A stretch of DNA of 33,490 nucleotides from Acidimicrobiia bacterium (lineage in GTDB: Bacteria > Actinomycetota > Acidimicrobiia > IMCC26256 > PALSA-555), in contig JBBECS010000013.1 of NCBI GenBank assembly GCA_040881685.1, forward strand, positions 1 through 33,490, read 5' to 3'. The notes under the pieces are model-generated. The model had not been told where the DNA came from. It saw only the letters and a list, made by a program, of their open reading frames with translations, and did no database searches. Both the position numbers and the translations under genes were made by a program. Shown piece after piece: positions 1 to 33,490 of this stretch. The first letter of the stretch is position 1. Each line of letters starts with the position of its first letter.

Positions 1-55
<55 letters not shown>

Positions 56-111
56 GCGTGCTTCCAGGGTACCAGCGCCACGCAGCGATCGTCACTGCGG
101 GCGCTGAACGA

Positions 112-282
112 TCACGCGGCGCGGCTCGTAGCAGCAGCCACGTCGTCGGCCGCTTCACTCGCCGTGCTCTCGAGCCATGACTTGAGCTCCGCGCGTCGCT
201 GCGGTCCGCGCTCGGGGTCGAAGAACCAGACCACGGCTCCGCCGAGCGCGATCCACGGTGCCCGCTTGATGATCCGGAACAT
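112..282 (-). CDS. Small single-pass membrane protein, YtxH-like style (56 aa)
   Basis: A 56-codon frame begins with ATG after a strong Shine-Dalgarno (GAGGAGGAGCCC before the ATG). It translates to MFRIIKRAPWIALGGAVVWF and then FDPERGPQRRAELKSWL. There is one hydrophobic segment at about residues 9-21, followed directly by a short basic D-P-E-R-G-P-x-R-R motif and an Ala/Glu/Asp-rich helical tail. Small actinobacterial proteins with a glycine-rich membrane helix followed by FDPxxGxxRR are common and are often listed as YtxH-like or hypothetical; no enzymatic role is known. It lies 60 bp downstream of the amidohydrolase on the same strand and before the initiator tRNA. The RBS and codon bias support it as real; the function is unknown. 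Confidence 0.72.
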   Translation of the reverse strand: MFRIIKRAPWIALGGAVVWFFDPERGPQRRAELKSWLESTASEAADDVAAATSRAA

Positions 283-331
283 GGGCTCCTCCTCAATTGG
301 TCGTCCGATTTGAGATACCCGGAACCGGCGC

Positions 332-348
332 GCCTGAATCGTTCAGGC
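332..348 (-). terminator. Short hairpin embedding the amidohydrolase stop codon
   Basis: GCCTGAA-TCG-TTCAGGC is a perfect 7-bp inverted repeat with a 3-nt loop. The minus-strand TGA stop of the amidohydrolase gene (343-345) lies inside one arm. No T-run follows, so it would be a weak, actinobacterial-style terminator or an RNA 3'-end stabiliser. It sits between the amidohydrolase and the small membrane protein gene. Confidence 0.4.
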
Positions 349-1716
349 CAGGCGGGCCGCGAGCTCGGATCGGGCGGCCGGGAGCCACTCATTCGGCGGG
401 GTCGCCGCGGTCGCCGTATCGAGGTCGATGCCGTAGAGATCCGCCGCGTTCGCGCCGAGGATCTTCGCTTTCACCGCGTCGGTGAGCTGCGGGTAGCCGA
501 ACTCCTCCTGCATGCCCTCCGGGATCTTGAACGCGCGGAACGCGTCGATGAGCGACTGTGGCGCTCCGTACCAAACGGAGTCGGTGCCCCAGAGAATGCG
601 GTCCTCCCCTACCGCGCGCAGCAGCTTGCCGAGCACGTGCGCGGCTTCGCGTGGGCGCCGCAGCATCAGGAACCATGTCGAGCCGAGCTCGGCGTACACG
701 TTGGCACCGGGCGCCACACCAGCAGCGGTGAGGCTCGTCACCAACCGACTGACGCCGCGGTGCGGGTCGACGGCGTGCGCACCCTCTTCGACGGGGTCCA
801 GGTCGTAGCCGGAGTGGTACACGACGAGCGCGAGATCCGGGAACGCGGCGGCCGCCGGCCCGACGTCACGTGGTGAGGAGGCCGCCGGCGCGGCGTTCGC
901 AATCGGCCCTGCGATTCCCTTGTGCGCGCACACGATGCGCGTGCCGAGCGCCCGGGCCCGTTCGAGGAACGGAAAGCCGGTCTCTTCGTCGTCGAGGAAC
1001 CATCCGCTATCGCCACGCTCGGGCGGCTCCCACAGCGTGTACACCTTCCAGCCCGCTGGCGCGAGCTGGTCGTGCCATTCGGACATCGCGTCGAGTTCGG
1101 ATGCACCGAGGTTTGGGTGGACAATCGTGTGCGTGAGCACGCGCGACGTGCCGGCATAGCGGTCGACCACCTCACGCGCAGCCGCGATGTCCTCGTTCGT
1201 GAGCACGTTTTCGTGCGCGCGACCGGGCGGTGACGTCAGGAGGGCGACAGAGGTCTCGCTGCCACCGAACACGCAGGCTGCCCATTCGGCGGCCGAGAGC
1301 AGTTCCGGATCGATGTTGCTTCCCCATCGGTCAGGATCGACCATGCGCAGGAACCCGTAGAGCGCCTTCGCCGCTGCAGTGCCGACGAGGCTCGGGCGCA
1401 CGAGGTGCGTCTGCACGTCGATTACCGGACCGGGCCCGTCGAAGGCCGCGTTCGCGGCATCGGCATCCGACTCGGCTTCGACGGAGATGTCGTAGAAGCC
1501 GCCACCGGCGGCAGCGTCGATGGCCCGGAGCGTGGCCGCGGTGCCTACGCGCTCGCGGAGGTAGGTGCGCTCGTCGAGCCCGAGTCGTCGCGAGTGCAGG
1601 CGAGCCCGATCTCGCGCCGTGGCAAGCGCGCGCCGCTGCGACAGACCGAGCGGCGGCGGCATGAACTCATCCGACGTGCGCGGCGCCAGGAGCGGAGGAG
1701 TCGGCGGGGCGAGCAC
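343..1716 (-). CDS. Amidohydrolase-family (TIM-barrel) metal-dependent hydrolase
   Basis: This 457-aa protein has the Amidohydro_2 pattern of the ACMS decarboxylase-like superfamily. After an N-terminal leader of about 95 residues comes VIDVQTHLVRP, corresponding to the first metal-binding H-x-H strand with Gln-Thr-His here. It is followed by HTIVHPNL, the core strand VCAHKG, VVYHSGYDL, and near the C-terminus ILWGTDSVWYG with the conserved Asp. The N-terminus has SDEFMPPPLG and a region (RRLGLDERTYL) that resembles a decayed twin-arginine signal of related proteins, but the second Arg and the hydrophobic stretch are poor, so export is doubtful. The start is GTG at 1716; ATG at 1662 is the alternative. 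It follows the P450 gene by 21 bp, and the TetR > P450 > hydrolase order suggests a catabolic operon. The substrate is unknown. Confidence 0.85.
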   Translation of the reverse strand: MLAPPTPPLLAPRTSDEFMPPPLGLSQRRALATARDRARLHSRRLGLDERTYLRERVGTAATLRAIDAAAGGGFYDISVEAESDADAANAAFDGPGPVIDVQTHLVRPSLVGTAAAKALYGFLRMVDPDRWGSNIDPELLSAAEWAACVFGGSETSVALLTSPPGRAHENVLTNEDIAAAREVVDRYAGTSRVLTHTIVHPNLGASELDAMSEWHDQLAPAGWKVYTLWEPPERGDSGWFLDDEETGFPFLERARALGTRIVCAHKGIAGPIANAAPAASSPRDVGPAAAAFPDLALVVYHSGYDLDPVEEGAHAVDPHRGVSRLVTSLTAAGVAPGANVYAELGSTWFLMLRRPREAAHVLGKLLRAVGEDRILWGTDSVWYGAPQSLIDAFRAFKIPEGMQEEFGYPQLTDAVKAKILGANAADLYGIDLDTATAATPPNEWLPAARSELAARLA

Positions 1717-1737
1717 CGCTCGGGACGGTAGCCCCGG

Positions 1738-2940
1738 TCATCCCCAGACGAGCGGGAGCTCCGCGGTCTGGCGGATGCCGAGCGAGTACGTGAGCTCGGT
1801 GCCGTCGGCGATGCGGTAGTCGGGGATGCGGCGGTGCCACTCCTCGAGCGCGATGCGCAGCTCGACCCGCGCCAGGTTCGAACCGAGGCACCGGTGGGGG
1901 CCGGCACCAAAGGCAAGGTGGCGATTGGCCTCACGAGAGAAGTCGACGCCGTTCGCGTCGGAGAACTCCGCGTCGTCGCTGTTCGCCGCGCCGATCAGGA
2001 TCGTCGCGTGGTCACCGGCCTTGAGCTGTTGGCCGGCGAGCTCGCAGTCCTCCTTGAGGACGCGGACCACCATCATCACCGGGCTCTGATGGCGAAGTAG
2101 CTCCTCGACGGCGACCGCGGCGAGCGCGGGATCGTCCACGACCGCTTGGCGCCGCCCCGGGTTGGCCGCGAGGTACGCCAGCGCGCAGTCGAGCGTGGCC
2201 GTGACGGTGTCGAGCCCACCGAGCATGAGCAGATGACAGATCCCCAGCGTCTCTTCCCGGTCGAGGGGGCGACCGTCGACCTCGCCGTGTGCGACGCGGG
2301 TCAACAACCGGTCGTCAGGATTCTTGCGGCGTTCCGCCACCATCTCCTCGAAGTACTCGCTGAGCTCGTGGCTGACGCGCTCCCGAGCCGCCGCTGCGGC
2401 CTCGAGGTCACCCACGGGCACGTCGGGACGGATGGTCTCGTCGCGCCACCTGAGGAACATCGGCAGATCCGACATGGGCAGGCCCATGAGCGCCAGGAAC
2501 ACCCCCGACGGCAGCGGGGTGGCGAGCTCTTCGTGCACGTTGCACGAACCGCGATCGATGAAGGTGTCGATCAGCGTGTTGACGAGCGTTCGCACCTCCG
2601 GCTCGAGCGCGTTCATCCGCTTCGGCGAGAACTCGGGATCGAGGAGCCGGCGGTACTTGGCGTGCTCGGGCGGATCGACCTGGAGGGGGATGAGCTTCTG
2701 CTCCTGGCCGATGTTCACCGCTTCGGGCGCGGAGGAGAACACCTCCGGGTGCTTCAACGACCAGATGACGTCCTCGTAGCGCGACACGATCACGTGCGGA
2801 TGCCCGTCCCAACCAGCACCTCGACTCACTGGGCATTCGGTGCGCAGCTTGTCGTACGCCTCGTGCGGGTGGTTGGCCACTGTGGGATCGAACAGCACCG
2901 CGCTGCCGTCGACACCGTCGGTCGTGTCGTAAGTGGTCAC
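1738..2940 (-). CDS. Cytochrome P450 (CYP)
   Basis: A haem-thiolate monooxygenase of 400 aa, the normal size for a soluble bacterial CYP. The I-helix is at about residues 237-250 with the oxygen-binding motif GGLDT (241-245). The K-helix ExxR is at E280-R283, and the haem loop FGAGPHRCLG places the axial cysteine at C351. It needs ferredoxin and reductase partners, which are not in this window. The start is GTG at 2940, overlapping the TetR stop by 4 bp (GTGA), with AGGAG about 10 nt upstream; the longer upstream frame is only the TetR gene read in another phase. Coupled translation to TetR and the downstream amidohydrolase suggest one regulated catabolic unit. The sequence alone does not give the substrate, although such CYPs often hydroxylate steroids, terpenes or fatty acids. 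Confidence 0.95.
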   Translation of the reverse strand: MTTYDTTDGVDGSAVLFDPTVANHPHEAYDKLRTECPVSRGAGWDGHPHVIVSRYEDVIWSLKHPEVFSSAPEAVNIGQEQKLIPLQVDPPEHAKYRRLLDPEFSPKRMNALEPEVRTLVNTLIDTFIDRGSCNVHEELATPLPSGVFLALMGLPMSDLPMFLRWRDETIRPDVPVGDLEAAAAARERVSHELSEYFEEMVAERRKNPDDRLLTRVAHGEVDGRPLDREETLGICHLLMLGGLDTVTATLDCALAYLAANPGRRQAVVDDPALAAVAVEELLRHQSPVMMVVRVLKEDCELAGQQLKAGDHATILIGAANSDDAEFSDANGVDFSREANRHLAFGAGPHRCLGSNLARVELRIALEEWHRRIPDYRIADGTELTYSLGIRQTAELPLVWG

Positions 2941-3614
2941 CGTTGTTCGTCTCCTGTCGTGGCAGATGTTCGGGACAGTCCCGCCCAGCAGAAGGACCAG
3001 AGATGCGTCGCTTGCTCGAGCGGCTCGGCGCGGCCGAGCGCAACGTCGTGGATGCCTTCCAACACGAGGGCGAACACGAGCTCCGCGTCGCGTGCCGCGT
3101 CGCGCGAGCCGCACGAGCCGGCGGCCGCCGCGGCGGCGATCTCCGCCTCGAGTCCGGCGATCATCGGTGCGAGCGCCCGTCGCAGCTCGTCGGGTCGCTC
3201 TTCGGAGAGGCGACGGTGCTCGCGCACCAGGACGCCCGCGTACCCGATCGCGCCGGGGTGCGTGAGCATCTCGAACACGCCCATCACGTACGCCCGCACT
3301 CGTGCCACGGGATCGGCGTGCTGCTCCATCATCTCGCCGAGGAGGGCGGCGCCGAGACGGCTGTCTTCTTCGATGAGCGCGACCAGCAGATCGTCCTTGC
3401 CTGCGAAGCAGCGGTAAAAGCTCTTGAGCGACAGCCCGGCCTGCGCCGTCACCTGCGTCACGGTGAAGGCCGCGCGTCCGGTCTCGTTGGCCAGCACGCG
3501 CGCCGCGTCAACGAGGCGCTCGAGACGCTCGACTGAGCGGGCGCGGGCCGCCTCTAGCGAGCGCTCGAGGGCCCGATCTCGCCAGGATGCACCGTTCGCC
3601 GTTTCGGAGAACAT
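2937..3614 (-). CDS. TetR-family transcriptional regulator
   Basis: A 225-aa repressor-type protein. The N-terminal helix-turn-helix occupies about residues 35-80: an AARVLA helix, TVTQVTAQAGLSLKSFYRCF as the HTH, then KDDLLVALIEE, the typical end of a TetR DNA-binding domain. The rest is an all-helical ligand/dimer domain. The start is ATG 3614-3612; the much longer open frame upstream has no domain and crosses the divergent promoter. A perfect 17-bp palindrome covers the Shine-Dalgarno and start codon, and a related inverted repeat lies 43 bp upstream, so autorepression is likely. The stop overlaps the P450 start by 4 bp. By family precedent the regulated target is its own operon, and perhaps also the divergent gene at 3720. 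Confidence 0.93.
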   Translation of the reverse strand: MFSETANGASWRDRALERSLEAARARSVERLERLVDAARVLANETGRAAFTVTQVTAQAGLSLKSFYRCFAGKDDLLVALIEEDSRLGAALLGEMMEQHADPVARVRAYVMGVFEMLTHPGAIGYAGVLVREHRRLSEERPDELRRALAPMIAGLEAEIAAAAAAGSCGSRDAARDAELVFALVLEGIHDVALGRAEPLEQATHLWSFCWAGLSRTSATTGDEQR

Positions 3615-3622
3615 TGTTCTCC
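3606..3622. promoter_or_regulatory. Candidate TetR operator O1 (17-bp perfect palindrome)
   Basis: GGAGAACA-T-TGTTCTCC is a perfect 17-bp palindrome with a central unpaired base. It contains both the Shine-Dalgarno GGAG and the ATG of the TetR gene on the minus strand, between a possible -10 (CAGGAT) and the coding region. Bound protein would block initiation. The length and symmetry match classical TetR-family operators; binding is inferred. Confidence 0.7.
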
Positions 3623-3644
3623 ATCCTGGCACGACCGGGGTCGC

Positions 3645-3669
3645 GGAGCAACGCCAGCGCCGTTGCTCC
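3645..3669. promoter_or_regulatory. Second inverted repeat O2 upstream of TetR
   Basis: GGAGCAACG, 7 nt, CGTTGCTCC: perfect 9-bp arms. The outer half-site GGAG(C)AAC resembles that of the 17-bp palindrome at 3606-3622. The centres are 43 bp apart, about four helical turns. It overlaps a possible minus-strand -35 (TTGCTC, 17 nt before CAGGAT) and lies just upstream of the plus-strand gene at 3720. It could also be an RNA hairpin. Confidence 0.5.
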
Positions 3670-3719
3670 TCTTGACGCCCGCCTGCGTACGCTGAAACCT
3701 CGCCACCCCGGAGGTCCCT

Positions 3720-4784
3720 GTGCGTCGTCGTGTTCTCGCCGCGCTCTTCCTGGCGCTCAGCGCGGTCCCGGTCGCAGCCGCACCTGCCCTCGCCGGCACC
3801 AGCCCGCGGGACAGTGGCGGACGCATCAGCGTCGACGGCGGCTTGCTCATCGGCGAGAACGAGCTCGTCGACGGACCGGTCGTCTCGATCGACGGGACAG
3901 TTCGGATCGAGGGCACCGCAACGGGCGACGTCTACGTAATACATGGCGACGTCGAGATCACCGGTCGGGCGCGCGACGACATCGTGGTCCTCGACGGCGA
4001 CGTCCGGGTCACCGGCGGCGTCGACGGTGACATCGCTGTGATCGGCGGACGGGCGATCGTCGCGACACGCGACTCGTTCGTCGGGGGCGACATCCGGTCG
4101 ACCGACCAACCGCGCGTTGCGCGCGGTGCGCAGGTGAGCGGATCGATCGACAAGCTCGGCTTCGATGGGCTCTTCGGCAGCATCATGTTCACGCTGCTCA
4201 TGTTCTTGTGGCTCGCGGTCACCGTCTCGACCGCGCTGTTCGGAGTCCTCTATGTGTGGCTCTTCCCGACGGCGACCGAGGCATCGGTGCGCGCGAGTCG
4301 CGACGTCGGGCGAACCGCCGCATGGGGCATTGGCGTCGCCATCGTCGGCCCGACCCTTGCGGTAATCGCGCTGGCGAGCCTCATCGGTCTGCCACTCGGC
4401 TTGGGGCTCGGCGCCGGATTCGTCGCGCTCTCGGGTCTCGCCTACGTCACGAGTGCGCTGTGCCTGGGCCGCGCCATGATCCAGGGCACCACGACGGGTA
4501 ACCGGATCGGAGCGTTCTTCGCGGGCCTGGGCATCTTGCGAGCCGCCGCACTCCTCCCCGGCATCGGCGCGCTGGTCGGGTTCCTCGCGACGGTCTACGG
4601 CCTGGGTGTCCTCGCGAACGCGGTGTGGCGCGCCCGCCGCGTCGCGCCATCGGGCGGCGCAACGATCGACTCGTCCCCGACCGAGCCGACCCCTGTGGTT
4701 GCGGCCGAGCTCGTCGATGAGGAGACGACCCACGACGGCGCCGCCGACGGGGACGACGACGAGCTCGCCAGCAGCGGCCGCTAG
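3720..4784 (+). CDS. Exported membrane protein with polymer-forming (bactofilin-like) repeat domain
   Basis: A 354-aa protein. Residues 1-25 are a signal peptide (MRRRVLAALFLALSAVPVAA, then AxA). Residues 35-145 are a run of short beta repeats of the form DG-x-V-x-I-x-G-x-x-x-x-D-V-x-V-I, rich in G, D and V, as in polymer-forming cytoskeletal (bactofilin/DUF583-type) domains. Residues 152-303 hold about five or six hydrophobic helices, and the tail is acidic (DEETTHDGAADGDDDE). The start is GTG with GGAGG five bases upstream. Known bactofilins act in the cytoplasm; here the signal peptide would place the beta domain outside, so a cell-surface scaffold or envelope-sensing role is possible but unproven. 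It diverges from the TetR gene and ends 4 bp from the convergent CcdA gene. Confidence 0.8.
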   Translation: MRRRVLAALFLALSAVPVAAAPALAGTSPRDSGGRISVDGGLLIGENELVDGPVVSIDGTVRIEGTATGDVYVIHGDVEITGRARDDIVVLDGDVRVTGGVDGDIAVIGGRAIVATRDSFVGGDIRSTDQPRVARGAQVSGSIDKLGFDGLFGSIMFTLLMFLWLAVTVSTALFGVLYVWLFPTATEASVRASRDVGRTAAWGIGVAIVGPTLAVIALASLIGLPLGLGLGAGFVALSGLAYVTSALCLGRAMIQGTTTGNRIGAFFAGLGILRAAALLPGIGALVGFLATVYGLGVLANAVWRARRVAPSGGATIDSSPTEPTPVVAAELVDEETTHDGAADGDDDELASSGR

Positions 4785-4788
4785 GGGC

Positions 4789-5571
4789 TCAACCGATCTC
4801 GACGAGGAAGCGCAGGCCGAGCGACTCCATGACGTCGTTGAGCTGTGCGGTCACCCATCCGAGGTTGTCGGTCAACAGCATGATGCCGAAGAACGCGAGC
4901 ACTCCCGCGCTCACCAGGGTGATCGCCCGCGAGTGGCGCTTCACCCACGCGAGGGGCGTGGCCAGCCGGCCGAGGAGGAGCCCGACCGCGAGGAACGAGC
5001 AGCCGAGGCCGAGGGAGTACGCAGTGAGGAGCACCGCGGCGCGGCCGAGCTCGCGGCCTTGGCCGGCGAACGTGAGAATCGATCCGAGCACGGGACCGAT
5101 GCAGGGCGTCCACCCGAGCCCGAACGCCGCGCCTGCGATCGGGGTCGCAGCCGGCCCGAACCGCTCGAGGTGGGGGTGGAAGCGGAACTCCTGATAGAGG
5201 CGCGGCGTGGTGAGCAGCTGCGACCCGGCGAGGTACGCCGCCATGAGGAGGACCAACCCGCCCGACACGCGAGTCAGGGTCTCCTGGTTGTCGAACAAGG
5301 TGTCGCTCACGGCGGTGGTGGTCAGGCCGAGCACCACGAACACCACGGTGAACCCCAGCACGAACATCCCGGTGTCGAGCGCGATGCGCTTGAGCACCTT
5401 CGGCCGCGCTTCCTCGATCTCCCCCACCGTGAGGCCGGTCACGAGGCTCAGGTACGCCGGCACGATGGGGAGGACGCACGGAGAGAGGAAGGAGATGATC
5501 CCGCCGCCGAACGCGGTGAACACGTAGAGGTCGCCCGTGGCGTCGCGGGCGGCACCGAGGAGGAGTCCCAT
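4789..5571 (-). CDS. ccdA: CcdA/DsbD-type thiol-disulfide transmembrane protein
   Basis: A 260-aa, six-helix membrane protein of the cytochrome c biogenesis (DsbD transmembrane) family. It moves reducing equivalents from cytoplasmic thioredoxin to extracytoplasmic thiol proteins. The two conserved Cys-Pro motifs are clear: FLSPCVLPIVPAY in the first helix and GWTPCIGPVLG in the fourth. These cysteines are the redox pair and mark the internal repeat. The size is normal for CcdA. The start is ATG 5571, with TACTCT ten bases upstream that could serve as a -10 for a nearly leaderless mRNA. No ResA, ResB or ResC genes are next to it, so it may serve cytochrome c maturation or a periplasmic thioredoxin encoded elsewhere. 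It converges with the polymer-forming-domain gene. Confidence 0.9.
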   Translation of the reverse strand: MGLLLGAARDATGDLYVFTAFGGGIISFLSPCVLPIVPAYLSLVTGLTVGEIEEARPKVLKRIALDTGMFVLGFTVVFVVLGLTTTAVSDTLFDNQETLTRVSGGLVLLMAAYLAGSQLLTTPRLYQEFRFHPHLERFGPAATPIAGAAFGLGWTPCIGPVLGSILTFAGQGRELGRAAVLLTAYSLGLGCSFLAVGLLLGRLATPLAWVKRHSRAITLVSAGVLAFFGIMLLTDNLGWVTAQLNDVMESLGLRFLVEIG

Positions 5572-5657
5572 GGCGAACCCGAGAGTACGACGCGGGTGAC
5601 CAGCCGACCCGAACGGTGTACCGTCCGCGCCGTCACGGCGGCACAGGAGGGATCGGC

Positions 5658-5960
5658 ATGCAGCACGTACGAGTGGCTACCTACAAGCTCACGAGCGGAA
5701 CGCCCGAAGAAGCGTCGGACCTTGCACAATCGGGCATGCTTCCGATCTTCCAGGGCCACGGCGGCTTCATCGGGTACTCCGTCCTGAAGGTGGGCGACGG
5801 TGAGCTGATGTCCATCAGCGTGTGGAAGTCGCACAAGGACGCCGAGGAGGCCACCGCGCTCGCCAAGGACTTCGTCGCCGAGAAGATGGCGGACCGGATC
5901 AGTCTGGAGTGGAGCGGCGTCGCCGACGTGATCTTCAACGCCAACGCCTTGGGCGACTGA
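5658..5960 (+). CDS. Small dimeric alpha-beta barrel (ABM-like) protein
   Basis: A 100-aa protein with the beta-alpha-beta-beta-alpha-beta pattern of the antibiotic-biosynthesis-monooxygenase/stress-response alpha-beta barrel fold. It starts QHVRVATYKLTSG, has a helix with EEASDL, then GFIGYSVLKVGDGELMSISVWKS, a second helix DAEEATALAKDFVAE, and a last strand ISLEWSGVADVIF. Such proteins form small homodimers; some are monooxygenases and many have no known activity. The start is ATG 5658, preceded by AGGAGG with a 7-nt spacer; the upstream in-frame start has no such signal. It lies 18 bp before the glutathione peroxidase gene on the same strand, so the two are probably co-transcribed, which suggests (but does not prove) an oxidative-stress role. 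Confidence 0.78.
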   Translation: MQHVRVATYKLTSGTPEEASDLAQSGMLPIFQGHGGFIGYSVLKVGDGELMSISVWKSHKDAEEATALAKDFVAEKMADRISLEWSGVADVIFNANALGD

Positions 5961-5978
5961 ATCAGGAGAAGCGGACAC

Positions 5979-6467
5979 ATGTCGGTCTACGAGATCCCCA
6001 TCGCCACGCTGGACGGCGAGCCCAACCTGCTCGAGAGCCAAAAGGGCCACGCCACGCTGATGGTGAACGTGGCCTCGAAGTGCGGTCTGACTCCGCAATA
6101 CGAAGGTCTCGAGCGGATCCACGAGAAGTACGCCCCGAAGGGGTTCTCGGTGGTCGGGTTCCCGTGCAACCAGTTCCTCGGTCAGGAGCCAGGTACCGCG
6201 GACGAGATCAAAGAGTTCTGCAGCACCACCTACGGCGTGACGTTCCCCCTGTCGGAGAAGATCGAGGTGAACGGGGACGCCAAGCACCCGTTGTACGAGC
6301 ACCTCGAAGAGGTTGCCGACGCCGAGGGCCACACCGGTGACATCCGCTGGAACTTCGAGAAGTTCCTCGTCTCCGCCGACGGGAAGGTACTCGCGCGCTT
6401 CTCACCGCAGATCGAGCCAGAAGCGCCCGAGATCATCACCGCGATCGAAGCCGCATTGCCGGGCTGA
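5979..6467 (+). CDS. Glutathione peroxidase family protein (Cys type, thioredoxin-dependent)
   Basis: This 162-aa peroxidase reduces hydroperoxides. The peroxidatic residue is Cys35 in NVASKCGLTPQY, where vertebrate enzymes have selenocysteine. The rest of the catalytic set is present: Gln69 in CNQFLGQEPG, and Trp124-Asn125 in RWNFEKFLV. Cys81 in EFCSTTYGVTFP is in the position of the resolving cysteine of monomeric bacterial enzymes, which are usually recycled by thioredoxin, not glutathione. The start is ATG with AGGAGA upstream. It is the second gene of a two-gene unit. The fact that it uses cysteine matters here because a selD gene lies 21 kb away; this protein gives no reason for selenium use. 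Confidence 0.95.
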   Translation: MSVYEIPIATLDGEPNLLESQKGHATLMVNVASKCGLTPQYEGLERIHEKYAPKGFSVVGFPCNQFLGQEPGTADEIKEFCSTTYGVTFPLSEKIEVNGDAKHPLYEHLEEVADAEGHTGDIRWNFEKFLVSADGKVLARFSPQIEPEAPEIITAIEAALPG

Positions 6468-6478
6468 TCCAGCTCAGC
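6463..6478. terminator. Weak hairpin between convergent genes
   Basis: GCTGA-TCCAGC-TCAGC gives a 5-bp stem whose arms contain the stop codons of both convergent genes (TGA of the peroxidase, TGA of the methyltransferase on the minus strand). It has no T-run. It is the only structure in the 6-bp gap and might act as a weak bidirectional terminator. Confidence 0.25.
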
Positions 6479-7394
6479 TCTCCGCCGTCACCAACGCATC
6501 GCGCGCGGCTTGCACGCGCTCGTTGGCGAGGTCGACGTACTCGGCGTCCGTCTCGTAGCCCGCGAAGTAGCGCTCGTTGCTGACCGCGGCGACCGCGGTC
6601 GAACCTGAGCCCATGAAGGGGTCGAGCACGACATCGTGCTTGTACGTGTAGAGGCGGAGCAGGCGCTCGGGTAGCTCCACCGGGAACGGCGCCGGGTGCC
6701 CGACACGACGCGCGTGCTCTGGGCGTATCTCCCACACGTCGAGAGTGGATTCGAAGAACTCTTCCTTCGTGATCGTGTTCTCGTGCGGCAGCCCACGTTC
6801 AGCGCGCACGCTGCGCTTGATCGCACGGCCGAACCGACCCTTCGACGCGACGACGACGCGCTCGGTCACGTCACGGAGCACGGGGTTCGACGCCGAGAGA
6901 TACGAGCCGAACGCCGTGGATCCGGTCGCCCCTCGTGCCTTCTGCCAGATGATCTCGCCGCGCGGGAGCAGCGCGAGATCGTCCTGGAGGATGCGCATGA
7001 CGTCGGCCGACAGCGACCGGTAGGGCTTGCGCCCGAGGTTGGCGACGTTCACTGCGATGCGGCCGCCCGGCTCGAGCACGCGACGGCACTCATCGAAGAC
7101 GTCGCGAAGCATCGCGAGGAACTCCACGTACGTACCCGGGATGTGACCCTCGCCGAGGGCCTGCTCGTACTCCTTGCCGGCGAAGTACGGCGGCGACGTG
7201 ACAACGAGCGCGATGCTCGAGTCATCACACGCGCTCATGTCGCGCGCGTCACCATGGATGATCGTGTCGGCAATTGAACAGGGGTTGACCGTTTCGTCCT
7301 TGGACAGCTTTGGAGCGCGGAACCGGGCATAGAAGTCGCTGGCGTCGTGACTCTCGCGGTTACCCGCGCCGAACGCCCGCGTGCGGGATCCCAT
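6474..7394 (-). CDS. DNA methyltransferase (beta-class, TSPPY type), orphan
   Basis: A 306-aa site-specific DNA amino-methyltransferase. The catalytic motif IV is VTSPPYF (S67-Y70), and the AdoMet-binding motif I, DPFMGSGST, is near the C-terminus (about 258-265). Motif order IV before I defines the beta class, and the S in SPPY is common among N4-cytosine as well as some N6-adenine enzymes. The middle of the protein (ADVMRILQDDLALLPRGEIIWQK, given in part as DLALLPRGEIIWQK) is the usual bridging part of this family. No restriction endonuclease, specificity subunit or Vsr is nearby, so it is a solitary methylase in this window. Its ATG shares one base with the cobO stop (TGATG), implying coupled translation. 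The target sequence cannot be inferred. Confidence 0.9.
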   Translation of the reverse strand: MGSRTRAFGAGNRESHDASDFYARFRAPKLSKDETVNPCSIADTIIHGDARDMSACDDSSIALVVTSPPYFAGKEYEQALGEGHIPGTYVEFLAMLRDVFDECRRVLEPGGRIAVNVANLGRKPYRSLSADVMRILQDDLALLPRGEIIWQKARGATGSTAFGSYLSASNPVLRDVTERVVVASKGRFGRAIKRSVRAERGLPHENTITKEEFFESTLDVWEIRPEHARRVGHPAPFPVELPERLLRLYTYKHDVVLDPFMGSGSTAVAAVSNERYFAGYETDAEYVDLANERVQAARDALVTAES

Positions 7395-7969
7395 CAGTAG
7401 TCGATGCCCTTCTTCGCGACGATTCCGCTGTCGTAGGCGTGCTTGACGTTGCGCATCTCGGTCACGGTGTCAGCGATCTCCACCAGCGTGGCTGGTGCGT
7501 CACGGCCGGTGGCGATCACGCTCACGGCGCTCGGCCGATCCCGGATCGTCTCCACGACCTCGGCGGGGTTGATCCACTTCCAGTTCATCGGATAGGTGAT
7601 CTCGTCGAGCACGACCAGCTGATGCTCGCCGGCACGGATGAGCTCGGCCGCTCGCGCCCAGGCCGCCTTGGCCATCGCCTCGTCTTCGGTGAGCTTGGCA
7701 GAGTCCCACGTGAAGCCCTCACCCATCGCCTCCCAATCCACGCCGAGCCGCCGCGCCGTCTCTTCCTCGCCCACCTTCCACTCACCCGACTTCAAGAACT
7801 GGATGACCACGACCCGCCATCCGCGTGCCACCGCGCGCATGACGACGCCGAAGGCGGCGGTTGACTTGCCCTTGCCGTCACCGGTGTTCACGATCACGAG
7901 CGATGGCGCGCTCCGCATGCCGGCTGGGCGCGGATCTTCCGTGGGGGGCTGCTCGTGCTCGTCGGTCAT
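7394..7969 (-). CDS. cobO: Cob(I)yrinic acid a,c-diamide adenosyltransferase
   Basis: A 191-aa enzyme of the BtuR/CobA/CobO family, which attaches the 5'-deoxyadenosyl group of ATP to cob(I)alamin precursors, the step that makes coenzyme B12. The P-loop NTGDGKGKSTAAFG lies near the N-terminus (residues 28-41). It is followed by VVVIQFLKSG, VVLDEITYPM (Walker B-like) and VIATGRDAP, then TEMRNVKHAYDSGI, all family signatures. The start ATG 7969 is chosen because homologous sequence begins after it; the longer frame adds only Arg-rich sequence. It is followed with a one-base overlap by the DNA methyltransferase. No cobalamin riboswitch is evident in the 125-bp upstream gap. No other cobalamin genes are in the window. 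Confidence 0.93.
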   Translation of the reverse strand: MTDEHEQPPTEDPRPAGMRSAPSLVIVNTGDGKGKSTAAFGVVMRAVARGWRVVVIQFLKSGEWKVGEEETARRLGVDWEAMGEGFTWDSAKLTEDEAMAKAAWARAAELIRAGEHQLVVLDEITYPMNWKWINPAEVVETIRDRPSAVSVIATGRDAPATLVEIADTVTEMRNVKHAYDSGIVAKKGIDY

Positions 7970-8094
7970 GATCCGGCAACTTTGGCCAAGCGGTGGGGTA
8001 CGACGAACGGCCGTCTCCCGCCCCGCGTAACGACGCCCCGGCACAGTAGCGTGCGCCAATCGACGCTGAGGCCCCACTGCGCACGCTCCTTCGA

Positions 8095-9114
8095 GTGCTC
8101 ACGGTCGCGACCGAACGCGTCACTGAGATGGTCGGCCCGCTCGAAGAGCAGTCGAGCGACGTGCCACGCGAGCGCCCGGCCGCGCCCGAGCGCGCCGGGC
8201 CCGGCGTCGACAGCCCGCGCACGTTGCTGGCCAAGGCCCTCGACGGGTTGGTCGTGCTCGACGAGCAGGGAACGATCACGTACGCGAGCCCTGGGTTCAT
8301 CGGCGTGCTCGGGACGCACCGCGATCTCGTGGGGAGCAACGCGCTCGACTTGGTCCATCCCGATGATGCGGCTGTGATCCGGGGAGCGCTCGCCACCGTG
8401 TCCGGGCGCGACGAGGGCGCGATGACGCTCGAGTTTCGTGGTGAGCACTCCGACGGCACCTGGCGCTGGTGCGAAGCCAGGGCGACCAACCTGCTCGCCG
8501 ATCCCGAGATCGCTGGGGTGCTCATGACCGTGCGCGACATCTCGGAGCGCCGCGCGTACGAGGACGACCTGCGTCATCAAGCGCTCCACGACACACTGAC
8601 GGGTCTCCCGAACCGCACGCTGCTGCTCGACCGGCTCCGGGGGGCGATCAACCGCTCAGGCTGGGACGGTCCCAAGGTCGCGGTCGTCTTCCTCGACATC
8701 GACTCGTTCAAAGCGATCAACGACACCCAGGGTCACGGCGCCGGCGACGAGGCGATCGCGGGCGTGGGCCGTCGACTCGCGTCCGTCGCGCGAGCCCAAG
8801 ACACCGTGGCGCGCTACGGGGGCGACGAGTTCGTGATTGTCGTGGAACACGACCAAGCCCCCGAATGGGTGGAGGACTTCGCCGAGCGCCTCCGTGCGGT
8901 GCTCCGCGAGCCTGTGCAGGCGGGACACCGAGCGGTCTCCGTGACCGCCTCGATCGGTGGGGCAATCGCGACCGGGAGCAAGCCGACACCCGAAGGTGTA
9001 CTTCGAGACGCCCACACGGCCATGTACCGAGCCAAACAAGGCGGTGGCGACAGGTTCGTCATCTTCGATGAATCGATGGTCGACCACCCGCTTGTGGACC
9101 TCACACACGGGTGA
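8095..9114 (+). CDS. PAS-GGDEF diguanylate cyclase
   Basis: A 339-aa signalling protein. Residues 43-150 form a PAS/PAC sensor (DGLVVLDEQGTITYASPGF, ending GVLMTVRDISERRAYE). Residues 160-325 form a GGDEF domain: HDTLTGLPNR, FLDIDSFKAINDTQGHGAGDE, then RYGGDEF with the intact active-site loop at 242-246. An allosteric inhibition site RAQD (RxxD, 233-236) is exactly five residues before GGDEF, so the enzyme should make c-di-GMP from two GTP and be product-inhibited. No transmembrane segment or EAL domain is visible, so it is likely cytosolic. The start is uncertain: GTG 8095 gives the full frame but has no clear RBS, and ATG 8128 is an alternative. It converges with the ABC gene, 7 bp apart. 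Confidence 0.92.
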   Translation: MLTVATERVTEMVGPLEEQSSDVPRERPAAPERAGPGVDSPRTLLAKALDGLVVLDEQGTITYASPGFIGVLGTHRDLVGSNALDLVHPDDAAVIRGALATVSGRDEGAMTLEFRGEHSDGTWRWCEARATNLLADPEIAGVLMTVRDISERRAYEDDLRHQALHDTLTGLPNRTLLLDRLRGAINRSGWDGPKVAVVFLDIDSFKAINDTQGHGAGDEAIAGVGRRLASVARAQDTVARYGGDEFVIVVEHDQAPEWVEDFAERLRAVLREPVQAGHRAVSVTASIGGAIATGSKPTPEGVLRDAHTAMYRAKQGGGDRFVIFDESMVDHPLVDLTHG

Positions 9115-9121
9115 TCTGACC

Positions 9122-10930
9122 TCAGGACGCTCGCGCCGACTGCGCGGCTGTCCACGACGCCCACAAGCTCGCGTACCGCCCCTCACCGCGCAGCAGATCG
9201 TCGTGAGTTCCGAGCTCCTCGAGATGACCTTGATCGATCACCGCGATCCGGTCGGCGCGCGCGGCCGTCGAAAGACGGTGCGCGACCACGATCACGGTCC
9301 GATGCGCGGTGAGCGCTTCGAGTGCACGCTCGACCGCGCGCTCAGTGCCCGGGTCGAGGTTCGACGTCGCCTCATCCAGCACGAGCAACGCAGGATCGGC
9401 CAAGGCGGCGCGCGCGAGCGAGACGAGCTGCCGCTCTCCCGCTGACAGCCGACTCCCTCGCTCACGCACCTCCGTTTCGAGACCCTCGGGCAGCAGCGAG
9501 AAGCGATCCCGCACACCGAGTGCTTCGAGTGCCGCGTCCACTTCGGCGTCGGTTGCCTCGGGCCGCCCGACCCGCACGTTCTCCCGGATGGTCCCTGCGA
9601 ACAGGTACCCCTCCTGGGGCACGACGACGATCCGCTCGCGGAGAGATCGGATCGTCGCGTCGCGCAGGTCCCTGCCGCCGAAGCGCACAGTGCCGGACCG
9701 CGGGTCGTAGAAGCGAACGACGAGCTTGGCCAGCGTAGACTTGCCGGCCCCAGTCGGACCGACCAGCGCGATCCGCTCACCGGGCGCGACGGTCAGAGAT
9801 ACGGAGTGCAACACCTCGGGACCATCCGCGTACCCGAACGACACGCCGTCCACCTCGAGCGGCCCGACCAGCGGCAGGTCGACTGCCCCCGGTCGCTCGG
9901 CGATCGACGGCTTCGTGTCGAGCAGACCGAAGAGCTTGTGCAACGCCGCGCCCGCCGACTGAAGCACGTTGTAGAGCTGGCTGAGCTGCTGGACCGGCTC
10001 GAACAGGCTGTTGAGGTAGAGCACGAACGCCGCCACCGCACCGATCTCAATGATGCCCTCGTCGACGAACACGCCGCCCACACCGATGATGATCGCGATG
10101 CCCACGACGCCCGCGTACTCGACGACGGGGAAGTAGCGCGTCGCGATCCTCGCGGTCTCGAGGTTGGCGTCGTACTGCGCCTCATTCGTCTCGTTGAACC
10201 GTCGGGTGAACGCACGCTCGCGCCCAAACGCCTGCACGACCCGCACGCCGGCCAAACCTTCCTGCAACGTTGCGAGGTTGGTCCCGATGCGCTCTCGAAC
10301 CTCGAGGTAGGCGCGGTTCGAGGCGCGGCGGAACCACCGGCTCGCGAAGTACACCGGCGGGACCACAACGAGCGTGCAGACCGCCAGCTGCCAGCTCGTG
10401 AGGAAGATGGCGATCAGCGCGCCGACAAACACGAGCACGTTCTGGACGAACATCGTGAGGCCGGTCTGCACGAGCTCCTGCATGGCCTCGACGTCAGACG
10501 TGAGCCGGGCAACGAGCCGACCGGTCTTCTCGCGCTCGAAGAAGTCCATGCCCAGCGACAAGAGGTGCTGGAACACGCGCACGCGCAGCTCGCGCAGGAA
10601 CGTCTCTCCGATGCGGGCAACCGCGCGGATCGACCAACGGCCCATGATCAACGCGAAGACCGCGACGAACAGGTACAGCCCGGCGAAGAGGTTCAGCGTC
10701 CCAGCGTCGTCCGCTCGCAACCCGTCATCGATCCCGTGCTGCACGAGTGCGGGTCCGGTGAGCAGGCACGCCGTCTGCCCGATGATCAGCAGCGACGCCA
10801 GCAGGATCCGCGTCCGCCAGGGCCTCAGCATCCGCCACAGCCGGCGGAGCACGCGCTCGGCTTCGTCACGACTCAACGTCTCGTCCACGATGATCTGGCC
10901 CCACGGCCCGCGCCCGCCGCCTCCCCTCAT
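9122..10930 (-). CDS. ABC exporter half-transporter, consensus Walker B subunit of a heterodimer
   Basis: A 602-aa type IV ABC exporter: six membrane helices in residues 40-310 and a nucleotide-binding domain from about 355. Walker A is GPTGAGKST (391-399), the Q-loop VPQEGYLF (Q439), Walker B LLVLDE with the catalytic Glu520, and the H-loop His551. The signature motif is LSAGE (495-499), not the normal LSGGQ. That defect would fall in the composite ATP site opposite the partner's Walker motifs, where the partner (10927-12687) also lacks its catalytic glutamate, so one site is consensus and one degenerate. Its ATG overlaps the partner's TGA by 4 bp, giving one-to-one translation. The cargo is unknown (drug or lipid by family). 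Only the last gene of the long minus-strand run follows this pattern. Confidence 0.95.
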   Translation of the reverse strand: MRGGGGRGPWGQIIVDETLSRDEAERVLRRLWRMLRPWRTRILLASLLIIGQTACLLTGPALVQHGIDDGLRADDAGTLNLFAGLYLFVAVFALIMGRWSIRAVARIGETFLRELRVRVFQHLLSLGMDFFEREKTGRLVARLTSDVEAMQELVQTGLTMFVQNVLVFVGALIAIFLTSWQLAVCTLVVVPPVYFASRWFRRASNRAYLEVRERIGTNLATLQEGLAGVRVVQAFGRERAFTRRFNETNEAQYDANLETARIATRYFPVVEYAGVVGIAIIIGVGGVFVDEGIIEIGAVAAFVLYLNSLFEPVQQLSQLYNVLQSAGAALHKLFGLLDTKPSIAERPGAVDLPLVGPLEVDGVSFGYADGPEVLHSVSLTVAPGERIALVGPTGAGKSTLAKLVVRFYDPRSGTVRFGGRDLRDATIRSLRERIVVVPQEGYLFAGTIRENVRVGRPEATDAEVDAALEALGVRDRFSLLPEGLETEVRERGSRLSAGERQLVSLARAALADPALLVLDEATSNLDPGTERAVERALEALTAHRTVIVVAHRLSTAARADRIAVIDQGHLEELGTHDDLLRGEGRYASLWASWTAAQSARAS

Positions 10931-12687
10931 GGTCGGACTCCGTGTCCGGCCTCGGCTTGCGCGAGGACCTGGCGATAGAGCGCAGACGACTCGAGGAGCT
11001 CCTGATGCGTGCCCTCGGTGGCGATCCGTCCGCCCTCGAGGACGACGACGCGGTCGGCCAGTGCGATCGTGGCGGCGCGGTGGGCGATGATGAGCGTGGT
11101 CCGGCCGCTCATCACCTGCTGCAACGCGGCGCGGATCTCGTGCTCCTTCGTCGGATCGACCGACGATGTGGCGTCGTCGAGGATGAGGACGCGCGGATCG
11201 GCGAGCACGGCACGCGCGATCGCGATTCTCTGGCGCTGTCCACCCGACAGCGAATAGCCCTGCTCGCCGATGACCGTGTCGTACTCCTTGGGCAGGTCGA
11301 CGACGAACTCATGGGCACCCGCGAGCCGTGCCGCCTGGCGGACCGCCTCCATCGGCGCGTCGGGAATGGCGAAGGCGATGTTCTCCGCGACGGTGTCCGA
11401 GAACAGGAAGGTGTCCTCGAACACGATCCCGATGCTGCGCCGGAGGTCGTGGAGCCCGACGTCGCGCACGTCGACCCCGTCGACGAGCACGCGACCGTCC
11501 TGCACGTCGTAGAAGCGCGGTAACAAGCGCGCGACCGTGGTCTTCCCGCTCCCGGTGGGCCCGACGATCGCGACGGCTTCGCCGCCGCGCACCACGAGGT
11601 TGAAGCCATCGAGGACCGGTCGACCGTTGGCGTAGCCGAAGCGAACGTTCTCGAAGCGCAGCTCTCCCGGTCCAGCCGGTGGGAGCGGCTTCGGGTGCGG
11701 TGGATCGGACACCGCCGTGTCGGTCTCGAGGATCTCAAAGATGCGGCCCGCCGCCGCAGCCGAGCGCGCCGACTGCGCGACGAGCATCCCACCGATGCGT
11801 AGAGGCCAGATGAGCATGAGGATGTACGAGTTGAACTGGACCAGGTCGCCGATCTGGAGTTCCCGATCGAGCACCTGGTGACCGCCGTACCAGAGGATCG
11901 CCACGAGCGCGACCGCGGGCAGGAAGTCCACGAGCGGGAGAAAGTTCGAGCGCATCTTGGCGGCGACGAGCGCGCGGTCGAGCACGGAGTCGGCCTCGGC
12001 GTCGAGCCGCTTCGTCTGTCGCCGCTCGGCGCCGAAGCCCTTCACGACGCGCACGCCAGCGATGCTCTCCTCGACGACACCAGAGAGATCGCCGAGCTCC
12101 TCCTGCAGCTCGAGTGAGACCGGCGCGATGCGGTGCGAGAAGCGGGTCGCGAAGTATCCGAGGATCGGGAGCGCGCCGAGCGCGAGCAATGCGAGCGTCA
12201 CGCTCTTGAGGAGCATGACCGTGACCGCGCCGACCAGGATCAAGGTGTTTGAGATCGTGAGCGGCAACATGATCACGACCTGATTCACCTGCTGGATGTC
12301 GGAGTTGGCCCGCGCCATGAGCTGGCCGGTCTGGGCCTGGTCGTGGAACGCGAAGTGCAGGCGCTGGAGATGCGCAAACAGCCGTTGGCGGAGGTCGGTC
12401 TCGGACCGGTACGAGATGCGGAACGCGCTGTAGCGCCGCAACGCAGTACCCGCGGCCTGCACGACGCCGACCACGAGGATGAGGACGGCGTACCTGAGGA
12501 TGACCTGGCCGTCGCCGGGGATGATCCCGTCGTCGATCGCGGCGCCGGCGAACGCGGGGATCGCGAGCTTCGCCGCGGTCCACACGGCGCCGGCGAGCAC
12601 CCCGGCGATCACCCAGCCGCGCTGGGGGCGCACGGTGGAGCCCATGAGCCGCCAGCCCTCCCGGCGCAGCTCCTTGTCCCGATCCAT
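10927..12687 (-). CDS. ABC exporter half-transporter, degenerate Walker B subunit of a heterodimer
   Basis: A 586-aa half-transporter with six membrane helices (residues 25-310) and an NBD. Walker A is GPTGSGKTT (376-384) and the signature LSGGQ (480-484) is intact. Walker B reads LILDD, so the catalytic base is Asp505 instead of Glu, and the Q-loop position reads FEDTFLF, with Glu424 in place of Gln. The H-loop His536 is kept. These changes match the degenerate-site subunit of heterodimeric exporters such as the BmrCD and TM287/288 class, in which one ATP site is catalytically weak. The start is ATG 12687 with GAGGAG eight bases upstream. It is followed by its partner with a 4-bp overlap, and preceded by a 47-bp gap with a hairpin. 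Confidence 0.95.
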   Translation of the reverse strand: MDRDKELRREGWRLMGSTVRPQRGWVIAGVLAGAVWTAAKLAIPAFAGAAIDDGIIPGDGQVILRYAVLILVVGVVQAAGTALRRYSAFRISYRSETDLRQRLFAHLQRLHFAFHDQAQTGQLMARANSDIQQVNQVVIMLPLTISNTLILVGAVTVMLLKSVTLALLALGALPILGYFATRFSHRIAPVSLELQEELGDLSGVVEESIAGVRVVKGFGAERRQTKRLDAEADSVLDRALVAAKMRSNFLPLVDFLPAVALVAILWYGGHQVLDRELQIGDLVQFNSYILMLIWPLRIGGMLVAQSARSAAAAGRIFEILETDTAVSDPPHPKPLPPAGPGELRFENVRFGYANGRPVLDGFNLVVRGGEAVAIVGPTGSGKTTVARLLPRFYDVQDGRVLVDGVDVRDVGLHDLRRSIGIVFEDTFLFSDTVAENIAFAIPDAPMEAVRQAARLAGAHEFVVDLPKEYDTVIGEQGYSLSGGQRQRIAIARAVLADPRVLILDDATSSVDPTKEHEIRAALQQVMSGRTTLIIAHRAATIALADRVVVLEGGRIATEGTHQELLESSALYRQVLAQAEAGHGVRP

Positions 12688-12721
12688 CGCGCGGCTCCTC
12701 GAGCCGCACGCTACCAGCGAG

Positions 12722-12739
12722 CCTGACGGAGACGTCAGG
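12722..12739 (-). terminator. GC-rich hairpin at the end of the 6-TM gene
   Basis: CCTGACG-GAGA-CGTCAGG is a perfect 7-bp stem with a 4-nt loop. The TGA stop of the membrane protein gene (12735-12737 on the minus strand) is inside the stem. There is no T-run. It lies in the only sizeable gap before the ABC pair and may reduce read-through or fix the 3' end of the upstream mRNA. Confidence 0.4.
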
Positions 12740-13343
12740 TCTTCGCGCGGCCGAGCAGTGAGCGCGCGACGAGCGCGTAGAACGCAGGAACGATCACGAG
12801 CCCGACCACGACCGCGCTGAAGCGGATGAAGTTCCGGTTGGGATCCACGGCGATCATGCGCCCGAAGTACACGACCAAGAGCAGCAGCGTCGCGACGCCC
12901 CCGACCGGCGCCAGCGCTCGCGGGAGGTTGCTGTTGCGGCGCGAGAGCCAGCCGAACAACCCGAGGGCGGCACCGGTGATCGCGAACGTGAGGAAGCCGC
13001 GCGGGTCGATCTGGCTGGGGAAGCTCGCGGCCTTGCCTTCGACCGGTTTGGCGAGCACGGCGACGTCGAACGCACCGTGGATGGATGCACCGAACGCGCC
13101 GACCAGGCCGGCCACGAGCGCAAGCATTGCGAACTGGGGCTCGTGCTCACGCACTCGCGCATGGAGCGCGACGAATACCGGCACGACGATCAGGCCACTG
13201 GCCATGAACGCGATGGCGCTGGCCCAATGAGCCCAGTGGTAGTCCTCGCGCACATAGAGCGCGAACGTGATCGTGTAGATCACGCTCACGGCCGCGGCCA
13301 GCACCGCGGTCGAACCCGCGAATCGTTGGAACGTCGACGTCAC
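12735..13343 (-). CDS. Six-helix membrane protein of unknown function
   Basis: A 202-aa integral membrane protein. Hydrophobic segments are at about residues 6-29, 38-63, 68-95, 107-126, 137-157 and 170-190. Between helices 3 and 4 is a loop with SIHGAFDVAVLAKP and SQIDPRGF, and after helix 5 comes MIAVDPNRNFIR. The overall shape resembles the DUF4386-type family of small six-helix proteins, but I cannot confirm this. The start is GTG 13343 with a strong GGGAGGGG upstream; the longer frame before it is Arg/Ser-rich non-coding sequence. It lies between the 67-aa gene and the ABC exporter genes on the same strand. No active-site residues are recognisable. Confidence 0.8.
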   Translation of the reverse strand: MTSTFQRFAGSTAVLAAAVSVIYTITFALYVREDYHWAHWASAIAFMASGLIVVPVFVALHARVREHEPQFAMLALVAGLVGAFGASIHGAFDVAVLAKPVEGKAASFPSQIDPRGFLTFAITGAALGLFGWLSRRNSNLPRALAPVGGVATLLLLVVYFGRMIAVDPNRNFIRFSAVVVGLVIVPAFYALVARSLLGRAKT

Positions 13344-13392
13344 GGCACCCCTCCCTCGTCCACCGCCCATTCGCCGTGGGGGTGGATCGAGA

Positions 13393-13596
13393 TCACTCCG
13401 GTGGAGTCGTTTCCGGCACCGAGCGCTGGGGAAACAGCTCGGCGAGCAGCTCGAGGATGACCTCGCGGTCCTTGGCCGGATCGCCGACGAAGGCCGCCGC
13501 CCGAACGCCGCGCCCGGTGAGGTCGGCGACGAGCTCGCCCACACTTTCGGCATCGTCACCGATGACGACTGCGGCGACCTCGCGGCCCCCGCTCAG
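13393..13596 (-). CDS. Small conserved-looking protein (67 aa), probable CTG start
   Basis: A 67-codon frame with coding-type base use fills the gap between the flavin reductase and the membrane protein. It reads LSGGREVAAVVIGDDAESVG, then ELVADLTGRGVRAAAFVGDP, then AKDREVILELLAELFP with a polar tail. The pattern is beta-alpha-beta-alpha, like half of a Rossmann-type fold. Back to the in-frame stop there is no ATG, GTG or TTG. CTG 13596 has a good Shine-Dalgarno (CGGAGAGGG, 6 nt upstream) and overlaps the flavin reductase TGA as CTGA, the same geometry as the ATGA/GTGA overlaps nearby. A GTG at 13542 would remove the first strand. The function is unknown. Confidence 0.62.
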   Translation of the reverse strand: MSGGREVAAVVIGDDAESVGELVADLTGRGVRAAAFVGDPAKDREVILELLAELFPQRSVPETTPPE

Positions 13597-14129
13597 CCCG
13601 GACCCTCTCCGCCTTCGGGCATGACGACGCGCCCGTACTGACCCTGGAAGAACACGAGTGGTCCGGCGTCGTGGTTCACGCCGAGGTCCAGGACACGGCC
13701 CACGACGATGATGTGGTCACCACCGTCGTATTCGGCCCAGAACTCGCAGTCGAGGTACGCGATGCAATCATCGAGCACCGGCGACCCGCCGACACCGACG
13801 TGCCAATCGACCTGCGCGAAGCGGTCGGCGCCCTTGGTTGCAAACAGGCGGCACACCTCCTCTTGGTGCTCGCCGAGGATGTTCACCGCGAACTTCCGGG
13901 CCCGCTCGATGCGCGGCCAGGTGCTCGACGTATGGGCGACGCAGAACAGGAGCAGCGGTGGGTCGAGCGACACCGACGTGAATGAGTTGGCGGCGACCCC
14001 GACGGGCTCGTCGTCATCCACGGCGGTGATGATCGTGACGCCGGTTGCGAACTGCCCCAGGACCGTTCGGAACTCGGTGGCGTCGGGCTGGAAGACGTCT
14101 TCGTCGGCGGTCCCGCCGGCGTCGCTCAC
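13593..14129 (-). CDS. Flavin reductase-like (FMN-binding split barrel) protein
   Basis: A 178-aa protein of the flavin reductase-like domain family (HpaC/ActVB type), which supplies reduced FMN to two-component monooxygenases, or has FMN-binding activity. Family signatures are FATGVTIITAVDDDEPVGVA, followed by ANSFTSVSLDPPLLLFCV, the region that binds FMN and contacts the isoalloxazine ring. Further on are KFAVNILGEHQEEVC and HIIVVGRVLDLGV. The start is GTG overlapping the upstream MBL gene stop as GTGA. It overlaps the 67-aa frame at its end. No flavin-dependent oxygenase large subunit is next to it, so its partner must be elsewhere or it may act alone. Confidence 0.92.
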   Translation of the reverse strand: MSDAGGTADEDVFQPDATEFRTVLGQFATGVTIITAVDDDEPVGVAANSFTSVSLDPPLLLFCVAHTSSTWPRIERARKFAVNILGEHQEEVCRLFATKGADRFAQVDWHVGVGGSPVLDDCIAYLDCEFWAEYDGGDHIIVVGRVLDLGVNHDAGPLVFFQGQYGRVVMPEGGEGPG

Positions 14130-15019
14130 CGCGGTTCGACGGCGAGCACGAGCCCTTCGGCCGCGGCGCTGACTTCGAGCCCCGGAGCCTTCGATGCGAG
14201 CTCCCGCGCGTGCACGAAGATCTCGTCGATCGCGTCGTCGCCGTGCGTCGGGCAGTGGTGGAACAGCACCAGATGTCGAACGCCCGCCTCGCGTGCGACG
14301 TGCACGGCGTACTCGATGGTCGAATGACCGAAGTGACGCTTCGTCTCGTACTCCGACATGGTGTGCTGCGCGTCATGCATGAGCACGTCGACGCCGTCAC
14401 ACAGCTCGAGCACCGACCGCGGGATGTCATCGTCGTCGGCGTCGGGGTCGCAACCGGGTCCGTGGTCGGAGATGTAGGCAACCGACACGCCTTCGAGCTC
14501 GATGCGGTGCCCGAGCGTCGGATCGGTGTGGCGCACCCAACGGGACAGGACCTTCGATCCGTTGATCGCGAAGTTGTCGTCGTCGACATCGTGGAACGTG
14601 ACGGTGCCGCCGAGGTCAGCCGGCGAGATCGGGAAGTACGGCGGGCTCATCACGCCGGCAAACACGGCTCCGAGGGGACCCGCCTCTTGGCGCGGCCCGT
14701 ACACGTCCACCACCGCGTCGGGCCGGAACAGCGGCGTGAAGAAGGGGAAGCCGATGATGTGATCCCAGTGGAGGTGGGTGAGCAAGACCGAGGCGCGGTA
14801 CGGGCTCGAGAGGGCGTTGGCCTCGAGCTGGGCACGGAACTGCTCAGTGACGATGTCCCCGTACTCGCGCACACCGGTGCCGAGGTCGAAGATCACGGGC
14901 TCGTGCCCAGGCGCCTCGAGCGCGACGCACGACGTGTTCCCGCCGTAGCGCTCATAGCGCTTCGCGTCGCAGGGTGTGGAACCTCGCACGCCGTAGAAAG
15001 TGAGACGGACGCCGTTCAC
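14126..15019 (-). CDS. MBL-fold metallo-hydrolase, PhnP/cyclic-phosphodiesterase-like
   Basis: A 297-aa metallo-beta-lactamase-fold hydrolase. It starts with LTFYGVRGSTPCD and a YGGNTSCV motif typical of the PhnP/Lipoate-related cyclic phosphodiesterase and RNase Z-like branch. The metal-binding loop is THLHWDHIIGFPFF (HxHxDH at residues 82-87), later DVLMHDAQHT (Asp and His ligands) and HLVLFHHCPTHGDDAID near the end. Substrates in this group are cyclic phosphate diesters, but the exact one is unknown. The start GTG 15019 is where family sequence begins; the longer frame upstream is an Arg-rich shadow of the preceding gene. TATCCT lies 9 nt before the GTG and could act as a -10. The gene overlaps the flavin reductase by 4 bp. 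Confidence 0.88.
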   Translation of the reverse strand: MNGVRLTFYGVRGSTPCDAKRYERYGGNTSCVALEAPGHEPVIFDLGTGVREYGDIVTEQFRAQLEANALSSPYRASVLLTHLHWDHIIGFPFFTPLFRPDAVVDVYGPRQEAGPLGAVFAGVMSPPYFPISPADLGGTVTFHDVDDDNFAINGSKVLSRWVRHTDPTLGHRIELEGVSVAYISDHGPGCDPDADDDDIPRSVLELCDGVDVLMHDAQHTMSEYETKRHFGHSTIEYAVHVAREAGVRHLVLFHHCPTHGDDAIDEIFVHARELASKAPGLEVSAAAEGLVLAVEPR

Positions 15020-15072
15020 GCCGAAGGGAGGATAGTCACCCTTCCCCAGCAGCCGAGGCAGCCCTCCGGAGA

Positions 15073-15585
15073 TCAGTGCGGCTTGGGACCCTCGGAACGG
15101 ACCTGCTGCACGTGCACGAGGGCTTCGCGCAGCTGATCGATCCACTCTCCTTCGTGGTCGCGCACGAGGCGCACGCACCACCCCAGCGCATCGCTGCGAC
15201 TGCGGGCCACGCCGGCGCTCACGAGGGTGTCGAGAACTCGTCGCTCGTTCATCCGCAGCCGCGTCATGACCGGGACGCTGAGGCTGGTGAACACCACGCG
15301 CTGGTCGCCGCACTCGGCACCCCATGCGACCTTGCGGCCAAACCGCTCTTCCGCCTCGTCGGCGATCCGCATGCGCTGCTGGCGAGTGTCTTCCCGGAAC
15401 CCCTGAATGCGGGCGGTGCGGGCCGCCTTGCGAGCGCCGTCGTCAGCGTCGGCGCCGAGGTCGGGCTCGGCCAGGGTGCCGACCACGAGGATCTCCTCGC
15501 GATCGAGGGTGACTTCGGGAGGCCCCTCGAACCACCCGTCGGGAAGGCGGCCGGCGAACCAGCCCTGGAGCTCGGTGGTTGTCAT
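15073..15585 (-). CDS. Conserved actinobacterial protein of unknown function (170 aa)
   Basis: A 170-aa soluble protein. It starts TTTELQGWFAGRLPDGWFEG, with PPEVTLDREEILVVGTL next, then a charged helical part (ARTARIQGFREDTRQQRMRI, AEERFGRKVAW), then VFTSLSVPVMTRLRMNERRVLDTLVSAG and a C-terminal helix-rich segment with GVARSRSDALGWCVRLVRDH. I recognise this as a type often seen in actinobacterial genomes but can name no function; the last 60 residues could form a ribbon/helix DNA- or RNA-binding unit. The start is ATG 15585, 7 nt after TAATGT, a leaderless-type arrangement in an unusually AT-rich spot, so it may have its own promoter within the long minus-strand run. It lies 13 bp after the HIT gene. 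Confidence 0.75.
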   Translation of the reverse strand: MTTTELQGWFAGRLPDGWFEGPPEVTLDREEILVVGTLAEPDLGADADDGARKAARTARIQGFREDTRQQRMRIADEAEERFGRKVAWGAECGDQRVVFTSLSVPVMTRLRMNERRVLDTLVSAGVARSRSDALGWCVRLVRDHEGEWIDQLREALVHVQQVRSEGPKPH

Positions 15586-15592
15586 GTTGATT

Positions 15593-15598
15593 ACATTA
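15593..15598 (-). promoter_or_regulatory. Probable -10 box (TAATGT) of the 15585 gene, leaderless type
   Basis: On the minus strand TAATGT is followed by 7 nt (AATCAAC) and then the ATG at 15585. The 20 bp around it are AT-rich against a very GC-rich background. With transcription starting about 7 nt after a -10, the ATG would be at or near the mRNA 5' end. It starts directly after the HIT stop codon (TAA, 15599-15601). Confidence 0.5.
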
Positions 15599-16030
15599 TT
15601 ACACGCCACCAGGCGACGGCAAGGCGGCCCGGATGGCGGTCGCGGCGGCCTCGCTCCCGGCATCGTCTGCGTAGGCCGTGCGCGGCCAGAAGAAACCTCG
15701 GAGGCCGTCCTTGGGCCGGCGAGGCACGACGTGCATGTGCAGGTGCGGCACCGACTGGCTGACGACGTTGTTCTCGGCGACGAACGTGCCCTGCGCGCCC
15801 ATGCCGTCCTGTACCGCGACCGCGAGCCTGCGCACCTCGGTGAAGAACGGGGTGAGGAGCGCGTCGGGCAGGTCGCGCAGCGTCTCGACGTGCTCGCGGG
15901 GCACGACCAACGTGTGACCCGGAAAGATCGGCCGATGGTCGAGGAAGGCGAGGGTGTGGTCGGTCTCGGCGACGATGGTCGCGGAAACCTCGCCCGCGAC
16001 GATGCGGCAGAAGAGGCAGTCGCTACTCAG
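15599..16030 (-). CDS. HIT family nucleotide hydrolase/transferase, CTG start
   Basis: A 143-aa histidine-triad protein. The full N-terminus has the standard HIT beginning, DCLFCRIVAGEVSATIV, then FLDHRPIFPGHTLVVPREHV. The active site SQSVPHLHMHVVPR holds the triad His96-x-His98-x-His100, with His98 as the nucleophile. Members hydrolyse AMP-lysine, ADP-ribose-like or dinucleoside polyphosphate substrates; the specificity here is not visible. No ATG, GTG or TTG exists between the in-frame upstream stop and the conserved start. The only plausible codon is CTG 16030, which overlaps the MaoC stop by 8 nt. Starting at the first canonical codon (TTG, residue 41) would delete the first third of the fold. 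No strong Shine-Dalgarno is seen, so coupling to MaoC translation is likely. Confidence 0.88.
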   Translation of the reverse strand: MSSDCLFCRIVAGEVSATIVAETDHTLAFLDHRPIFPGHTLVVPREHVETLRDLPDALLTPFFTEVRRLAVAVQDGMGAQGTFVAENNVVSQSVPHLHMHVVPRRPKDGLRGFFWPRTAYADDAGSEAAATAIRAALPSPGGV

Positions 16031-16529
16031 GGGACGTGTACGGCCGCTGCCGGGGCTTCGCCGCCTCGCGTTTCGGAACCATCACCTTGCGGCGGAAGTA
16101 ACAGACCTCTTCACCGCGCTGGTTGAAGCCGCGCGTCTCGACCGTCACCACGCCGCGGTCGGGCTTGCTCTCCGACTCCTTCTTCTCGAGCACCTTGGTC
16201 TCGGCGTAGATCGTGTCGCCGTGAAACGTGGGCTTGCTGTGCTTGAGCTCTTCGACCTCGAGGTTGGCGATCGCCACGCCGCTCACGTCCGGCACGCTCA
16301 TCCCCAGCACCACGGAGTACACGAGGTTCCCGACCACCACGTTCTGGCCGAACTGCGTCTGGGTCTCGGCGAACCACGCGTCCGTATGGAGTGGATGATG
16401 ATTCATCGTGATCATGCAGAAGAGGTGGTCGTCGGCCTCGGTGATCGTCTTGCCCGGCCAGTGCTTGTAGACGTCCCCGGGCTCGAAGTCTTCGAAGTAC
16501 CGACCGAACGGCCGCTCGTGCAGGGTCAC
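16023..16529 (-). CDS. MaoC-domain hydratase, probable mesaconyl-CoA hydratase type
   Basis: A 168-aa single hot-dog (MaoC) domain enzyme, R-specific enoyl-CoA hydratase family. The motif TMNHHPLHTDAWFAE at residues 41-55 carries the hydratase signature with His48 and Asp50. YKHWPGKTITEADDHLFC precedes it and VGNLVYSVVLGMSVPDVSG follows. From memory, this exact style (KHWPGKT, NHHPLH, GMSVPDVSG) is that of the MaoC proteins encoded beside crotonyl-CoA reductase and meaA in Streptomyces, assigned to mesaconyl-CoA/beta-methylmalyl-CoA hydration in the ethylmalonyl-CoA pathway. The start GTG 16529 lies 7 nt after TAGAGT with no Shine-Dalgarno, so the mRNA is probably leaderless. It is the first gene of the long minus-strand run and overlaps HIT by 8 nt. 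Confidence 0.85.
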   Translation of the reverse strand: MTLHERPFGRYFEDFEPGDVYKHWPGKTITEADDHLFCMITMNHHPLHTDAWFAETQTQFGQNVVVGNLVYSVVLGMSVPDVSGVAIANLEVEELKHSKPTFHGDTIYAETKVLEKKESESKPDRGVVTVETRGFNQRGEEVCYFRRKVMVPKREAAKPRQRPYTSPE

Positions 16530-16536
16530 GGAAGGA

Positions 16537-16542
16537 ACTCTA
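16537..16542 (-). promoter_or_regulatory. Probable -10 box (TAGAGT) of the MaoC gene, leaderless type
   Basis: TAGAGT on the minus strand is followed by 7 nt (TCCTTCC) and the GTG start. The 7 nt contain no Shine-Dalgarno. No clear -35 is seen. It follows the hairpin at 16556-16595, so this is a likely separate transcription start for the MaoC-to-ABC run. Confidence 0.5.
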
Positions 16543-16555
16543 TTGGCCGATTGAC

Positions 16556-16595
16556 GTGCGTCTCTGACCCCGGAATAGCCGGGTGAGAGACGCAC
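16556..16595. terminator. Strong long hairpin between acyl-CoA dehydrogenase and MaoC
   Basis: GTGCGTCTCT pairs perfectly with AGAGACGCAC (10 bp). Inside the 20-nt loop, CCCGG and CCGGG pair again around AATAG. It begins 10 bp after the acyl-CoA dehydrogenase stop (minus strand) and ends 14 bp before the MaoC -10 box. No T-run is present, as in many actinobacterial terminators. It is the best terminator candidate in the window. Confidence 0.7.
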
Positions 16596-16604
16596 CCGAG
16601 GGGT

Positions 16605-17765
16605 TCAAGGGGCGAGTGGGTAGCGCTCGAGGAGGCCGCGGGCGATGACCAGGCGTTGGATCTCGTTCGTGCCCTCGCCGATGATCATGAGCGGAGCATC
16701 CCGGTAGTACCGCTCGATCGGGAGCTCGGTCGTGTAGCCAACGCCGCCGTGGATGCGCATCGCGTCGGTGGCGATCTCGAAGGCGGCCTCGCTCGCGAAC
16801 AGCTTGGCCATGCCGGCCTCGACGTCGCAGCGCTCACCTCGATCCTTGCGCGCTGCCGCGTTGTGCGTGAGCAGTCGCGCTGCTTCGAGCTTGGTGCCCA
16901 TGTCGGCGAGCTTCGCCTGGATGGCCTGATGCTGCGCGATCGGCTTGCCGAACGTCTCGCGTTGCTGCGCGTATTTGATCGCAGCCTCGAAGGCGGCGCG
17001 CCCGACGCCCACCGCGCGTGCCGCAATGTTGATGCGCCCTACCTCGAGCGCAGAGAGGATGAAGTGCTGTCCGCGCCCGAGGCCATCATCCCCACCGAGA
17101 ACGCAGTCAGCCGGGACGCGATGACCGTCGTACGCCATCTCCACGGTCTCGATTCCCTTGTAGCCGAGCTTGCCGATGTTGCGGCTGACGGTGATGCCGT
17201 CGACTCGCTGGGCACCGGGCTCCTTCTCGACCATGAAGCAAGTGATGCCCTCGTCGGTGCGCGCCGCGAGGGCGATGAGCCCCGCTCGCTGTCCGTTCGT
17301 GACCCACGTCTTCGTGCCGTTGATCACGAACTCGTCGCCGTCGCGGCTGGCCTTGCACCGGAGCGCGCTCGTATCGCTGCCCGCGTCGGGCTCCGAGAGC
17401 GAGAGCGCCCCGCGGATCTCGCCGCGGGCGAGCCTCGGGAGCAGTCGGGCCTTCTGATCGTCGGTGCCGTACGCCTGGAGGAGGTTGGCGCACATCACAT
17501 GGGTGTTCAGCACTCCGGACAGCGTCATCCAGCCGGCCGAGAGCTCCTCGATGACCCCGCAATAGGTGAGGAGGTCGAGACCGAGGCCCTCGTGCTCCTC
17601 AGGGATCGTGACCCCGAACAAGCCGAGATCCCGCATGGTGGCAACAATCGCCTCGGGGTACTCGTCGGCGTGCTCGAGCTCGGACGCCACCGGCACGACG
17701 TCTCGCTCGACGAATCGCCGCACCGCCGCGATGAGCTCCTCTCGCACGGCAGGGTCGGTCGTCAC
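16605..17765 (-). CDS. Acyl-CoA dehydrogenase (FAD-dependent)
   Basis: A 386-aa acyl-CoA dehydrogenase of normal length, with all three domains. Visible family motifs are LGLFGVTIPEEHEGLGLDLL, SLSEPDAGSD (FAD and substrate contact), INGTKTWVTNGQRA, QQRETFGKPIAQHQAIQ (FAD-binding, dimer contact), MRIHGGVGYTTELPIERYYR and IIGEGTNEIQ with the putative catalytic base Glu364. It oxidises an acyl-CoA at C2-C3 and passes electrons to ETF. The start is GTG 17765, 7 nt after TAAGGT. In Streptomyces a similar gene sits with the MaoC/CitE pair of the ethylmalonyl-CoA cluster, and here MaoC follows on the same strand after the hairpin. Which acyl-CoA it uses cannot be read from the sequence. Confidence 0.95.
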   Translation of the reverse strand: MTTDPAVREELIAAVRRFVERDVVPVASELEHADEYPEAIVATMRDLGLFGVTIPEEHEGLGLDLLTYCGVIEELSAGWMTLSGVLNTHVMCANLLQAYGTDDQKARLLPRLARGEIRGALSLSEPDAGSDTSALRCKASRDGDEFVINGTKTWVTNGQRAGLIALAARTDEGITCFMVEKEPGAQRVDGITVSRNIGKLGYKGIETVEMAYDGHRVPADCVLGGDDGLGRGQHFILSALEVGRINIAARAVGVGRAAFEAAIKYAQQRETFGKPIAQHQAIQAKLADMGTKLEAARLLTHNAAARKDRGERCDVEAGMAKLFASEAAFEIATDAMRIHGGVGYTTELPIERYYRDAPLMIIGEGTNEIQRLVIARGLLERYPLAP

Positions 17766-17772
17766 CTCGCGG

Positions 17773-17778
17773 ACCTTA
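17773..17778 (-). promoter_or_regulatory. Probable -10 box (TAAGGT) of the acyl-CoA dehydrogenase gene
   Basis: TAAGGT on the minus strand is 7 nt before the GTG start (CCGCGAG between). GCGAG could also act as a poor Shine-Dalgarno. The spacing matches the leaderless pattern seen at several other genes in this window. Confidence 0.4.
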
Positions 17779-17821
17779 CGCGGCAGGGATGGATGGCGCC
17801 CCCGGTACGGTTGATGCCTTC

Positions 17822-19690
17822 ATGGGAATGGCAATGCACCAGACGGTGATGAGCTTCCGCCGCGACCCCGACGTTCGCGGCAAGGGATTCGAGCGCGCCC
17901 TGCTCAAACGAGTGCTCGGCCTCACCCGGCCGTACAAGAAGGCGCTCGTCGGCTTCGTGATCATGGTCATCGCGTCCGCTGCGGTCGGTGTCGTGCCGGC
18001 GCTGCTGTTCAAGGCACTCCTCGACGATGCCGTGCCTCAGGGCGACAAGGCATTGGTCGCGATCCTGGCGTTCGGGGCGGTGGCGCTCGCCATCACGAGC
18101 GCCGGGCTCTCCCTCATGCAGCGCTGGTTCTCGGCTCGTATCGGTGAAGGCCTCATCTACGACATGAGGGTCTCCCTCTTCGATCATGTGCAGCGGCTCC
18201 CCATCTCCTTCTTCACCCGAACCCAGACCGGCGCGCTGATGTCGCGGCTCAACAACGACGTGATCGGAGCGCAGCAGGCCGTCACCAACACGCTCGGAAC
18301 GGTTGTCTCGAATGTGATCACCCTCGTCATCACGCTCGCGGTGATGCTCGGCCTCGAGTGGCGGCTCACGATCCTCACCCTGCTCGTGCTCCCGGCGTTC
18401 ATCATCCCGGCCCGGCGGATCGGACGCAGGCTCCAGATCGCCACGCGGGAAGCGATGCAGCTCAACGCCTCGATGAACAACACGGTTTCCGAGCGCTTCA
18501 ACGTCGGGGGCGCGCTCGTGGTGAAGCTCTTCGGCAAGCACAGCCGCGAGCACGAGCTCTTTGCGAACCGTGCTGGCCGCGTTCGCGACATCGGCATCCG
18601 GACCGCGATGTACTCACGCGTGCTGTTCGCTGCATTGGCTTTCGTGGCTGCCGTGGGTACAGCGGTGGTGTACGGACTCGGTGGGAACTTCGTGATCGAC
18701 GCCACGATCTCGGTTGGTACCTACGCCGCGTTCGTGATCTACGTGGCGCAGATCTATCAACCTCTCACCCAGCTCTCGAACGCCCGCGTCGACGTGATGA
18801 CCGCGCTCGTCGCGTTCGAGCGCGTCTTCGAGGTCCTCGACTTCGCGCCCTTGATCACCGACCGACCGGGCGCCGTTCCCATCGAGCGCCCGCGCGGGCG
18901 AGTTGCGTTCGAGCACGTGTGGTTCCACCATCCACCGCCTGCGGTCAGCTCGATTGCCTCGCTCGAAGAGGGAACCGCGCCGATGGACGAGGAGTCAAGT
19001 GCGTGGATCCTCCGCGACGTGAGCTTCTCGGTGGAGCCCGGCGAGCTCGTCGCGCTCGTGGGCCCGTCCGGCGCGGGCAAGACCACGACGGCGCTGCTCG
19101 TTCCTCGCATCCACGAGGTCAGCCAGGGTCGCATCACGCTCGACGGCGCCGACATCCGCGACATCACGCTCGAGTCGCTGCGCAACGCCGTGGGGATGGT
19201 CATGCAAGACCCGCACCTCTTCCACGAGTCGATCGCCGAGAACCTCCGCTACGCCAAGCCCGACGCCACCGATGTCGAGCTGGTGGCGGCCTGCCGGGCG
19301 GCCCGGATCCACGACGTGATCGCAGGCTTCCCGGATGGGTATGACACGGTCGTGGGCGAGCGCGGGTATCGCATGTCCGGCGGCGAGAAGCAACGGCTCG
19401 CGATCGCCCGCATGCTGCTGTCCGATCCAGCCGTGGTCATCCTCGACGAGGCGACATCGCACCTCGACTCGGAGTCCGAGCTCGCGATCCAGCACGCGCT
19501 GGCCGAGGCGTTGCGGGGACGCACCGCGCTGGTGATCGCGCACCGTCTCTCCACGATCGTCGCTGCAGATCGGATCGTCGTGCTCGACGACGGGCGCGTC
19601 GTCGAGGAAGGCCCCCACCACAAGCTCTTGCACGCGGGCGGCATCTACTCCGAGCTCTACCGCACGCAACTGGCCGCCGAGCCTGCCTAG
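17822..19690 (+). CDS. ABC exporter half-transporter, homodimer type
   Basis: A 622-aa type IV ABC exporter. Six membrane helices fall in about residues 40-330, followed by an NBD with all consensus motifs: Walker A GPSGAGKTT, Q-loop VMQDPHLF, signature MSGGEKQR, Walker B VVILDEAT with catalytic Glu, and H-loop IAHRLST. Both ATP sites should work, so it is likely a homodimer, unlike the pair at 9-12.7 kb. An insertion of about 25 residues (VSSIASLEEGTAPMDEESSA) sits between the A-loop Tyr-equivalent strand and the first core strand of the NBD. The start ATG 17822 (MGMAMHQ) is preferred over 17789 because TACGGT, a likely -10, lies between them. It is followed after 5 bp by the SGNH hydrolase. 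The cargo is unknown. Confidence 0.92.
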   Translation: MGMAMHQTVMSFRRDPDVRGKGFERALLKRVLGLTRPYKKALVGFVIMVIASAAVGVVPALLFKALLDDAVPQGDKALVAILAFGAVALAITSAGLSLMQRWFSARIGEGLIYDMRVSLFDHVQRLPISFFTRTQTGALMSRLNNDVIGAQQAVTNTLGTVVSNVITLVITLAVMLGLEWRLTILTLLVLPAFIIPARRIGRRLQIATREAMQLNASMNNTVSERFNVGGALVVKLFGKHSREHELFANRAGRVRDIGIRTAMYSRVLFAALAFVAAVGTAVVYGLGGNFVIDATISVGTYAAFVIYVAQIYQPLTQLSNARVDVMTALVAFERVFEVLDFAPLITDRPGAVPIERPRGRVAFEHVWFHHPPPAVSSIASLEEGTAPMDEESSAWILRDVSFSVEPGELVALVGPSGAGKTTTALLVPRIHEVSQGRITLDGADIRDITLESLRNAVGMVMQDPHLFHESIAENLRYAKPDATDVELVAACRAARIHDVIAGFPDGYDTVVGERGYRMSGGEKQRLAIARMLLSDPAVVILDEATSHLDSESELAIQHALAEALRGRTALVIAHRLSTIVAADRIVVLDDGRVVEEGPHHKLLHAGGIYSELYRTQLAAEPA

Positions 19691-19695
19691 CGCGC

Positions 19696-20775
19696 GTGCA
19701 AGACGACCCGCTACGGCTCGCCTGGGAGCGAGGCGCGCAAGGACGGGCCCGTCTCGAAGCGGCGCGACTCCGACGGCGCCGGTACGCGCTCATGGGTTGT
19801 GCGGTGATCGCGATACTCGCGCTCGTCGCGGGTGGCGCATGGGCCTTTTGGCTGCGCGAAAGCGATCAGCGGGCGCGCCGCGCCGGCGTGCTGCCACCCA
19901 GCATCACGCTCGGGCCACGGCCCGCGTTCGACACCGGCGTGGCCTGCCGCAGCCCACTCGACCCCGACGATCCGTTGCGCCTCTGGATCGGCGGTGACTC
20001 CCTGGCGGGCTCGCTCGGCCCTGCGCTCGGCGAGCAGGCCGCCTCGACCGGTGTCGTGCTCCCTACCTACGACTACCAAACCTCGAGTGGGCTCGCGTCG
20101 CCTTCGTTCTTCGACTGGCCGGAACATGCAGCCAGGGAGATGGATCGCGTCGACCCGGAGATCGTGGTCTTCATCATCGGCGCGAACGACTCGGGCGTGG
20201 CGCGCGACGAGCCCGTGGACGACACCGGCCAACCTGCGTGGCGCGCCACGTACGGCCAGCTCGTGGACGAGATGCTCGACGTGCTGACCGGGGACGGCCG
20301 CTCCCTGTACTGGATCGGGTCGCCCCCGCTGCGCGACGAGCACAAGAACGACGGTGTTCGCGAGGTCAACGCCGTGGCGCACGAGGTGACCGGCCGCCGC
20401 CGCGACGTGACCTACATCGACGCGTATGACCTGTTCTCCAGCTCCGACGGTGAGTACGCGGCGATGCTCCCTGGCGTCGACGGCGACGAGGTGCGCGTGC
20501 GGACCAACGACGGGATCCACTTCACTCCCGCCGGCGCAGAGCTGCTGGCCATCTACGTGTTCGCGTACCTCGACGACCAATGCAGCGTGTCGGAGCAGGC
20601 CGTGCCCGGTCGCGAGCAACCAGTGCACCGGAGCCCGGGCAGCGGCGAGGTGCCGGGGCAGCGCGTCGAGCCCGGCACCACGACACCCACCCCCGCGCCG
20701 ACCACGACGACCACGGTGCCGCCCACGACGTCGACGACCGAGACCACCCTCTTGCCGCCGCTCAGAGGCGCGTGA
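19696..20775 (+). CDS. Membrane-anchored SGNH/GDSL hydrolase
   Basis: A 359-aa protein with an Arg-rich cytoplasmic N-terminus, one membrane helix at residues 30-52, and an outer SGNH domain from about 90 to 300. Block I is WIGGDSLAGSLG with nucleophile Ser102, block III is FIIGANDSG (Asn), and block V is DGIHFTPAGAELL with the catalytic Asp and His. The tail, about residues 301-359, is disordered and Pro/Thr-rich (PTPAPTTTTTVPPTT), like a wall-spanning or glycosylated linker. SGNH proteins of this DUF459-like style act as O-acyl esterases or transferases on envelope polymers; the actual substrate is unknown. The start is GTG 5 bp after the ABC exporter stop, so the pair probably works in exporting and modifying an envelope compound (inference). 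Confidence 0.87.
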   Translation: MQDDPLRLAWERGAQGRARLEAARLRRRRYALMGCAVIAILALVAGGAWAFWLRESDQRARRAGVLPPSITLGPRPAFDTGVACRSPLDPDDPLRLWIGGDSLAGSLGPALGEQAASTGVVLPTYDYQTSSGLASPSFFDWPEHAAREMDRVDPEIVVFIIGANDSGVARDEPVDDTGQPAWRATYGQLVDEMLDVLTGDGRSLYWIGSPPLRDEHKNDGVREVNAVAHEVTGRRRDVTYIDAYDLFSSSDGEYAAMLPGVDGDEVRVRTNDGIHFTPAGAELLAIYVFAYLDDQCSVSEQAVPGREQPVHRSPGSGEVPGQRVEPGTTTPTPAPTTTTTVPPTTSTTETTLLPPLRGA

Positions 20776-20786
20776 GGCGTGGTCGG

Positions 20787-20792
20787 TAACCT
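20787..20792 (+). promoter_or_regulatory. Probable -10 box (TAACCT), leaderless start of the 20799 gene
   Basis: TAACCT is followed by 6 nt (CCGGCC) and then ATG 20799. No Shine-Dalgarno is present. The spacing implies transcription starting at or just before the ATG. Confidence 0.5.
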
Positions 20793-20798
20793 CCGGCC

Positions 20799-22424
20799 AT
20801 GACGAACCCGCTCGACATCGCCGCCGCAGCGGTCGACGCGGCCGCGACGGCGGTCAGCGCGGGTTGCCGGCATCTTGCGCACGGTGCGTCCGACGGCGGA
20901 CAAATCTCGGTGTCCAAGCTCGACGAGCACCAAGTGCTCGCGTACGACGTCGCGCACGCCGCGAGCGCGGTCGAGGCCTGCCGGGTCATGCTCGAGTACG
21001 GCGGCAACGGTGAGGTGGAGTCCCTGCTCGCCCGCGCGTTCATCGCCGACGCCGTGTGGGACGTGGGCACGCGAGTGCTCGGCCGCGAATCCGTGTGGGG
21101 CATCGAAGCCGGTGACCTTGCGGACGCGCTGCCGTTCGTCGAGGCCCATCGATCCCCCGGGTTCCTCGAGGAGATCGCGGAGCAGCTCGCGCAGCACGGC
21201 ACCGGGCCCGCGCATCTGGATGACGACCTCGAACTGGCCCGCGACACGTTCCGTCGGTTCGCGCAGGACAAGATCCGCCCGCATGCGGAGAAGGTGCACC
21301 GCGAGAACTCCGACATCCCCGAGGAGCTGATCGCGGGGTTGGCCGAGCTCGGCGGGTTCGGCCTCTCGGTGCCCGAGGCGTACGGCGGATTCGCCGCCGG
21401 TGGCGAGCAGGACTACCTCGGCATGGTGGTGGCGACCGAAGAGCTCTCGTGGGGTTCGCTCGGCATCGGCGGGTCGCTCATCACCCGACCGGAGATCCTC
21501 ACGAGGGCGATCGTGCGCGGCGGCACTGAGCAGCAGAAGCAACAGTGGCTCCCGAAGATCGCGAGCGGTGAGCTGCTGGTCGGTGTGATGGTCACCGAGC
21601 CCGACTACGGATCCGACGTCGCGAACATCAACGTGCACGCGACTCCTGTCGACGACGGGTACGCAATCAACGGCGTGAAGACCTGGGCCACATTCGCTGG
21701 GCGAGCCGACGTGATCATGCTGCTCGCCCGCACCGATCCCGATCGCGCTGCCGGGCATCGTGGCCTGTCGCTATTCGTCGTGGACAAGGAACCTGCCCCG
21801 GGTCATGCGTTCGCGTTCGAGCAGCCGAGCGGCGGAAAGATGGAAGGCCGCGCCATCGACACGATCGGCTACCGCGGGATGCACTCCTACGAGGTCGCGT
21901 TCTCCGACTGGGTGGTGCCGGCCGACAATCTCGTCGGCGGCGAGGCCGGACAGGGTCAGGGCTTCTACCTCCAGATGGAGGGCTTCGAGAACGGTCGGCT
22001 CCAGACCGCGGCGCGTGCGGTCGGCTTGATGCAGGCCGCGTTCGACGCCGGGCTCGCCTATGCGCAAGAACGCAAGGTGTTCGGGCAGCCAGTCTTCGAC
22101 TACCAGCTGACGAAGGCGAAGCTCGCCCGCATGGCCGTACTGATCCAGGCCGGCCGGCAGTTCTCGTACGACGTCGCGCGTCGCATGGGTCGGGGCGAGG
22201 GCACGCTCGAGGCGTCGATGGTGAAGGCGTACGTGTGTCGCGCCGCCGAGTGGGTCACGCGCGAAGCCATGCAGCTGCACGGTGGCATGGGCTACGCGGA
22301 GGAGTTCCCCGTGTCGCGCTATTTCGTGGATGCGCGAGTGCTGTCGATCTTCGAGGGCGCCGACGAGACGCTCTGCCTACGTGTCATCGCGCGCCGACTC
22401 GCGGAGCAAGCGCTCGAGGGCTAA
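20799..22424 (+). CDS. mcd: Long acyl-CoA dehydrogenase, (2S)-methylsuccinyl-CoA dehydrogenase (Mcd) type
   Basis: A 541-aa protein, about 150 residues longer than ordinary acyl-CoA dehydrogenases. The extra N-terminal part (residues 1-140) is helical, with KLDEHQVLAYDVAHAASAVEA and later GNGEVESLLARAFIADAVWD. This extension followed by a full ACAD domain is, from what I recall, the hallmark of methylsuccinyl-CoA dehydrogenase of the ethylmalonyl-CoA pathway. The ACAD part has LGGFGLSVPEAYGGF, VMVTEPDYGSDVAN, INGVKTWATFAGRAD, YAQERKVFGQPVFDYQLTKAK, MQLHGGMGYAEEFPVSRYF and the base Glu519 in SIFEGADE. It would convert methylsuccinyl-CoA to mesaconyl-CoA, feeding the MaoC hydratase. The gene tail overlaps the next minus-strand gene by 4 bp. 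The name is an assignment from architecture, not from activity. Confidence 0.82.
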   Translation: MTNPLDIAAAAVDAAATAVSAGCRHLAHGASDGGQISVSKLDEHQVLAYDVAHAASAVEACRVMLEYGGNGEVESLLARAFIADAVWDVGTRVLGRESVWGIEAGDLADALPFVEAHRSPGFLEEIAEQLAQHGTGPAHLDDDLELARDTFRRFAQDKIRPHAEKVHRENSDIPEELIAGLAELGGFGLSVPEAYGGFAAGGEQDYLGMVVATEELSWGSLGIGGSLITRPEILTRAIVRGGTEQQKQQWLPKIASGELLVGVMVTEPDYGSDVANINVHATPVDDGYAINGVKTWATFAGRADVIMLLARTDPDRAAGHRGLSLFVVDKEPAPGHAFAFEQPSGGKMEGRAIDTIGYRGMHSYEVAFSDWVVPADNLVGGEAGQGQGFYLQMEGFENGRLQTAARAVGLMQAAFDAGLAYAQERKVFGQPVFDYQLTKAKLARMAVLIQAGRQFSYDVARRMGRGEGTLEASMVKAYVCRAAEWVTREAMQLHGGMGYAEEFPVSRYFVDARVLSIFEGADETLCLRVIARRLAEQALEG

Positions 22425-22903
22425 GCGCCGCCGAGCTCTTTGAGCTCTTCGATCGCCTCGGCGTGGTGGTCGAGGCGCTCGTTGATGTCGTCGAGCGCTT
22501 CGTCGATGCTCCCGACGAGCGGGCTCGCGGCCTCGAGCGCGGTGCGGCCGATGCGGTCGCCCGTGCGCTCGACGTCGGCGATCCGGTACCGCAGACCGAG
22601 CAAGACCTTGTGACGGGACTTGTACGGGAGCTGTGACGCGAGCACCAGCTGGTCGTCGATGGCGCGAGCTGTCGCCACCAGCCGGTCGCAGAGGCCCTCG
22701 TACCCCGACGTCGGCACGCCGCGCTTGCGCGCCTCGGTCACCGTTTGCCGCGTGCGATCGACGGACCGGTGCATGCGACGGTGGAGGTCGGCGGCGACGC
22801 TCTGCGAGGTCTGCCACTTGAGCGGAACACCTGGTTGACGGCGCGACCAGCGCCACGCCAACCCGCCGCCGGCGACGACCACCGCGACGAGGAGAATCTC
22901 CAC
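22421..22903 (-). CDS. Membrane-anchored coiled-coil protein of unknown function
   Basis: A 160-aa protein. Residues 1-19 (MEILLVAVVVAGGGLAWRW) form one N-terminal membrane helix and the rest is helical and charged. Heptad-like segments include VAADLHRRMHRSVDRTRQTV, IDDQLVLASQLPYKSRHKVL, and a C-terminal coiled coil (INERLDHHAEAIEELKEL). No enzyme motif is seen. The start GTG 22903 is 7 nt after TAGCCT, whose first three bases are the FAH stop codon. It is the third gene of the malyl-CoA-lyase > FAH > this gene minus-strand unit, and its stop shares CTAA with the convergent dehydrogenase stop. I do not recognise the family. Confidence 0.75.
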   Translation of the reverse strand: MEILLVAVVVAGGGLAWRWSRRQPGVPLKWQTSQSVAADLHRRMHRSVDRTRQTVTEARKRGVPTSGYEGLCDRLVATARAIDDQLVLASQLPYKSRHKVLLGLRYRIADVERTGDRIGRTALEAASPLVGSIDEALDDINERLDHHAEAIEELKELGGA

Positions 22904-22913
22904 GCGCGTCAGG

Positions 22914-23750
22914 CTACCGCTCGTCTCCGTCGGTCACGCAGCGGTTCACCAGCTCGCCGATGCCCTCGACCACCGTGCGCACGACCTGGCCGGGACGTAG
23001 GTAGATGGGTGGCGTGCGGGCGTCGCCGATGCCCGACGGCGTGCCGGTGCTGATCACGTCGCCGGGCTGCAACGTCACGATCGTGCTGATGTACGCCACG
23101 CACTCGGCGGGTCCGAACACCAGGTCCGACGTTCGGCCGTCCTGCATCACCTCGCCGTCGACCTCGCCGCGCAGGGCGAGGTCGACGCCGGGATCGAGCT
23201 CATCGGGCGTCACGAGCGTCGGGCCGAGCGGCGTGCTGCGTTCCCATGTCTTGCCCTGGAGCCACTGGAGTGTGCGCTGCTGCCAGTCGCGCATCGTCAC
23301 GTCGTTGCAGATCGTGTAGCCCGCGATGGCTGCGCCGGCGTCCTCGACACTCACTCGCCGGACCGGGCGTCCGATCACGAGTGCGAGCTCCACCTCCCAG
23401 TCGCAACGATCCGACTCGTCCGGCAGCACGATCGGGTCGCGCGGGCCCACCAACGCCTCGGGGAACTTGGCGAACAGCGTCGGGTACCGGGGAACCTCAC
23501 GGCCGGTCTCCCGGATGTGCCCGGCGTAGTTCAGGCCGAGGCAGAAGATCTTCGACGGGCGCGGCACGACGGGCGCAAGGTCGGCGTCGGCAAGCGCATG
23601 GGCGCCCACCGGCTCGACGGTGGCTGCGCCGTCGATGCCGACGTCGGCGAGCAACGCCCCGATGTCGGTGTGCGGCAGCTCCAGGATCTGCTCACCCTCG
23701 ACGCGACCGGCGCGCGTCCCCCCGTCCACCCGAATCGTGACGAGCCTCAC
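22914..23750 (-). CDS. Fumarylacetoacetate hydrolase family protein
   Basis: A 278-aa protein of the FAH family (acylpyruvate hydrolases, oxaloacetate decarboxylases, 2-hydroxyhepta-2,4-diene-dioate isomerases). An N-terminal leader of about 65 residues is followed by PSKIFCLGLNYAGHIRETGR, FAKFPEALVGPRDPIVLP, and DWEVELALVIGR (the metal-binding Glu pair). Then come GYTICNDVTMRDWQ, KTWERSTPLGPTLV, and the C-terminal LQPGDVISTGTPSGIGDAR, which carries the end of the active site. The start is GTG 23750. It follows the HpcH/CitE-type lyase with a 16-bp gap containing a small hairpin, so they are likely co-transcribed. The specific reaction is unclear; conversion of a dicarboxylic beta-keto compound is the family norm. 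Confidence 0.93.
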   Translation of the reverse strand: MRLVTIRVDGGTRAGRVEGEQILELPHTDIGALLADVGIDGAATVEPVGAHALADADLAPVVPRPSKIFCLGLNYAGHIRETGREVPRYPTLFAKFPEALVGPRDPIVLPDESDRCDWEVELALVIGRPVRRVSVEDAGAAIAGYTICNDVTMRDWQQRTLQWLQGKTWERSTPLGPTLVTPDELDPGVDLALRGEVDGEVMQDGRTSDLVFGPAECVAYISTIVTLQPGDVISTGTPSGIGDARTPPIYLRPGQVVRTVVEGIGELVNRCVTDGDER

Positions 23751-23766
23751 TGCTCGACGCTTGGCG

Positions 23767-24711
23767 TCAGCTGCTGCGGTTCATGCCGGCGCGCTCACCA
23801 CGAGCGACGAACTTCGTGGCCATCTTGCGGCTGGCCTCGTCGATCATCTCGTCACCGAACATGACCGCGCCTTTGCGCTCGCCGGCGCCGCCCTCAGTCG
23901 TCGCCTTCTCGTACGCATCGAGGATGTCCCACGCGTGGTCGAACTGCTCCTGGGTCGGCGTGAACACCTCGTTGATGACCTGCACCTGATCGGGGTGGAG
24001 CGCCCACTTCCCGTCGTAGCCGAGGATGCGGCTGCGCATCGAGTAGTCGCGCAAGGCGTCGAGCTCGCGGATCTTGAGGAACGGTCCGTCGATCACCTGG
24101 AGGCCGTTCGCACGCCCGGCCATCAGGATCTTCGAGTACACGTAATGGAAGTGGTCACCCGGGTACTCGGGGATCTGCACCCCGCCGGTGAGCACGGGCA
24201 TCTCGGTCGACGCGGCGAAGTCCGCCGGCCCGAACACGATCGTCTCCAAACGCGATGACGCGGCGCAGATCTCCTCCACGTTGATGAGGCCGCGTGCCGT
24301 CTCGATCTGCGGCTCGATCCCCACCGTCGACTGACGGCCGGTGACCTGCTCGATCTGCGTGAGGAGCATGTCGAGCGCCTGCACGTCTGCGGCTGATTGC
24401 ACCTTCGGCAGCATGATCTCGTCGAGGCGCTCCGACGCGTTCTCCACAACCTCGATCACATCGCGGTACGTCCATTCGGTGTCCCACGCGTTCACGCGCA
24501 CGCACAGAACGGTGTCGCCCCAGTCCTGTTCGTTGATCGCCTTGACGACGTTGACGCGAGCGGCTTCCTTCTCGAGCGGTGCCACTGCGTCCTCGAGATC
24601 GAGGAACACCATGTCGGCACCGAACCCCGGGGCCTTCCCGAGCATCTTGACGCTCGACCCCGGGACCGAGAGGCACGCCCGTCGAGGAAGGTTGCGGCTG
24701 CGCTCGGACAT
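23767..24711 (-). CDS. HpcH/CitE-type CoA lyase, probable L-malyl-/beta-methylmalyl-CoA lyase
   Basis: A 314-aa TIM-barrel lyase/aldolase of the CitE-Mcl family. LSVPGSSVKMLGKAPGFGAD gives the N-terminal strand, FLDLEDAVAPLEKEAAR the Mg/substrate region, and LCVRVNAWDTEW the first Arg of the active site. IMLPKVQSAADV, VGIEPQIETARGLIN (Glu, metal) and FGPADFAAS (Asp, metal) follow, then GYDGKWALHPDQV. Mcl1 splits beta-methylmalyl-CoA to glyoxylate and propionyl-CoA, and malyl-CoA to glyoxylate and acetyl-CoA. Its presence near MaoC and Mcd-type genes supports that use, though citrate-lyase beta-like or thioesterase (Mcl2) roles are possible. The start ATG 24711 is 6 nt after TACGGT (leaderless). 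It diverges from the MBL hydrolase, 28 bp away. Confidence 0.85.
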   Translation of the reverse strand: MSERSRNLPRRACLSVPGSSVKMLGKAPGFGADMVFLDLEDAVAPLEKEAARVNVVKAINEQDWGDTVLCVRVNAWDTEWTYRDVIEVVENASERLDEIMLPKVQSAADVQALDMLLTQIEQVTGRQSTVGIEPQIETARGLINVEEICAASSRLETIVFGPADFAASTEMPVLTGGVQIPEYPGDHFHYVYSKILMAGRANGLQVIDGPFLKIRELDALRDYSMRSRILGYDGKWALHPDQVQVINEVFTPTQEQFDHAWDILDAYEKATTEGGAGERKGAVMFGDEMIDEASRKMATKFVARGERAGMNRSS

Positions 24712-24717
24712 GTCCCA

Positions 24718-24733
24718 ACCGTACCGGTACGCT
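24718..24733. promoter_or_regulatory. Back-to-back leaderless -10 boxes sharing a palindrome
   Basis: Minus strand: TACGGT (24723-24718) then 6 nt and ATG 24711. Plus strand: TACGCT (24728-24733) then 6 nt and GTG 24740. The two boxes are 4 nt apart and are joined by the perfect palindrome GTACCGGTAC (24721-24730). Each -35 region would lie inside the opposite gene. Confidence 0.6.
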
Positions 24734-24739
24734 CGATTC

Positions 24740-25558
24740 GTGACCCAACCCGAGCTTGCCGAGCTCGCCGACGGCGTGTGGGCATGGCTCCAGCCCGGCG
24801 GAGAGACCGGGGTTAGCAACGCCGGTGTGATCGCCGACGACGACGGCCTCACCCTCGTCGACACCCTGATGGTGCGCTCGCAATGGGAGCCGTTCGCCGC
24901 GGCGGTCGCCGAGCTCGACCTCACGGTCAAGCGCGTGGTGCTCACGCACGCCCACGTCGACCACGTCGGCGGTACGACCATGTTCCGGAACGCGGCGGTC
25001 TATGCCTCGCCGGTGACCAGCGACCTCCTCGACCAGCCCATGGCGCTCGACGCCTACAAGGCGTTCATGCCCGCGTTCGCCGACGAGTTCGACGATCTCG
25101 CCGAGCTCGGCACCCGACCGGTGAGCCACCTCGTGGAGGGCGCCGCCAACCTCACCCCGCGTACGGAGGTCCTGCCCGCGGCCGGGCACACCCCGGGTGA
25201 CGTGATGGTGCTCGTCGCCGACGCGGACGTGCTCTTCGCGGGCGACCTGTGCTTCTTCGGCGTCACGCCGCTGGCGTTCCAAGGCGACCCGCAGCAGTGG
25301 GCGAACGTGCTCGACGCGATCGTGGAGCTCGCCGACACGATCGTCCCCGGTCACGGACCGGTGGGCGGTGAACGCGAGGTGCGCGAGCTCCAGGACTACC
25401 TGCGGCACTGCGTCGCCGGCACGATTCCGCCCGGACCGTGGGACGACTGGCTCGATCGCGCCGAGCGTGACCCGATCAACATCGAGCGCGCCGCGCTTCT
25501 GCGCGACAAGAAAGACGTGATCCCTCCGAGCATGCTGAAGGCCATCGGCCTGGGCTGA
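24740..25558 (+). CDS. MBL-fold metallo-hydrolase
   Basis: A 272-aa metallo-beta-lactamase-fold protein with the complete metal set: HAHVDH (His70, His72, Asp74, His75), AAGHTPGD, VLFAGDLCFF (bridging Asp) and IVPGHGPV. The central part (SDLLDQPMALDAYKAFMPAF) is specific to a subgroup of actinobacterial hydrolases with no assigned substrate. The size and motif set resemble glyoxalase II/quinoprotein-relay-type enzymes. The start GTG 24740 is 6 nt after TACGCT, with no Shine-Dalgarno. It is divergent from the CoA lyase gene and 28 bp upstream of the thioredoxin-fold gene in the same direction. A thioesterase or lactonase role linked to the CoA pathway would be a reasonable idea but is not shown. 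Confidence 0.87.
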   Translation: MTQPELAELADGVWAWLQPGGETGVSNAGVIADDDGLTLVDTLMVRSQWEPFAAAVAELDLTVKRVVLTHAHVDHVGGTTMFRNAAVYASPVTSDLLDQPMALDAYKAFMPAFADEFDDLAELGTRPVSHLVEGAANLTPRTEVLPAAGHTPGDVMVLVADADVLFAGDLCFFGVTPLAFQGDPQQWANVLDAIVELADTIVPGHGPVGGEREVRELQDYLRHCVAGTIPPGPWDDWLDRAERDPINIERAALLRDKKDVIPPSMLKAIGLG

Positions 25559-25586
25559 GGTCGCGCGCAGCGTACGCTCACAGGCG

Positions 25587-26069
25587 ATGGCGAAGAGCCC
25601 CGACCCCGAGCTGAAGCTCACCACGAGCCGCGGCGTCACCCGCACGCTCGACGATTGGTCGACGATGTTCCACCTCTGCCTGGTGGTGCTCCCGGCCCGG
25701 TCCGAGGCGGCGTCGTTCGTGCCGATCGGCATGCGCCTGTTCTCGGTGTTCGGTGACGCCGACTGTCGGTTCGCATTCGTGGTCACCGGTCCTGAGTCGG
25801 TCGCGAAGCGACTCCTCGGCGACGCGGAGTCGAACGTCGTCACGTACGTCGACCCCGATCGTGAGCTGGTGCAGAGCCTCGGGCTCGAGCGCCTTCCCGC
25901 CTTCGTGTTGTTGCGCCAGGACACCACGCTCGTCACCGCCACCGAAGGCTGGGATCCGAAGGACTGGCAGCGGGTCGCGCGCGAGACCGGACGACTGCTG
26001 GCCTGGACCGTCCCAGAGGTCGCCGCCGACGGCGATCCACCAGCCTTCGCGGGCTGGGCAGCCGTCTGA
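25587..26069 (+). CDS. Thioredoxin-fold protein without CxxC
   Basis: A 160-aa protein. It starts KLTTSRGVTRTLDDWSTMFH, has CLVVLPARSEAASF and then ADCRFAFVVTGPESVAKRLL. The later part, NVVTYVDPDRELVQSLG and LERLPAFVLLRQDTTLVTATEG, looks like a thioredoxin-like fold: a strand, LPAFV in the position of the cis-proline loop, then a beta-hairpin with a final helix (DPKDWQRVARETGRLL). No CxxC motif exists, so it is probably not a redox enzyme. The start ATG 25587 is 8 nt after TACGCT. It lies between the MBL hydrolase and the NlpC/P60 gene. Conserved actinobacterial proteins of this type exist, but I know no function. Confidence 0.72.
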   Translation: MAKSPDPELKLTTSRGVTRTLDDWSTMFHLCLVVLPARSEAASFVPIGMRLFSVFGDADCRFAFVVTGPESVAKRLLGDAESNVVTYVDPDRELVQSLGLERLPAFVLLRQDTTLVTATEGWDPKDWQRVARETGRLLAWTVPEVAADGDPPAFAGWAAV

Positions 26070-26121
26070 CCTGGGGGTTCGCCGCCTTCCCGAGTCCATG
26101 CGACGGGGCCGCGCCCCATCG

Positions 26122-26127
26122 GTATAG
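26122..26127 (+). promoter_or_regulatory. Probable -10 box (TATAGG) of the NlpC/P60 gene
   Basis: TATAGG (in GGTATAGGGT) lies 14 bp upstream of the inverted repeat at 26136-26164. Transcription would start near 26134-26136, giving a 5' leader of about 60 nt that begins with the inverted repeat. No convincing -35 is seen. Confidence 0.45.
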
Positions 26128-26135
26128 GGTGCGAC

Positions 26136-26164
26136 TGACCCGTACGGATCCGTCGTACGGGTCA
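26136..26164. promoter_or_regulatory. Perfect 11-bp inverted repeat in the NlpC/P60 leader
   Basis: TGACCCGTACG, 7 nt (GATCCGT), CGTACGGGTCA: the arms match perfectly. It sits 66 nt after the stop of the thioredoxin-fold gene and 30 nt before the NlpC/P60 ATG. Read as DNA it could be an operator; read as RNA it is a stable 11-bp hairpin at the 5' end of the mRNA. No T-run follows, so it is a poor intrinsic terminator. Confidence 0.6.
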
Positions 26165-26194
26165 TTCGCGTCCCCGACCAGCCGAAGGCCTGCC

Positions 26195-27202
26195 ATGCAC
26201 ATCCTCCGCAAGTTGATCGTCACAGCCGTGGTGCTCGCCAGCGCCGCGGCGGTGCCGGCGACTGCGGGCGCGGCGGCGAGCCGGGACAAGCAAGCCGAGG
26301 CCGCGGCGCTCCAGGATCAGATCGAGGCCACCGATCTCCAGATCAGCGCGCTGGCCGAGCAGCTCAACGAGGCCGCGGCACGGCGTGATGCCCACCAGGC
26401 GTCGGTGAAGGAAGCCGAGGCGAGAATCGCCGCCGCGAAAGAAGAGGTGCAACGCATCCTCGGCATCGTTCGCGACAACGCCGTCTCGCTCTACCGACAG
26501 CACTCGACCGGTTCCGTGGCCTGGAACACCGGGAAGCCGTCCGACCTCGTGTCGCGGGATCAGTACGCCGAGGCACAGGCCGAGCGGGACAACGAGCTCC
26601 TGAACAAGCTGGACGTCGCGCAGCAGGACCTTCACCTCCGACGGGCCGACGCAACGCGGGCGCGAGACGCAGCCGCGTTCGAGACCGACGCGATCAACAC
26701 GCACAAGGCCGCGTGGGACGCAGCGCGCGCACAACAGCAGGCGTTGCTCAACCAGGTCAAGGGAGAGATCGCCGCCGAGATCGCCGCCGAACGCGCCCGC
26801 CGCGCTGCCGCGGCACGTGCGCTGTTCGATCCGAACGTCGGCCCACCCAACGGGAGCGCCGCCCAGGCGATCGCCTACGCGCGCGCGGTGATCGGCGCCG
26901 GCTACTCGACGAACCCCCGCACCGGCCCCACCTACGACTGCTCCGGCCTCACCTGGTCGGCATGGCACGCCGCGGGTGTCAGCATCCCCAACAGCTCCGG
27001 TGGCCAGTACAACGGCTTGCCCAAGGTCCCGATCGCGGCGGCTCAGCCCGGTGACTTGATCTTCTGGGGCCCCGGCGGATCGAGCCATGTCGCGCTGTAT
27101 GTCGGCGGCGGGATGATCATCGACGCCTCGAGCGGACAGGGACAGGTCGTCGAGCGACCGATCTGGGGAAGCCCACTGCCGTGGGCGGCGCGGGTCGTCT
27201 GA
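26195..27202 (+). CDS. Secreted NlpC/P60 peptidoglycan endopeptidase (RipA-like layout)
   Basis: A 335-aa protein. Residues 1-29 are a signal peptide (MHILRKLIVTAVVLASAAAV, AxA cleavage). Residues about 31-205 are long coiled-coil helices (QIEATDLQISALAEQLNEA, KEEVQRIL), and residues 220-335 are an NlpC/P60 domain. The active site has Cys249 in TYDCSGLTWSAW and His298 in SSHVALYVGGG, with Asp310 (MIIDASS) at the place of the third polar residue, which is usually His or Glu. Such coiled-coil plus NlpC proteins (RipA, PcsB-like) cut D-iGlu-diaminopimelate bonds during division; the coiled coil usually holds the catalytic part inactive until FtsX-type activation. The start ATG 26195 is chosen because it opens the signal peptide; 22 upstream codons are not protein-like. 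SelD overlaps or follows at once. Confidence 0.92.
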   Translation: MHILRKLIVTAVVLASAAAVPATAGAAASRDKQAEAAALQDQIEATDLQISALAEQLNEAAARRDAHQASVKEAEARIAAAKEEVQRILGIVRDNAVSLYRQHSTGSVAWNTGKPSDLVSRDQYAEAQAERDNELLNKLDVAQQDLHLRRADATRARDAAAFETDAINTHKAAWDAARAQQQALLNQVKGEIAAEIAAERARRAAAARALFDPNVGPPNGSAAQAIAYARAVIGAGYSTNPRTGPTYDCSGLTWSAWHAAGVSIPNSSGGQYNGLPKVPIAAAQPGDLIFWGPGGSSHVALYVGGGMIIDASSGQGQVVERPIWGSPLPWAARVV

Positions 27203-28335
27203 GTCCTTCTTCGGGCACGCACGGGAATCCGATCGTCGAGGAGCCCGTTCGCCTCACGCAGTTCTCGCACGGCGCCGGATGCGCGTGCAAGCTCTCCCCC
27301 GCCGACCTGCGGACCATCCTCGGGCTCGTGCGCGGCTTCGACGCCGAGAACAGCTCGCACGACGACCTCATCGTGGGTTTCGGAACCGCCGACGACGCCG
27401 CGGTCTACCGCCTCCGGGATGACCTCGCCATCGTCGTGACCACTGACTTCTTCACCCCGATCGTCGACGATCCCTACGACTGGGGCCGCATCGCCGCAAC
27501 GAACGCACTCTCCGACGTGTACGCGATGGGCGGGGCTCCGGTGCTCGCGCTCAATCTCGTGGCCTGGCCGCGTGAAGGGCTCCCGTTCGAACTCCTCGCT
27601 CGAGTGCTCGACGGCGGCGCCGACGTGGTGCGCGACGCCGGCGCAGTGATCGGTGGTGGCCACTCGATCGACGACGCCGAGCCCAAGTTCGGGCTGGCCG
27701 TGGTCGGGACCGTCGATCCCCGCCACGTGCTCACGAACGCCGGAGCCCGGGCCGGCGACGCACTCGTGCTCACGAAGCCGATCGGTCTGGGCGTGATCTC
27801 GACCGCGGTGAAGCGTGACGCCGCACCGGGCTCGCTCATCGCCGAGGCCGTGCGCGTGATGACCACACTCAACGCGGGGGCACGTGACGCCGCGCTCGAA
27901 CTCGGCGACGCGGTTCACGCCGCAACCGACATCACCGGCTTCGGGCTGCTCGGTCATCTGCGCGAGATGCTCATGGGGTCGGAGCTCGGCGCCGAGCTCG
28001 ACGTGTCGGCGGTGCCGGTGATCGACGGCGTGCGGGACCTCCTCGCGCAGGGCATGGTCGCCGGAGGCACACAGCGCAATCACGCATTCGTGAGCGAGCA
28101 CATCGACTGGGGTGATCTGCCGATCGATGAGCAGATGCTCCTCGCCGACGCACAGACCAGCGGCGGCCTGCTCATCGCCGTCGAAGCGGACCGCGCCGGC
28201 GACCTCGTGGGTGCGCTGGAAGCACGGGGTGCGCTGGCCGCAGCAACGGTGGGAGTCGCCACTCGCGACCAGCCGGGTTACGTTCGCATCATTCGCTCGG
28301 GCAGCAGGGGTAAGGAGCGGCCCCCACACCCGTGA
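27181..28335 (+). CDS. selD: Selenide, water dikinase (selenophosphate synthetase)
   Basis: A 384-aa (378-aa if started later) SelD that makes selenophosphate from selenide and ATP. The glycine-rich N-terminal loop reads HGAGCACKLSP, with the catalytic cysteine (C34 by this start, the place of E. coli Cys17) and Lys37, so this is a Cys form, not a selenoprotein. It continues with GFGTADDAAVYRL, VTTDFFTPIVDDPYDWGRIA, ATNALSDVYAMGG (PurM-like ATP site), GGGHSIDDAEPKFGLAV, and ITGFGLLGHLREM. The start is unclear: GTG 27181 overlaps the NlpC gene by 22 nt, while CTG 27199 would overlap its TGA as CTGA; no ATG lies before the motif. No selA, selB, tRNA-Sec or selU is in the window. Confidence 0.93.
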   Translation: MGGAGRLSPSSGTHGNPIVEEPVRLTQFSHGAGCACKLSPADLRTILGLVRGFDAENSSHDDLIVGFGTADDAAVYRLRDDLAIVVTTDFFTPIVDDPYDWGRIAATNALSDVYAMGGAPVLALNLVAWPREGLPFELLARVLDGGADVVRDAGAVIGGGHSIDDAEPKFGLAVVGTVDPRHVLTNAGARAGDALVLTKPIGLGVISTAVKRDAAPGSLIAEAVRVMTTLNAGARDAALELGDAVHAATDITGFGLLGHLREMLMGSELGAELDVSAVPVIDGVRDLLAQGMVAGGTQRNHAFVSEHIDWGDLPIDEQMLLADAQTSGGLLIAVEADRAGDLVGALEARGALAAATVGVATRDQPGYVRIIRSGSRGKERPPHP

Positions 28336-28387
28336 TCACGCCGGCCGTGGTCGAAGCCCAAGCGACGACGGTGGGTGAGCCCCAGCC

Positions 28388-29395
28388 CTAGGGGATGACG
28401 AGCATCCCGAGCTCGGCTTCGAGCTGCGGGCGGGGCTTCGCGCCGAGCGCGGACCGTTCGAGACGGCCGCTGCGGAACATCGCGATCATCGGGATGCTCT
28501 GCACCTCGTACTGCTGCGCGAGTGACGGCTCTTCGTCGATGTTGACCTTGACAACCTTGTAGGAGCCCTCGCGCATCGCGGCGATCTGCTCGACGATGGG
28601 CGAGACCTGGCGGCACGGCTGGCACCACGGCGCCCAGAAGTCGACGATCACCGGCAGCTCTGAGCGAAGCACCTCGGCGTCCCACTGCGCCGTCGTGACC
28701 GGACGAACGAGCGGCTCCGGTGGAGGCTCCGGAAGCGCCTCACTCGGACGCTCACCAGAGCTCACGGCAAGGAGCCATTCGTGCGCCTGCTGCACGCTCT
28801 CCATCGCGACCTGGTGCTCCATCGGGTACTCGCTGTACACGACGGGCACACCATGTTCGGCAAGCGCCGTCGCGAGCGAGCGCCCGCGCTCGACGTCCAT
28901 GAGCGGGTCATTCGTGCCGTGCTGCACGAGGAACGGGATCTCCTTGGCTGCGTCCCAGTCGAGCTCAAGACCGTCGATGTCGGGGAGATAGCCGCTCATG
29001 GCGATCACACCGGCCGGATGCGGTCGGTCGCTGCGCCGTAGCCCCAGCGCGACCGCGAGTGCGCCCCCCTGTGAGAACCCGCCGATGATCGCCTCGCCGC
29101 GCTGCTTGTCGTGCTCGGCACACACCGTGTCGATGAGGTCGTCGAGCTCGTCCAGCGCCGCGACGAACGAGGTATCTGCACCGTGCCCACCCTCGGTGAT
29201 CGCGGCGAGGTCGTACCAGGCGAAACCCGGCGGCGCGGCCACCGGCCCGCGCGGCAACACGGTGAGGAAGCGGCCTTCGGGGTCGAGGTACGGCAACAGA
29301 CCGCCGAGGTCACGCTCGTCGGCGCCGTAGCCATGGATGAGCATCAGCATCCGAGCCGCCTGCGGTGTTCCGACGACGTTGTGGATCAGTGCCAT
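28388..29395 (-). CDS. Alpha/beta hydrolase-thioredoxin fusion protein
   Basis: A 335-aa two-domain protein. Residues 5-210 are an alpha/beta hydrolase of the phospholipase/carboxylesterase (PF02230-type) family: MLMLIHGYGADERDL (oxyanion side), IIGGFSQGGALA with Ser108, HGTNDPLMD with Asp163 and YPMEHQVAMES with His194, a complete triad. Residues 211-230 are a Pro/Glu-rich linker. Residues 232-335 are a thioredoxin: PVIVDFWAPWCQPCRQVSP (Cys258, Cys261), VVKVNIDEEPSLAQQYEV and the cis-Pro in QSIPMIAMF (Pro302). The active site is WCQPC instead of the usual WCGPC. There is no signal peptide, so it is cytosolic. The start ATG 29395 has GGAG eight bases upstream; the longer frame runs into the divergent gene. 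The substrate and purpose of the fusion are unknown. Confidence 0.9.
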   Translation of the reverse strand: MALIHNVVGTPQAARMLMLIHGYGADERDLGGLLPYLDPEGRFLTVLPRGPVAAPPGFAWYDLAAITEGGHGADTSFVAALDELDDLIDTVCAEHDKQRGEAIIGGFSQGGALAVALGLRRSDRPHPAGVIAMSGYLPDIDGLELDWDAAKEIPFLVQHGTNDPLMDVERGRSLATALAEHGVPVVYSEYPMEHQVAMESVQQAHEWLLAVSSGERPSEALPEPPPEPLVRPVTTAQWDAEVLRSELPVIVDFWAPWCQPCRQVSPIVEQIAAMREGSYKVVKVNIDEEPSLAQQYEVQSIPMIAMFRSGRLERSALGAKPRPQLEAELGMLVIP

Positions 29396-29462
29396 GTTCC
29401 GAACTCCATCAAAATGGCGAATCTCGTTCGCTGCGTTCCGACGATGATGGCACGCTCGGTCC

Positions 29463-30050
29463 ATGGGTCCGGCCGTCCCCGATCTGCACGATGACGTGGT
29501 CGTCCTCCGTCCACCCAGAGAGGACGACGTCGACGCCATCACGGCGGCCGTCCAAGACCCCGAGATCCCTCGTTACACACGAATCCCGTCGCCGTACACG
29601 CGCAACGACGCGACACAATTCGTCCGAGCCGCCATCGAGAACTGGAGCGGCGGTCGTCTCCCGCGCGTCCCGGCTGGTGACGCGCAGATCGGGCTGTCCT
29701 TCATGATCGTCGACCGCTCCGACGACAGCCTGATCGGTGGAATCGGGACCCACGACAGCGAGAATCCGGAGGTTCGGGAGATCGGCTACTGGGTCGCCCG
29801 AGATGCACGCCGACGGGGCATCGCGACCCGGGCCGTTCGGTTGCTGTCGAGATGGGCGATCAACGAGCTCGGCCTTCGTCGCCTCGAGCTCATGACCCAC
29901 GTCGACAACGTGGCGTCCCAGGGCGTCGCCGAGCGCGCCGGCTTCACGCGCGAGGGCGTGCTGCGGTCGTACACCACGCTCGGGTGCGGCTTGGCCGATG
30001 TCGTGATGTTCTCCCTGCTTCCGGAAGACTTGACCGCGCCCAACGGGTAA
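29463..30050 (+). CDS. GNAT-family N-acetyltransferase (RimJ/RimL type)
   Basis: A 195-aa acetyltransferase of the GCN5 superfamily, type 3 (ribosomal-protein alanine acetyltransferase-like). VVVLRPPREDDVDAITAAVQD is the first strand and helix, MIVDRSDDSLIGGIGTHD a core beta-hairpin, and EIGYWVARDARRRGIATRAV the acetyl-CoA-binding R/Q-x-x-G-x-A (motif A). Then come LRRLELMTHVDNVASQGVAER (motif B) and AGFTREGVLRSYTTL. It would move an acetyl group from acetyl-CoA to an amine; the acceptor is unknown. The start is ATG 29463 and it diverges from the hydrolase-thioredoxin gene across 67 bp. A 66-bp gap separates it from the ECF sigma gene downstream. Confidence 0.92.
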   Translation: MGPAVPDLHDDVVVLRPPREDDVDAITAAVQDPEIPRYTRIPSPYTRNDATQFVRAAIENWSGGRLPRVPAGDAQIGLSFMIVDRSDDSLIGGIGTHDSENPEVREIGYWVARDARRRGIATRAVRLLSRWAINELGLRRLELMTHVDNVASQGVAERAGFTREGVLRSYTTLGCGLADVVMFSLLPEDLTAPNG

Positions 30051-30116
30051 GGATCGATCCAGGGCAGTCGCTCGGCTTCCCGCACAATCGACCCAAACCG
30101 GTGAGGTCCGTCAGGC

Positions 30117-30635
30117 GTGTCCCCAGAGACAATGGAAGCGAGCCCCGATGGGCCTCAGGGCGCCGATTTTGACGAGACCTTCCGCACAAGCTTCGAGCCG
30201 ATGGTGCGCTCGCTCGCAGTCGCGTGCGGCGATCGCGAAGTCGCGGCCGACGCGGTGCAGGACGCGTTCACCCGCGCCTACGCGCGTTGGGGCCGAATCT
30301 CCCGCTACGACCACCCCGCGGGGTGGATCCGCCACGTCGCGCTCAACCGCCTCCGCGACCACTTTCGCCACGTCGAACGGGGTAGGCGCGTGGTCGAGCG
30401 CCTTGGTGGTCAAGCCAAGACCGGAAGCAGCGGACTCGCGCCCACGGAACCCGACGACCTGCTCGCGACGGTGGCTGAGCTGCCCCGTCAGCAACGGATC
30501 GCGGTCTCGCTGTTCTACGTCGAGCAGCTGTCCGTGCACGAGGTCGCCGAGGCCATGGGGCTCTCGGAGGGTGCCGTGAAGTATCACCTCCACGCCGGTC
30601 GCGAGCGGCTGCGCGAACGAGTGGTCGCGCCGTGA
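30117..30635 (+). CDS. ECF (extracytoplasmic function) RNA polymerase sigma factor
   Basis: A 172-aa sigma-70-family protein with only regions 2 and 4. Region 2 is at about residues 20-90 (FRTSFEPMVRSLAVACGDRE, AADAVQDAFTRAYARWGRI, PAGWIRHVALNRLRDHFR). Region 4 is at about 118-166 (ELPRQQRIAVSLFYVEQLSV, HEVAEAMGLSEGAVKYHLHA), ending with RERLRERV. Short length and absence of regions 1 and 3 define the ECF group; the SigE-like clade of actinobacteria is likely. GTG 30117 with GAGG upstream or ATG 30132 could be the start. The stop overlaps the next gene as GTGA, which fits a sigma/anti-sigma pair. No promoter of the typical ECF form (GGAAC/CGTC) was found just upstream, so autoregulation is not visible. 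Confidence 0.92.
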   Translation: MSPETMEASPDGPQGADFDETFRTSFEPMVRSLAVACGDREVAADAVQDAFTRAYARWGRISRYDHPAGWIRHVALNRLRDHFRHVERGRRVVERLGGQAKTGSSGLAPTEPDDLLATVAELPRQQRIAVSLFYVEQLSVHEVAEAMGLSEGAVKYHLHAGRERLRERVVAP

Positions 30636-31069
30636 GCCCCGACGACTTCGGCTTCGAGCCCCTCGACGACGAGCTCGGGCGTCGGCTGCGCGGAGCCACG
30701 CCCGCCGCGCCAGGGACCGAGAGCGCTCTGACGGCGCTGCGCCCGCGCTTCGAACGCGCCCGGCGGCGCCGCCGCGCCGCAGTGACCGGCGCGTGGGGTG
30801 TCGGTGCCCTGAGCGCGCTGGCGCTGGTGCTCACCTTTGCCCTGCCAGGCGGCGACGGCAGCGTTCGCATACCTCCCGCTTCCCAACCAGACCGCAGCAC
30901 GACGACCACGCCAGAGGCGACGACCACGACGTCGACGCCTGATGGTGGGACGACGCCGACGACCGAAGACGATCATGGTGGGGGCGATCCTGACGAGCCC
31001 GACGGCGACAACTCGGGGCCCGGGTCGGGATCGAGCGGGTCGGGCTCGTCCGGCTCAGGGAGCGATTAG
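30632..31069 (+). CDS. Putative membrane anti-sigma or sigma-partner protein
   Basis: A 145-aa protein translated from a GTG that overlaps the sigma-factor stop by 4 bp. It has a cytoplasmic acidic/basic N-terminus (DDFGFEPLDDELGRRLRG, RPRFERARRRRRAAV), one membrane helix at residues 51-71 (GAWGVGALSALALVLTFAL) and an outer disordered tail. The tail is rich in Thr (RSTTTTPEATTTTSTPDGG), then acidic, then Gly/Ser repeats (GSGSSGSGSSGSGSD). The position and single-helix layout fit an anti-sigma factor, but the zinc-binding HxxxCxxC motif is absent, so it would be a non-ZAS type or merely a partner. The low complexity of the tail may explain why no family is recognisable. Confidence 0.7.
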   Translation: MSPDDFGFEPLDDELGRRLRGATPAAPGTESALTALRPRFERARRRRRAAVTGAWGVGALSALALVLTFALPGGDGSVRIPPASQPDRSTTTTPEATTTTSTPDGGTTPTTEDDHGGGDPDEPDGDNSGPGSGSSGSGSSGSGSD

Positions 31070-31132
31070 CCAAACCTCGTGGCCGGCTCGGTCGTGTCCT
31101 CTTCTGACCCCCAACTCCTCGAGGAGGACCTG

Positions 31133-31480
31133 ATGCGACAGCTCCTGAACCGCAAGCTCGCCGTGGTCACCGTCGCAGCCGGGCTCGCGCTCGGCGCCGG
31201 CGTGGCGGCCGCCGGGAACGGCACGTCTGGCAACGACGACGGTTCCGGCACGACCGACCCAACCGGGCAGAGCTCGACCACTGACGTCACCACCGACGTC
31301 AGCACACCGGACGTAACAACGGGGACCGTGGACGACGACGGCGAGTTCGAGGACGGTGAGCACGAGGACCGTGACGACGGTGACGTCGATGACGGCGGGC
31401 ACAACGATGAGGACAGCGACGACAACTCTGGTCCGGGTGGCGGCGACGATCGCTCCGGGTCGAACTCCGGCCCCGGCTAG
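31133..31480 (+). CDS. Acidic low-complexity exported protein
   Basis: A 115-aa protein. Residues 1-28 form a signal peptide (RQLLNRKLAVVTVAAGLALG, ending GVAAAG). The rest is disordered: a Thr/Ser part (SSTTDVTTDVSTPDVTTG), then a highly acidic block (DDDGEFEDGEHEDRDDGDVDD), and a Gly/Ser/Asn tail (DSDDNSGPGGGDDRSGSNSG). ATG 31133 has AGGAGG seven bases upstream; the longer frame from 31079 has none. The tail ends in DNSGPG plus Ser/Gly repeats, like the tail of the preceding membrane protein (DNSGPGSGSSGSG), which suggests they arose together or act together. No fold or enzyme motif is seen; cation binding or wall attachment is only a guess. The stop CTAG is shared with the convergent kinase gene. 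Confidence 0.65.
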   Translation: MRQLLNRKLAVVTVAAGLALGAGVAAAGNGTSGNDDGSGTTDPTGQSSTTDVTTDVSTPDVTTGTVDDDGEFEDGEHEDRDDGDVDDGGHNDEDSDDNSGPGGGDDRSGSNSGPG

Positions 31481-32211
31481 TCGCTGCCGGTCGCGCGGCG
31501 GTGCTCGCGCGTCTCGACGGCCGTGACCGCGTGATCGGGGCCCTTGACGACGACACAATCGGCGAGCTCGAGCGTGGGGGCGATGTGCTCGCGGAGGTTC
31601 ACGAGGTTCACCTCACGCCACGTCTGGCGGGCGAGTGCCTCGGTCGCCTCCACGCTCATGGCCAGGAACTGCCGGTAGAACGAACGGGGATCCGTCTCGG
31701 CCTCGGCGCGCAGTTCGAGAAACCGGGCGACGTACCAACGCTCGAGGTCGGCCTCCTCTGCCTGGAGATACACGGCGAGATCGAGGCGATCGGCGAGTGC
31801 ACCGAGCGCGTTGAGGCCCTCCACCACGATCACGGCGTCGTTCCCGAGCGCGAGTGGCTCACCCGGCGTGACGTCGTAGATGACGTGCGAGTACCGGGGC
31901 ACGATGACCTCGTCGGCGCCAGAATGAACGGTGTCGACGAACGCGCGCAGCGCGCCGACGTCATACGACTCCGGGAAACCCTTGCGGGCGAGCAAGGCAC
32001 GCTCGCTCAACACCGAGTTCGGGTACAGGAACCCGTCCGTGCCGACCACGTCGGCAGGTGTCCCACGCTCGCTCGCCGCTCGCGCGACATCAGCGGCCAA
32101 CGTCGACTTTCCCGAAGCCACCGCGCCCGCGATCCCCACGACGACCGGGGTTCCATCGGCGCGCACACGGGCTCGCGCGAGGTCGACGAGGGCGGCCGGC
32201 GCGTCGGTCAT
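31477..32211 (-). CDS. CoaA-like P-loop kinase (short type I pantothenate kinase)
   Basis: A 244-aa kinase. The P-loop GIAGAVASGKSTLA is at residues 27-40. The pantothenate kinase signature TDGFLYPNSVLSERALLARK, followed by GFPESYDVGALRAF, is present, and so are VPRYSHVIYDVTPGE, VIVVEGLNAL, DLAVYLQAEEADLERWYVAR and WREVNLVNLREHI. These match E. coli CoaA in order. CoaA (about 316 aa) has about 65 more N-terminal residues, a helical region before the P-loop, which this protein lacks. The start is ATG 32211, overlapping the SnoaL-like gene as ATGA, so the short form is not a mis-start. It may phosphorylate pantothenate or another small hydroxyl compound. It is the third gene of the PhoD > SnoaL > kinase unit. 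Confidence 0.85.
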   Translation of the reverse strand: MTDAPAALVDLARARVRADGTPVVVGIAGAVASGKSTLAADVARAASERGTPADVVGTDGFLYPNSVLSERALLARKGFPESYDVGALRAFVDTVHSGADEVIVPRYSHVIYDVTPGEPLALGNDAVIVVEGLNALGALADRLDLAVYLQAEEADLERWYVARFLELRAEAETDPRSFYRQFLAMSVEATEALARQTWREVNLVNLREHIAPTLELADCVVVKGPDHAVTAVETREHRRATGSD

Positions 32212-32645
32212 CGAGCCATGTGGCGCGTGAGGTCCCCCATCAGATCGGGGTGCACGGTGCGCTCCGAGAAGCGCCAGCCTCCCGGAGCGCGGTCATCTCG
32301 CTCGAACCGATCCACGTAGCGGCCGGACAGCACGGCCCGCAACGGCGCGCCGGGTTCGGCCTGCATCACGGTGAACGTGCAGCGAGCAGCGGCGGTACCC
32401 GCGCGCTCGTCGACGTCGACGACGACGTTCCCGAGCACGTGCTTGGTTCGCGGCGTCCCGTCGTCGTAGACGATCACGGAGTCGTACATGCGCCGGACCG
32501 CCCCGGGTCCCTCACGAACCGACCCATCACGCGCTGACCGGAACGCGCCGTGCTCGAAGAGTGCCGCGACGCCGTCGAAGTCGCCCGCGTCAAGACGCTC
32601 GGCGTAGGCCACGATCAGCGCGCGAATCGCCGCGTCGGAGTCCAT
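32208..32645 (-). CDS. SnoaL-like (NTF2-fold) protein
   Basis: A 145-aa protein with an N-terminal helix pair (DSDAAIRALIVAYAERLDAG), DFDGVAALFEHGAFRS, and then strands as in the SnoaL/ketosteroid isomerase-like cone fold: KHVLGNVVVDVDERAGTA, AARCTFTVMQAEPGAPLRAV, SGRYVDRFERDDRAPGGWRF. The closing SERTVHPDLMGD strand is typical. Members are enzymes (isomerases, cyclases, dehydratases) or non-catalytic. The start ATG 32645 is chosen because the family starts there; the longer frame upstream is Arg-rich. It is 8 bp from the PhoD stop and overlaps the kinase by 4 bp. A specific substrate cannot be stated. Confidence 0.85.
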   Translation of the reverse strand: MDSDAAIRALIVAYAERLDAGDFDGVAALFEHGAFRSARDGSVREGPGAVRRMYDSVIVYDDGTPRTKHVLGNVVVDVDERAGTAAARCTFTVMQAEPGAPLRAVLSGRYVDRFERDDRAPGGWRFSERTVHPDLMGDLTRHMAR

Positions 32646-32653
32646 CACGCGCC

Positions 32654-33490
32654 CTAGGCGGCCTGGGCGCCGGGCCGGCCGGCTTCGATCACGAAGCTCG
32701 CGCCTGTCTCCACGGTCGCTTCGGGTGCCGCGATCGTCGAGACGTAGCGCTGATCGGCGCGCCATTCGTCGGCGTTCAGCGTGCACCGGGCATAGCCCCG
32801 ACGCGCGCCTTCGAAGTACTTCAGATGGGGTTGTCCGGCGATAGCAGTCGCGGCGAGCTCGGCGATCGGGAACCCCGACGTGATCGACGTGCCTACGAGC
32901 TCGGTACCGACCGCGGGTGCCGACTCGTCCAGGAAGTCGGTCTTGAGGTCGTTCACCCACGCCGAATGGATGTCACCGGTCACGACGACCGGGTTCGACG
33001 CGTCGGCGTCGACGACTCCCTCGAGGAGACGTTGCCTGGCGAGTGGATAGCCATCCCAGCCGTCGAGCGAGAAGAGGCCTTCGGCCGACGATCGCAGGAA
33101 GTTCGCCTCCGTCATCAAGACCTGCTGCGCCAACACGTTCCAGCGCGCATTCGACCGGCGAAGACCTCGGAGGAGCCACCGCTCCTGCGCGGATCCGAGC
33201 AGCGTGGCGTCGGGGGCGAGCGCCGCGTCGCAGCGCGGCCCGAGCGTTCCGTCGCATGGCACGGTGCGGTACTGCCGCGTGTCGAGGACCTGAACTTCGG
33301 CCAAGCGCCCGTATCGGACGGTGCGGTAGATGCGCAGGTCGGATCCGGTCGGCGGCGCGATGCGCACCGGCTGGTGCTCCCACCATGCCCGGTACGCGGC
33401 CGCGCGTCGCGCAAGGAAGTCGGCGGCAGAAACGTCAGGGCTCCCCGACGGCGTGTCGTTCGCATAGTTGTTGTCGACCTCGTGGTCGTC
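32654..33490 (-). CDS. PhoD-like alkaline phosphatase/phosphodiesterase, 5' part outside window
   Basis: The open frame continues to the right edge of the window, so only the last 278 residues are visible. From the edge it reads DDHEVDNNYAND, the strongly conserved metal/active-site segment of PhoD, followed by a helix (FLARRAAAYRAWWEHQPVR). Then come YGRLAEVQVLDTRQYRTVPC, LGSAQERWLLRGLRRS and RWNVLAQQVLMTE, which line the metal site. VVVTGDIHSAWVNDLKTDF holds the GDIH metal ligands, and VGTSITSGFP follows. PhoD enzymes are secreted Ca/Fe phosphodiesterases that free phosphate; a Tat signal would be expected in the missing N-terminus. It is the first visible gene of a three-gene unit with SnoaL-like and CoaA-like products. 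Confidence 0.93.
   Translation of the reverse strand, partial: DDHEVDNNYANDTPSGSPDVSAADFLARRAAAYRAWWEHQPVRIAPPTGSDLRIYRTVRYGRLAEVQVLDTRQYRTVPCDGTLGPRCDAALAPDATLLGSAQERWLLRGLRRSNARWNVLAQQVLMTEANFLRSSAEGLFSLDGWDGYPLARQRLLEGVVDADASNPVVVTGDIHSAWVNDLKTDFLDESAPAVGTELVGTSITSGFPIAELAATAIAGQPHLKYFEGARRGYARCTLNADEWRADQRYVSTIAAPEATVETGASFVIEAGRPGAQAA

Follow-up and report, generated by a model that had tools for sequence, protein, structure and literature searches.

The window, by which we mean the whole stretch of 33,490 nucleotides that was analyzed, carries on its minus strand a gene (28388..29395) in which an alpha/beta hydrolase and a thioredoxin are fused into one protein of 335 amino acids. Translation of 28391-29395 gave an uninterrupted coding frame from an ATG at 29395 to a stop codon at 28390-28388; the longer GTG frame at 28388-29542 merely adds an open stretch upstream of this ATG, which is the conserved start. 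The hydrolase domain occupies residues 1-215 (28751..29395), as supported by Pfam, alignment, AlphaFold and Foldseek, and is followed by a Pro/Glu-rich linker at residues 216-229 (28709..28750), the length of which varies among relatives, and by the thioredoxin domain at residues 230-335 (28391..28708), as supported by Pfam, NCBIfam and alignment. No signal peptide was apparent when the N-terminus was read by eye. The first-pass annotation had described both domains in a single frame with no frame break, and this was confirmed by the translation, by the Pfam matches, and by the recurrence of the gene in one open frame in 46 of the 58 genomes of the order to which the window belongs. The key residues that it had named (Ser108, Asp163, His194, Cys258, Cys261 and Pro302) are correctly placed, and none of them varies among the 48 aligned fusions. 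An assembly error is excluded by the same frame in those 46 genomes and in 3/3 genomes of family f37, which belongs to a different actinobacterial class.

The N-terminal half matches Abhydrolase_2 (PF02230) over residues 12-208 with 75.3 bits against a gathering cut-off of 23 bits (E 7.8e-21), and this score, together with the complete catalytic triad (Ser108, 29074-29072; Asp163, 28909-28907; His194, 28816-28814), places it in that family. An AlphaFold model built from the 48 aligned fusions contains two well-folded domains (mean pLDDT 92.9, pTM 0.81), which Foldseek matched as separate regions to carboxylesterases and APT1/2 and to thioredoxins. The folds nearest to the hydrolase are the carboxylesterases 1auo and 3cn7 (PA3859), and among solved structures the nearest relatives are thioredoxins, both bacterial ones and reconstructed ancestral ones, and PA3859. 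The hydrolase has its fold, triad and GFSQG nucleophile elbow in common with the carboxylesterases and acyl-protein thioesterases of PF02230 (1auo from P. fluorescens, 3cn7, APT1/APT2, and 4f21 from Francisella), with TM-scores of 0.75-0.83 on target length and 20-32% identity, although these relatives are single-domain proteins without a thioredoxin. We infer that it cleaves the acyl group of an ester or thioester, and that it is of the acyl-protein- or small-molecule-thioesterase type; the sequence does not distinguish thioesterase from oxygen-esterase activity.

The C-terminal half matches Thioredoxin (PF00085) over residues 232-328 (85.4 against 23.5 bits, E 3.2e-24) and also passes the cut-off of the NCBIfam equivalog TIGR01068 (99.8 against 96.8 bits). 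Along with the WCxPC active site, which reads WCQPC in the window protein (residues 257-261, 28627-28613), and cis-Pro302 (28492-28490), the residues Asp252, Lys283 and Gly318 of this domain are invariant in the 48 fusions, so that the fused thioredoxin has the WCxPC, the cis-Pro, and the equivalents of the buried Asp, the Lys and Gly92 in common with bacterial TrxA/TrxC of TIGR01068. Gln259 had been proposed to alter the redox potential relative to the usual Gly. The middle residue of the motif is variable within the family (Gly in 27 fusions, Gln in 15, Glu in three, Ala in two and Val in one), requiring at least 11 changes on the tree, and the idea of WCQPC as a special redox motif was therefore rejected. 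Gln259 is best read from the alignment as one tolerated variant, and not as the key to function.

Over a common set of 20 genomes, pairwise identity averaged 77% among the fused thioredoxins, 74% among stand-alone TrxA proteins (most of them identified through the position of their genes next to trxB) and 59% among the hydrolases. These values indicate that the thioredoxin half is not decaying and that, by this measure, it is as constrained as stand-alone TrxA. It differs from the TrxA of the same genomes in having Met/Leu after the cis-Pro, fixed M-R, Y-K and E-R pairs, and a C-terminus, AELGMLVIP (residues 327-335, 28391..28417), that substitutes for the final part of the last TrxA helix. 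The fixed changes comprise M274, R275, Y279, K280, V282, R308, E313, R314, R322, E326 and A327 in addition to this C-terminus. By E. coli thioredoxin numbering (fusion residue minus 226), most of the fusion-specific residues fall at the pole that faces away from the active site, suggesting that the hydrolase, or another subunit, may dock there and leave the CxPC free.

Besides the 46 genomes with an intact fusion, the order includes one genome (G051) whose gene is interrupted by contig ends, three members of family f15 that have a hydrolase-only form (seen only as a fragment in G035), and eight genomes without a strong match. Four of these eight (f11 and G037) are 94-97% complete, indicating that the fusion is dispensable. 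Among 296 genomes sampled from the class, only unfused hydrolases were found outside the order, and 396 genomes of the phylum gave no full-length match beyond the order and f37. Free-standing versions had been suggested as a point of comparison; the hydrolase does occur alone, in f15, and no free copy of the fused thioredoxin type was found within the order. A mobile origin was considered and rejected, as no plasmid record spans both halves and viral matches were confined to the thioredoxin half (34-46% identity). The f37 copies (L110, L111 and L112, in the small class of G066) have no shared synteny. One genome of the order also contains a second, diverged fusion copy (L024, 3224-4294 on contig C1 of G028), which has a linker of 40 residues and lacks C92. 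The fusion is real, old and strictly conserved.

The thioredoxin halves of the 48 fusions lie on one side of a branch that separates them from the nearest stand-alone thioredoxins (SH-aLRT 99, from few alignment columns), and because they form one clade we conclude from this tree that there was a single fusion event. In the hydrolase trees, the fusions and f15 form one group, outside which lie the unfused hydrolases from other orders in the class; L026, which is drawn as standing alone, corresponds to the G051 gene, truncated where its contig ends. In f15, the hydrolase gene and selD are convergent, as they are in the window (in L021, selD at 857-1927 and hydrolase at 2764-3465), and an unrelated membrane-protein-like gene, with no thioredoxin, lies between the two. 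Neither f15 nor the single, truncated gene of G051 thus represents the two domains as separate adjacent genes, an arrangement that was not seen in any relative. The f15 proteins end in GERPTEPVPAFEGAGDL and GQRPAEPVAG, that is, within the linker common to the fusions (GERPSEPVP...), whereas unfused homologues from other orders terminate before it, and the hydrolase tree places f15 beside a fused f7 gene with a support of 88. These two observations favor the view that f15 lost its thioredoxin later, rather than having retained an unfused ancestral form, although an AU test between the two gave p 0.37. As to the direction of transfer between the order and the class of f37, AU tests rejected neither arrangement (p 0.12 and 0.37), and the fusion may be present in f37 either by transfer or by deep vertical descent.

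The fusion gene is divergent from an upstream GNAT gene and faces selD (27181-28335, plus strand; TIGR00476, 403 bits) convergently, an arrangement conserved in many, if not most, families of the order. Genes for an MBL-fold protein, a 160-residue thioredoxin-fold protein and an NlpC/P60 protein, followed by selD and, on the opposite strand, the fusion, make up a stretch common to much of the order. No operon partner is conserved, and the upstream neighbors vary (GNAT, chloride channel, luciferase-like oxidase, permease). An obligatory link to selenium through selD was considered and rejected, since selD was not found near the f37 copies or in the stretches L139, L146, L148 and L151, where the fusion is retained. 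Thioredoxin reductase is encoded, and in G000 its gene is immediately adjacent to that of a stand-alone TrxA (C17:108610-109506 and 109573-109932), so that reducing power for the thioredoxin is at hand. An MshC-like ligase, scoring below its curated cut-off, makes a mycothiol setting likely.

Taken together, these data lead us to propose, with a probability of roughly 45%, that the protein is a bifunctional cytosolic enzyme combining acyl(thio)esterase activity and a dedicated disulfide reductase. Anatomy, single origin, constraint and range are shown by the sequences, and the activities are predicted. It would be a soluble, two-headed enzyme with a Ser-Asp-His hydrolase of PF02230 and a CxPC thioredoxin on one polypeptide, the former cleaving an ester or thioester acyl group and the latter actively reducing disulfides and being recharged in turn by the thioredoxin reductase that the genome encodes. 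The thioredoxin would pack against the hydrolase, or against another subunit, through the pole opposite its active site, exposing the CxPC, and the two domains would have their thiol-bearing targets in common, with the hydrolase freeing a masked (acylated) thiol, or processing an ester bound to it, and the thioredoxin keeping the freed thiol reduced or returning it to that state. The two domains scoring above curated cut-offs and the invariance of the triad, CxPC, cis-Pro and thioredoxin Asp, Lys and Gly in the 48 fusions argue for this proposal, as do the slow evolution of the thioredoxin half, its single clade and fusion-specific fixed residues, the encoded thioredoxin reductase and the confident model. 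Against it stand the survival of the hydrolase without a thioredoxin in f15 (L021, L022), implying that the thioredoxin is not needed for hydrolysis itself, the absence of the gene from eight genomes of the order, and the lack of a conserved operon partner that would point to a substrate. A shared thiol-bearing substrate is the weakest step of the proposal, and we regard it as rather doubtful. Deacylation of redox partners, as suggested in the first-pass annotation, is possible; the most far-reaching reading, a dedicated deacylase-reductase that removes the acyl group from a protein or a low-molecular-weight thiol and afterwards maintains the released thiol in its reduced form, is improbable in our estimation, but if true it would reveal that bacteria couple redox repair to reversible S-acylation (or acyl-thiol damage).

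Alternatively, the thioredoxin half could function mainly in binding or docking, either of oxidized or unfolded clients or in oligomerization through its C-terminus, with redox activity being secondary; such a role has been proposed for some thioredoxin-fold chaperone fusions. AELGMLVIP is 97% conserved over the 48 fusions, yet its last five residues have a mean pLDDT of only 68 (low model confidence), as would be expected of a segment that requires a partner, and the clustering of fusion-specific residues away from the active site, as deduced from thioredoxin topology, is consistent with the same role. A pure docking module would, however, be free to lose CxPC, cis-Pro, Asp252 and Lys283, which are invariant in 48/48 fusions, and we consider this explanation unlikely.

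Redox control of the hydrolase was put forward when the fusion was first noticed, and could operate if the tethered thioredoxin reduced Cys92, or formed a mixed disulfide with it, thereby switching the hydrolase on or off. The window protein contains only three cysteines (C92, C258 and C261), and C92 is present in 44 of the 48 fusions and missing from most distant unfused homologues. However, it is replaced in L010, L016, L024 and L112, and it also occurs in the unfused hydrolases of f15 and of L025, from another order, indicating that it predates the fusion. A switch based on a cysteine pair within the hydrolase is not supported, as C92 is its single common cysteine and there is no second conserved one with which to form an internal disulfide. 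Since f15 moreover retains the hydrolase without a thioredoxin, the case for redox control is weakened and this reading now appears quite unlikely; a C92-C258 bridge is possible but cannot explain the fusion throughout the family.

The protein might instead be an MhqD-like carboxylesterase that detoxifies electrophile or quinone derivatives, its attached thiol reductase dealing with the accompanying redox damage. Matches to the NCBIfam MhqD model (NF047577) occur in 48/48 fusions, the best at 7.4e-14, and the mycothiol setting suggested by the MshC-like ligase would suit such a role, but the matches are weak, the window protein reaching 31.4 bits against the equivalog cut-off of 325, and no regulator or quinone gene is adjacent, making this explanation very improbable. 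A neutral fusion that placed two unrelated activities under one promoter would account for the solitary f15 hydrolase and for the lack of a known shared partner, but is hardly credible given a slowly evolving thioredoxin half with fusion-specific fixed residues, the persistence of the gene over most families, and the lack of a free copy of this thioredoxin type in the order.

Thioredoxin is also covalently attached to an enzyme in the MsrAB-thioredoxin protein PilB, plant APS reductase and TrxB-Trx fusions, and in these the partners exchange electrons with the thioredoxin during the catalytic cycle, unlike the serine hydrolase of the fusion described here. CnoX/YbbN, a Trx-TPR chaperedoxin, likewise carries its thioredoxin domain within a larger cytosolic protein, but it differs from the fusion in having TPRs in place of a hydrolase and the reverse domain order, and the CxPC is intact in the fusion. 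Fusions of thioredoxin to an enzyme usually name the redox partner of that enzyme. With a serine hydrolase, which has no redox step, the fusion would point to a link between acyl-ester or thioester hydrolysis and thiol reduction, a link that is not described in the open-access literature searched. Targeted full-text searches of that literature for PF02230 with PF00085, and for esterase-, hydrolase- or carboxylesterase-thioredoxin fusions, found no description, in agreement with the earlier remark that no role is described for this combination. The age and conservation of the fusion, and a size that permits expression and assay, make the question directly testable.

Two further features of the neighborhood deserve mention. 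The 160-residue protein near the fusion (25587-26069, plus strand) has no Pfam or NCBIfam match and is conserved across the order; its model (pLDDT 94.8) matches ResA, DsbE and peroxiredoxin folds with Foldseek E-values of about 1e-8. LPARSEAAS replaces the CxxC, leaving no active-site cysteine, and the cis-Pro-like loop LERLPAF is kept, so that it is apparently a conserved, redox-dead thioredoxin-fold protein. Upstream of it, an HpcH/HpaI aldolase frame (23767-24981, minus strand) overlaps the MBL-fold frame (24341-25558, plus strand; 407 amino acids), of which about 150 N-terminal residues are unmatched by profiles. The profile matches of the two frames do not overlap, indicating that one or both proteins start downstream of the beginning of the longest frame.
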